From the NCBI RefSeq assembly GCF_004151455.1, contig NZ_PRLK01000005.1, forward strand, positions 1 through 57,693: 57,693 bases of DNA, written 5' to 3'. The translations under genes were made by a program, and so were the position numbers. This stretch comes from Candidatus Nanogingivalis gingivitcus. GTDB taxonomy: Bacteria > Patescibacteriota > Saccharimonadia > Saccharimonadales > Saccharimonadaceae. Of this stretch, positions 1 to 57,693 are shown piece by piece. The notes beneath the pieces are model-generated. The model did not search any database and was not told the DNA's origin. It saw only the letters and a list, made by a program, of their open reading frames with translations. Positions within the stretch are counted from its first letter, which is position 1. Every line of letters starts with the position of its first letter.

Positions 1-1038
1 ATAGATTTTTCCCTCATTATCTATATCTAGAGCTAAATTTTCATTAGCTATTTTTTCTAAAAAAATATCAACAGATTCGTAATCTATTTTTTTAAAGTTA
101 TTAGATAAATTAGTGTTATTTTTATCTAAAAGGCTAACTTGCGTGGAGCTACTGTTAGTTTTGCCAGTTCGCATACTTTTTGGTATTTTTAATATAAGTG
201 AGTTAAATTCTAATTTTTTGAAAATATCTAACAATTTATTATAATCAAAATTAGTTATATCTGCATCTTCTAGATTTAGCTTTACTGGAGCATCAGTCCA
301 AATTTTAGCAAGATCTTTACTCATAAAGGCAAGATCTTTTCCTGCTGCTAACTTTTTTACCCAAGATGGTTTTATATTTTCTAAGTTGCTATAGATATTT
401 TCTAGAGTATTAAACTCTTGAAGAAGTGCTGTTGCTGTTTTAATTCCAATACCAGGAACTCCTGGGATATTATCGCTCGAATCTCCTTGTAAAGATTTAA
501 GGTCTAAAAATTGAGACTGTTTTAATCTATATTTTTCTTCAAAATATTTTAGATTAAATTCTTCAATTTGCGAAAACCCTTTTTTCATAGCATATACTTT
601 AGTATTTTCACTAATTAATTGAAGCATATCTAAATCACTTGTAATTAAATTACTTTCAATACCTAATGAGTTAGCTTGAACACTTATAGTTCCTAATATA
701 TCATCAGCTTCATACCCATCACATTCAAACAATGGCCAATGAAGAGCTTCTAATAGCTCTTTCAAAATAGGGAATTGAGCATAAAAGTCTTCAGGAGGAG
801 TCTTTCTGCCGGCTTTATACTCAGAATATATAGCAGTTCTTTTTGAGGTAGAGGTTCCTTTTTTATCCCATGCAACAACTACATAATCAGGATTGATTTT
901 TTTAATAACTTCTAAGGCTAAGCTTGCAAATCCATAAACTCCACCAGTTGGCGTACCATCTGCTGTTGATAAATTTTCCATAGCGTAATACCCTCTATAG
1001 AATACACTTTTACCATCAATAACTACCAACTTTTTCAT
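1..1038 (-). CDS. polA: DNA polymerase I, N-terminal 5'-3' exonuclease part (partial)
   Basis: Only the N-terminal ~346 residues are in the window; the gene runs off the left edge. The reading begins MKKLVVIDGKSVFYRGYYAM and contains the FEN/PIN-type nuclease core: Asp in VIDG, the DGTPTGGVYGF helix, VVAWDKKG, the ECDGYEADD acidic cluster, ITSDLDMLQL, and the helix-hairpin-helix LQGDSSDNIPGVPGIGIKTA. These are the metal-binding and DNA-binding parts of the Pol I flap nuclease that removes RNA primers. Whether proofreading and polymerase domains follow cannot be seen. The start is the ATG at 1038, six bases behind a TATAAT box, so the mRNA is probably leaderless. Alternative: a stand-alone 5' nuclease, less likely because reading continues beyond that domain. 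Confidence 0.9.
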   Translation of the reverse strand, partial: MKKLVVIDGKSVFYRGYYAMENLSTADGTPTGGVYGFASLALEVIKKINPDYVVVAWDKKGTSTSKRTAIYSEYKAGRKTPPEDFYAQFPILKELLEALHWPLFECDGYEADDILGTISVQANSLGIESNLITSDLDMLQLISENTKVYAMKKGFSQIEEFNLKYFEEKYRLKQSQFLDLKSLQGDSSDNIPGVPGIGIKTATALLQEFNTLENIYSNLENIKPSWVKKLAAGKDLAFMSKDLAKIWTDAPVKLNLEDADITNFDYNKLLDIFKKLEFNSLILKIPKSMRTGKTNSSSTQVSLLDKNNTNLSNNFKKIDYESVDIFLEKIANENLALDIDNEGKIY

Positions 1039-1050
1039 TACTTTATTATA
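1039..1050 (-). promoter_or_regulatory. polA extended -10 box, leaderless start
   Basis: On the minus strand TGCTATAAT (TATAAT at 1050-1045) is followed by six bases and then the polA ATG, so transcription should begin at or next to the A of the start codon. No Shine-Dalgarno can fit. Confidence 0.7.
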
Positions 1051-1058
1051 GCATAGAA

Positions 1059-1090
1059 TAAAATAAAGCTTATTGTTAAGCTTTATTTTA
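1059..1090 (-). terminator. Terminator-like hairpin after ftsK
   Basis: A perfect 13-bp inverted repeat (1059-1071 and 1078-1090, 6-nt loop) contains the ftsK stop codon and is followed on the minus strand by a T-rich stretch. The stem is AT-rich, so termination may be partial. Confidence 0.6.
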
Positions 1091-3293
1091 TATCTTCTAT
1101 ATTGCTGATTAGCACTTCACGAGGCTTAGACCCATTGCTTGGCCCTACTATGCCTTGCTCTTCCATTTCATCTATCAGCTTAGCTGCTCTTCCGTAGCCT
1201 ATCCCTAGGCGTCTTTGTAAATAAGTTACTGAGGCCCTTCCGTTAAGGACTGCCTTAACAGCATCTTCAAATAGTGAATCGGAGCTACCACTAATATCAC
1301 CCATTACTATGCCACCTTTTTCGCCTACTTGAACCTGTTGGGCTATAACCTCATTGTTATACCTTGGAGGAGCTTGAAGTCTTAGATAATCACATATTTT
1401 ATTTACTTCATCATCAGTTACCCATGCACCTTGCACGCGTTTTGGTTTACTCATACCATTAACATAGAATAGCATATCTCCTTGACCAAGCAGTTTTTCT
1501 GCTCCACCTTGATCTAAGATAGTTCGTGAGTCAACATTTGACGCAACAGTAAAGGCTATACGGCTTGGTACATTGGCTTTTATAAGTCCAGTAACAACAT
1601 TTACGCTAGGTCTTTGTGTAGCTAGAACTAGGTGGATACCTACTGCCCTTGCTTTTTGTGCTAATCTAACAATTAAAGCTTCAACTTCCTTAGAAGCAAC
1701 CATCATTAAGTCGGAAAGCTCATCAATAATAATTACTATATAAGACATAGTTTCTAAAGGTTCTTCATCCTCAGATTTAGAATTTTCTTTAGATTTAGCA
1801 ATAACCATTTTATTATAGCTTTTAATTTCTCTAATTTTTTCTTTAGCTAATAGCTCATAACGATGTTCCATTTCATTTACTGCCCATTTTAATGCAGATA
1901 ATGCCTTTTCTGGTTCGTTAATTACAGGAGTTAATAAATGAGGAATATCTTCATATGGAGCCATTTCTACTTTTTTAGGGTCAACCAAAATAAGTTTCAT
2001 TTCTTCAGGACTATGTCTATATAAAAGGCTCGTAAGTAAAGAGTTCATCATTACTGATTTACCAGAGCCAGTTTGTCCAGCAATAAGTAAATGAGGCATT
2101 TTGGATAGTTTACCTACTACACCTTCCCCAGAAATATCTTTACCTACAGCAAAACTTAATGGGTCATGTTCATTTTTCCATTCTTTTGAGTTCATTATGC
2201 TAAATAAACGGACATCTGCAGACTTTATATTTGGCACCTCAATACCAACAGCTCTTTTTCCGGGTATTGGAGCTTCTATTCTTAAAGAAGTAGCTGCTAA
2301 ATTTAAAGCTATATTACTCTCTAAAGCTTCTATCCTACTAAGCTTAACCCCACTAGGTGGTCTTAGGGTATATTGAGTTACTCTTGGTCCAATATTAGCA
2401 GACTCCATTTCAACATCAATATTAAATTCTTTCAATGTGTTTTTAATAGTTACCGCATTCTGCTCTATATCTCCAGCATCTGCGGGAGATTGAGATTTTT
2501 CTAGCAAATCAAAACTTGGTTTTTGCCAGTTAGAGATAATGAAAGAAGCTGTAGCAGGCTCTTTTGTAGCTTCTTTTTCAACTTTGGCTTTATTTTCTTT
2601 TATTTTACTAATAGGATTAATTTTTTTATTAGATTCTTTTTTATTTAGTATTTCTACTCCGGCATTTAATTTTAGCTCAGTAGATTCTTTATTTTTTGAT
2701 GATTCTTTTATAGTTGTTTCTTCTGAGGCTTTTTTAAAGATATTTGTATTCATTATATCATTTTTTGTAAAGTCGTTAGTTTTTAGTAGTTCTGCTATTT
2801 TTTGTATAACAATAATTGGAGTTATGCGTAATACTGATAATACTAAAATAAAAATAGATAATATATAGATAATGCCAGCTACAATTGAATTCACCAAGCT
2901 AAGTAGTAAATGATTCATGAATGATCCAATAGCTCCACCAAAATGTATTCCAGATTTACTATAGAATAAGCCGAAAAATCCACTAAATAAAGTTAATATA
3001 ATAATAGAGCAAAAGACACTTAAGCCAGATAATTTATTTTGTTCATTTCTAAAAATTTCTACACACAGATATATTAAAATTAAAGGTAAAATAAAAGTAG
3101 AATACCCCATTATATTTAATAGTATTTTATGTAGGCCTATTAATACTGGCCCCCCACTACCAAACCAAGATAAAATTAAGAAAAAACTAAAAACAATAGT
3201 AATTACTGCACCAACTTGTGCCCAAAAACCTGCTGGTAATGTATTTTGTTTTGATACATTTTTTTTTGATTTACCTTTTGTTTTTTTAGCCAT
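1083..3293 (-). CDS. ftsK: DNA translocase FtsK/SpoIIIE
   Basis: Septum-linked motor that pumps chromosome ends out of the closing division site. The protein begins MAKKTKGKSKKN and has four hydrophobic segments in roughly the first 170 residues, a charged linker, the FtsK alpha/beta translocase with Walker A (AGQTGSGKSVMMNSL) and Walker B (YIVIIIDELSDLMM), then the ATQRPSVNVVTGLIKANVPSRIAF segment. It ends with a winged-helix gamma domain (SVTYLQRRLGIGYGRAAKLID) that in this family reads KOPS-type motifs. At ~736 residues it is a compact, complete family member. I chose the ATG at 3293. A longer in-frame reading starts with TTG at 3332, but that TTG is the -35 box TTGAAA, placed exactly 17 bp before TATAAT. 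holA ends at 3319, inside this promoter. Confidence 0.95.
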   Translation of the reverse strand: MAKKTKGKSKKNVSKQNTLPAGFWAQVGAVITIVFSFFLILSWFGSGGPVLIGLHKILLNIMGYSTFILPLILIYLCVEIFRNEQNKLSGLSVFCSIIILTLFSGFFGLFYSKSGIHFGGAIGSFMNHLLLSLVNSIVAGIIYILSIFILVLSVLRITPIIVIQKIAELLKTNDFTKNDIMNTNIFKKASEETTIKESSKNKESTELKLNAGVEILNKKESNKKINPISKIKENKAKVEKEATKEPATASFIISNWQKPSFDLLEKSQSPADAGDIEQNAVTIKNTLKEFNIDVEMESANIGPRVTQYTLRPPSGVKLSRIEALESNIALNLAATSLRIEAPIPGKRAVGIEVPNIKSADVRLFSIMNSKEWKNEHDPLSFAVGKDISGEGVVGKLSKMPHLLIAGQTGSGKSVMMNSLLTSLLYRHSPEEMKLILVDPKKVEMAPYEDIPHLLTPVINEPEKALSALKWAVNEMEHRYELLAKEKIREIKSYNKMVIAKSKENSKSEDEEPLETMSYIVIIIDELSDLMMVASKEVEALIVRLAQKARAVGIHLVLATQRPSVNVVTGLIKANVPSRIAFTVASNVDSRTILDQGGAEKLLGQGDMLFYVNGMSKPKRVQGAWVTDDEVNKICDYLRLQAPPRYNNEVIAQQVQVGEKGGIVMGDISGSSDSLFEDAVKAVLNGRASVTYLQRRLGIGYGRAAKLIDEMEEQGIVGPSNGSKPREVLISNIEDIK

Positions 3294-3332
3294 AATCTTT
3301 TTTATTATAGCATATTTACTACTGTATTTCAA
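3294..3332 (-). promoter_or_regulatory. ftsK promoter inside the holA 3' end
   Basis: Minus-strand TTGAAA (3332-3327), 17-bp spacer, TATAAT (3309-3304), then 10 bases to the ATG at 3293. The -35 overlaps the last codons of holA. The predicted leader is only about 3 nt. Confidence 0.75.
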
Positions 3333-4275
3333 GATTGATAGTTGCTATACTAGAGAGAGTAGCGACGATAATATCCCAAGGATTAGAGGTTCTTTTAATT
3401 AATTTATCTGCCTGGCTGATTTTTTCTATAATAAAATCAGTATTATTTGAATCGATATATTGAATTAAAGGTTTTATTTTATTAAGAGCCCATTCGTTAG
3501 CTTCTATGTCTTTTGCTATTTTTTTAATAGACAAATTATTATCAAGACCTATTTTTAGGGATATTATTTGAAAAAATTGAGTAGAAAGTAGTCCTAAAAG
3601 TTTATAAGCTCCTTCATTACCCTCTATATTTTTTATAATATTAATATTGGATAATAAATTATGAATATCTCTTTTTAGCGTTAATTCTAAGAGATTAAAA
3701 GTATTGCTTTCTAAACTAGGGGGTATAAAGTGCTTAATATTTTCTTCGTTAATATCACCAAGCAAAGATAATTTTTCTATTGCTTCTTTAATTTTCCATT
3801 CGTCATACCCCACCCAATCAATAAGGGTTTTGGCTGTTTGCATGTCTAAAGATATTCCGTTATTTTTGGCTAATATCCTTGCGAGTTCAATAACATTGTT
3901 ATGATCTTTTTTTGATAGACTTTTAAACTCTTTAAAAGTAGCTACATTAGATAGTTCTTTATATATTTTGCTACGCTTATCGAAAGAATCTTCAATAATA
4001 CAAATATAATTATCTGTAGATAACCTATCGAGGAGTGGGACAATCTTACTCCAAATATTATTATTTAAACTAATATCTTTTGCTATTATAAATTTCTTTT
4101 CAGAAAATAAGCTTGCACCAGATATTATGGATATAAATTGGTCTTCTTCTATATTCTCCGAATTTATATTTTCTATAGTGAAACCCTTATTTTCAAAGTC
4201 TTTTTTTAGCTTTGATAACTCTCTTAGCTTCTCGAAACTATTATCTCCATATAGTATGATAATTCTACTCTTCAT
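3319..4275 (-). CDS. holA: DNA polymerase III delta subunit
   Basis: Clamp-loader delta subunit, which opens the beta sliding clamp. The 318 residues match the family's usual length. The N-terminal strand IIILYGDNSFEKLREL is the HolA version of a P-loop-like start without a working Walker A, as expected for delta. Features consistent with the three-domain AAA+ clamp-loader fold are the region around KKFIIAKDIS, DNYICIIEDSFDKRSKIYK, the helical LAKNNGISLDMQTAKTLIDWVGYDEWKIKEAIEKLSLL and a helical C-terminal collar. It lies one base downstream of mutM's stop codon, so it belongs to the same operon. Sequence divergence is high, as is normal for HolA, so the call rests on architecture and the N-terminal motif. 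Confidence 0.85.
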   Translation of the reverse strand: MKSRIIILYGDNSFEKLRELSKLKKDFENKGFTIENINSENIEEDQFISIISGASLFSEKKFIIAKDISLNNNIWSKIVPLLDRLSTDNYICIIEDSFDKRSKIYKELSNVATFKEFKSLSKKDHNNVIELARILAKNNGISLDMQTAKTLIDWVGYDEWKIKEAIEKLSLLGDINEENIKHFIPPSLESNTFNLLELTLKRDIHNLLSNINIIKNIEGNEGAYKLLGLLSTQFFQIISLKIGLDNNLSIKKIAKDIEANEWALNKIKPLIQYIDSNNTDFIIEKISQADKLIKRTSNPWDIIVATLSSIATINLEIQ

Positions 4276-4276
4276 A

Positions 4277-5149
4277 TTATTTCACCTTCTGGCAATTCTC
4301 GCAAATATGTGTACCCCTACCTGCTACTTTTATTTTAGATATTCTAAATTTTTTACATCTCTTGCATATCTCATTATTTTTATGATATACAGATGCATAT
4401 TCTAAATAATTGCCGCGAGTTCCATCTGCCTTCACATAATTACGATCAGTCGATCCACCTCTTTGAATAGATATTTTCATAACTTTTCTAATAGCTTTAT
4501 ATAAATTTTCTAGATCTACGGACGATAGTTTATTTACTCTTGTTTCAGGATGTATTTTTGCTTCCCATAGGGATTCATCTGCATATATGTTTCCCACTCC
4601 TGCAATAACAGACTGGTCTAAAATAGTAGGTTTTATCATACTATTTTGTTTTAAAGAAACCCTCTCTATAAAATGTTCAACTTTAAAACTATCCTCAAGG
4701 GGTTCTGGTCCAACTTTTTTGAAAAAAGGTAGGTTATTTATTTCGCTAGTTGGTAATAAAATTATATAACCAAATTTTCTTTGATCATTAAAAAATAATT
4801 TAGTATTATCACTAAAAGAGAATGTTACTCTAGTAGATTTATTTGGCAAATTAGCTAAGAAATCATCATTAGGATGTCCACCACCCCAATTACATTCCCC
4901 TCTATATACTAGCTGCCCAGTCATTCTTAAGTGACATATTAGCGAATAGTTAGTATTTAGATCTATAATAATAACTTTTGCTCTACGGCGAACAGCTTTT
5001 ATGATGCTATTTATTAAGAAGTTTTCAACTGCGTTAATATCATTAGGAAAACTTTTTTTCCAATCACTTTCTACTGAGACTACTTTTTTATTAAGAATTA
5101 ATTTATTTAGTCCTTTTACTACTGTTTCTACTTCTGGAAGCTCTGGCAT
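4277..5149 (-). CDS. mutM: Formamidopyrimidine-DNA glycosylase (Fpg/MutM)
   Basis: Bifunctional DNA glycosylase/AP lyase that removes 8-oxoguanine and formamidopyrimidines. After Met removal the protein starts PELPEVETVVKGL, giving the catalytic Pro1 and Glu2. The middle carries SMIKPTILDQSVIAGVGNIYADESLW, the conserved helix-two-turn-helix with the lesion-facing Asn. The C-terminus is a complete zinc finger with CKRC and CENC pairs, and GRGTH holds the usual phosphate-binding Arg. Length 290 residues is slightly above typical. The start overlaps the 3' end of the HAD gene by 22 bp, implying translational coupling. This zinc finger is intact, in contrast to dnaG in the same operon. Confidence 0.96.
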   Translation of the reverse strand: MPELPEVETVVKGLNKLILNKKVVSVESDWKKSFPNDINAVENFLINSIIKAVRRRAKVIIIDLNTNYSLICHLRMTGQLVYRGECNWGGGHPNDDFLANLPNKSTRVTFSFSDNTKLFFNDQRKFGYIILLPTSEINNLPFFKKVGPEPLEDSFKVEHFIERVSLKQNSMIKPTILDQSVIAGVGNIYADESLWEAKIHPETRVNKLSSVDLENLYKAIRKVMKISIQRGGSTDRNYVKADGTRGNYLEYASVYHKNNEICKRCKKFRISKIKVAGRGTHICENCQKVK

Positions 5150-5574
5150 AAACTATCAATATCCTTTATAGCTTGGTTATTATTTTGATATAGGATTGAA
5201 TATATCCCTAACGAATTAGCAACAGTTATATTATCTTTTAAGTCGTCTAATAATACTATTTTATAATTAGGATAAAATTCTTGTACCTGTAAAAAAGCAT
5301 CTATGCTAGGCTTATATTTTTTCGTTTCTTGTGATATAAAAATACTGTCAAAAAGGTCTAGTTCTTCATTAGTAAAATATTTTTTTAGAGTTTTTTTATC
5401 AGTATTGGATAAAATTGATAGTTTAACCCCCTGCATATGTAAATGCTTAAGATGGTCTAATAACTCTATATTTTTCCTAAAGCAATACTGAAATAATTGC
5501 TCGGAAGATGTTTCTTTGGTTATTAGAACACCAAAGCAATCTAAGGCTATAACACTATCTTCTTGATAGTTCAT
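5128..5574 (-). CDS. HAD-superfamily hydrolase, small
   Basis: A 148-residue haloacid-dehalogenase-fold protein. Motif I is ALDCFGVLIT, with Asp as predicted nucleophile; the usual second Asp two residues later is replaced by Phe, as in some HAD branches of the DxGGV type. Motif II is LSILSNTD (Ser/Asn), motif III the Lys of KKYKPSIDAF, motif IV VLLDDLKDNITVANSLG with the acidic pair. The cap is a short helical insert between motifs I and II. The missing second Asp, which normally acts as acid/base, makes phosphatase activity uncertain; the substrate cannot be predicted. It overlaps both neighbours by about 20 bp (mutM and the membrane protein), so it is an internal operon gene. Confidence 0.75.
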   Translation of the reverse strand: MNYQEDSVIALDCFGVLITKETSSEQLFQYCFRKNIELLDHLKHLHMQGVKLSILSNTDKKTLKKYFTNEELDLFDSIFISQETKKYKPSIDAFLQVQEFYPNYKIVLLDDLKDNITVANSLGIYSILYQNNNQAIKDIDSLCQSFQK

Positions 5575-6178
5575 CTATGCCTAAATCTTTTACTACTTTT
5601 TGATGGTCAGGTATTTGAGAAATAAATAGATTTTGTAACTGTTGAGTATTAGCCTTAAGCGATCCTACAGATCCTCTACAGGTAGATGTCCAAAGGTGTT
5701 TTTCGAGGGTATCGTTTTTGAGCACTGAGAAATCATATAGGTGACCAGTAGCACAAACTCCAAGTAGGTCATCTTCCTTACCGCTAAAAGATTGTCCTTT
5801 CATCATATTAGCCTTATCTAAAGCGTGTATAAATTGATCGTAGGCGTCAGGGCTGTTAGGAAGGCTCACTTGTTTAATTACTTCACCTAAATAACCTTTA
5901 TATGTAGTTAAAACTCTTTTAGATTGAGATACTTCTACAGTATATGACCTAAAGTTTTCATTAGCAACAATTGGTCCACGAACTGTCATTTTTACACTTC
6001 TATTTGGCTCGTTAGTTTTCCAATCTTCTACTGGTTCTTCAACTTTACTTTTTTCTTCAACTTTTTGCTCATCAGTTCCAAAAAAACTTTGTCCTATAGT
6101 TACTAAGGTTGCTATTGCTAATATAGCAATAGCGATAATTAGAAGTATTGGAGCGATTCGTATTATTTTATCTTTCAT
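5555..6178 (-). CDS. Single-pass membrane-anchored protein, unknown function
   Basis: I do not recognise this 207-residue protein. Residues ~5-33 form one strong hydrophobic helix (IAPILLIIAIAILAIATLV), followed by a charged linker and a folded ~140-residue domain predicted to lie outside. That domain contains MTVRGPIVANENFRSYTVEVSQ and two Cys (VCATGH and TSTCRGSVG) that could pair. Nothing looks catalytic. It sits between rpoD (21-bp gap) and the HAD gene (overlap). A GAGG Shine-Dalgarno about 8 bases before the ATG fits translation from inside a longer message. The conserved placement between core genes suggests a lineage-specific envelope protein; that is inference. Confidence 0.6.
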   Translation of the reverse strand: MKDKIIRIAPILLIIAIAILAIATLVTIGQSFFGTDEQKVEEKSKVEEPVEDWKTNEPNRSVKMTVRGPIVANENFRSYTVEVSQSKRVLTTYKGYLGEVIKQVSLPNSPDAYDQFIHALDKANMMKGQSFSGKEDDLLGVCATGHLYDFSVLKNDTLEKHLWTSTCRGSVGSLKANTQQLQNLFISQIPDHQKVVKDLGIDELSRR

Positions 6179-6199
6179 ATTTTTACCTCTTAAAATAGA

Positions 6200-7213
6200 T
6201 TAATCTTCTAGATACTCGTGTAGTTTCTTGGAATCTTTGTGCTTTCGCAATTTAAGTAACGCTTTAGCTTCGATTTGCCTAATTCTTTCACGTGTAACTG
6301 CAAACTCTAATCCCACCTCTTCTAATGTATGGCTTTTAGTCCCATTTAACCCGAAACGCATTTCTATAATTTTTCTTTCACGATCAGATAAACTTCCTAA
6401 AATTTCGCCAACTTGGTCTTTAAGCATTTGTATTGTGGTAGATTCTTCTGGACTTTTAGTATCTTCATCTTCAATAAAATCACCTAATGTAGACTCTTCG
6501 CCGTCATCTCCATCTCTACCAATACCAGCATCTAATGAAGTAATATCTTGTTTAATTTTTTGAATATATTCAACTTTTTCAGGTTCAATATCAAGCTCTT
6601 TAGCAATTTCTTCATTAGTTGGTTCACGGTTTAGCTCTTGAGTTAGTCTACGTGTAACACGCATTAACTTATTAATAGTTTCAACCATATGAACAGGAAT
6701 ACGAATAGTTCTGGCTTGGTCGGCTATCGCTCTAGTAATAGCTTGTCTAATCCACCATGTTGCATAGGTAGAGAATTTAAATCCTTTTTCTGGATCAAAC
6801 TTTTCTACAGCCTTTAAAAGACCAGTGTTTCCCTCTTGAATTAAATCTAATAAATCAAGGCCTCTTCCAGAATAGCGTTTAGCAATAGAAACAACTAGAC
6901 GCATATTTGCTTCTGCCATCTTATCTTTGGCCCTTCTATCGCCCTCTAGTGCTTTTTGGGCTAGCTCCATCTCTTCTTCAATACTTAAAAGAGGTATTCT
7001 ACCTATTTCGCGTAAGTACATCCTTACGGAATCATCAGAAATATCATCAACAAAAGAACTGTTTAATAAATCTTCTTCGGTAATGTCGTTTTCTTCTTCA
7101 TTCAGTGCGTTAAAATCTGGTTCGTCAGGATCCTGTACGCCAACTGTTGCATCTACAATTCCGTCTTCATTTAATATTTCTTCCGGAAGTTCATTTTTTT
7201 TACTTCTTGCCAC
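6200..7213 (-). CDS. rpoD: Primary sigma factor (RpoD/SigA)
   Basis: Housekeeping sigma-70. Region 1.2 reads [21 protein letters not shown]. Region 2 contains [27 protein letters not shown] and the -10-binding [22 protein letters not shown]. Region 3 follows at [25 protein letters not shown]. Region 4 has [20 protein letters not shown] and the -35 helix-turn-helix [30 protein letters not shown]. At 337 residues it has only a short acidic N-terminus and no large non-conserved insertion. The start is a GTG at 7213 preceded by GGAAC. It overlaps dnaG by 14 bp, the familiar dnaG-rpoD coupling. The conserved -10 and -35 helices agree with the TTGACA/TATAAT-like promoters across this window. Confidence 0.97.
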
Positions 7214-8936
7214 GATTTAGTTCCTTATTTAGTTTTATAATTTGATTTAAAATTACAGTTTTTTCTTTGTCGTCATTTTCAATTTCGATATCCTCTAGCC
7301 TGCTAAGTAAATTTTGCTTTTGTTTTTGTAAGTTTTCAATTTTAACCTTCTGAACCAAACGCTCTATTTCTGCTTGAGAGCTACTCTTAATAACACCAAG
7401 CCGTTCTTCCGCTTTCAGTAGCAAAATTTTAACATAATTATCGTTTTTTTGCAACATATCTTCATCGCTATTTAAGATTGCATTTAATATATTTTGACGC
7501 TCTTCTCCATGTAAATAGGTAGGTTTAATGGGTTTTAGATATCTTATTAAATTTCGATCAGCTAGTATTAGTGCTAATAAATCATCCTCATAAATAAAGC
7601 TATCATTTATTGGCTCTACTTTTTGAATTTTTGTTTTTTTCTTGCGAATAATAGTAGGGCTATTATCGTCTTTATGCTTTGCTAATAGAGACTCTTTTGA
7701 AATTCCAATCCTTTTAGCAATATCCTTTAAATAGAACTCTTTTTCTACTGGATCATTAATTTTTCCTAATAGTTTTAAAGCTATAGTAGAGAATTTCTTT
7801 TTACCAGTAGCTTCAGCAATATTTAATCTTTTTTCATATTGGTCTAATATCCACTCAATAGCAGGTTTAGGTGAATTTATTGCTTTCGTCCATAATTCTG
7901 CAGATTTTTGTATTAATTCATCAGGGTCTTTTACTCTTTCTTCCCCTTGGTTTAAAGTTATAATTGACAAATCTATTCCAGTTTCCTGAGCTAATGATAT
8001 TGCCCTTTCTGTAGCTTTAATTCCAGCATCATCAGAATCAAAACATAGCCTAATATCCCCTGAAAAACGAGAAAGAGTCTTTAAGTGTTTTGAAGTGATG
8101 GCCGTTCCTGCTGTCGCAACTACATTCTTCACCCCTGCCTGATGGCTAGATATTACATCCATATTACCTTCTACTACAACTATAAAACCACTTTTACGTA
8201 TCTCACTTTTTGCCTGAAAAAGGCCAAAAACATTACTAGATTTATCATAAAGTAATGTCTGAGGAGTATTAAGATATTTAGGAGCATTTTGAATATCTCT
8301 TATTAGCCTACCAGTAAAGCCAACAGGTGCTCCCGATATATCTTGTAAGGAAATTGTTAGACGATCTCTAAAAATATCTCCATCAAACCTATTAGTTAGC
8401 CCAGCTGATTTAATGTCCTGCAAACTAAATCCCCTCTTAATTAAGAAATCTACTAATATTTTACCGTGCCTAGGAGCATATCCTATTTTAAATTCTTGTA
8501 TTATTTCTCTAGTTAAACCACGGTTTTTAGCGTATTGCAAAGCTTCCTTATCTTTCGACAGGCAATACTGAAAAAAATTAGAACTAAGAGATAGAATTTC
8601 ATAATAAATCTTCTTCTTTTTGTTTATGTATTCCGCTTTTTTATTATCGAATTGTTGTAATTCTACTCCAGATTTTCTAGCCAATAATTCTAAAGATTCA
8701 CGAAAGGTTAGTCCTTCGACTTCCATAATAAAACTGAAGATATCACCACCCTTACCAGAAGAAAAATCGTGCCAAATTTGCTTATCGCTGCTAATTATAA
8801 GACTAGGAGTTCTTTCATTAGTCCAGGGACTTAACGCTTTAAAATTCCTCCCTGCACGTTTTAAATCTAAGTATTCACTAGCTAAGTCTTCTATATTAAT
8901 GCGTGAACGTATTTCTTCCGTAGCGTTATCGTGCAT
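7200..8936 (-). CDS. dnaG: DNA primase DnaG with zinc ligands lost
   Basis: Synthesises RNA primers at the fork. Residues 1-100 align with the CHC2 zinc-binding domain, but the four ligands are gone: the usual CPFH is SPWT (residues 36-39) and the usual HCFGCG is HDFSSG (56-61). The surrounding fold signature, [31 protein letters not shown], is otherwise kept. The catalytic core follows: [43 protein letters not shown], then TOPRIM with [16 protein letters not shown] (Glu) and LCFDSDDAG (DxD). The C-terminal helicase-binding part is divergent and lysine-rich. At 578 residues it has normal length. The ATG at 8936 lies six bases behind TGCTAAAAT, so the operon is probably leaderless. Confidence 0.95.
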
Positions 8937-8948
8937 ATAAGTATTTTA
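8937..8948 (-). promoter_or_regulatory. dnaG-rpoD operon -10 box, leaderless start
   Basis: Minus-strand TGCTAAAAT (TAAAAT at 8948-8943) followed by ACTTAT and the dnaG ATG. The six-base spacing places the transcription start on the start codon. Confidence 0.7.
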
Positions 8949-8972
8949 GCATAACGCTAGTTATTTAGCTAT

Positions 8973-9887
8973 TTACTTACTTTCTTTACTAAACTGTTTT
9001 ATTTGTTCTATGGATGTTTTAAGGTTGCTTTCTATAGAATCAAGAGTTTCTTTGTTTTGCTTATTTGATTCATGTTTTTTACGATAAGAGATTAAATCTT
9101 TTACTATAGATAAATGATAGGAATATTCTCTTGAATAAACTTGATCTATAGTTGCATTTAAGAACGCATCGTCAAGGGTTGTATCTAGTTTTTTATAGGT
9201 TGACTCTAATTGCTTATAATATTTAGGTTGATCTTTTTTATTTATTTTAGGCATTTGGATCTTAGCTTTGTTCATTACAGATTTAAACTCAGCTAAATTA
9301 GTTGCTAAGCTTGAAGATACGCTGGAATTTATTGCTGATAGTTTGCTATCTTTTATTTTCTTCTGATATTTTACTGATATATTTTGAAGATTGTCTAGAT
9401 TGTAATAGATTTTGACATAATTCTCGGTAACCGTTTCACTTTTATTACCAAATAATATTAAATACATAGAAAAAAGTAATGCACAAGCTAGTATAATTGC
9501 TCCAATAATTTTGCCTATAGTCCAAAAAGGTTGCTGTTTTTTTGGTGCAATTTTATTTAAATATTCTATAGTGTAGGGATTTTCGGTATCTGTATTATTT
9601 ATTGTAGGTTGTGGATTTTGACTATAAATATTTTGTTGGTTAGGAAATTGACCATTATTTTGTATATTTAAGTTAGGGTCATAGCCTTGCCCATTATATT
9701 GATTACCATATACTTGGGGTTGCTGGACATTCGGTAATGTTGCATTAATATTATTATTTATTGTAGGTTGTGGATTTTGACTATAAATATTTTGTTGGTT
9801 AGGAAATTGACCATTATTTTGTATATTTAAGTTAGGGTCATAGCCTTGCCCATTATAGTTTTGATTATAGTCGTTTGAGTTATCCAT
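8973..9887 (-). CDS. Repeat-bearing single-pass membrane protein, unknown
   Basis: A 304-residue protein with three parts. The first ~110 residues are Asn/Gln/Pro-rich and disordered, and contain two identical copies of a unit running from GQGYDPNLNIQNNGQFPNQQ to SQNPQPTINN, 53 residues apart. A single membrane helix lies at about 125-148 (IIGAIILACALLFSMYLILFG). The last ~150 residues look alpha-helical and coiled (NLQNISVKYQKKIKDSKLS...). The topology is probably cytoplasmic repeats and an external helical domain, since no signal peptide precedes the repeats. The family is not recognised. A TAAAAT box sits 10 bases before the ATG. The repeat encoding this segment is described separately. 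Confidence 0.65.
   Translation of the reverse strand: MDNSNDYNQNYNGQGYDPNLNIQNNGQFPNQQNIYSQNPQPTINNNINATLPNVQQPQVYGNQYNGQGYDPNLNIQNNGQFPNQQNIYSQNPQPTINNTDTENPYTIEYLNKIAPKKQQPFWTIGKIIGAIILACALLFSMYLILFGNKSETVTENYVKIYYNLDNLQNISVKYQKKIKDSKLSAINSSVSSSLATNLAEFKSVMNKAKIQMPKINKKDQPKYYKQLESTYKKLDTTLDDAFLNATIDQVYSREYSYHLSIVKDLISYRKKHESNKQNKETLDSIESNLKTSIEQIKQFSKESK
9593..9857. repeat. Two identical 106-bp direct repeats inside a gene
   Basis: Copies at 9593-9698 and 9752-9857 are identical by eye over 106 bp, offset by 159 bp (53 codons), so the frame is kept. DNA-level identity, including third positions, points to recent duplication or ongoing gene conversion. Confidence 0.85.
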
Positions 9888-9931
9888 AGTTAACTCTATT
9901 TTATCATACTTAAGCTTTAATAAAAATAAAG

Positions 9932-10363
9932 TTACGCTTCGGATACTAGTTGGTAAGATAAGCTAATAAGGTCTATAGCTTCCTCTTTAGGTATCTGGCC
10001 AAAACCAATAATCATATTCCAAGTATTTTGGTCTAATAATTTACTTGGCACTACACTCTCTTTTTCTCTAAGTAGACGAGATAAGTTTTTATCGGCCTTA
10101 ACTTCAAAACGAACAGGAAAATTGCCCTTATGTAATATAGCAAAAATTGGATCCTGTTCAAGATCTATTATTTTTTTAAGTCTTGAATTAAATTTATTAA
10201 TTTCAAATTCGCTTAACTCTTCAGCATTTTCAAGTTTATTTTCAGTAGCTTTTTGCATTTCTTCTAAGTTTATCTTAAACAAAACTATACTGTTTTGATC
10301 ATCATTCTCACAGTAACTATGCTCAAAATTAAGTAAAAAGTTTTTAAGTTCATCAAAAGTCAT
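9932..10363 (-). CDS. MmcQ/YjbR-like protein
   Basis: A 143-residue soluble protein. The C-terminal half resembles the MmcQ/YjbR fold: NFPVRFEVKADKNLSRLLREK (a beta strand that ends in an acidic stretch), VVPSKLLDQNTWNMIIGFGQIP and the final EEAIDLISLSYQLVSEA helix, which is the family's best-conserved end. Members are described as possible DNA-binding proteins, but their cellular role is not established. The N-terminal ~70 residues are longer and more acidic than usual. Its ATG overlaps the stop codon of orn in an ATGA arrangement, so the two are translationally coupled. Confidence 0.6.
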   Translation of the reverse strand: MTFDELKNFLLNFEHSYCENDDQNSIVLFKINLEEMQKATENKLENAEELSEFEINKFNSRLKKIIDLEQDPIFAILHKGNFPVRFEVKADKNLSRLLREKESVVPSKLLDQNTWNMIIGFGQIPKEEAIDLISLSYQLVSEA

Positions 10364-10905
10364 TTTTTCACCTTCTTTAGATAATATTTTAATTCCATAA
10401 TAGACCCTCTAATATCGTCTAATGCCCTATGCTCTTCTGGTTTAGCAAATACACGATGGTACTTTTCATTCATAACTATTTTCCAGGAGGTAACATCTAG
10501 CATCCTGTAATGTAATAATTCATCTAAATTTTTCCACTCAGATCGAATAAACCTACGGTCTTGATGTATGGAATTTCCAGCTAGAATAATTTTTTCATTA
10601 TTAGAAATATCTTCTTTGAAGTGTTCGTTTAAGAAACTTATTAATTCCTGCTCTACTTCTTTAGAAGATGAAGAAGATTGTCTATTCTGTTCAATAAGAC
10701 TATTTTTTACATCAGAGAACTTATCCCAAAAATCACCAACCATTCTTTCTTTGATAATTTTAGGAGATACTTTTACTGCAGATTCAAAAGTAGCTATTTC
10801 ATTAAAGTCCCAATCAGTAATAATAGCTGCTACTTCTAATATCCTGTCTTTCTTTGGGTTTAATCCTGTCATTTCTAGATCAACCCATAATATTTTTTTA
10901 TCCAT
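10360..10905 (-). CDS. orn: Oligoribonuclease
   Basis: DEDDh 3'-5' exoribonuclease that finishes RNA decay by hydrolysing very short oligonucleotides. All acidic positions are visible: Exo I WVDLEMTGLNPKKDRILEVA (Asp, Glu), Exo II in GNSIHQDRRFIRSEW (Asp), and Exo III HRALDDIRGSIMELKYY (His, Asp). Length 181 residues matches the family. It is a clear Orn rather than a DNA polymerase epsilon subunit because of the short, single-domain form and the SIHQDRRF motif. The ATG at 10905 is seven bases behind TATAAT, another leaderless layout. The operon continues into the MmcQ/YjbR-like gene through an ATGA overlap. Confidence 0.95.
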   Translation of the reverse strand: MDKKILWVDLEMTGLNPKKDRILEVAAIITDWDFNEIATFESAVKVSPKIIKERMVGDFWDKFSDVKNSLIEQNRQSSSSSKEVEQELISFLNEHFKEDISNNEKIILAGNSIHQDRRFIRSEWKNLDELLHYRMLDVTSWKIVMNEKYHRVFAKPEEHRALDDIRGSIMELKYYLKKVKK

Positions 10906-10972
10906 TACTTTTATTATATATTAAAAACACTTTAAAAATCAAAAAAAGAGCAATAAAGCTCTATATGATATT

Positions 10973-11062
10973 TGGCGGAGAGAACAGGATTCGAACCTGC
11001 GAGAGCCTTTCGACCCAACACGCGTTCCAGGCGTGCGCCTTAAACCACTCGGCCATCTCTCC
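10973..11062 (-). tRNA. tRNA-Ser(GGA)
   Basis: Minus strand, 90 nt including encoded CCA. Acceptor GGAGAGA pairs with TCTCTCC, discriminator G. The anticodon arm CACGC-CTGGAAC-GCGTG gives anticodon GGA (Ser, UCC/UCU codons). A long variable arm lies between the anticodon and T arms, as in class II tRNA-Ser. The T arm is CAGGTTCGAATCCTG. Confidence 0.97.
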
Positions 11063-11125
11063 TTGCTTTTTATTATATCATATTTATTTTTAATATTTCC
11101 TTTTGGCTTTTAGTTTTATAATAAG

Positions 11126-11151
11126 AAAAGAAAAACCCACATTAGTGGGTT
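11126..11151 (-). terminator. Rho-independent terminator after the CYTH gene
   Basis: Minus strand AACCCAC-TAAT-GTGGGTT (11151-11134 as plus-strand dyad) followed by a T-rich run. It separates the valS/CYTH unit from tRNA-Ser. Confidence 0.75.
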
Positions 11152-11180
11152 AAGAAAACTACCAAAGATAGATTTAATGG

Positions 11181-11702
11181 TTATTTTTTCTTAGATTTAT
11201 TTATCATATCCATATAAGATACATCAATAAAATCTTTTTTCTTAATCTTAAGTATTTTTATAATATCATCAACCTTTTTCTCTGCCAATTCTCTTCGATC
11301 ATTTTTAGGGAGGATATACTCAACTTCAATAAAATTACCTAAGCCAATAACTTCGTCTAAATGGAATCTAATATTCTCTTTAAGATAAAGGGTTCTAATC
11401 TTTTTCACTTCACCAATTTTTCCCATTAATTTTGAAAGCACGGAATTAACTAGCCTAGGATTTTTTACTTTTATTCGTTTATATTTAGAAATCTTTCTTC
11501 CAGCAATGTTTTGGCGAATGTAAAAAATTAGTTCAGACTCTGAGCCGTTGACGGTTCGCATCTTTAACCTACCAAGCTTAAAATTATAGAAGATATCTTG
11601 TTGTTTTAATATTTCTGGGCTTGCTTGACTGTATTTTGCAATAATATTTTCTGCTAAATTTCGATTATTTAATTTTGCTTTAAATTCTATATTTGATGAC
11701 AT
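11181..11702 (-). CDS. CYTH-domain protein (class IV adenylate cyclase/triphosphatase-like)
   Basis: CYTH proteins form a tunnel that binds triphosphates and metal ions; they act as adenylate cyclases or as thiamine or inorganic triphosphatases. The opening NIEFKAKL carries the family's ExExK-like signature in reduced form. QQDIFYNFKLGRLKMRTVNG gives the Arg/Lys pair, and RFHLDEVIGLGNFIEVEYILP gives the DEVxGLGxFxE(V/I)E signature typical of the class IV cyclase-like branch. The protein is 173 residues, one complete domain. It starts 20 bases after valS ends, so co-transcription is likely. Which triphosphate it uses cannot be told from sequence. Confidence 0.82.
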   Translation of the reverse strand: MSSNIEFKAKLNNRNLAENIIAKYSQASPEILKQQDIFYNFKLGRLKMRTVNGSESELIFYIRQNIAGRKISKYKRIKVKNPRLVNSVLSKLMGKIGEVKKIRTLYLKENIRFHLDEVIGLGNFIEVEYILPKNDRRELAEKKVDDIIKILKIKKKDFIDVSYMDMINKSKKK

Positions 11703-11722
11703 CTTAATCTCTATTTAATAGA

Positions 11723-14281
11723 CTATAAATTATTAAATTCTTTTTGTACTTTTGAGAGTTCTGCTCGTTTTTCACTTAGATCTAATCTTGTCTCCTCTAC
11801 TAACTCTTTTGGAGCTTTTTCTACATAGTTTTTATTTGCAAGGCGACTTTCTAAGTTTTGAATTTGAGTAGATAATATTTCTACTCTATTTTTTAAGTCT
11901 TCCTTATATTCAATAAGAATCTTATTTGGTATATCTAAAAATGCACCTAAGCCACTGCCAGCTAAAGCAAAGCCCTGTGGATTATCACTTTTTATTATTT
12001 CGGGAACTCTTGATAGATGTTTTATTATTTCACTATTTTCATCTATTAAGCCGTCATTAGAATATATTAAGTTATAGTGTTTCTTTTTTGGAAGTTCTGC
12101 TGTTATTCTACGAATTTCAATTACTAACTCTTGAATTCTTTCAAACCCTTTAGCTTGCATTTCGTTATATTCTAATTTTTCAGAAAAATTCTGACTAGCT
12201 AAAATACCACTAGTCCAAGGTAGTGATTGCCAAATAGTTTCTGTTACGAAAGGTGCAAAAGGATGAGCTAGCTTTAAGCAGAATTCTAAAGCCCATTTTA
12301 ATAGTTCATTATTAGGGTTATTTTTAGATGCTTCTACGTACCAATCCGCCACAACATTCCATACAGTTTGATAAATTAATTCCCCTGCTTCTGAAAATCT
12401 ATAGTCTTTAATATATTCATCTAGTTGATCTTGGACGTTGTTAAGTTCTCTAACAAGCCAACTGTCTGCAGGCGTGATTACTTCAGGTTTTTTCGTAGAC
12501 GGAAGATCTCCTACCTTTTCTGCTATAAAACGAGAAATGTTCCATAGTTTATTACAGAAATTACGTCCAGCTATAACCTTATTTTTGGCAAAAGCTTGGT
12601 TTTGGCCAGCTGATCGTGAGGCGATAATTCCAAGCCTAAAAGCGTCAGATCCGTATTCGGCAATAACATCCATAGGATTAATTACATTGCCCTTAGATTT
12701 ACTCATCTTTTGGCCTTTTTCGTCTAGAACCATGCCGTGCAAATATACCTCTTTAAAAGGAATCTCTCCGGTGCAGTATATTCCAAGCATGATCATGCGT
12801 GAAATCCATGGGAATATTAGGTCGTGTCCAGTTTCCATTACGCTATTAGGATAAAATTTAGCTAGATCCCCATTTTCTAAGTAGTCTGTAGTAATAAATG
12901 GCCATTGACCACTAGAAAACCATGTATCTAGAGTATCTTCATCTCTAATATAGGTTTTACCGTCTTTTTCAATAGTTTTTTGATATACTTGATTGCTAAA
13001 AATCCAATCGGTTTTATCTTCTTTATTTACGAACATTGGAATTGGTATTCCCCAAGGGATTTGTCTAGATATATTCCAGTCTCTTATATTCTCTAAATAA
13101 TTACATAATACATTGCTTTTATTCTCTGGCACGAAGCGTATTCTGCCCTCTTTAATAGCTTTTAAGGCTCTCTTTGCTAGAGGTTTTGTAGAAATAAACC
13201 ACTGCTCTTTTATTAATGGTTGTATTGGCTCGCCTGATTTATAGTCATAACCAACTACATGGGTAATATCTTCTTCTTTAAATAATGCATTTACTTTCTT
13301 TAGGTCATTTAATATGGCTTTTCTAGCTTCAAGTGGAGCCATACCTTTGTATTTTCCGGCTTCTTCTGTCATTTTACCATCAAATCCAATAACTTGGATT
13401 TTTTCTAAATTGTGACGTTTTCCAACTTCAAAATCATTGGGATCATGAAAAGGTGTTATCTTAACTACCCCTGTACCATAATTAGGGTCAGCATATTCAT
13501 CAGCTATAATCTTAATTTCACGGTCAATAAGAGGAATTCTTACGCTTTTACCAATTAATTTTTCATATCTTTCATCTGTAGGGTTTACTGCTAATGCAGA
13601 GTCTCCAAGCATTGTCTCAGGCCGAGTAGTTGAAACTAGCATATATTGTACTTCTTGGCCATATTCCCCTATTACTGGATATGCAATAGTCCATAGCTTA
13701 CCTTTTTCTTCTTTATAATCAACCTCTATATCTGCATAAGAAGTTTGAAAAGCTGTAGAATAATTTACTATTCTCTCTCCACGATAAAGCAAACCTTCAT
13801 CCCACATTTTTTTGAAAGTTTGGTAAACTCGTTTAACTACTTTATCATCTAGCGTAAAAGTAGACTTTTCCCAGTCTGCACCTACACCTAAAGCTCGTAA
13901 TTGAAGTTCCATCCCTCCACGTTGTTTAGAGACAAAATCCCACACCTGCTGGTATAGTTCATCTCTAGAGAAGTCGAAACGGCTTTTACCCTCTTTATTT
14001 AAAAGGCGTTCATAAACTACCCATGTTTCAAAACCTGCATGGTCTGCTCCTGGTAAATATACAGCATCATACCCTTTTAACCTATGATAACGCACCAAGA
14101 TATCCTCTACGGCAGCCATTAAACCGTGGCCGATATGTAGGTTACCGTTAGCATTTGGTGGAGGCATTACTATAGAATAAGGAACCCCTACCCCTGTAGA
14201 GCTAAAAGTATTAGAGGTTTCCCAAAGAGTATATATCTCTGGTTCGTAATTATTTGGTTCGTATGTTTTAGTAAATTTCAT
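11723..14281 (-). CDS. valS: Valyl-tRNA synthetase
   Basis: Class I aminoacyl-tRNA synthetase charging tRNA-Val. The HIGH motif is in MPPPNANGNLHIGHG. The CP1 editing domain includes STTRPETMLGDSALAVNPTDERY and the GTGVVKITPFHDPNDFEVG stretch. KMSKS appears as KMSKSKGNVINPMDV. The anticodon-binding helical domain follows (ADSWLVRELNNVQDQLDEYI), and a C-terminal coiled coil (RVEILSTQIQNLESRLANKNYVEKAPKELVEETR) is diagnostic for ValRS. The protein is ~852 residues. Two in-frame ATGs exist. I prefer the second (14281), which gives MKFTKTYEPNNYEPEIY and leaves a promoter-like GTGAAA-17-TAATAA upstream; the first ATG (14299) would add six residues. Confidence 0.95.
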   Translation of the reverse strand: MKFTKTYEPNNYEPEIYTLWETSNTFSSTGVGVPYSIVMPPPNANGNLHIGHGLMAAVEDILVRYHRLKGYDAVYLPGADHAGFETWVVYERLLNKEGKSRFDFSRDELYQQVWDFVSKQRGGMELQLRALGVGADWEKSTFTLDDKVVKRVYQTFKKMWDEGLLYRGERIVNYSTAFQTSYADIEVDYKEEKGKLWTIAYPVIGEYGQEVQYMLVSTTRPETMLGDSALAVNPTDERYEKLIGKSVRIPLIDREIKIIADEYADPNYGTGVVKITPFHDPNDFEVGKRHNLEKIQVIGFDGKMTEEAGKYKGMAPLEARKAILNDLKKVNALFKEEDITHVVGYDYKSGEPIQPLIKEQWFISTKPLAKRALKAIKEGRIRFVPENKSNVLCNYLENIRDWNISRQIPWGIPIPMFVNKEDKTDWIFSNQVYQKTIEKDGKTYIRDEDTLDTWFSSGQWPFITTDYLENGDLAKFYPNSVMETGHDLIFPWISRMIMLGIYCTGEIPFKEVYLHGMVLDEKGQKMSKSKGNVINPMDVIAEYGSDAFRLGIIASRSAGQNQAFAKNKVIAGRNFCNKLWNISRFIAEKVGDLPSTKKPEVITPADSWLVRELNNVQDQLDEYIKDYRFSEAGELIYQTVWNVVADWYVEASKNNPNNELLKWALEFCLKLAHPFAPFVTETIWQSLPWTSGILASQNFSEKLEYNEMQAKGFERIQELVIEIRRITAELPKKKHYNLIYSNDGLIDENSEIIKHLSRVPEIIKSDNPQGFALAGSGLGAFLDIPNKILIEYKEDLKNRVEILSTQIQNLESRLANKNYVEKAPKELVEETRLDLSEKRAELSKVQKEFNNL

Positions 14282-14307
14282 AGTAATTATTACATCCAAT
14301 TTGTTAG

Positions 14308-14358
14308 TATTTCACGGGAAATATTAATGATGCATCTAACAATATTTCCCGTGAAATA
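14308..14358. promoter_or_regulatory. Dyad of two parS-like palindromes upstream of valS
   Basis: Two 18-nt arms (14308-14325 and 14341-14358) are perfect inverted copies across a 15-nt centre. Each arm holds a near-palindrome, TATTTCACGGGAAATA, matching the consensus parS TGTTTCACGTGAAACA at 13 of 16 positions. The valS-proximal arm covers the probable valS -35 box. It could be an operator, a chromosome-segregation site, or an mRNA hairpin; it lacks a T-run, so it is not a simple terminator. Confidence 0.6.
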
Positions 14359-14440
14359 TGGCAAATACTACTAGACATAAAACTCTTTTCCCGTTTTTAT
14401 TTTCTATATTATTATACCATATCTTACCATTTTAAGATAT

Positions 14441-14470
14441 AAAAATCCCTATTTTAAATTAAAATAGGGA
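14441..14470 (-). terminator. Terminator after tsaD
   Basis: Minus strand: 10-bp perfect stem TCCCTATTTT/AAAATAGGGA with 5-nt loop, followed by five T residues. It separates tsaD from valS. Confidence 0.8.
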
Positions 14471-14498
14471 AGTTAAATTTAGTTATTTTTTTGTGTGT

Positions 14499-15635
14499 TT
14501 AAAGCCAGGTACTTTGTTTCATTGATAGGGAAGGTTTTACTTCTAAATCTAGAGGGGAGGAAGGTATTCCAAGAATAGCATGATAAACTCCTAGAGTAGC
14601 TATCATCGCTGCATTATCTGTACAGAATTGAGGTTCTACGATATAAATATTTTGAGAGGGGAGTTGTTTATTTACTTCCTCTCGCAGTCTTTCATTTGCG
14701 GCTACACCACCAGCTATAACGATATTATTGATATTGTATTCTTTGCTAGCTTTCACTAATTTATCTACTAATGTCTCACAGGCTACTTTTTGAAAACTGG
14801 CAGCGAAATCATATTTTTGTTGGTTAGTCATTTTTTCAGCAAGCTTAAAGCTAGGAAAATTAAAATCAACATTTACTTCTTTTTGTATCGCTCTAAGTAC
14901 AGCAGTTTTTAGTCCAGAAAAGCTAAAATCATACTTATTAGAAAGTTTTGCTTTAGGCAGTTTATATTTATTTTCGTCACCTTTTTTTGCATATTCTGAT
15001 ATTGCTGGCCCACCAGGGTAGGGTAATCCAATAATCTTAGCAACCTTATCGAACGCTTCACCTACGGCATCATCTTGGGTTTCTCCAAGTATTTGGTAAT
15101 CACTATGACCATTAAATAGTACAATTTGCGAATGACCACCACTTACTACTAATGATAAGAAAGGAAAACTAGGTATTTTGGTAGATAAAAAGCTAGCATA
15201 AATATGTGCTTCAACATGATGAACAGGGTAGAGGGGTTTATTGAAAGTATATGCATATGCACGCGCTGCTAAAGTACCTATTAGTAATGAACCATTTAAT
15301 CCTGGTGCATAGCTTACTGCTACTGCATCAATATCCTTAAATTTTAAACCAGCATCATGTAAAGCTTTATTTATTACAGGGTTAATATATTCTATATGTG
15401 ATCGTGCTGCTATTTCAGGAATTACCCCTCCAAATTGGGCATGTATATTTATTTGTGAGTGAACAATATTGCTAAGTAATTTTGGTGCAACTATTATTTT
15501 TTTGATTTTCTCTTTTTGGGAGTTTATTAAATTTAAAAGATCAGTATTTTTGGGTAAATTTAAATCACTATTTCTTAATTCTACTATAGCAGCTGCAGTT
15601 TCGTCGCAAGTGCTTTCTATCCCTAAAACTATCAT
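14499..15635 (-). CDS. tsaD: tRNA N6-threonylcarbamoyladenosine transferase TsaD
   Basis: Catalytic subunit that transfers the threonylcarbamoyl group to A37 of ANN-decoding tRNAs. The ASKHA-fold ATPase starts MIVLGIESTCDETAAAIVE. Metal-binding histidines appear in IVHSQINIHAQFGGVIPEIAARSHIE and LYPVHHVEAHIYASFL. The nucleotide-binding region has LVVSGGHSQIV and GEAFDKVAKIIGLPYPGGPAI. VIAGGVAANERLREE and FCTDNAAMIA close the fold. The protein is 378 residues, slightly long because of an insertion near residues 25-45. The ATG at 15635 sits six bases behind TGTTAAAAT, so the message should be leaderless. The gene stands alone between its own promoter and terminator. Confidence 0.96.
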   Translation of the reverse strand: MIVLGIESTCDETAAAIVELRNSDLNLPKNTDLLNLINSQKEKIKKIIVAPKLLSNIVHSQINIHAQFGGVIPEIAARSHIEYINPVINKALHDAGLKFKDIDAVAVSYAPGLNGSLLIGTLAARAYAYTFNKPLYPVHHVEAHIYASFLSTKIPSFPFLSLVVSGGHSQIVLFNGHSDYQILGETQDDAVGEAFDKVAKIIGLPYPGGPAISEYAKKGDENKYKLPKAKLSNKYDFSFSGLKTAVLRAIQKEVNVDFNFPSFKLAEKMTNQQKYDFAASFQKVACETLVDKLVKASKEYNINNIVIAGGVAANERLREEVNKQLPSQNIYIVEPQFCTDNAAMIATLGVYHAILGIPSSPLDLEVKPSLSMKQSTWL

Positions 15636-15695
15636 AGTTATATTTTAACACTGATAGTGGCAAAAATATATAATACTATGATATTATTATGAGTA

Positions 15696-16046
15696 ATGAA
15701 TGAAATTCGTAACGATACGGAAGAGATAATAGCTACAAAACAAGCTATAGATAAGAATGCTATTGAAACAGAGAGCAGGGCTGTTGGGTGGACGGCTATT
15801 TTTGCTCCTATAGTATTTTTTCCGTTTGGCATATATTTTTCTATTATACCTATTATTATAATTACTAGAGCTTTTCATTATGTTAAAAAAAGAGAGTATC
15901 GATATGGAAAGTCAAAGAACTCAACACTTGTTTTAGTAGGTCTGTGTATTTCTATTTTAATAATAGCCTATCAACTATATACACTATATAACCTAATAAA
16001 CTATCAACACGAGGTTACTAGCGATCCTTATAATAAAGTAAGATAA
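15696..16046 (+). CDS. Small two-helix membrane protein, unknown
   Basis: A 116-residue protein not recognised by family. A charged N-terminus (MNEIRNDTEEIIATKQAIDKN) precedes one long hydrophobic stretch (WTAIFAPIVFFPFGIYFSIIPIIIITRAF), a short basic loop (HYVKKREYRYGKSKN), and a second helix (TLVLVGLCISILIIAYQLYTLY). The positive-inside rule puts the basic loop in the cytoplasm. The layout resembles small DUF4190-like proteins, but I see no decisive motif. It is the first rightward gene after tsaD, diverging from it across a 60-bp gap. The overlapping reverse-strand frames in this interval are shadows. Confidence 0.55.
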   Translation: MNEIRNDTEEIIATKQAIDKNAIETESRAVGWTAIFAPIVFFPFGIYFSIIPIIIITRAFHYVKKREYRYGKSKNSTLVLVGLCISILIIAYQLYTLYNLINYQHEVTSDPYNKVR

Positions 16047-16047
16047 C

Positions 16048-16076
16048 TTGCAAAAAATATCATTTTATGGTATAAG
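16048..16076 (+). promoter_or_regulatory. Promoter for the structured leader at 16083
   Basis: TTGCAA (16048-16053), 17-bp spacer, TATAAG (16071-16076) with an upstream TGG extension. The predicted start is near 16083, giving a ~120-nt leader. Confidence 0.7.
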
Positions 16077-16082
16077 TATATT

Positions 16083-16204
16083 GTATATTACATAGCATTT
16101 TAAAATAAATATCTACCCCTTCAAAAATATTCGTACCAAAGTGTAGGCGTAATTATGAAGGGGTAGAATCCTCTTCGAATAAAATATTCCAGGAGGAAGA
16201 AACT
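16083..16204 (+). promoter_or_regulatory. Riboswitch-like leader that sequesters a Shine-Dalgarno
   Basis: Two consecutive RNA structures. The first is an 11-bp perfect stem (16112-16122 with 16157-16167) closing a 34-nt loop, aptamer-like in size. The second is a hairpin from 16169 to 16197 with 12 pairs, one C-C mismatch and an AAA loop; its 3' arm contains the strong Shine-Dalgarno GGAGGA (16192-16197), seven bases before the ATG at 16205. As drawn, the ribosome site is closed, so ligand, protein or temperature could open it. I do not recognise it as a known riboswitch class. Confidence 0.65.
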
Positions 16205-16678
16205 ATGATAGAGTTAAAAGATAAGTTAATAGGGTTTGATGATGAAGACTTTGTAGGAGATACTAAAAAACCTATAAAAATATTAAAATCAGGTAATAAA
16301 ATAAGTTCTAATCATCCTATGTTGAGTAATGAGGCAGAAAATATGATATTTTGTTTGTGCGTAGAAAGATATATAAAATATATAGACAAACAAAATAATC
16401 TAGATATTCAGCCGGCTAGATTAAGTACGCTAGCACAAGATTATATTGATATTCAAAAAAATATACATAAGGACACTCAACATGATAGCGAGGAATTCTT
16501 TTTAAGATTCTATAATGAAGCAGATAATGCCATTTATAATTTAGTAAACAAGGGATTATTAGTTCAAGAAAATATCAATAAGGCCCACTTAGATTTTTTA
16601 TTGGATAATACGATGTATCGTCCAAGCGAAGTAGTATTATATTATTTTAATGACTTTGTAATAGATTTAGCCCTTTAA
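16205..16678 (+). CDS. Unknown protein behind a structured leader
   Basis: A 157-residue, predicted cytoplasmic, mostly helical acidic protein; no family recognised. It has no membrane segment or signal peptide. Two cysteines lie close together (MIFCLCVERYIKYID). The N-terminal ~35 residues are charged and probably flexible (GFDDEDFVGDTKKPIKILKSGNK), followed by a helical domain. The leader described just upstream suggests expression is switched at translation initiation, so the product may answer to a metabolite or stress. It is a single-gene unit: its own promoter lies 130 bp upstream and a terminator follows immediately. The function cannot be named from sequence. Confidence 0.6.
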   Translation: MIELKDKLIGFDDEDFVGDTKKPIKILKSGNKISSNHPMLSNEAENMIFCLCVERYIKYIDKQNNLDIQPARLSTLAQDYIDIQKNIHKDTQHDSEEFFLRFYNEADNAIYNLVNKGLLVQENINKAHLDFLLDNTMYRPSEVVLYYFNDFVIDLAL

Positions 16679-16698
16679 ATAAGGGCTTTTTTATTTTT
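16669..16698 (+). terminator. Terminator after the 16205 gene
   Basis: AGCCCTT-TAAAT-AAGGGCT followed by TTTTTATTTTT; the stem includes the stop codon region. Confidence 0.85.
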
Positions 16699-16701
16699 AA
16701 G

Positions 16702-16743
16702 AATAAACAAAAACTACTCAGTAAAGAGTAGCTTTTGTTTATT
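16702..16743 (-). terminator. Terminator after rpsT
   Basis: An 18-bp inverted repeat with one mismatch (16702-16719 and 16726-16743), which on the minus strand ends in a T-rich arm. It overlaps the rpsT stop codon. Confidence 0.75.
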
Positions 16744-16993
16744 ATAGTTTTACGCCAGCTTTTTTTGCTGCAGCAGATAATGCTGATTTTCTTCTAGAAG
16801 CTGTATTTTTTTTGATTAAACCTTTCTTTACAGCTTTATCTAATTCGCTTTGTGCTTTAGATAAAGTTTTTGCATTTGGTTCAGCTACGAAAGCTTTTAC
16901 TGCAGTTTTGATGTCTTTTTTAATACCAACGTTGCGTTCACGTCGTTTTGCAGTTTGTCGCATTCGCTTTACAGCAGATTTGATAATTGGCAT
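16742..16993 (-). CDS. rpsT: Ribosomal protein bS20
   Basis: Small-subunit protein S20, 83 residues, the normal length. It opens MPIIKSAVKRMRQTAKRRERN, the usual basic helical start (family consensus has SAxKRxRxxxxRRxRN), and continues with DIKTAVKAF and the C-terminal KGLIKKNTASRRKSALSAAAKKAG, which binds 16S rRNA. Three long basic helices are expected. It has a clear Shine-Dalgarno (AAAGGAA), in contrast to the leaderless genes nearby, and a ~45-nt leader from a consensus promoter. It is transcribed alone, divergently from the DHH gene. Confidence 0.95.
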   Translation of the reverse strand: MPIIKSAVKRMRQTAKRRERNVGIKKDIKTAVKAFVAEPNAKTLSKAQSELDKAVKKGLIKKNTASRRKSALSAAAKKAGVKL

Positions 16994-17039
16994 TTAATTC
17001 CTTTATATTATTTAGGTTGTTATTTACAATTCATTGCTA

Positions 17040-17068
17040 ATTATATATTATTATCTATAAAAAGTCAA
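17040..17068 (-). promoter_or_regulatory. rpsT promoter
   Basis: Minus strand TTGACT (17068-17063), 17-bp spacer, TATAAT (17045-17040). It diverges from the promoter at 17088-17116 with only 19 bp between the two -35 boxes. Confidence 0.8.
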
Positions 17069-17087
17069 AGCTATATCGTATAAATTA

Positions 17088-17116
17088 TTGACAAATTATT
17101 CTGTTTATGCTAATAT
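17088..17116 (+). promoter_or_regulatory. Promoter of the DHH-truB unit
   Basis: TTGACA (17088-17093), 17-bp spacer, TAATAT (17111-17116). Leader ~38 nt with an AAAGGA Shine-Dalgarno before the ATG at 17161. Confidence 0.8.
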
Positions 17117-17160
17117 AAGCCTTAAGAATTGTTATAGAAAATAAAAAGGATTCAATAAAA

Positions 17161-18969
17161 ATGCAAAATACAAACAGTAGAGAGCAAGTTTTATCTAAGC
17201 TTAAGGAAGCTGAAAGTATTTTAATTACTGCCAGCAATAACCCCAGTGTTGATGAGCTTGCTTCAGCACTTGCTTTAACTCTTGCTATTAACAAAATGGG
17301 TAAGCACGCTACTGCAGTGGCTAGTGGTAAAATGCCAGACGCTTTAAAATTTTTGAGGCCAGAAAAAACTTTTGAAAATTCAGTAGATTCACTGAGAGAT
17401 TTTATAATTGCCCTAAATAAAGAAAAGGCTGATCATCTTCGCTATAAATTAGTCGGTGATCATGTAAAGATTTTTATTACACCTTATAGAACTATTATTT
17501 CTGAAAAAGATTTAGAGTTTGAACAAGGAGACTTTAATGTTGATTTTGTTCTAGCTCTTGGAGTTACTAATAAAGATCATCTTGATAATGCGTTGTCTGC
17601 ACATGGTAGAATTTTTCATGATGCAAGCCTAGGTGTAATTACTATAGGTGAAGAACCAAGTACTTTATCTGACTTAAATTGGCATGAAAAAAATGCTAGC
17701 TCTATATCTGAACTAGTTTCAGGACTTATTGAATCCCTTGATAAAAAAACCTTAGTTGAACCAGTAGCTACTGCTTTGCTTACTGGTATTGTTGCAGAAA
17801 CAGAACGCTTTAGTAATTCTAAAGTTACAGCTGATATTATGAGTCTTGCTTCAAAGCTAATTGTAGCAGGAGCCGACCAACAATTAATTATATCTAAACT
17901 TAAAGAAGCTGAAGATAAGAAGCAAGATTTAAACGTTGACACTGCAGCTGAAAGTAGTGAAAGTAATACCTCTAAAGAAGATGCCAATTCTTTATCTGTA
18001 GAACATGAAAAAGAACAAGAAGAAAATAATAGCTTAAAAATACCTAAAGAAGAGTCATTAGAAGATGAACTTACGGCTAAAATAGATAGTCTAAAACAAG
18101 ATAATAATGCCTTTTCACTTCTTGAGGATGAAAAAGATCTAGTACCAGAGACTTCAAATAAACTTTCTAATTCCGTTCAAACAGAAAGCTCTATAAATAA
18201 TGAGCTAGAGCCTTATATTCAGCAAAATAATACTGAAGATACTAGATTATATCAAGTGCCTGCAGAATACCTACAATCTATGCCAGAACTACCAAATAGT
18301 TTAGAAAATCCTGTTCCCGAAGCACCGTTTGTAGCAGAGCAATTGCCAGATGTAAATAATTTTCAGCCTAGTTCTCAAACAGAAATACAGATGCCTCAAG
18401 AGGAATTAGCTCCATCTGTATCTGTAAATAACATATATGATATTGGCGTAATGCCAAGTCAATCTTATGCTGAGACTCAAGTGTTATCTCCATCTCCAGT
18501 AAACAACAATAAATTAGAGTCACAGGTTGATGGTTTGGGTGGTATAAATAATTTCGAAGAGCAACCTCAGCCCATACAAAATAATGACTATGTATTAAAT
18601 CATAAACCGGTTATTGATCAGTTAAATAATGTTCAATATAGTGCACCAATAGATATTCAATACAATAACCAACAAGAGTTAAACAATAATGCAGCACCTA
18701 CAGGAGATGGTTTCTATAATAATCAACAAACTGTAAGTACATCTATGACTCCAGAACAATTATCATCTGTTGATATGGGCATGCCACTGCCTCCTCCATT
18801 ACCGGATTTTAATTCTATGCCTCTACCTCCAGAGCTACCACCACTACCAGACTTTAATCAACAAATACAAGAACAAGCATCATATGGTCCACAAAATAGT
18901 GGCAACAGTATTATGACCGATCAAGTATACCCTGCAAACCCATCACAATTTAGAATCCCAGGAATGTAA
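17161..18969 (+). CDS. DHH-family-like protein with degenerate active site and long disordered tail
   Basis: A 602-residue protein in two halves. Residues 1-~250 have the outline of an NrnA-like DHH/DHHA1 phosphoesterase (SILITASNNPSVDELASALALTLAINKMGKHATAV, FVLALGVTNKDHLDNAL, ASSISELVSGLIESL, VATALLTGIVAETERFSNSKVTADIMSLASKLIVAGAD). The metal-binding Asp/His residues expected in the DxD, ND and DHH motifs are mostly replaced: NPSVDE in place of NPDGD and no DHH triplet. It may therefore bind but not cleave. Residues ~260-602 are acidic, then Asn/Gln/Pro-rich, ending with proline runs (MPLPPPLPDFNSMPLPPELPP), probably disordered. The stop is one base before truB, so the two are co-transcribed. 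Confidence 0.7.
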   Translation: MQNTNSREQVLSKLKEAESILITASNNPSVDELASALALTLAINKMGKHATAVASGKMPDALKFLRPEKTFENSVDSLRDFIIALNKEKADHLRYKLVGDHVKIFITPYRTIISEKDLEFEQGDFNVDFVLALGVTNKDHLDNALSAHGRIFHDASLGVITIGEEPSTLSDLNWHEKNASSISELVSGLIESLDKKTLVEPVATALLTGIVAETERFSNSKVTADIMSLASKLIVAGADQQLIISKLKEAEDKKQDLNVDTAAESSESNTSKEDANSLSVEHEKEQEENNSLKIPKEESLEDELTAKIDSLKQDNNAFSLLEDEKDLVPETSNKLSNSVQTESSINNELEPYIQQNNTEDTRLYQVPAEYLQSMPELPNSLENPVPEAPFVAEQLPDVNNFQPSSQTEIQMPQEELAPSVSVNNIYDIGVMPSQSYAETQVLSPSPVNNNKLESQVDGLGGINNFEEQPQPIQNNDYVLNHKPVIDQLNNVQYSAPIDIQYNNQQELNNNAAPTGDGFYNNQQTVSTSMTPEQLSSVDMGMPLPPPLPDFNSMPLPPELPPLPDFNQQIQEQASYGPQNSGNSIMTDQVYPANPSQFRIPGM

Positions 18970-18970
18970 A

Positions 18971-19738
18971 ATGAGTTCTATAGTTAATGGCAATCAGAAA
19001 AACTCGAATGTTTCTTCGAGTTTTTCTAGTGATTTATATATAAGAAATGAAAATGGCAATTTTATAATACCTGAAATTCCTAATGGTGGTATTGTACTAA
19101 TAGACAAACCAAAAGGTATTACTAGTTTTGGGGTAGTAGCTAGGGTCCGCCGCAAATTATCTAGCTATTTTCAGATCAAAAAAATAAAAGTTGGCCACAC
19201 TGGAACATTAGATCCTTTTGCTACAGGGCTAATGGTTATTTTGTATGGTAAGCAAACTAAGAGGGCAATGGAACTTACTAAACTAGATAAGATTTATCAA
19301 GCAGAGTTTATTTTAGGGTCAACCTCTACGACGGGGGATATAGAAGGTGAAATTACGGAAAAAAATAACTATAGTGTACCTCAGATTGAAGACATAGATC
19401 TAGCAAAAAATAAATTAACCGGAAAAATAAGCCAAACTCCACCATCTTTTTCAGCCATAAAGATTAATGGTAAAAGAGCTTATCAGTTAGCTAGAGAGGG
19501 TAAAAAAGTAGAGATTCCATCAAGAGAAGTTGAAGTTTATGACTTTACTGTTTTAGATTACAATTTTCCAAGCCTAAAGGTTCAAATTCATTGCTCTAGT
19601 GGAACATATATTCGTACTATTAGTGAAGACTTAGGGAATCTTTTAGGTTGTGGAGCTTACTGCAAAACTTTAAGAAGAATAAATATTGCTGATTTTAATA
19701 TTTCTTCAGCATTCAAAATAGACAGCCTTGAATTTTAA
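18971..19738 (+). CDS. truB: tRNA pseudouridine-55 synthase
   Basis: Makes the universal pseudouridine 55 in the T loop. IVLIDKPKGITSFGVVARVRR is the N-terminal substrate-binding strand, and the catalytic Asp lies in KVGHTGTLDPFATGLMVILYGKQTK. QAEFILGSTSTTGDIEGE and QTPPSFSAIKINGKRAYQLAREG are conserved core elements, and CSSGTYIRTISEDLG completes the pocket. The C-terminal PUA domain is absent or minimal, as in short bacterial forms (255 residues). An extra ~35-residue Ser/Asn-rich N-terminus precedes the core. The gene begins one base after the DHH-like gene and is probably translated by coupling. Confidence 0.95.
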   Translation: MSSIVNGNQKNSNVSSSFSSDLYIRNENGNFIIPEIPNGGIVLIDKPKGITSFGVVARVRRKLSSYFQIKKIKVGHTGTLDPFATGLMVILYGKQTKRAMELTKLDKIYQAEFILGSTSTTGDIEGEITEKNNYSVPQIEDIDLAKNKLTGKISQTPPSFSAIKINGKRAYQLAREGKKVEIPSREVEVYDFTVLDYNFPSLKVQIHCSSGTYIRTISEDLGNLLGCGAYCKTLRRINIADFNISSAFKIDSLEF

Positions 19739-19764
19739 TATTTTTAATTAGAGGAAGGTATTAT

Positions 19765-19800
19765 TTGACTTTAGAGTATTTATCTGTTAAACTATTTCAG
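19765..19800 (+). promoter_or_regulatory. rpsO promoter, leaderless; mimics an N-terminal extension
   Basis: TTGACT (19765-19770), exact 17-bp spacer, TAAACT (19788-19793), seven bases, then the ATG at 19801. The TTG of the -35 box is in frame with rpsO, so a longest-ORF caller would add 12 spurious residues. Confidence 0.75.
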
Positions 19801-20067
19801 ATGATTACTAAAGAGAATAAAGAAAAAGCAATTGCTTTGACTCAGGTTAACAAAAATGATGTTGGTTCGCCACAAGCCCAAGTATCAATTTTGACAGCTC
19901 GTATCAAAGAAGTTACGGAACACCTAAAATCTAATAAACACGATTTTATGGCTCGTCGTGGCTTGACCCAAATGGTTGGTCGTCGCAAAAAACTTCTCAA
20001 ATATCTTGAGCGTAAAGACTTTGAAGCTTACAAGGCTGTTGTTTCTAAACTAGGATTAAGAAAATAA
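19801..20067 (+). CDS. rpsO: Ribosomal protein uS15
   Basis: Small-subunit S15, an early-binding 16S central-domain protein. From the ATG at 19801 the protein reads MITKENKEKAIALTQVNKNDVGSP and is 88 residues, the canonical length. The signature VGSPQAQVSILTARIKEVTEHLKSNKHDFMARRGLTQMVGRRKKLLKYL is complete, including the rRNA-binding HDFxxRRGL loop. A longer frame beginning with TTG at 19765 is rejected because that TTG is the promoter -35 and the extra residues have no counterpart in S15. A terminator follows, so rpsO is monocistronic here. Confidence 0.97.
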   Translation: MITKENKEKAIALTQVNKNDVGSPQAQVSILTARIKEVTEHLKSNKHDFMARRGLTQMVGRRKKLLKYLERKDFEAYKAVVSKLGLRK

Positions 20068-20080
20068 TTTTTAATCAATA

Positions 20081-20118
20081 AAATCACTTACTACTACGGT
20101 AGGTGATTTTTATTTTTG
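20081..20118 (+). terminator. Terminator after rpsO
   Basis: An 11-bp stem (20081-20091 with 20099-20109, one G-T pair), 7-nt loop, then a long T-rich tract. Confidence 0.85.
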
Positions 20119-20142
20119 GCTGTAAGGTGTTATAATAATTGA

Positions 20143-21831
20143 ATGAATAAAGTAGCAGAAATTATTAACCAAATTATTTATCAACAATTCAATCAAAATG
20201 TTGAGGTTAATTTAACTCGCCCACGGCCAGAATTTGGTGATTTTGCTACTAATATAGCTATGGTTCTTGCTGGAAAAATAGGTAAGAAACCTCATGATAT
20301 TGCTGAGATACTTAAAAAAGAGTTAGAGAACAACGATCTATTTGATAGCATTGATATTGCAGGTCCTGGTTTTATTAATTTTAAGGTGTCCGCAAAACAT
20401 CTTTCAGAAATTTTAGATAAAGAATTTAACGATAGATTTGGGTCAAATAATGAGGGCGAAGGTAAACTTGCTGTAATTGACTACCCTAGCCCTAATATGG
20501 CTAAACCATATAGTGTGGGTCATCTACGCCCAGGCAACCAAGGTTGGGCTGCTAAGCAGCTACTTGAATTTACTGGTTGGAAAGTTATAACAGATAATCA
20601 CCTAGGTGATTATGGTACGCCATTTGGTATTTGGGTGGTTGGCTTTAAGCGTTTTTCTTCAGAAGAAAAATTAGCTAGCCGAGGTGTTTATGAGCTTGGT
20701 GATGTCTACATTAAGACCAAAGCTGCCATAAAAGAGCAGGGTGAAGATTCTGAAATAATGAAAGAGGCCGAAAAGTGGCTTCTTAAATTAGAGCAAGGAG
20801 ATGAAGAGGCAGTAGCTTTTTCCAAAATGTTTAATGAAATTAGTTTAAAGCATATTCATGACGTAATGAATCGTTTAAAGATTAGTACTGATTATGAATA
20901 TGGTGAAGCTTTTTATGCTCCAATGGGTAAAGAAGCAGTTCAAAAATTGTTAGATAATAATGTTGCAGTTCAGAATGAAGACGGTTCAATAATTGTTCCA
21001 CTTGAGGAGTACGGTTTTGACGTCCCACTTTTAGTGCAAAAATCTAACGGTGCAGCATTATATGCAACTAATGACCTAGCAACCCTATTATTTAGGGAGA
21101 AGGAGTTTGCTCCAGATAAAGTCATTTATTCTGTAGGTGCAGAACAGCAGTTCTATTTTTCTCAGGTTTTTGCAATGGCTAAGAAATTAGGCATCAAAAC
21201 AGACTTATATCACTTATGGTTTGGTGTCATAGACCAATTAAATGAAGATGGTACAAGGGAAAAAATGAGCTCACGTAAAGGTGTTGTTCTTATGGAAGAG
21301 CTTTTAGATAAGGCTGAAGAAAAAGCACGAAAAGTCGTTGAAGGACGTCCAGACGTAACTGAGGATGATATAAAAAAGATATCCTTAGGCGCTATTAAAT
21401 TCAGTGATTTCGCGAGTGATAGAAGAACCAATATACTATTTGACTGGGATAATATATTTGCACTAACAGGCTTTTCAGGTCCATATGTGCAATATTCTGC
21501 TGTGCGTGTTAATAATATTTTACGCAAAGAAAGAGACTTTAGTGTAGTAGATTTTAAAAGCTATGATTTTGAGGAAGAAAAGCAAGTTATACTACATTTA
21601 TTAGAATTTCCTAATGTCGTAAAAGTAGCAGCTAGAGATATGGAGCCGCACAAAATAGCTAAATATTTGTATGATTTAGCGCGTGAGATGAACAGGTATT
21701 ATGAAAAAACACGCGTATCTGACAGTAACGATATAGATAAATCTGCTCGTCTCCAACTTTTGAAAAAAGTTTCACAAACTTTTCAGAATGGTTTAAATTT
21801 ATTGGGTATAGAAATCCCAGACAGAATGTAA
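20143..21831 (+). CDS. argS: Arginyl-tRNA synthetase
   Basis: Class I synthetase for Arg, 562 residues. The N-terminal Arg-tRNA-synt N domain (NVEVNLTRPRPEFGDFATNIAMVLAG) recognises the tRNA D loop. The HIGH-equivalent motif is in DYPSPNMAKPYSVGHLRPGNQG. ITDNHLGDYGTPFG is the conserved ArgRS adenylate region. KMSKS is degenerate, MSSRKGVV, as common in ArgRS. FSGPYVQYSAVRVNNIL and the C-terminal DALR-type helices bind the anticodon. A TGTTATAAT box ends six bases before the ATG, so the gene is probably leaderless. It is bracketed by terminators on both sides, hence monocistronic. Confidence 0.96.
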   Translation: MNKVAEIINQIIYQQFNQNVEVNLTRPRPEFGDFATNIAMVLAGKIGKKPHDIAEILKKELENNDLFDSIDIAGPGFINFKVSAKHLSEILDKEFNDRFGSNNEGEGKLAVIDYPSPNMAKPYSVGHLRPGNQGWAAKQLLEFTGWKVITDNHLGDYGTPFGIWVVGFKRFSSEEKLASRGVYELGDVYIKTKAAIKEQGEDSEIMKEAEKWLLKLEQGDEEAVAFSKMFNEISLKHIHDVMNRLKISTDYEYGEAFYAPMGKEAVQKLLDNNVAVQNEDGSIIVPLEEYGFDVPLLVQKSNGAALYATNDLATLLFREKEFAPDKVIYSVGAEQQFYFSQVFAMAKKLGIKTDLYHLWFGVIDQLNEDGTREKMSSRKGVVLMEELLDKAEEKARKVVEGRPDVTEDDIKKISLGAIKFSDFASDRRTNILFDWDNIFALTGFSGPYVQYSAVRVNNILRKERDFSVVDFKSYDFEEEKQVILHLLEFPNVVKVAARDMEPHKIAKYLYDLAREMNRYYEKTRVSDSNDIDKSARLQLLKKVSQTFQNGLNLLGIEIPDRM

Positions 21832-21866
21832 TATTAACCCCTTATATAAGGGGTTAATATTTTTAT
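21830..21866 (+). terminator. Terminator after argS
   Basis: A 16-bp near-perfect palindrome (AATATTAACCCCTTAT and its complement) that begins within the stop codon and ends in a T-rich tail. Confidence 0.85.
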
Positions 21867-21881
21867 GCTAAAATAGATTAT

Positions 21882-22484
21882 ATGAATAGAGTAATACTTA
21901 AATTTAAAAACAAAAAACAAAAGAGTACTTCGATTAAAATTATCGCCTTTGTTGGAATGAGTGGTAGTGGTAAAAGTTCTGCAGTAGATTTTTTGAAGCA
22001 AAAAAATATTCCACAAGTGTATTTTGGAGGAGTTGTTCTGCACGCTTTAGAAGAAGCTAATATGGAAATTAATGAGAAGAATGAAAAATTTATGCGTGAA
22101 GAATTAAGGCAGAAATACGGCAATGATGTTATTGTGAAAAAGATAATAGACCAAATTAATAATCTTATTAATGCTGGTCAAAAAAGAATTTTAGCCGATG
22201 GTTTATATTCTTGGACAGAATATAAAATACTTAAAAAAGCATTTCCTAAAGAGCTAAAAATCATAGCGTTAGTTCCAGATAAAACGCAAAGGCATAAAAG
22301 AGTTGCAAATAGGGGGGTGCGTCCGTTGAATTTAGAAGAAGTAAACTCTAGGGATTGGTCGGAGATAGAAAATTTAGAAAAAGGTGGTCCGATAGCTATG
22401 GCAGATTATTTTATTATAAATAATGGATCCGTTAGTAAAACTCATAAAAAAATTGAAAAAATTTTAAAAGAGATAGAATTTTAA
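21882..22484 (+). CDS. P-loop kinase-like protein (dephospho-CoA kinase-like)
   Basis: A 200-residue P-loop NTPase. Walker A is AFVGMSGSGKSSAVDFL. The body has FMREELRQKYGNDVIVKKIIDQI, ADGLYSWTEYKILKKAF (a Walker B-like acidic turn), ALVPDKTQRHKRVANRG (lid arginines) and a C-terminal ADYFIINNGS. This order, including the final D-Y-hh-N-N-x-G-S, matches nucleoside/CoA-type kinases such as dephospho-CoA kinase and archaeal relatives. The substrate is not certain: the family is used for several small-molecule kinases, and no CoA-specific element is obvious. TGCTAAAAT ends seven bases before the ATG (leaderless layout). Confidence 0.7.
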   Translation: MNRVILKFKNKKQKSTSIKIIAFVGMSGSGKSSAVDFLKQKNIPQVYFGGVVLHALEEANMEINEKNEKFMREELRQKYGNDVIVKKIIDQINNLINAGQKRILADGLYSWTEYKILKKAFPKELKIIALVPDKTQRHKRVANRGVRPLNLEEVNSRDWSEIENLEKGGPIAMADYFIINNGSVSKTHKKIEKILKEIEF

Positions 22485-22508
22485 AGCCCTACATTATTGT
22501 AGGGCTTT
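22483..22508. terminator. Bidirectional terminator between convergent genes
   Basis: AAAGCCCTACA-TTAT-TGTAGGGCTTT followed by TATTT on the plus strand, between the kinase-like gene and the reverse-strand gene ending at 22512. Confidence 0.85.
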
Positions 22509-22511
22509 TAT

Positions 22512-23006
22512 TTAATTGAACATCTTGTCAACTTTACGGTAAATATAATCTGAATTTAGGACATTTCTATCTTTACTGATTATTACAAGTATACCATGAT
22601 ATATCTTTATTCTATCTTTCTTGTAATCAATACTTATAGCGTATTCTAAACATTCAGCATTATTTTTGAAAATTTCTATCTGCTGATGTGGAGGAACCGT
22701 AAACTGCTTAGCTAGTTTCTTGATAAGCACCTCTTCTTTTTTATTGAAGATATTTTCAAAATTATCACTAGATGCAGTATAGATAAAGAAATAAGATTTA
22801 TCAGTTTCAGTATTATCTACTGCCGTAAATTCCATACTTCTATGATCTAACGATAAGATCATTTTATTGGTAGCTTTATTTAGCCTATTAAAATATCTTT
22901 CAAGTAAAGAAGGTCTATTTAAAATTCTCTCTTGAATTCTTTCTTGAACTCTTTTTTGCTTTCGCAATTCTTTGTTTATTGTTTTTTGGAATGGATTTTT
23001 AGCCAT
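22512..23006 (-). CDS. Conserved-looking soluble protein, unknown
   Basis: A 164-residue protein, not recognised. The N-terminal ~55 residues are a very basic helix (MAKNPFQKTINKELRKQKRVQERIQERIL), and the remainder looks alpha/beta with Arg/Lys-rich edges (SYFFIYTASSDNFENIF, HQQIEIFKNNAECLEYAISID, RIKIYHGILVIISKDRN). The basic N-terminus suggests nucleic acid or ribosome association; that is inference. I chose the ATG at 23006 because AAGGGG lies eight bases upstream; an in-frame GTG at 23015 overlaps that Shine-Dalgarno. It is a single-gene unit facing a ~200-bp gap that also carries the rpsF promoter on the other strand. Confidence 0.6.
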   Translation of the reverse strand: MAKNPFQKTINKELRKQKRVQERIQERILNRPSLLERYFNRLNKATNKMILSLDHRSMEFTAVDNTETDKSYFFIYTASSDNFENIFNKKEEVLIKKLAKQFTVPPHQQIEIFKNNAECLEYAISIDYKKDRIKIYHGILVIISKDRNVLNSDYIYRKVDKMFN

Positions 23007-23124
23007 ACCTTTCACCCCTTTATATTTTTTGCAAATACGAATTTCTTAAATTTAAAGTACTTCATATTTGATTAAATTTTATTATAACATATTTTATATT
23101 ATAGGTCAAATAGAGTTAATATAA

Positions 23125-23153
23125 TTGATACGATGGAATAAATGTGGTATAAT
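23125..23153 (+). promoter_or_regulatory. rpsF-ssb-rpsR promoter
   Basis: TTGATA (23125-23130), 17-bp spacer, TATAAT (23148-23153) with TGG extension. The ~55-nt leader contains an AGCCTA/TAGGCT hairpin (about 23173-23195) before the AAAGGAG Shine-Dalgarno. S6:S18 operons often carry an autoregulatory leader, but I cannot match the known motif here. Confidence 0.75.
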
Positions 23154-23214
23154 ATAAAACATAATATTAGCTCAGCCTATTATATTAAGGTAGGCTTTAA
23201 CCAAAGGAGTAATA

Positions 23215-23520
23215 ATGAAAGATTACGAACTAACAGTTCTTATTCATCCTGATCTTGAGAGTGACCTAGATAAAGCTCTTGTGAAGGTGAAAAACTTAAT
23301 CTCATCAAATGGTGGTGAAATAATTAATGAAGAAAATTGGGGAAAGAAAAAACTAGCTTATTCTATAGCTGGTGAAGATTTTGCTGTGTATGTAGCTATG
23401 GATTTAAAACTTCCTGCTCAAGCACCTCAAAAAATTAGCAATACCCTAAATATTACTGATGAAGTTCTACGCTACTTATTAGTTAAAGCAGAATCTCGTC
23501 CAGAAGTAGAAGAAAAATAA
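23215..23520 (+). CDS. rpsF: Ribosomal protein bS6
   Basis: S6 of the small subunit, partner of S18 at the platform. The protein opens MKDYELTVLIHPDLESDLDKAL and carries GGEIINEENWGKKKLAYSIAGEDFAVYVAMDLKLP, matching the S6 ferredoxin-like core in which WGKKKLAY is the signature. At 101 residues the acidic C-terminus is short. It is the first gene of a classic rpsF-ssb-rpsR operon; ssb follows after 24 bp. The AAAGGAG Shine-Dalgarno is strong, as for other ribosomal genes in the window that carry real leaders. Confidence 0.96.
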   Translation: MKDYELTVLIHPDLESDLDKALVKVKNLISSNGGEIINEENWGKKKLAYSIAGEDFAVYVAMDLKLPAQAPQKISNTLNITDEVLRYLLVKAESRPEVEEK

Positions 23521-23544
23521 TCTTAAGATTTAGAAAGAGGCGAT

Positions 23545-23997
23545 ATGGCATTTAATAAAGTTATCTTAATGGGGAATCTTACTGCCGACCCTGAATTACG
23601 AACTACTCCAAATGGTCAGAATTTAGCTAGTTTTACTATAGCTATTAATCGTGTTTGGAATAGTAGTAATGGGGAACGCCAAGAAGAAACTAGTTTCATA
23701 AATTGTACCGCTTGGGGAAAAACAGGTGAAACTATTTCTAAATATTTAAAAAAAGGTAATCAATTACTTGTTAGTGGACGTCTTCAACAAAGGACATGGC
23801 AAGACAAAGACACTGGTAAAAATAGAAGTGCACTTGATGTTGTTGTTGAAGAGTTTAGTTTCGTTAACGATGGAAATAGGAATGGAAATAGTACTTCAAA
23901 AAATAGTGAAGCTGAACAGCCATTCCCTGGAGGGCAGGGTATAGACTCTATACCTAACGATGATGAAGAAATCGACCTTTCAGATATTCCGTTTTAA
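23545..23997 (+). CDS. ssb: Single-stranded DNA-binding protein
   Basis: Tetrameric OB-fold protein that coats single-stranded DNA during replication and repair. MAFNKVILMGNLTADPELRTTPNGQNLASFTIAINRVW is the SSB signature, followed by ETSFINCTAWGKTGETISKYLKKGNQLLVSGRLQQRTWQDKDTGKNRSALDVVVEEF. A ~40-residue Asn/Ser-rich linker ends in the acidic tip DDEEIDLSDIPF, the partner-recruiting C-terminal tail present in working SSBs. At 150 residues the length is typical. The position between rpsF and rpsR is the standard bacterial order. Confidence 0.97.
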   Translation: MAFNKVILMGNLTADPELRTTPNGQNLASFTIAINRVWNSSNGERQEETSFINCTAWGKTGETISKYLKKGNQLLVSGRLQQRTWQDKDTGKNRSALDVVVEEFSFVNDGNRNGNSTSKNSEAEQPFPGGQGIDSIPNDDEEIDLSDIPF

Positions 23998-24032
23998 TAA
24001 TTTATTAAAATAGTTTTAGGAGAGTAAATAAA

Positions 24033-24233
24033 ATGGCTAAGAAATTCAAAAAGGATATTCCTTTATACTTTGACTATAGAGATGTAAAAACTCTACAAAA
24101 ATTTGTAAATATTTATGGTCAAATTGAACCAGCTACAAAAACAGGTTTAAGTGCTAAACAGCAAAGACAATTAACAGTAGCTATCAAAAGAGCTCGACAT
24201 CTAGCACTACTAGCTTTCGTAGCTAATGCTTAA
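24033..24233 (+). CDS. rpsR: Ribosomal protein bS18
   Basis: S18, the partner of S6. [50 protein letters not shown] includes the conserved DYKDxxxLxxFxxxxGxIxPRRxTGxxxKxQRxLxxAIKRAR core. At 66 residues it lacks the Cys pair and basic N-terminal extension found in many S18s, a normal short zinc-free form. It has a Shine-Dalgarno (TTAGGAGAG) and sits 35 bp after ssb. A terminator hairpin follows, so efp may be expressed partly by read-through or from its own signal. Confidence 0.95.
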
Positions 24234-24246
24234 AATATAAATACTT

Positions 24247-24275
24247 AAACTCCTCACATTATGCGAGGAGTTTTG
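24247..24275 (+). terminator. Terminator after rpsR
   Basis: A 9-bp stem AAACTCCTC/GAGGAGTTT with 9-nt loop; the T-run is short (TTTT), so read-through into efp is plausible. Confidence 0.65.
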
Positions 24276-24292
24276 GAAATTAGGAGAATTTA

Positions 24293-24853
24293 ATGTATCA
24301 ACCAACAGATTTAAAAAAAGGTGTAGTTTTTCAGTTAGAAGGCCAACCATATAAAGTAATTGAATATAATCAAAAGGTAGTAGGTAGAGGTGGCAGCATC
24401 GTAAATGTCAAAATTAAAAATTTAATAACAGGTGCTTTATTGCCAAAAACTTTTAAAGGTCAAGATAAGGTTGAGCCAGCTGAAGTTACTAGAAAAAAAG
24501 TTCAATACCTATATAATGATGGTGAAGACTTCTATTTTATGGATCCTGAAAATTTTGAACAATTTCAATTATCTAAAGATATAATCGATGATGCATCTGG
24601 ATATCTAAAAGAGGGCGAAGAGATTGATTTACAATTTTTCGACAACAAGGTTATAAATATAGAATTACCTAAAAATGTATGGCTTAAAGTTGTTTATACT
24701 GAAAATGTAGTTAAGGGAGACACTACTTCTAGCGTCTTGAAAGATGCAGAGCTAGAGACAGGAATTGCTATAAAAGTACCTGCATTCATTAAAGAGAATG
24801 ATGTTATATCTGTAGATACAGAGAATGGTAACTATAGAGAGCGGCAAAAATAA
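24293..24853 (+). CDS. efp: Elongation factor P with Arg at the modification site
   Basis: Rescues ribosomes stalled at polyproline. The KOW-like N-domain reads MYQPTDLKKGVVFQLEGQPYKVIEYNQKVVGRGGSIVNVKIKNL. The loop residue usually Lys34 (PGKGGA) falls at Arg32 (GRGGS), the residue type that EarP rhamnosylates in some proteobacteria. Two OB domains follow: DGEDFYFMDPENFEQFQL, GYLKEGEEIDLQFFDNKVINIELP, and the C-terminal ELETGIAIKVPAFIKENDVISVDTENGNYRER signature. At 186 residues the length is standard. No earP-like gene is in the window, so the Arg may be unmodified or modified by an unknown enzyme. Polyproline targets exist locally, such as the tail of the 17161 protein. Confidence 0.96.
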   Translation: MYQPTDLKKGVVFQLEGQPYKVIEYNQKVVGRGGSIVNVKIKNLITGALLPKTFKGQDKVEPAEVTRKKVQYLYNDGEDFYFMDPENFEQFQLSKDIIDDASGYLKEGEEIDLQFFDNKVINIELPKNVWLKVVYTENVVKGDTTSSVLKDAELETGIAIKVPAFIKENDVISVDTENGNYRERQK

Positions 24854-24896
24854 GTTTAAATTTTACTTAATTTCAGTATTATAGTACAATACGTTT

Positions 24897-26600
24897 ATGA
24901 TAAAAACATTAAACGTGAAGCTAAACAAAAAACACCTAATATGGATCTTACCATTAATAGGTGTTTTTTGTTTAGTTTTATTGCAATTATTATGGCCGAA
25001 TAATATATCTAGACCATTTTTATATATAGACAATAAGCCATTAGGATTAGTTAGCGAAGAAGATATGGTAAAAATAATACAGAATAGGTTTAATGATAGT
25101 AGAATTATTCTTAGTCTAGAAAATAAAAATACGGAAATAGAGTTAGCGAAAGTGGGAGCTGTTCCAAATAGTGATAGTATAAAAAAATTATACACATATA
25201 ATTTTATAGATAGGTTAATACCACTATCAATACTGTCCCCATTAAAGGTTGACAATATTAGTTTAGACTTTAATAAAACTGTGTCTAAAAAATTTATACA
25301 AGAATACGCGAAAAATAGTGAATATAACTATAAAAATGCAAATATATATATGGATAATTTTGGATCGATCAAGATAACTCCAGCTCAGGAAGGCCTTAAA
25401 ATTGATCAAGATAAATTATTGAACATATTTTTTGAACAAAAATTATATATGTCTGGTAAAAATACAGTAAAGGTTCCTTCTATTAAAATTACATCTAAAA
25501 TTAATGATAAATATTATACTAAATATGTCAATATGATAAATAACTATGCAACAAAAGGTGTTGTGCTAATAAATAAAAATAAAAATATCTATGATAGGTT
25601 TTATTATCCGATAAAGAAAGACATAGTCAGCTGGTTTTCTATTGATAGTAAAGATAATGAAAACTTTTTAACTATAAATGAAGATAATTTTAAAAAATAT
25701 GTAAACTACCTTAATAGCGAGTTGGAATATGAAGGTATTAATACCGTAATTGATATTTTAGATGGTAGAGAAAAAAGTAGAATCAATGGAGAAAAGGGTT
25801 ATAGAGTTTCTTATGAAAAAATGAAAAATACTATTTTAAAAGGGGTTTATGAGGGGATAAATAGATATATTATAGAATATGAAGAAACGGAGCCGAAAGA
25901 AAAGAAAAACTATAGCTATACTAACACTCAAGCCGGCTTACAGGCAAAAATTGAAGATTTAGGAAAACGGTATAATATACGTGTTAGTTTGAAACAGATA
26001 GATGGAGCTAAGTGGGAAGCTAATTATAGAGATATGGAAAGTACTCCTTCGGCGTCTACTTATAAATTATATATAGCTCTTAAAATATTTGAACATATGG
26101 ATAAAGGAGATATTAGTTGGCAAACACCTATCTTGGGGGTAGATACAAAAGAATGTTTTAGAAGAATGATACAAGTATCAACTAATGCATGCGCTGAAGA
26201 GTGGATACAGAGGTTTGGTAGGAATAATATTAACCAATATATTTACTCATTAGGGATTTCTACAACTACTACATTTTTATCGTATGACGCAGTAAGGACT
26301 ACAGCCAAAGACCTACAAAAGACTGTAGAGGGGATATATAGTGGTAATTTTATTAAATCTGAAAAAAAGAGACTAGCTTTATTAAATGCTATGAACAAGC
26401 AACAATGGAGAAGCGGAATACCGTCAGGTTCTAGTGGTAAAGTTTATGATAAAGTTGGTTTTTTATGGGATTACTCACATGATGTGGCTGTAGTAGAGCA
26501 CCCTAGAGGCACATATATTTTAGCTATTATGACAAAGGGCGCTAGTTTTCATACTATAGCTAATATAACTAGAGAACTAGAAGCATTTATGTATCCTTAA
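24897..26600 (+). CDS. Membrane-anchored class A beta-lactamase-like serine hydrolase
   Basis: A 567-residue envelope protein. It has an N-terminal signal-anchor helix (KHLIWILPLIGVFCLVLLQLLW), then about 320 residues outside with repeat-like beta segments that may bind peptidoglycan, and a C-terminal hydrolase domain. The domain has the penicillin-binding/beta-lactamase triad: SASTYKLYIALKIF (SxxK, near residue 386), QVSTNACAEEW (SxN-like), and VYDKVGFLWDYSHDVAVVEHP (KxG-like, with Val in place of Thr). It resembles non-lactamase hydrolases used in wall trimming, so antibiotic resistance should not be assumed. TACAAT ends six bases before the ATG (leaderless layout). Confidence 0.75.
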   Translation: MIKTLNVKLNKKHLIWILPLIGVFCLVLLQLLWPNNISRPFLYIDNKPLGLVSEEDMVKIIQNRFNDSRIILSLENKNTEIELAKVGAVPNSDSIKKLYTYNFIDRLIPLSILSPLKVDNISLDFNKTVSKKFIQEYAKNSEYNYKNANIYMDNFGSIKITPAQEGLKIDQDKLLNIFFEQKLYMSGKNTVKVPSIKITSKINDKYYTKYVNMINNYATKGVVLINKNKNIYDRFYYPIKKDIVSWFSIDSKDNENFLTINEDNFKKYVNYLNSELEYEGINTVIDILDGREKSRINGEKGYRVSYEKMKNTILKGVYEGINRYIIEYEETEPKEKKNYSYTNTQAGLQAKIEDLGKRYNIRVSLKQIDGAKWEANYRDMESTPSASTYKLYIALKIFEHMDKGDISWQTPILGVDTKECFRRMIQVSTNACAEEWIQRFGRNNINQYIYSLGISTTTTFLSYDAVRTTAKDLQKTVEGIYSGNFIKSEKKRLALLNAMNKQQWRSGIPSGSSGKVYDKVGFLWDYSHDVAVVEHPRGTYILAIMTKGASFHTIANITRELEAFMYP

Positions 26601-26617
26601 TGTGATATAATCAATAT

Positions 26618-27340
26618 GTGAATAAAATAAGATTAGATAAAGCTATTGTTATTAGAAAGTTGGCAGAAACTAGGTCACAGGCAGAAAATTATATTAAGCT
26701 TAATAAAGTAAAGGTAAATGGATTAGTAGTTAAAAAACCGGGTTTTTTTGTTAATATTCAAGATAAAATTACTATTGAGCAAGAAAAACAATATGTATCT
26801 AGGGCTGGTCTTAAATTAGAGAGTGTGTCAGAAGCTATTAGTATTGATTTTAAAAATAAAACTGTGCTAGATGTAGGTTCTAGTACAGGAGGATTTACTG
26901 ACTTTGCATTAACAAGAGGTGCCAAAAAAGTTATAGCTGTAGACGTAGGTACTGATCAAATGCATCCTAAATTACGTCTTGACGACAGGGTTGAATTACA
27001 TGAAAAAACAGACATAAGAAATTTCGATACTTCTGAGGAAATAGATGTAGTATTGATTGATGTAAGTTTTATATCATTAATGGAAATACTGCCATCCGTA
27101 AAAAAAATATCCAATAAGAAAACAGTAATAGTTGCTATGGCAAAACCCCAGTTTGAAGCAGGTAAGCAGGGTACCGTTAATGGTGTTGTTAAAAATAATA
27201 GCATAAGACGTAAAATACTTAAAAATCTTGAAGAGTGGTTTTGTATAAATAATTTATACATAATAAGTAAAAGAGATAGTCAGGTATTAGGGGCAAAAGG
27301 AAATCAAGAAAGATTTTACAAATTAAAAATAATAGCCTAA
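26618..27340 (+). CDS. tlyA: TlyA-family rRNA 2'-O-methyltransferase
   Basis: S4-domain plus Rossmann methyltransferase, known in actinobacteria to methylate 16S and 23S rRNA cytidines. The S4 part is IRLDKAIVIRKLAETRSQAENYIKLNKVKVNGLVVKKPGFFV. The linker is YVSRAGLKLESV. The SAM-binding motif is VLDVGSSTGGFTDFALTRGAKKVIAVDVG, with VVLIDVSFISLMEILP and KPQFEAG as catalytic-loop motifs. At 240 residues the length is standard. It is not a haemolysin in function despite older names. The start is a GTG at 26618 six bases behind TATAAT: a leaderless gene with a GTG start. Confidence 0.93.
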   Translation: MNKIRLDKAIVIRKLAETRSQAENYIKLNKVKVNGLVVKKPGFFVNIQDKITIEQEKQYVSRAGLKLESVSEAISIDFKNKTVLDVGSSTGGFTDFALTRGAKKVIAVDVGTDQMHPKLRLDDRVELHEKTDIRNFDTSEEIDVVLIDVSFISLMEILPSVKKISNKKTVIVAMAKPQFEAGKQGTVNGVVKNNSIRRKILKNLEEWFCINNLYIISKRDSQVLGAKGNQERFYKLKIIA

Positions 27341-27357
27341 ATGGCTATTATTTTTAT
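27331..27357. terminator. Terminator between tlyA and ychF
   Basis: AATAGCC-TAAAT-GGCTATT followed by ATTTTTA on the plus strand, overlapping the tlyA stop codon; it also faces the ychF 3' end. Confidence 0.75.
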
Positions 27358-28430
27358 ACATTAAATCTAAATTCTACTATATCATCTGGAGACATTATAT
27401 AGTCTTTTCCTTCTGTGCGAATTTTTCCAGCTTGCTTCGCTGCCTGTTCGCTTCCGGCTTCTACTAGATCATTATAGTTAATTATTTGTGCAGCAATAAA
27501 CCCTCTTTCGAAATCTGTATGAATAACTCCCGCAGCTTGTGGCGCGCTCCACCCTTTTTTTATTGTCCAGGCATGAACTTCTTGTGGTCCAGCTGTCATA
27601 TAACTCTGTAGGCCTAAGGTGTCATAAGCGGCATGAATCATTTTTTCTAGGCCAGTTTCCTTTACTCCATAGCTTGAAAGTAATTCTTTAGCATCGTCTT
27701 GTTCTAAACTTTTTATTTCTTCTTCTAATTTAGCACAAACAAAAACAGATTTAGCAGGGGATACTATATTAGATAATTTATTTTTATATTCCTCATCTTC
27801 GAGGGAATTTTCATCTATATTAAAAGCATAAATAACTGGCTTAGCTGTAAGTAGGTGAAGATCTGAGATAAGCTCTATATCTAGATCCTCTATTGAAAAT
27901 AGAGGTGTTCCTGTCTTTAATTGTTCTAATAAATTGTTCAAATTATCAAATATTATTTTATTTTTAGGGTTAGCTTTTGCTTCTTTTTGGAGTTTAGGTA
28001 GTCTTTTCTCTATAGTCTGTATGTCTGCTAATATTAGTTCAGTATTTATTACTTCTATATCATTACGTGGATTTATATCGTTAGCTACATGAAGAATATT
28101 ACTATCATTAAAAGCTCTAACTATGTGAATAATGGCATCGCATTGTCTGATATTCGCTAAAAATTTATTTCCTAAACCTTCTCCCTTTGATGCACCGGCT
28201 ACTAAACCAGCAATATCTACAAAAGTAACTGTAGCTGGTATTATTTTTTTTGATCCATATATTTCGGCTAAGACGTTTAGCCGATCGTCTGGAACTGGAA
28301 CTACTCCAGTGTTAGGTTCAATAGTAGCAAAAGGGTAATTTGCTGCTAATATATTATTATTTGTTAATGCATTGAATAGTGTTGACTTACCAACATTAGG
28401 TAAACCTACAATACCTATAGATAAACTCAT
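27354..28430 (-). CDS. ychF: Ribosome-binding ATPase YchF/OLA1
   Basis: OBG-family P-loop protein that hydrolyses ATP rather than GTP and acts in translation and stress. MSLSIGIVGLPNVGKSTLFNALTNN carries the G1 loop, and ANYPFATIEPNTGVVPVPD and VTFVDIAGLVAGASKGEGLGNKFLANIRQCDAIIHIVRAF follow. The G4 motif is degenerate (YAFNID, not NKxD), consistent with ATP preference. A helical insert and the C-terminal TGS domain (VHAWTIKKGWSAPQAAGVIHTDFERGFIAAQIINY) complete it. I chose the ATG at 28430, which has GGAGAG eight bases upstream; a longer frame from 28463 adds 11 residues absent from the family. A TGCTAAAAT box lies ~25 bases further up. Confidence 0.95.
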   Translation of the reverse strand: MSLSIGIVGLPNVGKSTLFNALTNNNILAANYPFATIEPNTGVVPVPDDRLNVLAEIYGSKKIIPATVTFVDIAGLVAGASKGEGLGNKFLANIRQCDAIIHIVRAFNDSNILHVANDINPRNDIEVINTELILADIQTIEKRLPKLQKEAKANPKNKIIFDNLNNLLEQLKTGTPLFSIEDLDIELISDLHLLTAKPVIYAFNIDENSLEDEEYKNKLSNIVSPAKSVFVCAKLEEEIKSLEQDDAKELLSSYGVKETGLEKMIHAAYDTLGLQSYMTAGPQEVHAWTIKKGWSAPQAAGVIHTDFERGFIAAQIINYNDLVEAGSEQAAKQAGKIRTEGKDYIMSPDDIVEFRFNV

Positions 28431-28517
28431 TTCTCTCCTTTTTAACTTATTATATTTTAGCATAAAATATACATCTATGCTTGAAAAAATAATCGTGTTT
28501 ATGTTAATATATTTTAC

Positions 28518-29567
28518 ATGATAGATATAAAAGGTGTGGGCGAATTCTTTTCGTTAGATATTGGCACGAATTCTATACGTGCAACGCAACTTAGTAAATC
28601 TGGCGATGGTTCTTGGAACCTTGTTGGTATGGGTTATACCAGTGTAGACCCTCAGATTATACTTAGTGACTCAGAAGAAAGTAAAAGAAAGCTAAGTGAA
28701 GTTATAGCGTCTATGCTTGGTCAAAGTGATATTAAAACAAAAAATGTTGCTATAAATCTTCCGTCTCAAAAAACTTTTACTACAATTATAGAAGTACCAA
28801 ATCAAGACAAAAAAGAGCTTGCGAGAAATATTGAATACCAAGTAGATCAGTATATACCTATGTCTTTTGATGATGCTAAATTTGACTGGGCTCTTATTGG
28901 AGCTTCTTTATCAAAACAAGATTATCTAGAAATATTATTAGCTAGTACTTCAAAGAAATTTAGTGAAGAAAAAATGGAATTCGTAGAAGGATTAGGCCTT
29001 AACGTGGTCGCTTCAGAACCGGAATCTTTAGCAATGACAAGAGCTCTTTATAGTGGAGAAATAGAGAATAGAGCACAGCTTTTTGTTAACTTTAATGAAA
29101 CTTCTACAGATCTATCTATTGTATGCCAGGGTGCTCCTAGGTTAGTTCGTACCATACCTGCCGGACTATTCTCCTTAGTAAAGTCAGCCTCACAAAACTT
29201 AAATATCAAAGAAGATCAGGCTAGGCAATTTATTCTTAAATTTGGCTTAGCTAAAGATAAACTAGAAGGACAAGTATTTAGAGCTATAGAAATGACTTTA
29301 GATAATTTCGCCCAAGAAATAACTAAATCTATTAAATTTTTCAGTACAAAATATCCAGATATACCAGTTGGTTCAGTTAATTTATCTGGTTATGTTGGAA
29401 CTATACCTCAAATGAGTGAATATATAGCTTCAAAAACTGGAATTCAAACTTATTCTTCTAATCCATTTCAAAATATTAATGTTCCTGCAAAATACCAACA
29501 GCAGGTAATGAATGTAGGGAGTGAATTTGCTGTTGCTGTCGGTCTTGCGAAAAGGAGTAATAGATAG
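28518..29567 (+). CDS. pilM: Type IV pilus assembly protein PilM
   Basis: Actin-like cytoplasmic ATPase that links pilus motors to the inner-membrane PilN/O ring. SLDIGTNSIRATQL is the phosphate-1 loop, QKTFTTIIEVPNQDKKELARNIEYQVDQYIPM is the PilM subdomain insert, VNFNETSTDLSIVCQGAPRLVRTIPAGL is phosphate 2, and LSGYVGTIPQMSEYIASKTG the adenosine region. At 349 residues the length is normal. It opens a rightward operon of eleven genes with gaps of a few bases. A TAATAT box lies seven bases before the ATG, so the operon probably begins leaderless. Confidence 0.92.
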   Translation: MIDIKGVGEFFSLDIGTNSIRATQLSKSGDGSWNLVGMGYTSVDPQIILSDSEESKRKLSEVIASMLGQSDIKTKNVAINLPSQKTFTTIIEVPNQDKKELARNIEYQVDQYIPMSFDDAKFDWALIGASLSKQDYLEILLASTSKKFSEEKMEFVEGLGLNVVASEPESLAMTRALYSGEIENRAQLFVNFNETSTDLSIVCQGAPRLVRTIPAGLFSLVKSASQNLNIKEDQARQFILKFGLAKDKLEGQVFRAIEMTLDNFAQEITKSIKFFSTKYPDIPVGSVNLSGYVGTIPQMSEYIASKTGIQTYSSNPFQNINVPAKYQQQVMNVGSEFAVAVGLAKRSNR

Positions 29568-29569
29568 CT

Positions 29570-30340
29570 ATGTTAGAAATAAATTTAATTCCTGATGTAA
29601 AAAAAGAGCTTCTTAAGGCTCAGCGTATGCGTAATTTAGTAACTTTTGCTTCTATAGTAGTCGCAGGGTTTTCTATTGGGATAATCATCCTTATGTCTAT
29701 GGTTTTAGGTGGCCAAAAAATAACTATGGACATTAATAAAGGCAATATCGATAACAAATTTAAAGCTCTTAAAAATATCCCTGATGGAGATAGGGCAGCT
29801 ACACTTAGAAATCAGTTAAATGCTATCGATAAGGTTAGAAATAGTTCCCCAGACACTTCAAGACTACTGGGTCAAATTATTACTTCAATTAGAACAACGG
29901 GAAGCAAGGAAATTACCTATTCTTCAGTTCAGTTAAACCCAGAAGATAATCTTGTTACCGTCGAAGCTTCTTCAACCAATAAATTCCCAGCATTAGAATC
30001 ATTTCAGAAGACAGTTCGTGAAACATATATCATGTATAGAGAAGAGCATAAATCAACTGGCTGTACTTTTGACTCAGCTAAAGACAATAAAGACGGTTGT
30101 ATACTTGAAAAACTAGCAGTTGACGATAAAGTTAATGTTACAGATGTATCTATTGGTGACGATGAAGACGGTAAAAGTGTGTTAAGGTTTAAAATTTCCT
30201 TTACATTAAATCCTAACGCTTTAAAATTTTCGTCTAAAGATTTTAGCGTAAAATCACCTTCACAAAAAGACGTGACAGATTCTAAGACGCAAATACCAGA
30301 TGGTATATTTAAAGCTACTAGCTCCGGGGAGAATAAATAA
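29570..30340 (+). CDS. pilN: Type IV pilus protein PilN
   Basis: Bitopic inner-membrane component of the alignment subcomplex. It starts MLEINLIPDVKKELL; INLIP is the PilN hallmark that docks in PilM. A single transmembrane helix follows (NLVTFASIVVAGFSIGIIILMSMVLGG), then a long periplasmic-side helix and a ferredoxin-like domain (TLRNQLNAIDKVRNSSPDTSRLLGQIITSIRTTGSKEITYSSVQLNP). At 256 residues it is longer than typical PilN, with an extra charged C-terminal segment. Two Cys (STGCTFD, DGCILE) may form a disulfide. It is two bases after pilM, so translation is coupled. Confidence 0.85.
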   Translation: MLEINLIPDVKKELLKAQRMRNLVTFASIVVAGFSIGIIILMSMVLGGQKITMDINKGNIDNKFKALKNIPDGDRAATLRNQLNAIDKVRNSSPDTSRLLGQIITSIRTTGSKEITYSSVQLNPEDNLVTVEASSTNKFPALESFQKTVRETYIMYREEHKSTGCTFDSAKDNKDGCILEKLAVDDKVNVTDVSIGDDEDGKSVLRFKISFTLNPNALKFSSKDFSVKSPSQKDVTDSKTQIPDGIFKATSSGENK

Positions 30341-31179
30341 TGCAAGATAAAAATGATGCTGCAATATTAAAGAGAGATGCAATCCGCAAGGCTAATAAAG
30401 TTATGTTTGGTGCCGTTGCTGGTGCTTCGGCTATTCTTGGTATAGCTATTGTTGGTTGTATATTCCTTTATCAAAATATTATGTTTCAAGGTAAAGTTAT
30501 AGGCGAGCAATCTAAAAGCCTTCAGAATATGGATCAGAACATTAAGAATATTGATGTACTAAAAAAGAAACTGGTAGCTTTGCAGACTAATGACGATTTA
30601 AGGAACACTCCTAAAATTAATGATGAAGACAATAATCTTAGGGCAATTCTAGATGCTCTTCCCGCGGATGAAAACGTGGCGGCCCTAGGAGCTAGCTTAA
30701 CTCAGAAGATTTTTGATGTGCCAGGAGTTAGCGTTGAGTCTATAACCCCTAATCCTGTGGCTGTTGATGTTAACCTTAGTGATAAAAATACTAGTGAAAC
30801 CAATACTTCAGCTACTGCAACAACTGCTACAACCGCCCAACCTACAGATGAAAAAGACTCTAAGAATAAAACAGGTCTTAAGGCTATAGAAGTTGTAGCA
30901 TCTTTAACAGCAAAAGATGTAGCCTCCTCAGAATCTGGATTATCTAAGTTGGTAGAAGTCCTAAAGAAAATGGAACGCTCTATCCGTTCTTTCAGAATTA
31001 CTAACTTTAAATTTGAAAAAAGTAAAGGTACTTATACATTAAACTTAACCCTTCAAGCATTCTATATGCCAGAATATCAGATGGCTTTAGATAGCAAGAC
31101 TGTTAAAGCCGATGAAAATGCTAAGCCAGCAGGTGCTAATACTAACACTAAAAACACAACGAAAGGAAATGTAAAGTAA
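30340..31179 (+). CDS. pilO: Type IV pilus protein PilO-like
   Basis: Second bitopic partner of the PilN/O ring. The 279 residues comprise a short basic cytoplasmic start (MQDKNDAAILKRDAIRKANK), one membrane helix (VMFGAVAGASAILGIAIVGCIFLYQNIMF), a coiled-coil region (VIGEQSKSLQNMDQNIKNIDVLKKKL), a Thr/Ala-rich linker (TNTSATATTATTAQPTDEKD), and a folded ferredoxin-like end (GLKAIEVVASLTAKDV...VLKKMERSIRSFRITNFKFEKSKGTYTLNLTLQAFY). The call rests on order and architecture more than on sequence motifs. Its ATG overlaps the pilN stop codon. Confidence 0.8.
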   Translation: MQDKNDAAILKRDAIRKANKVMFGAVAGASAILGIAIVGCIFLYQNIMFQGKVIGEQSKSLQNMDQNIKNIDVLKKKLVALQTNDDLRNTPKINDEDNNLRAILDALPADENVAALGASLTQKIFDVPGVSVESITPNPVAVDVNLSDKNTSETNTSATATTATTAQPTDEKDSKNKTGLKAIEVVASLTAKDVASSESGLSKLVEVLKKMERSIRSFRITNFKFEKSKGTYTLNLTLQAFYMPEYQMALDSKTVKADENAKPAGANTNTKNTTKGNVK

Positions 31180-31413
31180 ATGAAAAGTTCAGATATTGCA
31201 ATGATCGTTCTAGTTGCTGGTTGTAGTATTGGTATTTCGTTCTTAGTAATGAATAGCTTATTAGGCTCTCCGTCAGAAAAAAAAGAAACCGTTAAAACTA
31301 TGACCCCTATTTCTGCAGACTACGCAGAACCAAGTAAAGAGATTTTTAATAAACAGGCTATTAACCCAACAGTCCAATCATCTATTGGAGAAAATGGCGG
31401 CCAACATAATTAA
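31180..31413 (+). CDS. Small membrane protein of the pilus operon
   Basis: A 77-residue protein with one N-terminal transmembrane helix (IAMIVLVAGCSIGISFLVMNSLLG) and a short soluble tail rich in Pro, Ser and Asn. No PilP domain is present, although it occupies the place where pilP lies in diderm operons. It begins directly after the pilO stop codon. A monoderm has no outer-membrane secretin for PilP to contact, so this may be a reduced lineage-specific partner of the PilN/O ring; that is inference. Confidence 0.65.
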   Translation: MKSSDIAMIVLVAGCSIGISFLVMNSLLGSPSEKKETVKTMTPISADYAEPSKEIFNKQAINPTVQSSIGENGGQHN

Positions 31414-31432
31414 CATAAAGGAATAAAATAAT

Positions 31433-33202
31433 ATGGCGTTGCTAACTGATGACATTCAAAACAAATTAGCAAACCTTCTTGTAGAAGAAGGTTTGGTTCA
31501 AGCGTCAAAAATTGAATTTGCCGTTAAGGCTTCAGCAGAACAGGGTAAATCTCTAATTGCGTATTTATTATCTAATAAAATATTAGATAATGAAGTATTA
31601 GTTCATGCAACGTCTCATGTTTCTGGTATTCCTTATGTTAACCTAGAAAATACTACAATACCACAAGATGTTTTAGACTTTATACCACTGGATATTGCTG
31701 AGAGGAATATGGCAGTACCTATTGCTGAAGTTCAGGGTAGGCTAGCTATAGCTATGTTAGATGCTATGAATATCCAGTCTGTCGATTATCTATCTACTTT
31801 AATACAAAGACCTATTAAAGTATTTATGGCTAGCCAAGAATCTATTAAGCATATTTTAGACCAGTACAAAACAGACTTATCGGGTGTTGATGCTTTAGCC
31901 GAGAATATAGATTCGCAGGAGGCTCAAGCACAGGAGAATAAGCGTGTTGTTCAAACTATAGTTCAGGATTCTCCTATATCTAAAGCTCTTAATACTATTC
32001 TTGAATATGCAGTTAGAGCTAAAGCCTCAGATATTCACATTGAACCATTGGAAAAATCACTCAAAATACGTTGTCGTATTGATGGTGTTTTGCGTGAGAT
32101 AATGAACTTACCAAAATCTATAGAACCTGCATTAGTGTCAAGAATCAAAATTCTATCCAGTTTAAAAATAGATGAGCACCGTATTCCTCAAGACGGGCAA
32201 TTTGCTGTAGCTGTAGGTGATAAAGAAGTAGACTTGCGTATTGCTATATCTCCAGTTGTCTGGGGAGAACAGGTTGTTATTCGTTTATTGGACAAAACAG
32301 GGAGTTCATTTGATTTAGAAGAAATGGGCTACGCTGGTCGTGCACTAAGAACTATTAGGAAAGGTATATCTATGCCAAATGGAATGGTGTTAACATCTGG
32401 TCCAACTGGTTCAGGTAAATCAACGTCGCTTTATGCACTCATAAAAGAAATTAAGGATGACAGTGTAAATATTATTACGCTAGAAGACCCTGTTGAATAT
32501 AAGATGGATGGAGTTAATCAAATCCAAGTGAATGCAGAAGTGGGGTTAACTTTTGCCGCTGGTCTAAGATCTATTTTGCGTCTTGATCCAGATATTGTGA
32601 TGGTTGGAGAGATTCGTGACGGAGAAACAGCTAACCTAGGTGTGCAAGCAGCCTTAACAGGGCACTTAGTATTTTCTACACTTCACACTAACTCTGCCGC
32701 TGGTATTTTACCACGTTTAATTGATATGGGTATTGAACCATTTCTAATTGCATCAACAGTAAATACTATTATTGGTCAGCGACTCGTGCGTCGTGTTGCT
32801 GCTAAAAGAAATGCTTATCAGTCATCACCGATAGAGACACAATCTATAAAAGAAACTGTAGGTCATCTATTACCTAAGACTCCAGAAGAAGTAGCTAAAG
32901 TATCAGCAGATTTAGGGTACAAAAATCTACCCCTAGCAAATCAAGAGTCCTACACTTTAGTAAAAGGAAGAGATACTCCACAAACTCCAGGTGGATATCA
33001 AGGCCGTGCTGGTATATATGAAGTTATGGAAGTTTCTGAGAATATTCAACAGTTAATTATAAAAAGGGCTACAGCGCACGAAGTCCAAAAAGTTGCTATG
33101 CAGGAAGGAATGATAACTATGAAACAGGACGGATACCTAAAAGCTTTAGCTGGTATAACAACTCTTGAAGAAGTTAACCGTGTAGCGTCTGATATGGCAT
33201 AA
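31433..33202 (+). CDS. pilB: Type IV pilus extension ATPase PilB
   Basis: Hexameric motor that drives pilus assembly. The N-terminal GspE-type domain (LLTDDIQNKLANLLVEEGLVQASKIEFAVKAS, GIPYVNLENTTIPQDVLDFIP) precedes the ATPase. Catalytic elements are Walker A TSGPTGSGKSTSLYALI, the Asp box NIITLEDPVEYKMDGVNQIQVN, Walker B LRSILRLDPDIVMVGEIRDGETA, and the His box LTGHLVFSTLHTNSAAGILPRLIDMG. Near the C-terminus most PilB/GspE proteins carry a tetracysteine zinc motif before GYxGRxGIxE; here the segment runs LVKGRDTPQTPGGYQGRAGIYEVMEV with no Cys. The zinc knuckle is lost. At 589 residues the length is normal. Confidence 0.95.
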   Translation: MALLTDDIQNKLANLLVEEGLVQASKIEFAVKASAEQGKSLIAYLLSNKILDNEVLVHATSHVSGIPYVNLENTTIPQDVLDFIPLDIAERNMAVPIAEVQGRLAIAMLDAMNIQSVDYLSTLIQRPIKVFMASQESIKHILDQYKTDLSGVDALAENIDSQEAQAQENKRVVQTIVQDSPISKALNTILEYAVRAKASDIHIEPLEKSLKIRCRIDGVLREIMNLPKSIEPALVSRIKILSSLKIDEHRIPQDGQFAVAVGDKEVDLRIAISPVVWGEQVVIRLLDKTGSSFDLEEMGYAGRALRTIRKGISMPNGMVLTSGPTGSGKSTSLYALIKEIKDDSVNIITLEDPVEYKMDGVNQIQVNAEVGLTFAAGLRSILRLDPDIVMVGEIRDGETANLGVQAALTGHLVFSTLHTNSAAGILPRLIDMGIEPFLIASTVNTIIGQRLVRRVAAKRNAYQSSPIETQSIKETVGHLLPKTPEEVAKVSADLGYKNLPLANQESYTLVKGRDTPQTPGGYQGRAGIYEVMEVSENIQQLIIKRATAHEVQKVAMQEGMITMKQDGYLKALAGITTLEEVNRVASDMA

Positions 33203-33219
33203 AAAAGGGAGGCAAAAAA

Positions 33220-34287
33220 ATGAATCAGAATTTAAGAATTGAAATTTTACTAGAAGAGATTGTTCGCAAAAATGCTAGCGACTTGCACTTACATGTTGGA
33301 TTACCTCCAATGATGCGTCTAGACGGAGCTTTAACTCCAATTTCAGGTTATCAAAAATTAAATGCAGAAGAAGTTGAGACTCTTGTTTTTGCTATTCTAG
33401 ACGAAGATCAGCGTAGAATTTTACTAAAAGATAAAGAGTTTGACTTTTCGTTTGCATTTGGAGATTTAGGTCGTTTTCGTGTAAACGCCTTCCATGAGAG
33501 AGGAAATTTAGCCGCCTCACTACGCTTAATACCAAATCAAATCAAGACAATAGCAGAACTTGGCATGCCTCCAGTAATACAAAATTTTGCAGAATTTCCA
33601 CGAGGTTTAGTTTTAATTACAGGCCCAACTGGTTCAGGCAAGTCTACAACTTTAGCTGCTTTAGTAGATAAAATAAATAGCGAAAAAGCTCAACATATAA
33701 TTACAATTGAAGATCCTATTGAATTTACCCATAAATCCAAGAGATCAGCAGTTGTTCAGCGTGAAGTCCATTACGATACTTATTCTTTCACAGCTGCCCT
33801 CAGAAGCGCTTTACGTCAAGACCCTGATGTTGTTTTGATTGGTGAGATGCGAGATTTAGAGACTATATCTGCAGCCATTACTATTGCAGAAACAGGCCAT
33901 TTAGTATTTGCTACTCTTCATACTAACTCAGCGGCACAATCTATTGATCGTATGATAGATGTATTTCCACCACATCAACAACCTCAAGTTCGCTCTCAGC
34001 TAGCGAATATTCTACAAGGTATTTGTGCACAAAGATTAATACCTGCTATTGGAGGAGGTAGAGTTGTTTCTGCTGAAGTTCTTGTGGCTAATGCTGCTGT
34101 AAGGAATATTATACGTGAAGGTAAGACACATCAATTAGATGCTGTAATACAAACTGGTGCCGATCAAGGTATGCAAACTATGGATAGAACATTAGTTAAA
34201 CTAGTTCAAACTGGTGTTATTACTTACGATAATGCACGTGAATATGCTGTGGATATTGTAGAATTTGAAAGGTTAATGAGAGGTTAG
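33220..34287 (+). CDS. pilT: Type IV pilus retraction ATPase PilT
   Basis: Retraction motor, needed for twitching and for DNA uptake in transformable bacteria. The 355-residue form lacks the PilB N-domain. It has ASDLHLHVGLPPMMRLDG, FAFGDLGRFRVNAFHERG, Walker A ITGPTGSGKSTTLAAL, Asp box ITIEDPIEFTHKSKRSAVVQREVHYDT, Walker B LRQDPDVVLIGEMRDLETISAA, the His box ETGHLVFATLHTNSAAQSIDRMIDVFP, and the family's C-terminal element as AAVRNIIREGKTHQLDAVIQTG. It is a clear PilT by length and this last motif. It follows pilB by 17 bp with GGGAGG as ribosome site. Confidence 0.96.
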   Translation: MNQNLRIEILLEEIVRKNASDLHLHVGLPPMMRLDGALTPISGYQKLNAEEVETLVFAILDEDQRRILLKDKEFDFSFAFGDLGRFRVNAFHERGNLAASLRLIPNQIKTIAELGMPPVIQNFAEFPRGLVLITGPTGSGKSTTLAALVDKINSEKAQHIITIEDPIEFTHKSKRSAVVQREVHYDTYSFTAALRSALRQDPDVVLIGEMRDLETISAAITIAETGHLVFATLHTNSAAQSIDRMIDVFPPHQQPQVRSQLANILQGICAQRLIPAIGGGRVVSAEVLVANAAVRNIIREGKTHQLDAVIQTGADQGMQTMDRTLVKLVQTGVITYDNAREYAVDIVEFERLMRG

Positions 34288-34288
34288 T

Positions 34289-35494
34289 ATGAAAAAATTT
34301 TCATATAAAGTTAGAGATAAAGTTACTGGAAAAGTTGTAAAAGGTGAAATCCAGGCAGATACCGAGCACGCTGCAGGTAAAGCCCTATTAGATCAAGGCT
34401 ATGTACCTATAGATAAGCTTAAAGAAGTAGGCAAGGAGAGTGCTTTTGCTAATATAACAAATAGAATTACTTCTAAAGATAAAATTGTGTTTACGCGTCA
34501 GTTTGCTACACTTATTGGTGCTGGGCTTCCGTTGGCTCAAGGTTTACGAACAGTTAGCGAACAAACAGAAAATAAAAAAATGCGTGCAGTTATAGATGAT
34601 ATTCTGGCAAGTATAGAATCAGGATCATCTTTATATGACGCTTTTGCGAAGCACCCAGAGGTGTTCGATAAAGTTTATCTAGCTTTAGTTTCAGCCGGAG
34701 AAATTTCTGGTACCTTGGATGAATCCTTGAGAAGAATCGCTGCGCAACAAGAAAAAGATGCAGCAATGATGAGTAAAATTAGGGGAGCTTTGACTTACCC
34801 AGCTATTGTTTTAGTTGTTATTTTGCTTGTTATGATTTTTATGATGGTACAAGTTGTGCCACAAGTTAAAAACCTATATAAAGATATGCATCAAACTCTT
34901 CCTATGGCAACTGAAATATTGATTAATATCTCAGAGTTTATGACTAGCTTTTGGTGGCTAATTCTAATTATTATTGGTGTTAGTGGATGGTTCTTTAGAC
35001 AATTCCTAAAAACTGAAGCTGGTATAAAATTCTCTGCAGCCTTCAAGTTGAATGTTCCTATTTTCAACCCATTATTTAGAAAATTATATATGGCACGTTT
35101 TACAAGAACTGGTCAAACATTGTTATCTACTGGTGTAGCTATGTTGGATATGTTAAATATATGTGGAGATGCTATGAACAATGTTATTGTTAAAAATAGT
35201 ATAGATTTGGCAGCCAAGTTAGTTCAAGGTGGTAAAAATTTATCAGATTCACTAAAGGATAAAGATTATATTCTACCCCTAGTTCCACAAATGATTTCTA
35301 TTGGTGAACAATCTGGAAAAATTGATGAAATGTTGGGGAAAACAGCACAAGTTTATGAAGATGAATTAGATGAACAAATTAAGGCTATATCAACAATGAT
35401 TGAACCAATCTTAATGGTTATTATGGCTTTAATGGCTGGTGGACTTATTGGTGCTATTCTATTCCCTATCTATGCTCTTGTTAATAAGGTTTAA
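34289..35494 (+). CDS. pilC: Type IV pilus platform protein PilC
   Basis: Inner-membrane platform that PilB and PilT act on. FSYKVRDKVTGKVVKGEIQADTEHAAGKALLDQGY is the N-terminal segment. Two T2SSF domains follow, each with the FTRQFATLIGAGLPLAQGL type start; the second is FTRTGQTLLSTGVAMLDML. Three membrane helices are visible: near residues 170-195 (ALTYPAIVLVVILLVMIFMMVQVVP), 220-235, and the C-terminal MIEPILMVIMALMAGGLIGAILFPIY. At 401 residues the length is standard. It begins one base after pilT ends. Confidence 0.95.
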   Translation: MKKFSYKVRDKVTGKVVKGEIQADTEHAAGKALLDQGYVPIDKLKEVGKESAFANITNRITSKDKIVFTRQFATLIGAGLPLAQGLRTVSEQTENKKMRAVIDDILASIESGSSLYDAFAKHPEVFDKVYLALVSAGEISGTLDESLRRIAAQQEKDAAMMSKIRGALTYPAIVLVVILLVMIFMMVQVVPQVKNLYKDMHQTLPMATEILINISEFMTSFWWLILIIIGVSGWFFRQFLKTEAGIKFSAAFKLNVPIFNPLFRKLYMARFTRTGQTLLSTGVAMLDMLNICGDAMNNVIVKNSIDLAAKLVQGGKNLSDSLKDKDYILPLVPQMISIGEQSGKIDEMLGKTAQVYEDELDEQIKAISTMIEPILMVIMALMAGGLIGAILFPIYALVNKV

Positions 35495-35496
35495 TA

Positions 35497-36384
35497 ATGT
35501 TCACTATTTTTTACTTAATATTCTTTGGTATTCTAGGTGCTATATTTGCTAGTTTTGCTGTAGCGCAAGTATGGAGATTGAGAGCTTCCCAAATTGCTAA
35601 TGACAAGGAGGAGCTTTCCAGAAAAAGTAACATTAAAATTTTAAAAAATATCATTAATAAGAAAGATAAAGTAGATCGTTCTCGCTGTTTACATTGTGGA
35701 TATTATTTAAGATGGTTTGATTTAGTACCGATATTGTCATGGATAATACTAAGGGGAAAGTGTCGTAAATGTCATAAGAAAATTGGGTATACTGAAATAG
35801 TTGCAGAGATTTTTGGTTTTGTAATTTTCTCAGTATTATTTATAATCTTTAACCCTATACATGGTAGCCATATTGATATTAGTTTATTATCTAGAATTAT
35901 ATGTTTATATATAATATTCATACCATTATTAATACTTTTCATATATGACCTAAAATGGTCGCTACTACCTACTAAAATTCTTTGGATATTTAATATTTTA
36001 GCATTTATATATTGGTGTTTAGGTACTTATAACCAACAAGATATTTTAAATATTATTTCAAACCTCACTATAGCAATTATATTTTTTCCTATTACATACC
36101 TTATTCTTTCTCTAATTTCAAAAGGTAAGTGGGTTGGGGATGGCGATTGGATTTTAGCTTTAGGGTTAGTTTTATTAATGCCAAATTTACCAATTTTTAC
36201 AATTTTATTATTACTACTATCTAATATTATAGGTCTTCTTTTTATAGTGATTCTATCATTAATAAATAGGAAAAAAATTAAAAGAGGAGCGCAAATTCCT
36301 TTTGGTCCTGCAATGATTTTGGCTGCGTTAATAATAATATTGTTGCAAGGCTATATCTTCCAGATATTAGTTTCCGTATATTAA
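35497..36384 (+). CDS. pilD: Prepilin peptidase PilD
   Basis: Membrane aspartyl protease that cleaves prepilin leaders after Gly and, in many bacteria, N-methylates the new end. The N-terminal helix FGILGAIFASFAVAQVWRLR leads to a cytoplasmic loop with two CxxC pairs, CLHCGYYLRWFDLVPILSWIILRGKCRKCHKKIG, the zinc motif of the methyltransferase half. The catalytic aspartates are in FIYDLKWSLLPT and GDGDWILALGLVLLMP. There are about eight membrane helices in total over 295 residues. The intact zinc cysteines contrast with DnaG and PilB here. It processes the three prepilins that follow. Confidence 0.94.
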   Translation: MFTIFYLIFFGILGAIFASFAVAQVWRLRASQIANDKEELSRKSNIKILKNIINKKDKVDRSRCLHCGYYLRWFDLVPILSWIILRGKCRKCHKKIGYTEIVAEIFGFVIFSVLFIIFNPIHGSHIDISLLSRIICLYIIFIPLLILFIYDLKWSLLPTKILWIFNILAFIYWCLGTYNQQDILNIISNLTIAIIFFPITYLILSLISKGKWVGDGDWILALGLVLLMPNLPIFTILLLLLSNIIGLLFIVILSLINRKKIKRGAQIPFGPAMILAALIIILLQGYIFQILVSVY

Positions 36385-36401
36385 AAATAATAAGCTTATG
36401 C

Positions 36402-36439
36402 TATAATTATATTCATGAAAGGCTGCACGGGTGAATAGT
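36402..36439 (+). promoter_or_regulatory. Internal pilin promoter and seven-codon leaderless upstream ORF
   Basis: TGCTATAAT (TATAAT 36402-36407) ends seven bases before ATG 36415, which opens the mini-ORF MKGCTGE with stop TAG at 36436-36438. One base separates this stop from the prepilin ATG at 36440. Ribosomes loading on the leaderless mini-ORF would finish exactly at the pilin start. Confidence 0.55.
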
Positions 36440-37399
36440 ATGAAAAAAGGTTTTACTATTATAGAAACGATGCTTGTTCTAAGTGTAACAGGCCTACTTT
36501 CTGTTGGAATTATGGTTGGATGGAGCGTTAATATTAACCGCCAAAGATATGATGACTCTGTTAATACGTTTAAGTCAGATATTCAACAAATATTTTCAGA
36601 TGTAGAAAATCCAACAAACCAAAATGATAGAAAAATAGCTTGTACTTCTAATACTAGGTCTCTAAGTTTAAGCGAAGGTGGTACTGGAGGACACACAGGA
36701 ACTTCTCGGGGGGCTTCTGATTGTATTTTATTAGGTAAATTTGTAGTTTTTGAAGGTAATACCCTTACACAATTTGATGTTATTGGTAGAGATATCAACC
36801 CTCAAAGTGATTGTGTAAATAGTTATGGTACAAGAGATGCCTGTAAGGATGCTATAGAAGCACTTAGAGCTACTAATTTTGTTATAGCTACAGGAGCTAA
36901 CGGTACTGCTAACCCACCTATAGTTAAAAATCTAGAATGGCGAGCAAGAGCTATTCCTGCTACGGAAAGTCGTGGTAAGTTTAATTTCCCAAGAGGATTT
37001 AACGATATTGATTTAGGTGTCCAAAATTCTTTAAACGGACATACAGTTAACGGGTTAATGATAATTAGGTCCCCGTTAGATGGCACGGTCATCACTATGG
37101 CTATTCCTGTTGCTTCACCTGACAGTAGTAGCAATCAGTATAATAATAGTGGTTTTATTAATAATTACAGGAATGCTATTATAAATAATAGTAATAGTTT
37201 AATATTAAGTCATAACCGTAGAATTGGTTTTTGTGTAATTAATGGAGATACTAATGTTCTAGTGTATGGAAGGAATAAAGTAGTAACTATAGGTGGATCG
37301 GCTTCTTCGGTAGAGGTTGCACCTCTAGATGGTGATAATAGTAGATCTTGTGGAGCTCTTGATGCACAAGGACGAGTAGATATTAGGGGAGTATTATAA
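36440..37399 (+). CDS. Type IV prepilin, large (major-pilin candidate or adhesin-like)
   Basis: A 319-residue prepilin. MKKG/FTIIETMLVLSVTGLLSVGIMVGW is a class-III leader of four residues followed by the Phe+1, Glu+5 assembly helix. The remainder is a large beta-rich domain with Gly/Ser/Asn loops and several Cys (ACTS, DCILL, DCVNSYGTRDACKD, FCVING, SCGAL), probably disulfide-bonded. The size is unusual for a major pilin, so it may be a tip or adhesive pilin. I start at ATG 36440. An in-frame GTG at 36431 lies inside the seven-codon mini-ORF region, and GGGTGA upstream is better placed for the ATG. Confidence 0.85.
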   Translation: MKKGFTIIETMLVLSVTGLLSVGIMVGWSVNINRQRYDDSVNTFKSDIQQIFSDVENPTNQNDRKIACTSNTRSLSLSEGGTGGHTGTSRGASDCILLGKFVVFEGNTLTQFDVIGRDINPQSDCVNSYGTRDACKDAIEALRATNFVIATGANGTANPPIVKNLEWRARAIPATESRGKFNFPRGFNDIDLGVQNSLNGHTVNGLMIIRSPLDGTVITMAIPVASPDSSSNQYNNSGFINNYRNAIINNSNSLILSHNRRIGFCVINGDTNVLVYGRNKVVTIGGSASSVEVAPLDGDNSRSCGALDAQGRVDIRGVL

Positions 37400-38007
37400 T
37401 GAATTCAAATAAATTCAAAAATGGTGATACTTTAATTGAAGTTTTACTGGCTATGAGTATTTTTGCTTCCTTAATGGTTGGAGCTTTGTACTTAATGAAT
37501 AGTGGGTTATCTAAAGCCCAAACAACTCTTCAAATAACGATGGCCAGAAATTTAATGGATTCGCAAGCTGAATTTTTAAGGTACAGTAACGCTGCTTTTA
37601 TAGCTAACTACCCAAGAGAGGTTGTACGAGGTAGCGCTGCTAGTCGCTGGCAAGATTATATTGGTGATACTAGGCCATCAGCATCTAATTTAAACGATTG
37701 TAGCGATAAAGCCCATTCTTTTGTGATTAACCCTGTTAATGGAGAGAAAATTACAAGATCTCTTGTTGATGCTAATACATTCCCTATGATTGCTTATGAC
37801 TTAGATCCAGGCGTTAATAATAACGACTCTAACCATATAAGAAATAAAAATAATTTTAGTCAGGCACAAGGTATATGGGTTCAAGCTATTCAAGGAGATC
37901 GTGGAAAATTTTACGACTTTCATATTAGAGCTTGTTGGCAGCCAGCAGGTTCAGTAGCGAAATTAACATTAGGTACTATTGTGAGGTTATATGCACCAAC
38001 AAGATAA
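37399..38007 (+). CDS. Type IV prepilin, PilV-like minor pilin
   Basis: A 202-residue prepilin. Leader MNSNKFKNG is followed by D/TLIEVLLAMSIFASLMVGALYLMNSG; the residue after the scissile Gly is Asp rather than Phe, while Glu+5 is kept. This form (G followed by xTLIEVLLA) is typical of PilV/I-type minor pilins. The globular part has two Cys (DCSDKAH, ACWQPAG). Its ATG overlaps the stop codon of the preceding pilin (TAATG) and its 3' end overlaps the next pilin by 17 bp, so the three are tightly coupled. Confidence 0.85.
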   Translation: MNSNKFKNGDTLIEVLLAMSIFASLMVGALYLMNSGLSKAQTTLQITMARNLMDSQAEFLRYSNAAFIANYPREVVRGSAASRWQDYIGDTRPSASNLNDCSDKAHSFVINPVNGEKITRSLVDANTFPMIAYDLDPGVNNNDSNHIRNKNNFSQAQGIWVQAIQGDRGKFYDFHIRACWQPAGSVAKLTLGTIVRLYAPTR

Positions 38008-38698
38008 AAAAGGTTTTACAATTATTGAACTCATGTTGGCTATGTCCGTTGTGGCACTATTACTTTTAGCTATTGCCACCATGACAATGCAAATGATAAC
38101 AATAATGACAAAGGGTAATACTTTCCGTGAGCTAAATGCGGCAGGTAGAACTATTAACGATGATTTTACGCGTGAGTTTAACTCAATTTACGGACTAGGG
38201 GAGTGGACAGGTAGAGTCGTAAATGATCCAACTGCAGATGCATATTATGTTCGTAATGGCGACAGTGGGGCTTTTTGTGACGGAAAAAGTTCTTATTTAT
38301 GGAATCTTTACAATAATAGAAGAAGGGATGTTGCCGACGATATTCACTTTCAGAATGGTGATCCTATTAGACTTGTTAGGGTGAGTGACCCTACTAGATC
38401 TTACTGTCAGGATAAAAATTTATGGACTAGAGTGCCCAATAACAGTAATGTTAAAAACATTTTATCTGAAGGGGAAACTGGCCTTATGCTATATGATATT
38501 CAATTTTCAACAGCGCCAAAATTGATAGATAATGCTTCAAATCAATCTATAGTTAATATAGCATATGTGTTAGGTACTAAAAATGATAATAATCAGATAA
38601 ATGTTGCTGGTATGAATTGTAACCCTACTGGACAATACAAGGATTATTGTGCTATAAATAAATTTGATATAACAGTTAGAACCTTAGGAAGAAAATAA
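37991..38698 (+). CDS. Type IV prepilin, PilW/PilJ-like minor pilin
   Basis: A 235-residue prepilin with leader MHQQDKKG cleaved before FTIIELMLAMSVVALLLLAIATMTMQM, keeping Phe+1 and Glu+5. The globular domain is beta-rich with four Cys (AFCDGKS, SYCQDKN, NCNPTGQYKDYCAINK). The FTIIELMLAM start and placement after a PilV-like pilin fit the PilW/GspJ class of minor pilins that prime assembly. It is the last gene of the pilus operon and is followed by a terminator. No secretin (pilQ) or pilP gene is present, as expected for a cell without an outer membrane. Confidence 0.85.
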   Translation: MHQQDKKGFTIIELMLAMSVVALLLLAIATMTMQMITIMTKGNTFRELNAAGRTINDDFTREFNSIYGLGEWTGRVVNDPTADAYYVRNGDSGAFCDGKSSYLWNLYNNRRRDVADDIHFQNGDPIRLVRVSDPTRSYCQDKNLWTRVPNNSNVKNILSEGETGLMLYDIQFSTAPKLIDNASNQSIVNIAYVLGTKNDNNQINVAGMNCNPTGQYKDYCAINKFDITVRTLGRK

Positions 38699-38716
38699 TT
38701 TTTTCAATAATAATAT

Positions 38717-38747
38717 AAATACCCCTACAAAAGGGGTATTTATATTT
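38717..38747. terminator. Terminator of the pilus operon
   Basis: AAATACCCC (38717-38725), 7-nt loop, GGGGTATTT (38733-38741), then ATATTT. It overlaps the xerD stop codon on the other strand and probably serves both. Confidence 0.8.
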
Positions 38748-39654
38748 CGGTATGAAACTGATCGTGAACATCTTTTAAGTGTTGGTCGGTTATGTGTGTA
38801 TAAATCTGTGTGGTTGAGATACTAACATGCCCTAGCATGCTTTGCACAGATCTTAGGTCTGCTCCGTTAAGTAATAGGTCTGTAGCGAAGCTATGTCTCA
38901 TAGTATGTGGTGATACTTTTTTTGTAATGCCAGCCAGTCTAGCATATTTTTCTATCATCCTTTGCACAGATCTCGCCGTTAATCTTCTATAATTACCATC
39001 TAACGATGGCGCAGTACACCTCTTACTGTAGTTTATGAAAAGAGGTGATAGGTTATCTTTTCTGGACTTTAAATAATTATCTATATGCTGCGAGGCTGTT
39101 TTACTTATAAAAATTGGTCTATCTTTATTTCCTTTACCTCTAACACTAAACTCTCTTCTTTTTGTATTTATATGGTCTCTATTTAAATTTATTAATTCCG
39201 AAACGCGCAATCCACTAGAAAAAAGTAGTTCTAAAATAGCCCTATCTCTTAAGCCTAATTCAGTATCTTGAGGTATTACCTCTAAAAGTCTTTCAACTTC
39301 TTCATAATGTAAAAAATTAACTTGTGGCTTAGTCATTTTGGGTAATTCTATTTTTGTAGGCTCAAGGCTTTTTATATCTCTTTTTGACAGATAGGTTAAA
39401 AGCCGTCTTAGGGCTATAAGGTGGTAAGCTTGTGTGGATTTACCTAAATTAACTCCATTATAGTTTTCATAGCGATTTAGCCATAAACGGTATTTTCGAA
39501 CTAGCTCATAACTTATTTCTGAAACTTTAATGTCTCCAGCAAATTCAATGAATCGTTCAACATATAAAGTATAATTTTCAGCCGTTTTTTTAGATCTTCC
39601 GCCCTCAACCTCTATAGACTCTATAAAATTATCCAAGGCTTCTGATAAATACAT
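38740..39654 (-). CDS. xerD: Tyrosine recombinase XerC/XerD-like
   Basis: Site-specific recombinase, most likely the dif-resolving enzyme, consistent with FtsK in the same window. The N-terminal SAM-like core-binding domain (LSEALDNFIESIEVEGGRSKKTAENYTLYVERF) precedes the catalytic domain. Active-site residues are Arg in FSSGLRVSELINLNRD, Lys in VRGKGNKDRPIFIS, HTMRHSFATDLLLNGADL (HxxR), LGHVSISTTQIYTHI with His and the nucleophilic Tyr. At 304 residues the length is standard. TGCTATAAT ends six bases before the ATG at 39654 (leaderless). A single xer gene could serve both roles, as in reduced genomes; that is inference. Confidence 0.92.
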   Translation of the reverse strand: MYLSEALDNFIESIEVEGGRSKKTAENYTLYVERFIEFAGDIKVSEISYELVRKYRLWLNRYENYNGVNLGKSTQAYHLIALRRLLTYLSKRDIKSLEPTKIELPKMTKPQVNFLHYEEVERLLEVIPQDTELGLRDRAILELLFSSGLRVSELINLNRDHINTKRREFSVRGKGNKDRPIFISKTASQHIDNYLKSRKDNLSPLFINYSKRCTAPSLDGNYRRLTARSVQRMIEKYARLAGITKKVSPHTMRHSFATDLLLNGADLRSVQSMLGHVSISTTQIYTHITDQHLKDVHDQFHTEI

Positions 39655-39666
39655 ATAAATATTATA
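39655..39666 (-). promoter_or_regulatory. xerD extended -10 box, leaderless start
   Basis: Minus-strand TGCTATAAT (TATAAT at 39666-39661) followed by ATTTAT and the ATG. Confidence 0.7.
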
Positions 39667-39731
39667 GCATGTATATTGATAAAAAAATTAAGTAAGAATA
39701 TAATTAAGATAATATAGGAAAAGGAGGAATT

Positions 39732-40232
39732 ATGAATATTGAGAGAACTCTAGTTTTATTTAAACCAGACTCAGTACAGAGGGGTATTGTAGGTGAGATA
39801 TTAACAAGGTTTGAACGAGTGGGTCTTAAAATAGTTGGAACTAAAATGATTTTTCCTGATAAAGAGCATTATCATAAGCATTATGAGGGAATTGGCAAAA
39901 TGGTCACCAGAAGAGGTGAAAAAGCTTTTGATATGACCTTAGATTTTATGATACAGGGCCCTGTAATAGCTATGATTTTTGAGGGAGTAGAGGCTGTAGA
40001 ATTGGTACGTAAAATAGTAGGTGGCACAGAGCCAAAAACTGCTATGCCTGGAACAATAAGAGGTGATTACTCTCATATGAGCTTTGGCTATGCTGACGCC
40101 AAAGGAAAAGGAATCCCTAATTTAATACATGCTTCCGGCAATAGACAGGAGGCAGAAGAAGAAATTGTCCACTGGTTTAGAGATGGTGAAATTTATGACT
40201 ATTCTCAACCTAGAGAAAAATTTACTCGCTAA
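39732..40232 (+). CDS. ndk: Nucleoside-diphosphate kinase
   Basis: Transfers the gamma phosphate among nucleotides through a phospho-His. The protein opens IERTLVLFKPDSVQRGIVGEILTRFERVGLKIVGTKM and ends with the active-site NLIHASGNRQEAEEEIVHWF, in which His is the phosphorylated residue and Asn-Arg bind phosphate. IRGDYSHMSFGYADAKGKGIPN contains an insertion before the active-site loop relative to the usual RGDFGxxxxRNxxHGSD. At 166 residues it is longer than the typical ~140. Such insertions occur in archaeal-like and CPR Ndks. A strong AAAGGAGGA Shine-Dalgarno is present, so this gene has a true leader. Confidence 0.94.
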   Translation: MNIERTLVLFKPDSVQRGIVGEILTRFERVGLKIVGTKMIFPDKEHYHKHYEGIGKMVTRRGEKAFDMTLDFMIQGPVIAMIFEGVEAVELVRKIVGGTEPKTAMPGTIRGDYSHMSFGYADAKGKGIPNLIHASGNRQEAEEEIVHWFRDGEIYDYSQPREKFTR

Positions 40233-40248
40233 AATTACTAAAATTTGT

Positions 40249-40254
40249 TATAAT
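40249..40254 (+). promoter_or_regulatory. -10 box of tRNA-Arg
   Basis: TATAAT eight bases before the mature 5' end of tRNA-Arg. Confidence 0.65.
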
Positions 40255-40262
40255 TTTAGTAT

Positions 40263-40339
40263 GCCTCAGTAGCTCAATTGGATAGAGCGGCTCCGTCCTA
40301 AGGAGAAGGTTGTAGGTTCGATTCCTGCCTGGGGTACCA
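40263..40339 (+). tRNA. tRNA-Arg(CCT)
   Basis: 77 nt including encoded CCA. Acceptor GCCTCAG/CTGGGGT, discriminator A; D arm GCTC..GAGC; anticodon loop GTCCTAA gives CCT, decoding AGG; T arm GTAGGTTCGATTCCTGC. The last ~8 bases are followed at once by the PH-domain gene. Confidence 0.96.
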
Positions 40340-40346
40340 TTTTTTT

Positions 40347-40853
40347 ATGAAGAATAAAACTGATAAAAGAATTTTTAGTGGTCAACGAGAGGATGAAGAA
40401 TTTCTTTTTGTATTTCGTAGGCATATAATTTCAATGCGTAAAGGATTCTATCTTTTTCTGGGTATTTTTGCTTTATCTTGCCTTCCTACTTTTATTTTTA
40501 TGAAATTTGAAATGCTTTATGTAGCCCTTGGAGGGTTTATTTTTGGGTTAGTAGCTTTCTTGTATCATTTTATATTATGGTATTTTTCTATTTTTATTGT
40601 GTCTAATCAACGCATAAGACAAATATCACAATCTGGAATATTTAGTCATAGAGAAATGGATTTACCATTATCTAAAATACAAAGTATTAATTATGAAATA
40701 CCTGGTATGTTTGGTGAATTATTTCATTTTGGAACAATAAATATTTTTACAATAGTCGGAGATTTGGAGATAAAAAATGTTGATAAGCCTAGTTATGTAT
40801 ATAATAGATTGCAAGATGCTATGATGTCATTTAGTAACAAAGGAGATGAATGA
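40347..40853 (+). CDS. PH-domain membrane protein (YdbS-like)
   Basis: A 168-residue protein with two adjacent membrane helices (GFYLFLGIFALSCLPTFIFM and LYVALGGFIFGLVAFLYHFILWYFSIFIVS) followed by a bacterial PH (bPH2) fold: NQRIRQISQSGIFSHREMDLPLSKIQSINYEIPGMFGELFHFGTINIFTIVGDLEIKNVDKP. The IRxxxGxFxRxxxxLPLxKIQSI pattern is the YdbS/YdbT signature. The function is undefined, probably membrane or envelope related. It begins seven bases after the tRNA, without a clear Shine-Dalgarno, so it may be translated from the processed end of the tRNA transcript. The TGA stop overlaps the ATG of the next gene (ATGA). Confidence 0.8.
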   Translation: MKNKTDKRIFSGQREDEEFLFVFRRHIISMRKGFYLFLGIFALSCLPTFIFMKFEMLYVALGGFIFGLVAFLYHFILWYFSIFIVSNQRIRQISQSGIFSHREMDLPLSKIQSINYEIPGMFGELFHFGTINIFTIVGDLEIKNVDKPSYVYNRLQDAMMSFSNKGDE

Positions 40854-41887
40854 AAAAAATAATTAATAATATAAAAGATAAGGTTACTAAAAAAGATCTA
40901 CAGGAAGTAAGTTTATCTAATAAAATAACAAACTCTACTTTAGAGGAGCAGAGACAGGAGATATTAAATAAAGGTAGAAAATTTAAATATCCTGTACAAT
41001 ATAGTAAAAATAAATTAATAATCAATACTACATTAATAGCGATGGTATTGTTTACTGGTGGTTTTGCTTTAACTGTTTTCCAATTATATAAAGTACAGAA
41101 TGATAGTGATTTAATGTATAGAATTACATCAGTATTTCCTTTTTCTGTTGCCAGTATCGATGGTAGTAAAGCTTCTTTTAGTGATTATCTTTTGGAATAT
41201 CGCTTAAATATGACTTACATAAATAAACATAAGGATATAGTAGAGGGTGCGAATGATATAGATACATTATCTAAGCGTTATAAAAGACAATCTTTAGATA
41301 ATGCTATAATGAATGCTTTAGTTGCAAAGATAGCTAAAGAAAATAATATAACAGTTTCGGAAACTGAAGTTAATGATTATTTTAATCAGCTCAAAAAAAC
41401 ACAGAATGGTGATATTTCTGAAAATACTTTCTATGCTATAGTTAAGAATAACTATAATATATCTCCATCGGAATATAGACGTATCTTTATTGAATTACCT
41501 CTTCTTAGACAGAAGGTCTCGGCTTTTATAGATAAAGATGCTGAAAATATTAAAAACCAAATTAGTCAATTCCTTAAAGAAAATAATAATGACTTTTCTA
41601 AATTAGTTGAAAAATTTGGGGAAAAAATTGAAGTAGGAAATTCTGGAGTCGTAAAAAAGACAAATATTGATGGTGGTAAGGCAAAACGTGCTAGTGAATT
41701 GAATATCGGCAGTGTATCAGAGCCATTTATATCTAGTAGTGGAGATGGATATTATTTTGTAAAGACTATAAAGAAAAATGAAACTAATGTTAGCTATGAT
41801 TATATTAAAATTCCTTTTAAAGAATTTAAAAATAGACTCGATAATCTAAAAAAAGAAGGTAAAATTCAAGAATATATTAATATATAA
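40850..41887 (+). CDS. PpiC/SurA-like foldase, membrane-anchored
   Basis: A 345-residue envelope chaperone candidate. One signal-anchor helix (IINTTLIAMVLFTGGFALTVFQLYKV) follows a ~55-residue basic cytoplasmic tail, longer than usual. The external part has a SurA-type N-domain (KRQSLDNAIMNALVAKIAKENNITVSETEVNDYFNQLKK...) and a short parvulin-like rotamase region (FSKLVEKFGEKIEVGNSGVVKK, ASELNIGSVSEPFISSSGDGYYFVKTI). The active-site His and Cys pattern of true parvulins is not obvious, so isomerase activity is uncertain while the holdase role is likely. It overlaps the PH-domain gene by four bases. Confidence 0.75.
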   Translation: MKKIINNIKDKVTKKDLQEVSLSNKITNSTLEEQRQEILNKGRKFKYPVQYSKNKLIINTTLIAMVLFTGGFALTVFQLYKVQNDSDLMYRITSVFPFSVASIDGSKASFSDYLLEYRLNMTYINKHKDIVEGANDIDTLSKRYKRQSLDNAIMNALVAKIAKENNITVSETEVNDYFNQLKKTQNGDISENTFYAIVKNNYNISPSEYRRIFIELPLLRQKVSAFIDKDAENIKNQISQFLKENNNDFSKLVEKFGEKIEVGNSGVVKKTNIDGGKAKRASELNIGSVSEPFISSSGDGYYFVKTIKKNETNVSYDYIKIPFKEFKNRLDNLKKEGKIQEYINI

Positions 41888-41936
41888 TAAAATAGAGCCA
41901 GTCGTAAGAGGCTCTACTTTATTATATATTGGCAAA

Positions 41937-41957
41937 TAAAAAAGACCCATAAAGGTC
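41937..41957 (-). terminator. Terminator after tRNA-Asp
   Basis: Minus strand GACC-hairpin-GGTC followed by TTTTTT, a short stem beyond the tRNA 3' end. Confidence 0.6.
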
Positions 41958-41972
41958 AATTTATAGTCTATT

Positions 41973-42050
41973 TGGCGGGCCCGACCGGATTCGAACCGGC
42001 GATCTCCTCCGTGACAGGGAGGCGTACTAGGCCATCTATACCACGAGCCC
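41973..42050 (-). tRNA. tRNA-Asp(GTC)
   Basis: 78 nt with encoded CCA. Acceptor GGGCTCG/CGGGCCC (one G-T), discriminator G; anticodon arm CCTCC-CTGTCAC-GGAGG gives GTC; T arm CCGGTTCGAATCCGG. It decodes GAC/GAT. Confidence 0.97.
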
Positions 42051-42130
42051 ATTGATAGACTGCTATAATTATACTAAATAGAATAAACTAATGCAAGTGT
42101 TTTGCGTTTTAAAATTGTCTTTTTTTGTGC

Positions 42131-42136
42131 TATAAT
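42131..42136 (+). promoter_or_regulatory. -10 box of tRNA-Thr
   Basis: TGCTATAAT with TATAAT eight bases before the tRNA 5' end. Confidence 0.65.
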
Positions 42137-42144
42137 TTTATCAT

Positions 42145-42220
42145 GCCGATATAGCTCAGCTGGTAGAGCAACGCATTCGTAACGCGTAGGCCAGCGGTTC
42201 AATCCCGCTTATCGGCTCCA
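42145..42220 (+). tRNA. tRNA-Thr(CGT)
   Basis: 76 nt with encoded CCA. Acceptor GCCGATA/TATCGGC, discriminator T; anticodon loop TTCGTAA gives CGT, decoding ACG; T arm AGCGGTTCAATCCCGCT. The anticodon stem has one closing mismatch. Confidence 0.96.
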
Positions 42221-42229
42221 TGTAAGATT

Positions 42230-42607
42230 ATGAAAAAGAAAATTATAGACTTATTTAAACCATTATTTAAAGATAAAACAGTATTTGGATATATGTTTTT
42301 AGTATCTTTTCTAGGTATCCTATTTTGGCTTATTTTGGCACTAAATACACAGTTTGTCGATCGTTTAATATATTCAAGATATACATTTTTTGGAACAGAG
42401 CACTATTATAAAGATGTTTGGTATTATAGATTAATAGTATCTACCGTTGGTATTGTTTTAATGAGTTTGCATAATTTTATTATTGCAAAGATATATAAAA
42501 TATTTGGCAAAAGGTATACTTTATTTTTTGCCGTTTTAAGTGCTGTAGTTGCAATTATTGGTATATTTATTATTACTGCATCTATTAGGGAGATACCTAA
42601 TCAATAA
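42230..42607 (+). CDS. Small multi-pass membrane protein next to a glycosyltransferase
   Basis: A 125-residue protein, not recognised. It has three membrane helices (TVFGYMFLVSFLGILFWLILALN, YYRLIVSTVGIVLMSLHNFIIAKIY, YTLFFAVLSAVVAIIGIFIITASI) and basic loops facing the cytoplasm. It starts nine bases after tRNA-Thr and its stop codon overlaps the ATG of the GT2 gene (TAATG), so the two proteins are made together. The pairing suggests an accessory subunit of the glycosyltransferase, as small membrane partners accompany other polymerising GT2 enzymes; this is inference. Confidence 0.6.
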   Translation: MKKKIIDLFKPLFKDKTVFGYMFLVSFLGILFWLILALNTQFVDRLIYSRYTFFGTEHYYKDVWYYRLIVSTVGIVLMSLHNFIIAKIYKIFGKRYTLFFAVLSAVVAIIGIFIITASIREIPNQ

Positions 42608-44262
42608 TGAATGATATAGAGATTCCGCAAGGTAAAAGAACGAAGTTCTATCGTTTTTTTGAGATATTGCCAGCATTCCTTAGCTATTCAGCTTTATTAT
42701 TAATGGTTGTATTATCAATAATATCGCCTTTTTGGGCTTCAGTATATTTATTAACTATTGTTGTAACTCTGCTTATAAAATCTATCGGTATAGCATATAG
42801 AACTTTTGGTGGCTATATGAAAATGAAATCAGCAATGAAAGTAGATTGGAGCAGAAGGCTTTATGAATTATCTAACCCACAAGAATATAAAGCCGGCAAC
42901 AAAAAAGATTTTCATTATCATGAGCATGAAAAAAATATAAAATTAGCTTTAGACGGTAAAATTACTATTAATGCAGGTAGCATTTTTAATGCAATAATTA
43001 TTGCAGCTTATAATGAGCCATATGAAGTGATTAAGCCCACTATAGAATCTATATTGAAGACTACATTTTCTAAAGAAAAAACTTTTATAGTTTTAGCTTA
43101 CGAAGAAAGAGGCGGGGAAGATATAGAAAAAACAGCAATTAGGTTGCAAAAGGAGTTTAAGAATAAATTTTATAATTTTGAAATAGTTAAACACCCTAAA
43201 AGTATACCTAATGAAGTAGTGGGTAAAGGCGGAAATATTACTTATGCAGGTAAGTTTTTAGCAGAGTATTGTAAAAATAATAATATAAAATATAGTGATG
43301 TTATTGTTACTACTCTAGATAGTGACAATAAACCAGATAAAAACTATTTTGACGTTGTGACATATGAATATATAGTTAGAAATGATAGAAAACACTTTTC
43401 ATATCAGCCAATATCATTATTCTTAAATAATATTTGGGATGTTCCAGCTCCTATGAGGGTGGTAGCTACAGGTAACTCTTTTTGGAATATAGTCGTTTCT
43501 ATGAGGCCACATTTAATTAGGAATTTTGCTTCACACTCTCAAAGCTTAGACGCTTTAGCCGAAATGAATTTCTGGAGTACTAGAACTATAGTTGAAGATG
43601 GTCATCAATTTTGGCGTAGCTACTTCCATTTTAACGGAAAATACTCTGTTGTGCCAATTATGATTCCTATTTATCAAGATGCAGTATTAAGTGAAACATT
43701 AATTAAAACGTTAAAAGCGCAATTTATACAATTGCGTAGGTGGATGTACGGAGCTAGTGATGTGCCTTACGTTGCTAAAAATATTTTTACAAAAAATCGT
43801 AAAGTACCTTTTTGGGATAGTTTATTTAAATTTATAAGGCTTTTGGAAGGGCATGTTTCTATGGTATATCAAGCACCAATTACTGCTTTTGGGGGGTGGA
43901 TTCCATTATTAATAAATGCGTCAGCATCAAGGAGTTTAATATCTCACCAATTACCAAATATAATTAGTATTATTCAACAAATAGCAACGGTAGGTCTTTT
44001 TGTGGCTATATTAATTAGCCTAAAAATGTTACCCCCAAAACCTGCTAGGTATAAAAAACACAGAACTTTATTTATGGTTCTTCAATGGGGACTTATGCCT
44101 ATAACTGCAATATGTTACGGCTCTGCATCTGCTTTTTATTCTCAAACTAGGCTGGCTCTTGGCAAATATTTAGATAAGTTTGATGTCACGCAAAAAGGTA
44201 CTGTAGAAGATATAGCAAAAGCTAAAGAAGAAAGAAAAAATAAAAAAATGAAATTAAAATAG
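42607..44262 (+). CDS. Processive GT2 membrane glycosyltransferase
   Basis: A 551-residue membrane enzyme. Two N-terminal helices (FLSYSALLLMVVLSIISPF, SVYLLTIVVTLLIKSI) precede a cytoplasmic GT-A domain beginning AIIIAAYNEPYEVIKPTIESIL. Catalytic markers are the DxD motif TTLDSDNKPD (near residue 236), the acid TIVEDGHQFWR (near 329) and QLRRWMYG (near 375, the QxxRW motif). C-terminal helices follow. This D, DxD, ED, QxxRW set is that of cellulose/hyaluronan-synthase-like polymerases. The sugar and product are unknown; surface polysaccharide is the natural guess. No PilZ domain or partner synthesis genes are near. Confidence 0.85.
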   Translation: MNDIEIPQGKRTKFYRFFEILPAFLSYSALLLMVVLSIISPFWASVYLLTIVVTLLIKSIGIAYRTFGGYMKMKSAMKVDWSRRLYELSNPQEYKAGNKKDFHYHEHEKNIKLALDGKITINAGSIFNAIIIAAYNEPYEVIKPTIESILKTTFSKEKTFIVLAYEERGGEDIEKTAIRLQKEFKNKFYNFEIVKHPKSIPNEVVGKGGNITYAGKFLAEYCKNNNIKYSDVIVTTLDSDNKPDKNYFDVVTYEYIVRNDRKHFSYQPISLFLNNIWDVPAPMRVVATGNSFWNIVVSMRPHLIRNFASHSQSLDALAEMNFWSTRTIVEDGHQFWRSYFHFNGKYSVVPIMIPIYQDAVLSETLIKTLKAQFIQLRRWMYGASDVPYVAKNIFTKNRKVPFWDSLFKFIRLLEGHVSMVYQAPITAFGGWIPLLINASASRSLISHQLPNIISIIQQIATVGLFVAILISLKMLPPKPARYKKHRTLFMVLQWGLMPITAICYGSASAFYSQTRLALGKYLDKFDVTQKGTVEDIAKAKEERKNKKMKLK

Positions 44263-44283
44263 ATTAATTTCATTTTTTTATTT

Positions 44284-44360
44284 TGGTGGGCAATAGAGGA
44301 CTCGAACCTCTGACTTTCACAACGTCAATGTGACGCTCTAGCCAACTGAGCTAATTGTCC
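44284..44360 (-). tRNA. tRNA-Val(GAC)
   Basis: 77 nt with encoded CCA. Anticodon arm TCACA-TTGACGT-TGTGA gives GAC, decoding GUC/GUU. T arm AGAGGTTCGAGTCCTCT. Acceptor GGACAAT/ATTGCCC has an A-C mismatch at the third pair, otherwise complete. Confidence 0.94.
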
Positions 44361-44454
44361 ATATTTTTATATTAATCACATTCTATCAAAAGTTGAATTA
44401 AAAGTCTATAAATGCTAAAATTAAAAGAATAAACATACTATTTAAGGGAGTAAA

Positions 44455-46290
44455 ATGATGCAGGAAGCTAAGAACAATTTAAAATTATCTACTATGCGTC
44501 ATAGTCTAGCTCATATTATGGCTGCGGCTGTTCAAAGGCTATATCCAGATGCTAAATTTGGAGTTGGCCCTTCTATAGAAGACGGTTTTTATTATGATAT
44601 AGATCTTGGCGAGAAAAAGATATCAGAAAAAGATTTTGTTAAGATTGAAAAAATGATGCGAAAAATCATTAAAGAAAATCAGCAGTTCATTAGAACTGAA
44701 AAAACTATTGAAGAAGCTATAGAATGGGCTAAAGAAAAAAAACAGGATTATAAATTAGAATTGTTAAATGATCTAAAAAAATACGGAACAACTAATGCGA
44801 ATGTTATAAGCTCTGAAATCTTTGACGATAAAGAAATAGAAAATGATGTTAAAACAGTTAGCTTCTATACTAATGGCAATTATCAAGACCTATGTCGTGG
44901 TCCGCATGTTGATGATACTAGCAAGATAGGTGCTTTTAAAATTATGAAAGTTGCTGGTGCGTATTGGAGAGGAAACGAAAACAATCCCCAAATGCAAAGG
45001 CTATACGGGGTAGCTTTTGATAGCGAGGAAGAGCTAGAGCAATACTTAAATAAGCTAGAAGAAGCTAAAAAGAGAGATCATCGTAAACTAGGCAAGGAGC
45101 TTGACTTATATACGTTCTCGCCGTTAGTAGGTGCAGGTCTTCCGCTATTTACTCCAAGAGGAACTGTTCTTAGAGATCTATTAGCTAGCTATTCTAATCA
45201 ATTAAGGCAAGAATACGGCTTTCAGAAAGTGTGGACTCCACATATTACAAAGAAAGACTTATATGAAAAATCTGGACACTGGGCTAAATTTGGTGAAGAA
45301 CTTTTCTTGGTTACCAGCCAAGAGACTAGCGATAGCTTCGCTTTAAAACCAATGAACTGTCCTCATCATACACAAATTTATGCCTCTAATCCTAGAAGCT
45401 ATAAGGATCTTCCAATTAGATACCTCGAAACAACTACAGATTATAGAGATGAAAAAACAGGTGAATTAGGAGGTCTTAATAGGGTTCGCTCATTAACTCA
45501 AGATGATTCTCATATTTTTTGCCGTAAAGATCAAATAGAGGTAGAAATACAAAATCTACTTAGCTGTGCTAATAAGTTATATAGTAGTATTGGAATGAAC
45601 CTACATGTTAGGCTTAGCTATAGAGACGATTCAGATGGTTATTTAGGCGATAAAAGTCTATGGCAATCTGCCCAAGAGCAGCTTAAAAAGGCTGTAATAA
45701 GTAATAATTTAGACTATTTTGAGCAAGAGGGCGAAGCAGCTTTTTATGGTCCTAAAATTGACTTTATGGCTACTGATGCAATTGGCAGAGAACACCAGGT
45801 TGCTACAGTTCAATTAGACTTTGTTCAGCCTCAAAGATTTGAATTAACTTATAAGGATAGTGAGGCCCAAGATAAAACACCAGTTATGATACATTGTGCA
45901 CTTCTTGGTTCTATAGAACGCTTTATGAGTGTATATATTGAGCATCGTGCTGGATGGTTTGATTTTTGGGCTACACCTGAGCAGATTAGAATTTTACCTA
46001 TAAATGATAAAGTTGATTCATATATATCCGAAGTGAGCGCTATCTTAGACAATATTGTAATTAATAGCCCTATTAAATTTAATCAAATAAGATACTCTAT
46101 TGATAATAAAAAAGGTTCTTTAGGTAAAAAAATTCGTGATGCCGTTAAAATGAAGATACCTGTCCAAATTATTATTGGTGAGAGGGATATGGATAATAAA
46201 GAAGTAAGTATTCGCATACGTAAAAATGGTGATTTTATAGAAGAAAGTATTAGCTTATCAGATTTAGAGGCATATATTAAAAGTATATAA
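44455..46290 (+). CDS. thrS: Threonyl-tRNA synthetase lacking the TGS domain
   Basis: Class II synthetase for Thr, 611 residues. The N-terminal TGS domain of typical ThrRS is missing; the protein goes almost directly into the editing (N2) domain, TMRHSLAHIMAAAVQRLYPDAKFGVGPSIEDGFYYD, with the HxxxH and YQDLCRGPHVDDT zinc/editing residues. The catalytic core has FTPRGTVLRDLL, zinc-ligand MNCPHHTQIYAS, YLETTTDYRDEKTGELGGLNRVRSLTQDDSHIFCR and GGGERF-equivalent LGSIERFMSVYIEHRAG. The anticodon domain is at the C-terminus. A GGGAG Shine-Dalgarno precedes ATG ATG (44455 or 44458). miaA follows directly. Confidence 0.96.
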   Translation: MMQEAKNNLKLSTMRHSLAHIMAAAVQRLYPDAKFGVGPSIEDGFYYDIDLGEKKISEKDFVKIEKMMRKIIKENQQFIRTEKTIEEAIEWAKEKKQDYKLELLNDLKKYGTTNANVISSEIFDDKEIENDVKTVSFYTNGNYQDLCRGPHVDDTSKIGAFKIMKVAGAYWRGNENNPQMQRLYGVAFDSEEELEQYLNKLEEAKKRDHRKLGKELDLYTFSPLVGAGLPLFTPRGTVLRDLLASYSNQLRQEYGFQKVWTPHITKKDLYEKSGHWAKFGEELFLVTSQETSDSFALKPMNCPHHTQIYASNPRSYKDLPIRYLETTTDYRDEKTGELGGLNRVRSLTQDDSHIFCRKDQIEVEIQNLLSCANKLYSSIGMNLHVRLSYRDDSDGYLGDKSLWQSAQEQLKKAVISNNLDYFEQEGEAAFYGPKIDFMATDAIGREHQVATVQLDFVQPQRFELTYKDSEAQDKTPVMIHCALLGSIERFMSVYIEHRAGWFDFWATPEQIRILPINDKVDSYISEVSAILDNIVINSPIKFNQIRYSIDNKKGSLGKKIRDAVKMKIPVQIIIGERDMDNKEVSIRIRKNGDFIEESISLSDLEAYIKSI

Positions 46291-47145
46291 ATGAATAAAG
46301 TTTTGTTTATAACAGGCCCTACTGCTAGTGGAAAAACTAGTTTAGCTATAAAAATAGCTAAAAAGTTTAATGGTGAGATAATCTCTGCAGACTCCAGAGC
46401 TATTTATAGAGGTATTGATATAGCGTCTGCTAAACCTAGCCTAGAAGAGAGAGATGGGGTGATCCATTGGGGCTTTGATATAGTTAATGTTGGTGAACGC
46501 TTTACTGCTTATGATTATCAACAATATGCTTACAAAAAGATAGAAGATATTCTTTCTAGGTCGAAACTGCCTATAGTTATTGGTGGAACTGGACTATATA
46601 TAGACTCTTTGTTGTATAATTATCAATTTTCCAGTGAACCTAATTATGAGCTTAGAGACAGTCTAGAGAATAAGAGTTTAGAATACCTTGTAGAATATTG
46701 TAATAAAAACAATATAAATATGCCAGAAAATAAAAAAAATAAACGATATATAATTAGAGCAATAGAAAAACAAGGTTATAAAAATAATGGTAGAAAAGAC
46801 AATGATTTTACTAGTATAGCAGTAGGAATAACAACAGATAGATCAGTATTAAAAGATAGGATAGTTAAAAGAAACCGGGAATTCCTAAAATTAGGAATTA
46901 TAGAAGAAACCATTTGTCTTTCGAATAAATTTGGGTGGGACAATGAATCCATGACTGCTAATGCCTATCCATTAATTAGGAAATATTTAGATAATGAAAT
47001 TAATCTAGAAAAACTTATAGAACTTATGAGTATTAGAGATTGGCAACTAGCAAAAAGACAGATAACATTTATGAAGAGAAATAAGAAAATACATTGGCTA
47101 CAGCTAGAAGAAGCCGAGGCTTTTATAGAAAAAGAATTAAGTTAA
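46291..47145 (+). CDS. miaA: tRNA dimethylallyltransferase
   Basis: Adds the dimethylallyl group to A37 of UNN-decoding tRNAs. The P-loop is VLFITGPTASGKTSLAIKIAKKF, the DSRAIYRGIDIASAKPS element follows (EIISADSRAIYR), with WGFDIVNVGERFTAYDYQQYA, PIVIGGTGLYIDSLLYNY, KRYIIRAIEKQG and the C-terminal IRDWQLAKRQITFMKRNKKIHWL. At 284 residues it is a complete, slightly short family member. The ATG immediately follows the thrS stop codon, so the two are co-translated. TsaD, which modifies A37 on other tRNAs, is also in the window. Confidence 0.96.
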   Translation: MNKVLFITGPTASGKTSLAIKIAKKFNGEIISADSRAIYRGIDIASAKPSLEERDGVIHWGFDIVNVGERFTAYDYQQYAYKKIEDILSRSKLPIVIGGTGLYIDSLLYNYQFSSEPNYELRDSLENKSLEYLVEYCNKNNINMPENKKNKRYIIRAIEKQGYKNNGRKDNDFTSIAVGITTDRSVLKDRIVKRNREFLKLGIIEETICLSNKFGWDNESMTANAYPLIRKYLDNEINLEKLIELMSIRDWQLAKRQITFMKRNKKIHWLQLEEAEAFIEKELS

Positions 47146-47187
47146 TTATAGCTATAAAATATAATAGTTATGTGCTAAAATATTATT

Positions 47188-47799
47188 ATGGAACGCAATA
47201 TAGACTCGCTATTCGGTTCTAAAACGAGGGTTAAATTATTAAACCTATTCTTTAATAATCCTAACACTAATTATTATGTTAGAGAAATAACTAGGTTAAT
47301 TGATGAGCAGGTAAATTCCGTAAGAAGAGAGCTCTCTAATTTACAAGAGGTAGGTATAGTTGTAAGTACTAATAATGAAAGGAAATTATTCTATACTTTA
47401 AATCACGATTTTGAATATTACCTACCACTAAGGGCAATTTTTTCTGACGAACCTATGCTATTAAAACGACAGAATACAGATGATAAAAATAGCAATTACT
47501 GGGATGATAAGTTATCTTTAGTATTAGATTATATTAATGTTTTCATAATATCTGGTAGATTAGTAGAAGATTCTACTTCTAAAGTAGATATGATTATCGT
47601 TGGAGACAATAAGGATAATAAACTATCAAATTGGGCTAATAGCCTAGAAGAATCTATGAATAAACAGCTTAACTATTCAATTATGAATACTAGCGAGTTT
47701 TATTATAGGTTTAGTACGAAAGATATTTTTCTAAATAGCGTATTAAAAAATAAATACAAAGTAATTTTAGATAAGAGCAATATTTTAGGTAAAGAGTAA
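47188..47799 (+). CDS. Winged-helix regulator with NTase-like tail
   Basis: A 203-residue protein. The N-terminal ~85 residues are a winged helix: SLFGSKTRVKLLNLFFNNPNTNYYVREITRLIDEQVNSVRRELSNLQEVGIVVSTNNERKLFYTLN, with a recognition helix (NSVRREL) and wing. The remainder (LSLVLDYINVFIISGRLVEDSTSKVDMIIVGDNKDNKLSNWANSL) is like a nucleotidyltransferase-fold sensor, in which the usual DxD catalytic pair reads as VDMIIVGD. Proteins of this two-domain type act as regulators or antitoxin-like partners. It is followed by an MBL-fold gene 14 bp downstream, its likely target or partner. TGCTAAAAT ends six bases before the ATG (leaderless layout). Confidence 0.7.
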   Translation: MERNIDSLFGSKTRVKLLNLFFNNPNTNYYVREITRLIDEQVNSVRRELSNLQEVGIVVSTNNERKLFYTLNHDFEYYLPLRAIFSDEPMLLKRQNTDDKNSNYWDDKLSLVLDYINVFIISGRLVEDSTSKVDMIIVGDNKDNKLSNWANSLEESMNKQLNYSIMNTSEFYYRFSTKDIFLNSVLKNKYKVILDKSNILGKE

Positions 47800-47813
47800 G
47801 GAAAATTATTTAT

Positions 47814-48449
47814 ATGTTTGAGATTGAATATAAAGGAGCTAATACTGTTGTAATAAGTACAAAAAAGACTAAACTTGTAGTAGATCCTTTATCTAATATA
47901 GAGTACAAATATAGTCCATCAAGTGATGCGGTTTTTTTGGCAACAGAGGAACGATTTTTGCCTGTAGATGAGGATTTTTCTATACTTAAAATTAGTTATC
48001 CAGGAAGTTACGAGGTGCAAGATTTTTCTATAAACGGTTTTCCTGAGACTAGGCATATCGACAGTGATGGTAGTAAAAAATCCGTTATTTATAGCATAGA
48101 AGTTCAAGGTGTAAGAATTGGCTTAATCGGAAATATATCTGCTAATTTTTCTGACGAACAACTAGAGAATTTAGGAGTTTTAGATATTTTAATTTTACCA
48201 GTTGGTGGTAATGGATATACACTAGATGCTACATCAGCCTCAAATATAGCACGAAGATCTGATGCTAAAATTATTATCCCAATTCATTATAATGATGGAT
48301 CTACTAAGTATGAAGTTATGCAAGATGACTTAGATATATTTACGAAAGAGATGGGGTTAGATACTGAAATTACATCTAAGTATAAAGTTAAAGGGATTAA
48401 TACTCTTCCAGAAAAAACTACCGTAGTAATTATAGAAAAAACAAAATAA
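47814..48449 (+). CDS. Degenerate MBL-fold (UlaG-like) protein
   Basis: A 211-residue protein with the outline of UlaG-type metallo-beta-lactamase folds: MFEIEYKGANTVVISTKKTKLVVDPLS (the N-terminal sheet ending in DP), GSYEVQDFSINGFPE, VYSIEVQGVRIGLIGNI, LDILILPVGGNGYTLDATSASNIARRSDAKIIIPIHYND. The HxHxDH metal motif is absent: the matching strand reads AVFLATEERFLPVDED. One late His (IPIHYND) is kept. It probably does not bind two metals and may be a non-enzymatic member. It is co-transcribed with the winged-helix regulator. Confidence 0.7.
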   Translation: MFEIEYKGANTVVISTKKTKLVVDPLSNIEYKYSPSSDAVFLATEERFLPVDEDFSILKISYPGSYEVQDFSINGFPETRHIDSDGSKKSVIYSIEVQGVRIGLIGNISANFSDEQLENLGVLDILILPVGGNGYTLDATSASNIARRSDAKIIIPIHYNDGSTKYEVMQDDLDIFTKEMGLDTEITSKYKVKGINTLPEKTTVVIIEKTK

Positions 48450-48477
48450 AAAATAAACCCTTAAGGGTTTATTTTTT
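48449..48477. terminator. Bidirectional terminator between the MBL gene and rpmB
   Basis: AAATAAACCC-TTAA-GGGTTTATTT (48451-48474), symmetrical, with A-rich and T-rich flanks on the two sides; serves the convergent pair. Confidence 0.85.
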
Positions 48478-48664
48478 ATAGTAGACCTTTTTTTCGTAAG
48501 GTTCTTATTGCACTCGTACTTAGATTTAGGCGAACTTTTTTACCATCAACTATCAAAGTTTTCTTTTGGATGTTTGGTTTAAAAGTTCTTTTAGTGCGAC
48601 GCAATGAGAAGCTAACATTATGTCCGTGTTGTTTTCCTTTACCGGTTAAATCACATACTGCCAT
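48476..48664 (-). CDS. rpmB: Ribosomal protein bL28
   Basis: Large-subunit L28, 62 residues, normal length. MAVCDLTGKGKQHGHNVSFSLRRTKRTFKPNIQKKTL carries the signature CxxTGKxxxxGxxVSxSxxRTKRxFxPN, and ends VRLNLSTSAIRTLRKKGL. Only one Cys of the zinc-binding set is present (VCDLTGK), so this is a non-zinc form, as in many bacteria. A real leader and a Shine-Dalgarno (AAAGAGAG) follow its consensus promoter. It converges with the MBL gene through a shared terminator. Confidence 0.95.
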   Translation of the reverse strand: MAVCDLTGKGKQHGHNVSFSLRRTKRTFKPNIQKKTLIVDGKKVRLNLSTSAIRTLRKKGLL

Positions 48665-48701
48665 TTTAAACTCTCTTTACTTATTATTTACAATCCGTTA
48701 T

Positions 48702-48730
48702 ATTATATATCATTTAAACTAAAAGGTCAA
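48702..48730 (-). promoter_or_regulatory. rpmB promoter, abutting the M50 gene promoter
   Basis: Minus strand TTGACC (48730-48725), 17-bp spacer, TATAAT (48707-48702). The opposite-strand TATAAT for the M50 gene is at 48737-48742, only six bases from this -35, so the two promoters may interfere. Confidence 0.8.
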
Positions 48731-48736
48731 GTAGTG

Positions 48737-48748
48737 TATAATATACTT
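48737..48748 (+). promoter_or_regulatory. M50 protease -10 box, leaderless start
   Basis: TATAAT (48737-48742) followed by ATACTT and ATG 48749. An in-frame GTG at 48734 overlaps the -10 and is not a start. Confidence 0.7.
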
Positions 48749-49366
48749 ATGAACTTAGATATTATAATCATAGGTTTTTTGTTTGTCCTATTTTCCATGA
48801 TAATTCATGAAATTGCTCATGGAATTATGGCGTTATGGTTGGGGGATTGTACAGCAAAAAATATGGGGAGGATAAGTTTAAACCCTACAAAACACTTAGA
48901 TTTATCTTTAAGTATATTTTTACCTATCGTTTGTATACTCACTAACTCTCCTATAATAGGAGGAGCTAAACCTGTGCCTATTAATAAAAACAATCTAAAA
49001 TGGGGAAATATAGGTATGGCTATAGTTTCTCTTGCCGGTCCATTATCAAACTTTATATTAGCTATATTAGCTATATCACTTATAGTTATATTTAATAATC
49101 CTATAGCTAGTATTTACCTACTATTTTTTGCAAAAATTAACTTAGGTTTAATGATATTCAATTTAATACCGATCCCTCCTTTAGATGGATCAAAAATATT
49201 ATACCCATTAGCACCAGATTTTATAAAGGGTCTTTTTGATAAAATTGAAATGCGCGGTTCTTGGATCGCACTTATCGTAATAATATTGTTTTCTTCAGAA
49301 ATTTCTGTTTTTGTATCATTTTTACAGTCTTTAATTATTAATGTATTTATGGCTTTTTTATCATAA
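48749..49366 (+). CDS. Site-2-protease-type zinc metalloprotease (M50)
   Basis: Intramembrane protease of the M50B type, 205 residues. Helix 1 carries the HExxH motif in FSMIIHEIAHGIMALWLGD. The third catalytic ligand is in NLIPIPPLDGSKIL (the NxxPxPPLDG motif). SLNPTKHLDLSLSIFLPIVC and IGGAKPVPINKNNLKW are family-typical loops. About five membrane helices are visible. No PDZ or CBS domain is attached, so this is the minimal form resembling SpoIVFB-like and YwhC-like enzymes, which cut membrane-bound regulators; the substrate is unknown. I use ATG 48749; the upstream GTG at 48734 would put five residues inside the -10 box. Confidence 0.9.
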   Translation: MNLDIIIIGFLFVLFSMIIHEIAHGIMALWLGDCTAKNMGRISLNPTKHLDLSLSIFLPIVCILTNSPIIGGAKPVPINKNNLKWGNIGMAIVSLAGPLSNFILAILAISLIVIFNNPIASIYLLFFAKINLGLMIFNLIPIPPLDGSKILYPLAPDFIKGLFDKIEMRGSWIALIVIILFSSEISVFVSFLQSLIINVFMAFLS

Positions 49367-49372
49367 TAATGC

Positions 49373-49378
49373 TATAAT
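49373..49378 (+). promoter_or_regulatory. -10 box of the RNA at 49385
   Basis: TGCTATAAT; predicted start at 49385-49387, directly at the base of the closing stem. Confidence 0.65.
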
Positions 49379-49384
49379 ATAGTT

Positions 49385-49532
49385 ATCCTTAGAGTAGATA
49401 ATGATTTTTCCTGAATAATCATTGATATAGGAACTCCAAATGATGGTCTATTGCCGTGGCAATAGGTTGCGGAGGTATCCACCCTTGCGATTTTGCGGGG
49501 AAAATATCACAAACTATTCTAAGGTTTTTTAT
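49385..49532 (+). ncRNA. Structured small RNA of unassigned class (~140 nt), before rnpB
   Basis: The 5' segment CCTTAGAGTAG (49387-49397) pairs over 11 bp, one of them G-U, with CTATTCTAAGG near 49515-49525, and the 3' arm is followed by a T-run, so the closing stem doubles as a terminator. Inside are AATGATT/AATCATT (7 bp), TGATAT/ATATCA (6 bp), CTATTGC/GCAATAG with a four-base loop, and CUCC/GGAG pairs around it. The shape (long closing stem, internal arms) recalls 6S RNA, but I see no decisive 6S motif; it also lacks the SRP RNA apex. I report it as a real but unnamed RNA. Confidence 0.65.
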
Positions 49533-49551
49533 TTTATGATAAAATTGTATG

Positions 49552-49885
49552 TATAGCTCATTGAATAGTCGCTGGATATTTTACATTCAGAGGAAAGTCC
49601 GGGCAGTATAGGACGCAACAGTTGCTAACGGCAACCGAGGGTAACCTTAGGGAAAGTGCCACAGAAACAATACCGCCTTTAACTAAAGGTAAGGGTGAAA
49701 TGAGTGAGGTAAGAGCTCACAGTTACTTATAGTGATATAAGGTAAGAGGTAAACCCTGTTGACTGCAAGGAGAACTAAAAAAATGGTTGTCCGCCATAGT
49801 TCGTTAACCGCTTGATTCTTAAAGCAATTTAAGAGCTAGATAGATGACTATTCTCGACAGAACCCGGCTTACAGATGAGCTTATA
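49552..49885 (+). ncRNA. rnpB: RNase P RNA (rnpB)
   Basis: Bacterial type A RNase P ribozyme, about 334 nt. The conserved elements are in order: GAGGAAAGTCCGGGC (49590-49604), the AGTGCCACAGAAA J region (49655-49668), GAGTGAGGTAAGAGCTCAC, and ACAGAACCCGGCTTACAG (49857-49874). P1 is closed by TATAGCTCAT (49552-49561) and ATGAGCTTATA (49875-49885). A TAAAAT -10 lies at 49540-49545. Expected product: the tRNA 5'-end processing ribozyme; the tRNAs here all have 5' flanks. A terminator follows at once. Confidence 0.95.
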
Positions 49886-49917
49886 AAAAATAACCCCTTA
49901 TAGGGGTTATTTTTTAT
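49886..49917. terminator. Terminator shared by rnpB and rplT
   Basis: AAAATAACCCC/GGGGTTATTTT hairpin followed by TTTTTATTTT on the plus strand; the reverse complement also ends in T-rich sequence, matching the convergent rplT. Confidence 0.85.
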
Positions 49918-50255
49918 TTTATAGATTCTACTATTTTAGCAAATGCTTTTGGTTCACTAACTGCTAGCTCTGCTAATACCTTTCGGTCTAGTTCTATTCC
50001 TTTAGATTTTAGCCCTGCAATTAATTTTCCATATGTAGTACCATTATTTCTAGCTGCAATATTTATACGTGTAATCCATAAACCGCGTAGATCTCTTTTT
50101 CTATTCCTTCTATCTCGATATGCATATTGCAATGCTCTAATTACACCTTGCTTAGCAAGCCTATATGAGCGAGTGCGTGCATGTTGCATGCCTTTTGCTG
50201 CTTTTAGGATTTTTTTATGCTTTGCTCGTGCTGTTACACCTCTTTTTACGCGCAT
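49914..50255 (-). CDS. rplT: Ribosomal protein bL20
   Basis: Large-subunit L20, 113 residues. [105 protein letters not shown] is a full family match: the basic N-terminal tail that threads into 23S rRNA and the globular C-terminal domain. It is third in the infC-rpmI-rplT operon, whose L20-dependent autoregulation is well known in E. coli. It starts two bases after rpmI ends. Confidence 0.97.
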
Positions 50256-50256
50256 A

Positions 50257-50454
50257 CTATTTTACTCCTAGTGCTCTTTTAATATTTTTAGCTACAGAAC
50301 CTTCTATTGTAGCACTTGTATTAATTCGTCGTTTTCGACTCTTGCTCTTTTTTGAAAGCATGTGGTTCTTAAAAGCTCGCTGACGAAGAACTTTACCTGT
50401 TTTAGTAAGCTTCACTCTCTTAGCTGTGCCTTTGTGTGTTTTTAACTTTGGCAT
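50257..50454 (-). CDS. rpmI: Ribosomal protein bL35
   Basis: Large-subunit L35, 65 residues. [45 protein letters not shown] is the family signature (PKxKTHKGxAKRxKxTxxGKxxRxxAxxxHxLxxKSxKxKRxLR). It is the middle gene of the infC operon, and its ATG lies one base after the infC stop codon. Nothing unusual. Confidence 0.97.
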
Positions 50455-50961
50455 TTATTTACTCCTTATTACCAAGCTCAGATTGCGACCGGCCATCTGA
50501 GGCTTTTGTTCTATTATGGCTTCTTCGTCAAGAAGGGTAATTATTTTATTAGCCATATCAAACCCAATTTCTTTATGGGCCATTTCTCTACCTTTAAATA
50601 CTATTTGTATTTTTACTTTATTTCCTTCGGATAAAAATTTCTTAATTTTTTTAATTTTAATCTCTAGGTCACCATTTCCGATTTTTAGCCCAAATCGCAT
50701 TTGTTTAAGTTCTGTAGACTTAGCTTTACGTTTATTTTTCTGCTGTTCTTTCATTTTTTGATATTGGTATTTCCCCCAATCGATAATTTTAGCAACAGCA
50801 GGGTTTGCATTTGGTGATATTTCAACTAGGTCAACGCCAGATTTTTGTGCTATTTTTATAGCTTCATCAAAACTCATTATTCCTAATTGCTCACCGTTTT
50901 CCCCAATAACTCTTAATTCTTGGGCACGAATTTCTTCATTAATTCGATTTTTTTTATTAAT
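50455..50961 (-). CDS. infC: Initiation factor IF-3, starting at AUU
   Basis: Keeps free 30S subunits apart and checks the start codon. The ordinary ATG at 50877 would delete most of the N-terminal domain. Extending upstream in frame gives INKKNRINEEIRAQELRVIGENGEQLGIMSFDEA, the conserved N-domain, preceded by the Shine-Dalgarno AAGGAAGGG and the codon ATT at 50961. AUU is the classic autoregulated infC start in E. coli and other bacteria, because IF-3 itself rejects it. The C-domain (MRFGLKIGNGDLEIKIKKIKKFLSEGNKVKIQIVFKGREMAH) is complete. With this start the protein is 168 residues, a normal length. It is the first gene of infC-rpmI-rplT. Confidence 0.93.
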   Translation of the reverse strand: MNKKNRINEEIRAQELRVIGENGEQLGIMSFDEAIKIAQKSGVDLVEISPNANPAVAKIIDWGKYQYQKMKEQQKNKRKAKSTELKQMRFGLKIGNGDLEIKIKKIKKFLSEGNKVKIQIVFKGREMAHKEIGFDMANKIITLLDEEAIIEQKPQMAGRNLSLVIRSK

Positions 50962-51011
50962 AGTCCCTTCCTTTCGACTGCCTTAAATAAAAAACAATTT
51001 ACTCAAGTGAG

Positions 51012-51040
51012 ATTATACCAAAAAAACTTTAATATTGCAA
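51012..51040 (-). promoter_or_regulatory. infC operon promoter
   Basis: Minus strand TTGCAA (51040-51035), exact 17-bp spacer, TATAAT (51017-51012) with TGG extension. Leader about 45 nt, with a real Shine-Dalgarno before the AUU start. Confidence 0.8.
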
Positions 51041-51054
51041 TATATAAGAGAGGC

Positions 51055-52557
51055 TTATACTGATTTATATCTATACTGCAAAGCTTCACTAATATGTTGA
51101 TCTTTAATTTCTTCAGAATTATCTATATCTGCAATAGTGCGTGCCACTCGTATTATTTTTAAATAAGAACGAATCGATATATCTAATTTTTCTGTTGCAA
51201 ATTCGAGGAGCTCTTTTGCAGTAGGGGATATTTTAAAATTATTTTTAACATCGTTTAAGCTAGCATAACTATTGTAAAAAACACTACTTTTATATCTATT
51301 TTGTTGTAATAACTTAGCCGATTGTATAGAGTTGTATGCAGATAACTGCTCTTTATTTGAATATTGTTTTTTTGACAATAGTTTATTATTATCAATCCTA
51401 TTTACCTCTATTATTATATCTATACGATCTAATATTGGACCAGATATTTTTCGCTGATAGTTAGATATTTGGCTTGCACTACAAGTACATTCCTTATGTT
51501 TGTCGCCAAAAAAACCACAAGGGCAAGGATTCATAGTTGCTATTAGCATGAAATTGGCAGGGTAAGTTGCTTTTCGGTTTGACCTACTAATAGATATCTT
51601 TTTATCTTCTAACGGCTGTCTGAGAGAATCTATAGTATTTTTTTGAAATTCTGGGAGTTCATCTAGAAAAAGTATTCCATTATGAGCTAAGCTAACTTCA
51701 CCAGGCATAGCATTTGATCCACCACCAATTATGGAAATATTACTAGCAGTGTGATGTGGAGACCTGAAAGGTCTATTTATATTAACTGAGACATCTTCAA
51801 CTAGACTATGTATCTTTAATACTTCCATTTTTTCTGTAGGATTTAATTCCGGCAATAATCCTAGAGCAACTTTAGCTAACATTGTTTTACCAGTACCAGG
51901 AGGTCCAGTCATTAATATATTATGCCTACCTGCGATAGCGATAGTAAGGGCACGTTTAGCTTGTTCTTGATCTATTATGTCATCAAGAATAATTTTTTTA
52001 GTAATAGTATTTTTAATTTGATAATCCGTAGTGTTTGGTAGCTTAAGCTCTCCTTTTAAGTGAAGAAAAACATCCTTTAATGTTTTAGCTCCAACTATAT
52101 TAATACCGCTCAATAACTGGGCTTGTTTAGCATTATCTTCTGGAACTATAACTTCTTTTATTCCTATAGATTTAAGTTTTTCTATTATATTTAATATACC
52201 TCTAACTTTTCGTAATTTACCATCTAGTGATAATTCTCCAACAAAAGCTTTTCCTTTTATGTCTTGAGGTTTTACTGATCCATTAATAGATAAGATAGCT
52301 ATTGCTATAGGTAAATCAAATAAAGTTCCATCTTTTGGTATTTCTGCTGGAGCCAGATTTATAATTATTTTCTTTGCAGGAAAATCCAGGAGTGAGTTCT
52401 TTATTGCACTTCTAACTCTTTCTTTTGCTTCATCTATGGCTTTATTTCCCATTCCTACGATTTGGAGTCCTGGTATTCCTTTAGAATGGTCTACTTCCAC
52501 TTCTATTATTTCCGCTTCATAACCTAGTGGTGCGGCAGATAAGACTTTACATACCAT
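51055..52557 (-). CDS. comM: Mg-chelatase-like AAA+ ATPase ComM/YifB
   Basis: AAA+ protein of the YifB family; in naturally transformable bacteria ComM is a helicase that promotes branch migration during recombination of incoming DNA. The N-terminal YifB domain (AEIIEVEVDHSKGIPGLQIVGMGNKAIDEAKERVRSAIKNS, LAPAEIPKDGTLFDLPIAIAILS) is followed by Walker A MTGPPGTGKTMLAKVAL, Walker B HNGILFLDELPEF, sensor elements, and a C-terminal lid. A zinc-like motif CPCGFFGDKHKECTCS lies between (NPCPCGFFG...). At 500 residues the length is normal. Together with the type IV pili it suggests natural competence. TTAAAT lies six bases before the ATG (leaderless layout). Confidence 0.92.
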   Translation of the reverse strand: MVCKVLSAAPLGYEAEIIEVEVDHSKGIPGLQIVGMGNKAIDEAKERVRSAIKNSLLDFPAKKIIINLAPAEIPKDGTLFDLPIAIAILSINGSVKPQDIKGKAFVGELSLDGKLRKVRGILNIIEKLKSIGIKEVIVPEDNAKQAQLLSGINIVGAKTLKDVFLHLKGELKLPNTTDYQIKNTITKKIILDDIIDQEQAKRALTIAIAGRHNILMTGPPGTGKTMLAKVALGLLPELNPTEKMEVLKIHSLVEDVSVNINRPFRSPHHTASNISIIGGGSNAMPGEVSLAHNGILFLDELPEFQKNTIDSLRQPLEDKKISISRSNRKATYPANFMLIATMNPCPCGFFGDKHKECTCSASQISNYQRKISGPILDRIDIIIEVNRIDNNKLLSKKQYSNKEQLSAYNSIQSAKLLQQNRYKSSVFYNSYASLNDVKNNFKISPTAKELLEFATEKLDISIRSYLKIIRVARTIADIDNSEEIKDQHISEALQYRYKSV

Positions 52558-52599
52558 AGCTAAATTTAAGCATATATATTTTGTTTTTTCAATATATGC

Positions 52600-52605
52600 T
52601 ATAAT
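52600..52605 (+). promoter_or_regulatory. -10 box of tmRNA
   Basis: TGCTATAAT; twelve bases before the mature 5' end at 52617. Confidence 0.65.
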
Positions 52606-52616
52606 TTATATGTAAT

Positions 52617-53000
52617 GGGGCTGATTTAGCTTTTGACAATAGGAATTTAATAAATTAATTAGCAAGTCGTTTACTACGTAAAAGTATTAAATATAATTGC
52701 AAAATCTAATTTTGTAGCTAAAGCCAAGGAATTCTTTGCAGTTCCTGCTTTCGCATTCGCTGCTTAATAATATAGCGATCGTTGTGTACGGGTAGGGCAG
52801 TAACTACTTTATACGGCGTCATATTTTTTACTGATCGCTACTACAAGAAGTAACGGTTGTAGTAGTTAAAATATAGTTACAATTTCTAGATTATTTTTGT
52901 TTCTTTTATAGATTTAGATCTTATTTTAAAAGAGAATAAACTTGTAGAAGATTAATTTATTACCTTTTGGACCCGAGGGCAGTTCTCGGCAGCTCCACCA
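52617..53000 (+). ncRNA. ssrA: tmRNA (ssrA)
   Basis: Transfer-messenger RNA, 384 nt, rescuing stalled ribosomes. The tRNA-like half closes with GGGGCTG at 52617 and CAGCTCC plus encoded A-CCA at 52990-53000; the T-arm is near the 3' end (GACCCGAGGGCAGTTCTCG). The tag-coding part starts at a probable GCA resume codon at 52699 and ends at TAA 52765-52767, followed by a second TAA. The tag has 22 residues, begins AKSNFVAKAKEF and ends VPAFAFAA. Pseudoknot stems follow, such as TACTTGTAGTAGTTA-type GTAGTAG repeats around 52845-52870. It is a one-piece tmRNA. Confidence 0.9.
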
Positions 53001-53005
53001 TTTTG

Positions 53006-53031
53006 ACTTATTTTATAATAAGCTTTTTTTA
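53006..53031 (+). terminator. Weak terminator after tmRNA
   Basis: A 6-bp AT stem CTTATT-TTAT-AATAAG followed by a T-run. A second, stronger hairpin at 53045-53077 backs it up. Confidence 0.6.
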
Positions 53032-53043
53032 TTTTTTCTAAAT

Positions 53044-53192
53044 AAAAAATGAGCGACTGCGAGGAACGCTCATTTTTAGTATAGTAATGTGGAGTTTTTG
53101 ATTTTTAATTTTTTTGGCTAGTAGGCTGCGGAGCCCTACAATGTAAATAATTTTTATTTTTGGCTTATGTATAAAATATTTATTCATAAGCT
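53044..53192 (-). ncRNA. Putative minus-strand small RNA (~149 nt)
   Basis: A consensus promoter points leftward: TTGACT (53227-53222), 17-bp spacer, TATTAT (53204-53199). The predicted start (53192) is at the first base of a hairpin (53162-53169 with 53185-53192). A second hairpin follows, GTAGGGCT-CCGC-AGCCTAC (53121-53139, one bulge), and the transcript ends at an 11-bp GC/AT stem (53045-53077) with a T-run, which is a strong intrinsic terminator in this direction. There is no start codon with a plausible frame. The target or function is unknown. Confidence 0.6.
53045..53078. terminator. Strong bidirectional terminator hairpin
   Basis: AAAAATGAGCG (53045-53055) pairs with CGCTCATTTTT (53067-53077), 11-nt loop. 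It ends the minus-strand RNA and can end tmRNA read-through. Confidence 0.8.
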
Positions 53193-53198
53193 ACACTT

Positions 53199-53227
53199 AT
53201 AATATAGCTTAATAAGCATAAAGTCAA
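53199..53227 (-). promoter_or_regulatory. Leftward promoter of the small RNA
   Basis: TTGACT-17-TATTAT on the minus strand, see the RNA entry. About 100 bp separate it from the rightward promoter at 53327. Confidence 0.7.
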
Positions 53228-53326
53228 TAGATTTTTTAAGTTTTTTGTATAATTTTTTTACACACAATAAACAATAGATACAGTAGAGGAAAATACCACA
53301 TACAAGATACTTTAATACGTATAATA

Positions 53327-53355
53327 TTGACAAAAATGCTTATGTATGATATCAT
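53327..53355 (+). promoter_or_regulatory. Rightward promoter of the 53362 RNA/leader
   Basis: TTGACA (53327-53332), 17-bp spacer, TATCAT (53350-53355). The -35 is a perfect consensus, the best in this window. Predicted start near 53362. Confidence 0.75.
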
Positions 53356-53361
53356 TTAATT

Positions 53362-53764
53362 AGTTTTTGAAAAGAAACAAAAACAAAAAACAAAATTAAA
53401 AAGTACATTACAGAGAACATTATAATTATCGTTATTTTTGATCGTTTGAGCGGATCTTGAGTGGCGATTTGATATTGCAAGAGATTACTGAAAATGTCAT
53501 TGATTTTCTAGCTTTTGAATAATTGAATTGCCTGAAAGCTCCGCACTTATGCGTAGAGCGCGAGGAAAATATGTAATAAGTACTTGATATTTTCTAAAGA
53601 AAATATTTTAAGGAAATCCTCATGAAATATGCCCCTCTAAAAGAGGAGCGGTCAAGTAGCCTAAAAGGGCAGATCGTGAGCCACGAATAATAGTAAAGTT
53701 TTTAGTTTCGTTTGGTTATATTCACTAGTTTGCCCTTTGGGCTTAGTTTTAAATAGGTAGAATA
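53362..53764 (+). ncRNA. Putative large structured RNA or long leader (~400 nt), unassigned
   Basis: No frame of useful length is present, yet the segment is less AT-rich than neighbouring spacers and full of paired arms. The first ~50 nt are an A-rich tract. Helices seen: 53464-53478, 53490-53508 (GAAAAT/ATTTTC), 53538-53559 (GCTC-CGC with GCG-TA-GAGC), 53562-53566 with 53617-53621, 53587-53606 (8 bp, TAAA loop), 53631-53649, 53674-53686 (TCGTG/CACGA), and a 12-bp long-range helix 53658-53671 with 53731-53743. It ends six to seven bases before a possible Shine-Dalgarno (AGGTAG) for the 53765 gene and has no clear terminator, so it may be a leader or a stand-alone RNA. Confidence 0.6.
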
Positions 53765-54151
53765 ATGATTTCGAAAATATATTTAGTATTATCACTAATT
53801 GCTCTTTGCGGTATTATTGCAATAGTGAATTTATTTACACCTACGGATATTGGTCCATTAGGAATATTGGGTTTTTTTGTTCTGGTATATATTATGTCTG
53901 TAGGAATGGTTAACTTATTTTTATATGGAGTATATAGATTAATTTATATGCTAAAGTCTAATATATTCCAAAGTAAGGAGAGGAAAACGAATAATCATAA
54001 TATATCATATTTTTTGAAATATTCGTTAGTCATATCGTTTACTCCATTAGTATTGATAGCTCGTCAATCTTCTGGGGGTATTAACCTATTGGATATTTTT
54101 CTATTGCTCATAATAGAAATTATTGCTTTAGTTTACGTTTCAAAACGATAA
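53765..54151 (+). CDS. Four-helix membrane protein, unknown
   Basis: A 128-residue protein, not recognised. Four hydrophobic helices: IYLVLSLIALCGIIAIVNLF, IGPLGILGFFVLVYIMSVGMVNLFLYGVYR, ISYFLKYSLVISFTPLVLIA, and LLDIFLLLIIEIIALVYVS. The basic loops (KSNIFQSKERKTNNHN and the C-terminal KR) suggest a cytoplasmic C-terminus. It lies directly behind the structured ~400-nt RNA and may be its regulated gene. It stops 21 bases before the next gene, which has its own -10 box. It could belong with the VirD4-like ATPase downstream; that is inference. Confidence 0.6.
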   Translation: MISKIYLVLSLIALCGIIAIVNLFTPTDIGPLGILGFFVLVYIMSVGMVNLFLYGVYRLIYMLKSNIFQSKERKTNNHNISYFLKYSLVISFTPLVLIARQSSGGINLLDIFLLLIIEIIALVYVSKR

Positions 54152-54172
54152 TGTTTATGCTATAATGTTAGT

Positions 54173-54583
54173 ATGGAACCTAATAGGAACATAAACATTC
54201 CTCAAACATTTGAAGCAAACATAAAAAGTGTAGAAAGTCCACATGAAGTGGGCTCTTTTGCGTTAGAAACTAATATAAACAAGATAGATAAAAATGAAGC
54301 TAAAAGGGAAGTTGTAGATATAGCAAATAAGATTCTAGAGGCTAGCAACCCTCCAATGCCATTATCTCAAGAAAATATTATAACTCCTAACCCAGTGCAA
54401 ACAGCAAGCTCTCCTTCTGTAGCTAAAGATATTGACCTCATGGAAGATGCTTGGGTCAAGGATTTAAAGAAAATGATAGAAGAAACTAAAGGTGACCCCT
54501 ACGCCCGTGAAGTTAGGTTTAAGGAAATGCAAATAGATTATTTAAAGAAAAGGTATAATAGAATTATAAACGGTGGTAGATAA
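54173..54583 (+). CDS. Small soluble partner of the downstream ATPase, unknown
   Basis: A 136-residue protein without membrane helices, not recognised. The first ~90 residues look disordered (Asn/Ser/Pro-rich, NPPMPLSQENIITPNPVQTASSPS), and the last ~45 are helical and charged: DLMEDAWVKDLKKMIEETKGDPYAREVRFKEMQIDYLKKRYNRIINGG. The stop codon is followed directly by the ATG of the ATPase, so the two are co-translated and their products may interact. TGCTATAAT ends six bases before its ATG, an independent leaderless promoter for both genes. Confidence 0.6.
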   Translation: MEPNRNINIPQTFEANIKSVESPHEVGSFALETNINKIDKNEAKREVVDIANKILEASNPPMPLSQENIITPNPVQTASSPSVAKDIDLMEDAWVKDLKKMIEETKGDPYAREVRFKEMQIDYLKKRYNRIINGGR

Positions 54584-57505
54584 ATGGCTTTTTGGATAAT
54601 AATTTTTGCAAGTTTTGTTATAGTTTGTGTAGCTAGTTTTTTAATTTTCGAACAATATAAACGCATAGTTCGAGAAGCTAAGAACTATGAACGTGGATTA
54701 AAGATGGTTCCTATGAAAATACATCTTCCACCACCTACAGATGATATTGAAATTGGTGGAAGAGATAGCAGGGACGTAGTAGACGAAGCTTTAAGTGAAG
54801 CGCAAACTATGTATAATATTATATCCAGCACTGCTACTAAAGGTTTTAAAACACGGCTGTATGGACAAAGACATATATCTTTTGAAATAGTTGCTAGCAA
54901 TGGCTTGATACATTATTATGCTGTAGTACCTGCTGTTATAACCGAAACTGTCAAGCAAGCAATAGCTGCTGCATATCCTACTGCTAGATTAGAAGAAGTT
55001 GAGTTAGAAACAATTTTTAGTAAGCAAGGAAAAACGCAAGGTGTTATAGGTGGTGAGTTTGTATTAAAGAAAAATTTTTATTATCCCATTAATACTTATC
55101 AAGACAGTCGTCGTGATGCGATGAGATCTTTACTTGATGCGTTGAGTAGCGTTTCAAGGGGGGATGGTGCATCAATTCAAATAATGCTACGTCCTGCAGA
55201 TGATAAATGGACATCATTGTCTAATAAATATATAGAAAAAATTAGAAACGGTAAAGGCAAAAAAAACAACGCTGTAGCTCCAGCATTAGATATACTAGAA
55301 AGCCTCTGGAAACCACCAACATATGGTAATAATGCTACTGGTTCTAGTGATGTAAAAATTACTTCATTAGAGCAAGAAGAAATTGAAGCTATAGAAAATA
55401 AGATAAAGCATCCAGGATATGAAGTGCTTATAAGAACTGTTGTATCTTCTACTACAGCGTCAAAGAGTCAAGCTATTCTTCAAAGTATTGTATCGGCTTT
55501 TTCGCTTTTTGATTCACCACGATATAATGGGTTTAAATTTATTACTGCAAACGACATTGATGAATTGGTAACATCTTACATATTTAGATTCTTCCCTCAA
55601 ACGCTAACGGAAAATATATTAAATAGTGTAGAATTATCTACAATGTTTCATTTACCTAGTCGTAGTTCAATACCTACAGAAAAAGTTCAAAGGCAGAGAA
55701 TTAAACAAGTCGATGGCCCTACAGAACCAATGGAAGAGGGCTTGCTTGTGGGAGTTAACGAGTTTAGGGGCGTAGAAAAGCAAATAAGGTTAAGCACTAA
55801 TGACAGAAGGAGGCATACCTACATTATAGGTCAAACTGGTATGGGTAAGTCTAAACTATTAGAAAACCTTGCCTATCAAGATATAATGGACGGTAGAGGT
55901 TTTGCCTTTATAGACCCTCACGGTGATTCTGTAGAAGAATTAATTGGGATGATCCCTAAAGAGCGTCTTGATGATGTTATATATTTTAATCCAAGTGATA
56001 TGGATAACCCACTAGGATTTAATATTTTTGAAGCTAAGACGAACGAAGAGATGGATTTTGTTATTTCTGAAACTAATTCCATGCTTAAATCATTATATGA
56101 TCCAAATAATCAAGGCATTGTAGGTCCTAAAATGGAAAGTATAGTTCGTAATGCCGCTATATTATTAATGAGTGATCCTAATGGCGGTACTTTCATGGAC
56201 ATACCTAAGGTATTGGTTGATCCAGATTTTGCAATTTCTAAAATAAAGTATCTTAGGAATCAAAGAGCTATAGATTTTTGGACTAAGGAATGGCCAGCTT
56301 CTCAAAAATCGAGCGACGCAGGTGAAATAACTTCTTGGGTAGTATCCAAATGGGCACCTTTTGAAAGTGGACTTATAAACAATATTATTGGCCAAAAGAA
56401 TTCTGCTTTTAATATTAGAGAGGTGATGGATAATCAAAAGATCCTTTTAGTTAATTTATCTAAAGGTATGATGGGTGAGCAAGCAGCTAAACTATTAGGA
56501 ATGGTTTTTGTAATGAAGTTTCAGGCCGCAGCTATGAGTCGTGCTGATACCCCAGAAGATCAGCGAAAAGATTTTTGTTTATATGTTGACGAGTTCCAGA
56601 ACTTTGCCACAGATAGCTTTGAGTCCATACTATCTGAAGCACGTAAGTATAGGCTTAATTTAGTATTAGCTAACCAGTTTATGACTCAGCTAACAGATAG
56701 AATAAAAGGTGCTATTATCGGTAACGTCCCTACTAAGATAGTTGGACGTATAGGTATAGATGACGCTGAGAGTCTTCAACGCGCTTTTGTGCCTACGTTT
56801 ACTGCTGAAGACCTTACTAAATTGCCTAACTATCATGCCATAACAACAGTTTTGATTAACGGTATACCATCTGCACCATTTACTATGAGACTACTACCAC
56901 CTCTTGGTAAATCTAACCCTGAGTTACGTAATGCTCTGAAAAAATATTCTGCATCAAAATATGGTAGGCCAAAAGCTATAGTAGAAGCAGAGATTCGTGA
57001 TAGGTTATCTGTTAATAAAAATAAAGTACCAGCCCCATCAAATCCTCAATTTTCATATCAAGAGCCTAAACAAGTTAATTATGCTAATCCTATATTAAAT
57101 CAGGCTAATATTCCAGCAAAAAAATCAGAAAATATAGATAGTAATATGGTTCAAAGAAATAATAATTATAATAATTCTGCAAATAACGACCTAAGTGATA
57201 CCTCCGATAAAAAGAGCTTCTTGGACAATTGGGTAGATAAAAGAGAAAAAATGCGTTCTAATAGGATTGATAATGGACTAATAAAACAATCTGAAAGTAT
57301 AAAAAATAATGCATTAGTTATTAACAATATTAATAGCTCAAATAGCTCAGAGAAAGTGTTAGAAGAAAATCTAGAAAAAGATATAAGAAAACTAGTCAAT
57401 AATGCTACTAGCACAAATAATATAGCTATTGCAGGGTCAAAAATAAAAATTAATAATGCTGATAGTAAAGATAAAAATGAAGAAATAGTATTTAAAATAC
57501 GGTAG
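54584..57505 (+). CDS. VirD4/TraM-like type IV secretion ATPase, membrane-anchored
   Basis: A 973-residue P-loop ATPase of the conjugation-coupling (TraD/VirD4, DUF87/HerA-like) group. One N-terminal helix (FWIIIFASFVIVCVASFLIFEQY) anchors it. Residues ~35-380 form an extended N-domain. The ATPase has Walker A TYIIGQTGMGKSKLLENLAYQD (near residue 415), RGFAFIDPHGDSVEELIGMIP, Walker B DFCLYVDEFQNFATDSFESILSEARKYRLNLVLANQF (near 665), and an Arg/Gln-rich sensor. The last ~170 residues are disordered and Asn/Ser-rich. It could pump DNA or protein across the envelope, or act in division or pilus-linked DNA transfer. No relaxase or VirB4 set is seen nearby. Confidence 0.8.
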   Translation: MAFWIIIFASFVIVCVASFLIFEQYKRIVREAKNYERGLKMVPMKIHLPPPTDDIEIGGRDSRDVVDEALSEAQTMYNIISSTATKGFKTRLYGQRHISFEIVASNGLIHYYAVVPAVITETVKQAIAAAYPTARLEEVELETIFSKQGKTQGVIGGEFVLKKNFYYPINTYQDSRRDAMRSLLDALSSVSRGDGASIQIMLRPADDKWTSLSNKYIEKIRNGKGKKNNAVAPALDILESLWKPPTYGNNATGSSDVKITSLEQEEIEAIENKIKHPGYEVLIRTVVSSTTASKSQAILQSIVSAFSLFDSPRYNGFKFITANDIDELVTSYIFRFFPQTLTENILNSVELSTMFHLPSRSSIPTEKVQRQRIKQVDGPTEPMEEGLLVGVNEFRGVEKQIRLSTNDRRRHTYIIGQTGMGKSKLLENLAYQDIMDGRGFAFIDPHGDSVEELIGMIPKERLDDVIYFNPSDMDNPLGFNIFEAKTNEEMDFVISETNSMLKSLYDPNNQGIVGPKMESIVRNAAILLMSDPNGGTFMDIPKVLVDPDFAISKIKYLRNQRAIDFWTKEWPASQKSSDAGEITSWVVSKWAPFESGLINNIIGQKNSAFNIREVMDNQKILLVNLSKGMMGEQAAKLLGMVFVMKFQAAAMSRADTPEDQRKDFCLYVDEFQNFATDSFESILSEARKYRLNLVLANQFMTQLTDRIKGAIIGNVPTKIVGRIGIDDAESLQRAFVPTFTAEDLTKLPNYHAITTVLINGIPSAPFTMRLLPPLGKSNPELRNALKKYSASKYGRPKAIVEAEIRDRLSVNKNKVPAPSNPQFSYQEPKQVNYANPILNQANIPAKKSENIDSNMVQRNNNYNNSANNDLSDTSDKKSFLDNWVDKREKMRSNRIDNGLIKQSESIKNNALVINNINSSNSSEKVLEENLEKDIRKLVNNATSTNNIAIAGSKIKINNADSKDKNEEIVFKIR

Positions 57506-57528
57506 ATGTATCTACCGTATTATTTTTT
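57496..57528 (+). terminator. Terminator after the ATPase gene
   Basis: An 11-bp perfect stem AATACGGTAGA/TCTACCGTATT with TGTA loop, then TATTTTTT; it includes the stop codon of the ATPase gene. Confidence 0.85.
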
Positions 57529-57693
57529 AAAAATATATGCTGTTCTTGTGAGTATCACTGCTATTAATATAATATATAGTAAGTATTCTATAGGCAACAG
57601 AAAACCTTGTATTAGGAATATAAAAAAACCAAAATAATATACTAATAAACTACCTAAAATAGCTATGGAAAATATTTTAGGGTTAATAATCTT
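57520..57693 (-). CDS. Membrane protein C-terminus (partial, right edge)
   Basis: A reading frame enters from the right edge on the minus strand and stops at TAA 57522-57520. The visible 57 residues contain two hydrophobic helices (IFSIAILGSLLVYYFGFFIFLIQGF, EYLLYIILIAVILTRTAYIF) and end KK. No family can be named from so short a piece; a small membrane protein is the safest call. The reading frame is uninterrupted over its whole visible length, and it converges on the ATPase gene across the hairpin at 57496-57528, whose stem overlaps its stop codon. Confidence 0.55.
   Translation of the reverse strand, partial: KIINPKIFSIAILGSLLVYYFGFFIFLIQGFLLPIEYLLYIILIAVILTRTAYIFKK

Follow-up and report, generated by a model that had tools for sequence, protein, structure and literature searches.

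The window studied here (the whole stretch of DNA that was analysed, 57,693 nt) holds about 400 nt between a tmRNA and a membrane-protein gene that starts at 53765. A sequence-only reading took positions 53362-53764 for a large structured RNA behind a near-perfect promoter, and proposed that it is either a new RNA or a regulator of the protein at 53765, which we call mem128. The question is whether this interval specifies an RNA at all, how widely that RNA is conserved, and whether it is a gene in its own right or the leader of mem128.

Layout and fold of the RNA gene in the window

The gene order in the window is YifB-like gene, tmRNA, RNA promoter, RNA interval, mem128, 136-aa ORF and ATPase, with the following coordinates for the genes and for the parts of the RNA.

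51055-52557, minus strand: YifB-like gene
52617-53000: tmRNA (Rfam match, 90.8 bits; missed by ARAGORN)
53327-53355, plus strand: RNA promoter, TTGACA, 17 nt, TATCAT, with TG before the -10 element (11 of 12 consensus positions)
53362 to ~53743, plus strand: RNA gene, with a predicted transcription start at ~53362 placed from the -10 element
53363-53384, plus strand: putative 5' hairpin read from the sequence, GTTTTTG (53363-53369) with CAAAAAC (53378-53384), A-rich loop and A-rich 3' flank
53450-53544, plus strand: arm I, predicted from a six-sequence fold, outer helix 53450-53458/53536-53544 (one mismatch), inner helix 53463-53473/53522-53532
53631-53649, plus strand: hairpin A (helix 1 of the alignments), GCCCCTCT/AGAGGAGC, with one C.A mismatch in the window
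53648-53655, plus strand: conserved motif GCGGTCAA, in most relatives GAGCGGUCA[A/G] (alignments A4 and A6, regular-expression survey)
53659-53742, plus strand: long-range closing helix (helices 2 and 3), 53659-53662 and 53664-53673 with 53729-53738 and 53739-53742
53681-53715, plus strand: inner hairpin, CC (53681-53682)/GG (53714-53715), asymmetric internal loop, CGAA (53684-53687)/TTCG (53707-53710), conserved loop AATAGTAAAGTTTTTAG
53765-54151, plus strand: mem128, a membrane protein of 128 aa with four helices, which accompanies the RNA throughout the class
54173-54583, plus strand: protein of 136 aa encoded in the adjoining operon, promoter-like start TGCTATAAT-6-ATG, homologue in 80 of 99 loci
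54584-57505, plus strand: TraG/TrwB-like ATPase (973 aa), a neighbour in most lineages, not all

The promoter, which had been read as TTGACA-17-TATCAT, was borne out by comparison. Scanning up to 620 nt upstream of the core in 88 loci (99 loci minus 11 that were re-fetched or near-identical) recovered the pattern TTG[AC]NN-14-TGN-TANNNT in 81, where dinucleotide shuffles predict 0.7. From the predicted transcription start to the end of the core the RNA measures ~384 nt in the window, with a median of 401 nt and a range of 142-683 nt over 92 loci; compact forms (L023-L025, L028, L030, L033, L059) span 177-211 nt from the predicted start to the U-tract. The interval was also said to hold no useful reading frame, and indeed 53362-53764 contains no frame of ≥60 aa, and the only frames of ≥40 aa that overlap it ahead of the ORF at 53765 are two antisense frames of 42 and 44 aa. 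Near the 5' end of the RNA, frames of a few residues, most of them basic, were seen in L102, L111, L114, L115, L117, L118, L123, L124, L127, L130, L132, L134 and L135 (by eye, for example MKYK, MRKP, MNKFKT and MKTKWRKKTRKP), some of them after a Shine-Dalgarno-like AAAGG, and in L119 and L120 a 13-aa basic frame (MKRSRFSRSFRGS / MKRARFSRSFRGS) was seen by eye between the core and mem128.

The interval has a minimum free energy of -101.5 kcal/mol (z -3.82), and none of 100 shuffles was equally low. Its 5' end had been described as an A-rich single-stranded tract; the A-rich tract is there, but a small hairpin comes before it, so that the end is not purely single-stranded, and by eye a counterpart of this hairpin, AGCUUUU...AAAAGC, is present in many relatives.

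Covariation and distribution across the class

Comparative support covers five core helices and arm I. In alignment A4 (12 sequences of the 3' core), produced by MAFFT without structure and with its structure drawn by eye afterwards, 96.9% of the cells at paired positions were paired and 18 of the 27 pairs showed double-sided changes; the covariation score was 0.562 (0.233 when shuffled, ≤0.144 when slid), and there were 55 double-change cells against 16.0 shuffled and ≤13 slid. In alignment A6 (70 sequences) standard pairs filled 94.7% of pair cells, compared with 38-47% in slid controls, both sides had changed at 25 of the 27 pairs (12-16 when slid), and 435 double-change cells were counted against 112.4 shuffled and 40-71 slid. 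A6 was fitted to the structure of its model, so its pair counts lean towards that structure; A4 agrees nonetheless. Since compensatory changes exceed both the shuffled and the slid controls, the interval encodes a conserved structured RNA.

Helix by helix in the 70 sequences, hairpin A is 93.4% paired with double changes at 5 of 7 pairs, and the long-range closing helix is 97.8% (helix 2) and 92.6% (helix 3) paired with double-sided changes at all 14 of its pairs. The 12-bp long-range helix proposed from the letters alone is thus real and richly compensatory (53659-53673 with 53729-53742). Helices 4 and 5 of the inner hairpin are 94.1% and 98.9% paired, all 6 pairs carry double changes, and the hairpin belongs to the minimal core recovered in 19 diverse loci. 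The TCGTG/CACGA hairpin and GAATA/TATTC arm that had been drawn inside the closing helix are not conserved pairing, as the comparative pairs CGAA/TTCG and CC/GG exclude both. In the 5' domain, 16 of 67 predicted pairs carried double changes among six close relatives, arm I among them, and 19 of 42 pairs did so in the 16 sequences of group C. There the homologue of arm I is a 12-bp arm with 5 double-change pairs, including AU/UA and GC/CG switches, and none of the 16 departs from TTCTAGCCATAAATTACA, which extends from the helix end into the loop. These double changes indicate that the 5' part is also under structural constraint.

The RNA gene is conserved across a class that, to judge by its record labels, is the Saccharimonadia. 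The "class" and "phylum" genome sets were groups drawn around the genome of L003; many records are labelled Saccharibacteria, and a few RNA-bearing members of the class set are labelled Nomurabacteria or Parcubacteria (e.g. L031, L034). A scan of genome contigs with an ATPase alignment gave 66 loci, of which 30, together with the window, carry GCGGTCA marking a hairpin-bearing core ~870-1200 nt before the ATPase; nhmmer found a homologue running from promoter to ORF in L001-L004, L012, L019 and L065, and of the core only in L005 and L006. Covariance model R1 matched the core in 185 of 392 class genomes (E ≤ 0.1), and from these matches 70 loci were aligned (the 30 best and 40 chosen for lower scores). 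Model R2, built from that 70-sequence alignment and hence from R1 matches, found the RNA in 268 of 392 class genomes (E ≤ 0.01), with a single match per genome except in G109 and G232 (two each); because R2 missed some R1 matches (e.g. G175, G359), 268 is a lower bound. In the phylum sample R2 matched 26 of 379 genomes, every one of them in the class set. All covariance models were calibrated briefly, which makes the E-values rough, and searches over more than 40 genomes used stricter filters, at which weak matches are lost.

The 124 class genomes negative for R2 were sampled through mem128, which was present in 37 of 40 examined. Thirty-five of these 37 mem128 loci were fetched, the other two lying at contig edges; three of the 35 (L157-L159) came from the genomes of L029, L027 and L034 again. 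A 47-position model, R3, built from cores partly chosen by eye, located a co-oriented core ahead of mem128 in 27 of the 35, at gaps of 68-1048 nt; 11 of these 27 were seeds or re-fetched seeds and 16 were neither. The core was visible by eye in L158 and lay 1256 nt upstream of mem128 in G007, and no core was found near mem128 in 6 of the 35 loci. In G018, where the mem128 search was negative, an R3 core is followed ~21 nt on by a mem128-family ORF (E 1.7e-8, 4 hydrophobic segments). R3 gave no match in 26 ATPase loci of other Patescibacteria. In L186 and L190 it also hit its own hairpin on the opposite strand.

Known RNA families do not account for the interval. At the gathering score, Rfam 15 returned no match over the RNA in the window or in 8 further loci. 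At E 10, the segment 53010-53900 gave six matches, all under gathering, and the sole one inside the interval was antisense and to a human lncRNA family (18.5 bits against a gathering score of 60); at E 0.5, 15 more loci gave one match, under gathering and away from the RNA. OLE RNA has an Rfam family, as do raiA/ModT, ROOL and GOLLD. None of the titles listed by searches of open-access full text describes the RNA, which is weak evidence for its novelty. Distribution, covariation and the negative Rfam searches together give strong support to the proposal that this is a new RNA: it extends well beyond close relatives, is kept class-wide within the Candidate Phyla Radiation, and has no entry in the library of RNA families. 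In genomes this small, which have lost many things that other bacteria retain, an RNA that persists at a length of as much as several hundred nucleotides probably matters.

The RNA gene and its neighbours

Within the class the RNA keeps company with mem128. A mem128 homologue was found by tblastn in 88 of 99 loci, and in every one of the 99 the core is followed by an ORF of ≥100 aa that has 3-5 hydrophobic segments. All 99 also have the ATPase downstream and co-oriented. The 99 comprise the window, 28 loci selected through the ATPase and 70 selected through the RNA, and the argument rests on these last 70. YifB is divergent upstream in 66 of 99 loci, a count limited by the flanks retrieved. 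The window ATPase shares 97-99% identity with six of the 120 proteins listed as its matches and 68-76% with the others, among them proteins named Nanogingivalis and TM7, which places the window in a saccharibacterium. In L027, L029 and L034, mem128 lies ~5-6 kb from the ATPase and a divergent RNA, recognised by eye from promoter, core and terminator where R1 and R2 were negative, is still just upstream of mem128. Within the class loci examined, the RNA is thus found upstream of mem128 even where the ATPase operon is elsewhere.

The window mem128 has no Pfam or NCBIfam match. Its AlphaFold model (pLDDT 89) has four helices; no solved relative was found by sequence (E < 0.05) and no Foldseek match at E ≤ 0.001, and the fold matches of the model were uninformative. 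By eye, a lysine/arginine-rich loop and C-terminus are frequent in the family.

In the window itself neither a terminator nor a clear promoter separates the core from mem128, whose ORF begins ~22 nt past the core, so that read-through is possible there. Elsewhere, mem128 often appears to have a start signal of its own: TANNNT lies 4-8 nt before the start in 70 of 88 loci against 11.6% of background ATGs, a count favoured by the script's preference, where several in-frame starts existed, for an ATG with a -10-like element, and TGN is present as well in 49 of 88 against 1.85% of background, which is the arrangement of a leaderless-type promoter. A terminator stands between the core and mem128 in 9 of 88 loci and in 18 of the 27 R3 loci. 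Gaps between the RNA and mem128 reach ~1 kb with an intervening ORF; L170 has a 304-aa ORF on the opposite strand and L179 a 196-aa gene on the same strand between the two. In part of the lineages a separate mem128 promoter, a terminator or a gene thus comes between the two. As a general rule the RNA is therefore unlikely to be a plain leader; it is a noncoding gene in its own right. Co-transcription with mem128 is contradicted in L170, doubtful where a terminator intervenes, and possible in the window.

Outside the class set the association loosens. R3 matched 18 of 361 phylum genomes, of which G448, G680, G528 and G541 are absent from the class set, their position outside the class following from the sampling. 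In three of them (G448, G680 and G541; loci L220, L221 and L222) the core is followed by a T-rich terminator and preceded by A-rich stretches, and no mem128 was found within ~1.2 kb downstream of the core; two of these genomes carry a mem128-like gene on another contig and the third has none among the matches listed. We regard the three as probable relatives of the RNA. In G528 (L219) a guanylate-kinase-like gene and another gene lie between the core and a mem128-like gene. Conversely, 115 of the 361 Patescibacteria genomes sampled encode mem128-like proteins, and of 15 mem128-like loci read outside the class set, 13 showed no RNA by eye in the 500 nt upstream. In L205 and L209, also outside the class set, an RNA-like interval was seen by eye upstream of the mem128-like gene, with a C-rich hairpin loop CUCCCCCCAG, a ACCUUAGG motif and a terminator.

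Candidate roles and known RNAs

What such a gene does is a matter of weighing. That the conservation reflects a DNA or protein-coding feature would find some footing in the tiny frames near the 5' end of some group C loci, some after a Shine-Dalgarno-like sequence (by eye), but 25 of 27 pairs have changed on both sides, lengths vary all along the alignments, and the window interval lacks any frame of ≥60 aa; covariation in practice excludes it. In one form of the regulatory alternative the RNA would be the 5' UTR of the mem128 operon and, much as a large riboswitch or leader does, would control it through attenuation or by masking the start site. It would account for the upstream, co-oriented position in class loci and for the ~22-nt, terminator-free gap of the window, and the terminators of some lineages could be attenuators. 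We consider it unlikely given the leaderless-type -10 element before mem128 in most loci, terminators distinct from the core helices, ~1-kb gaps with ORFs between (L170, L179) and probable relatives that do not adjoin mem128; nor was a conserved switch between terminator and core helix noticed by eye. An RNA acting in trans, with unpaired conserved pieces pairing to mRNA Shine-Dalgarno sequences, is in our estimate also improbable. The pieces in question are an ACCUU-like element and the C-rich hairpin loops of L027/L029/L034, L205 and L209; in staphylococcal RNAIII, C-rich loops pair with mRNA Shine-Dalgarno sequences. All 16 group C sequences contain U[A/U]G[C/U]AC[C/A]UU; by eye, ACCUUAAC comes after the 5' hairpin in many loci, and GCACCUUAG is present in L221. 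Divergent forms have CUCCCCC loops. However, ACCUU itself is found in only 10 of the 16, the other 6 and the window having ACAUU, the compact forms of ~180-210 nt show no clear element of this kind by eye, and the strongest evidence concerns the paired core.

A housekeeping RNA too diverged for Rfam to recognise, such as SRP RNA or 6S RNA, would be class-wide and usually single-copy, as this RNA is, and neither small SRP RNA (RF00169; 11 of 14 controls) nor 6S RNA (RF00013) was found over the cut-off in 15 class genomes, although only 5 of 14 controls were positive for 6S, so that its absence says little. In G181 a weak 6S-like match (C1:821085-821237, 31.8 bits, under the cut-off) lies ~5.5 kb from that genome's RNA. 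The protein partners of SRP RNA are missing as well: neither the Ffh M-domain (PF02978) nor an SRP GTPase over the cut-off was found in 11 class genomes (G001, G002, G008, G047, G057, G078, G080, G117, G121, G131 and G181, to which the SRP RNA search added four more), each being present in 14 of 14 controls, and two weak GTPase matches in class genomes were other ATPases by eye. With no such protein to bind an SRP RNA, no SRP domain IV motif or 6S rod with bubble in the core by eye, and negative Rfam results even at relaxed thresholds, this explanation is a slim prospect.

The reading that we tentatively prefer, drawn by analogy to OLE RNA and OapA, is that the independent structured RNA may work as a membrane ribonucleoprotein (RNP) with mem128; the arguments fall somewhat short of making it probable. 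The RNA would fold into a 5' hairpin with an A-rich tract, a variable arm domain and the conserved core, mem128 would hold it at the membrane through its basic loop and C-terminus, and unpaired conserved segments (the AAUAGU loop, GGUCAR and the ACCUU-like element) would contact a further partner. Counting against this RNP are the often conserved presence of YifB on the other side, adjacency alone being no proof of binding, and the mem128-like genes outside the class set, mostly without an upstream RNA (13 of 15 loci). The uninformative fold matches of mem128, the 124 class genomes that R2 missed and the 6 of 35 loci without a core near mem128 also weigh on that side. If L220-L222 are true relatives, moreover, the RNA is free-standing there, its tie to mem128 is not general, and the RNP explanation is weakened. 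An extension in which the RNP would bring ribosomes or mRNAs to the membrane, as an RNA-containing targeting device of separate origin from SRP, is a very slim prospect. It would fit the missing SRP RNA and M-domain in the class genomes tested, a class-wide, usually single-copy RNA beside a small membrane protein, and the anti-Shine-Dalgarno-like unpaired segments of part of the sequences. These facts are not specific to it: all 17 other Patescibacteria genomes searched are likewise devoid of the M-domain, and outside the class set there are RNA-like genes with no mem128 beside them. The missing SRP parts therefore make an SRP substitute possible and do not strongly favour it. Loss of SRP is on record for Parcubacteria (PMC4508563), and PMC8080830 notes it for many CPR bacteria. 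Saccharibacteria are described as cultured and transformable (PMC10633639), which makes the role of the RNA directly testable.

Among known systems, raiA/ModT, ROOL and GOLLD are likewise ornate, lineage-restricted RNAs of unclear role, but the RNA matches none of them at gathering or at relaxed E-values. SRP RNA (4.5S) and 6S RNA share its class-wide, usually single-copy occurrence expected of a housekeeping RNA; they differ in that these families were not recognised here and that their signatures, the domain IV motif for SRP RNA and the rod with a bubble for 6S, are missing from the core by eye. A riboswitch or operon leader resembles it in lying upstream of, and co-oriented with, one gene family in the class, and differs from a gene that in many lineages has its own terminator and a separate promoter downstream, in some has genes intervening, and has probable relatives without a mem128 neighbour. 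The closest likeness is to OLE RNA with OapA in Bacillota. The gene most often found directly downstream of OLE RNA is oapA, whose four-TM product binds OLE RNA through a cluster of positive charges on the cytoplasmic side (PMC12265935); here too a structured noncoding RNA adjoins the gene of a four-TM protein, and mem128 holds the place of oapA. The likeness is one of analogy, not homology: the RNA does not match the OLE model, measures ~180-680 nt against ~600 nt for OLE and belongs to another phylum, mem128 has no informative structural relative and does not adjoin the RNA-like genes L220-L222, and its contact with the RNA is putative. A membrane RNP of this kind, if real, would add to OLE a second case that is independent of it.
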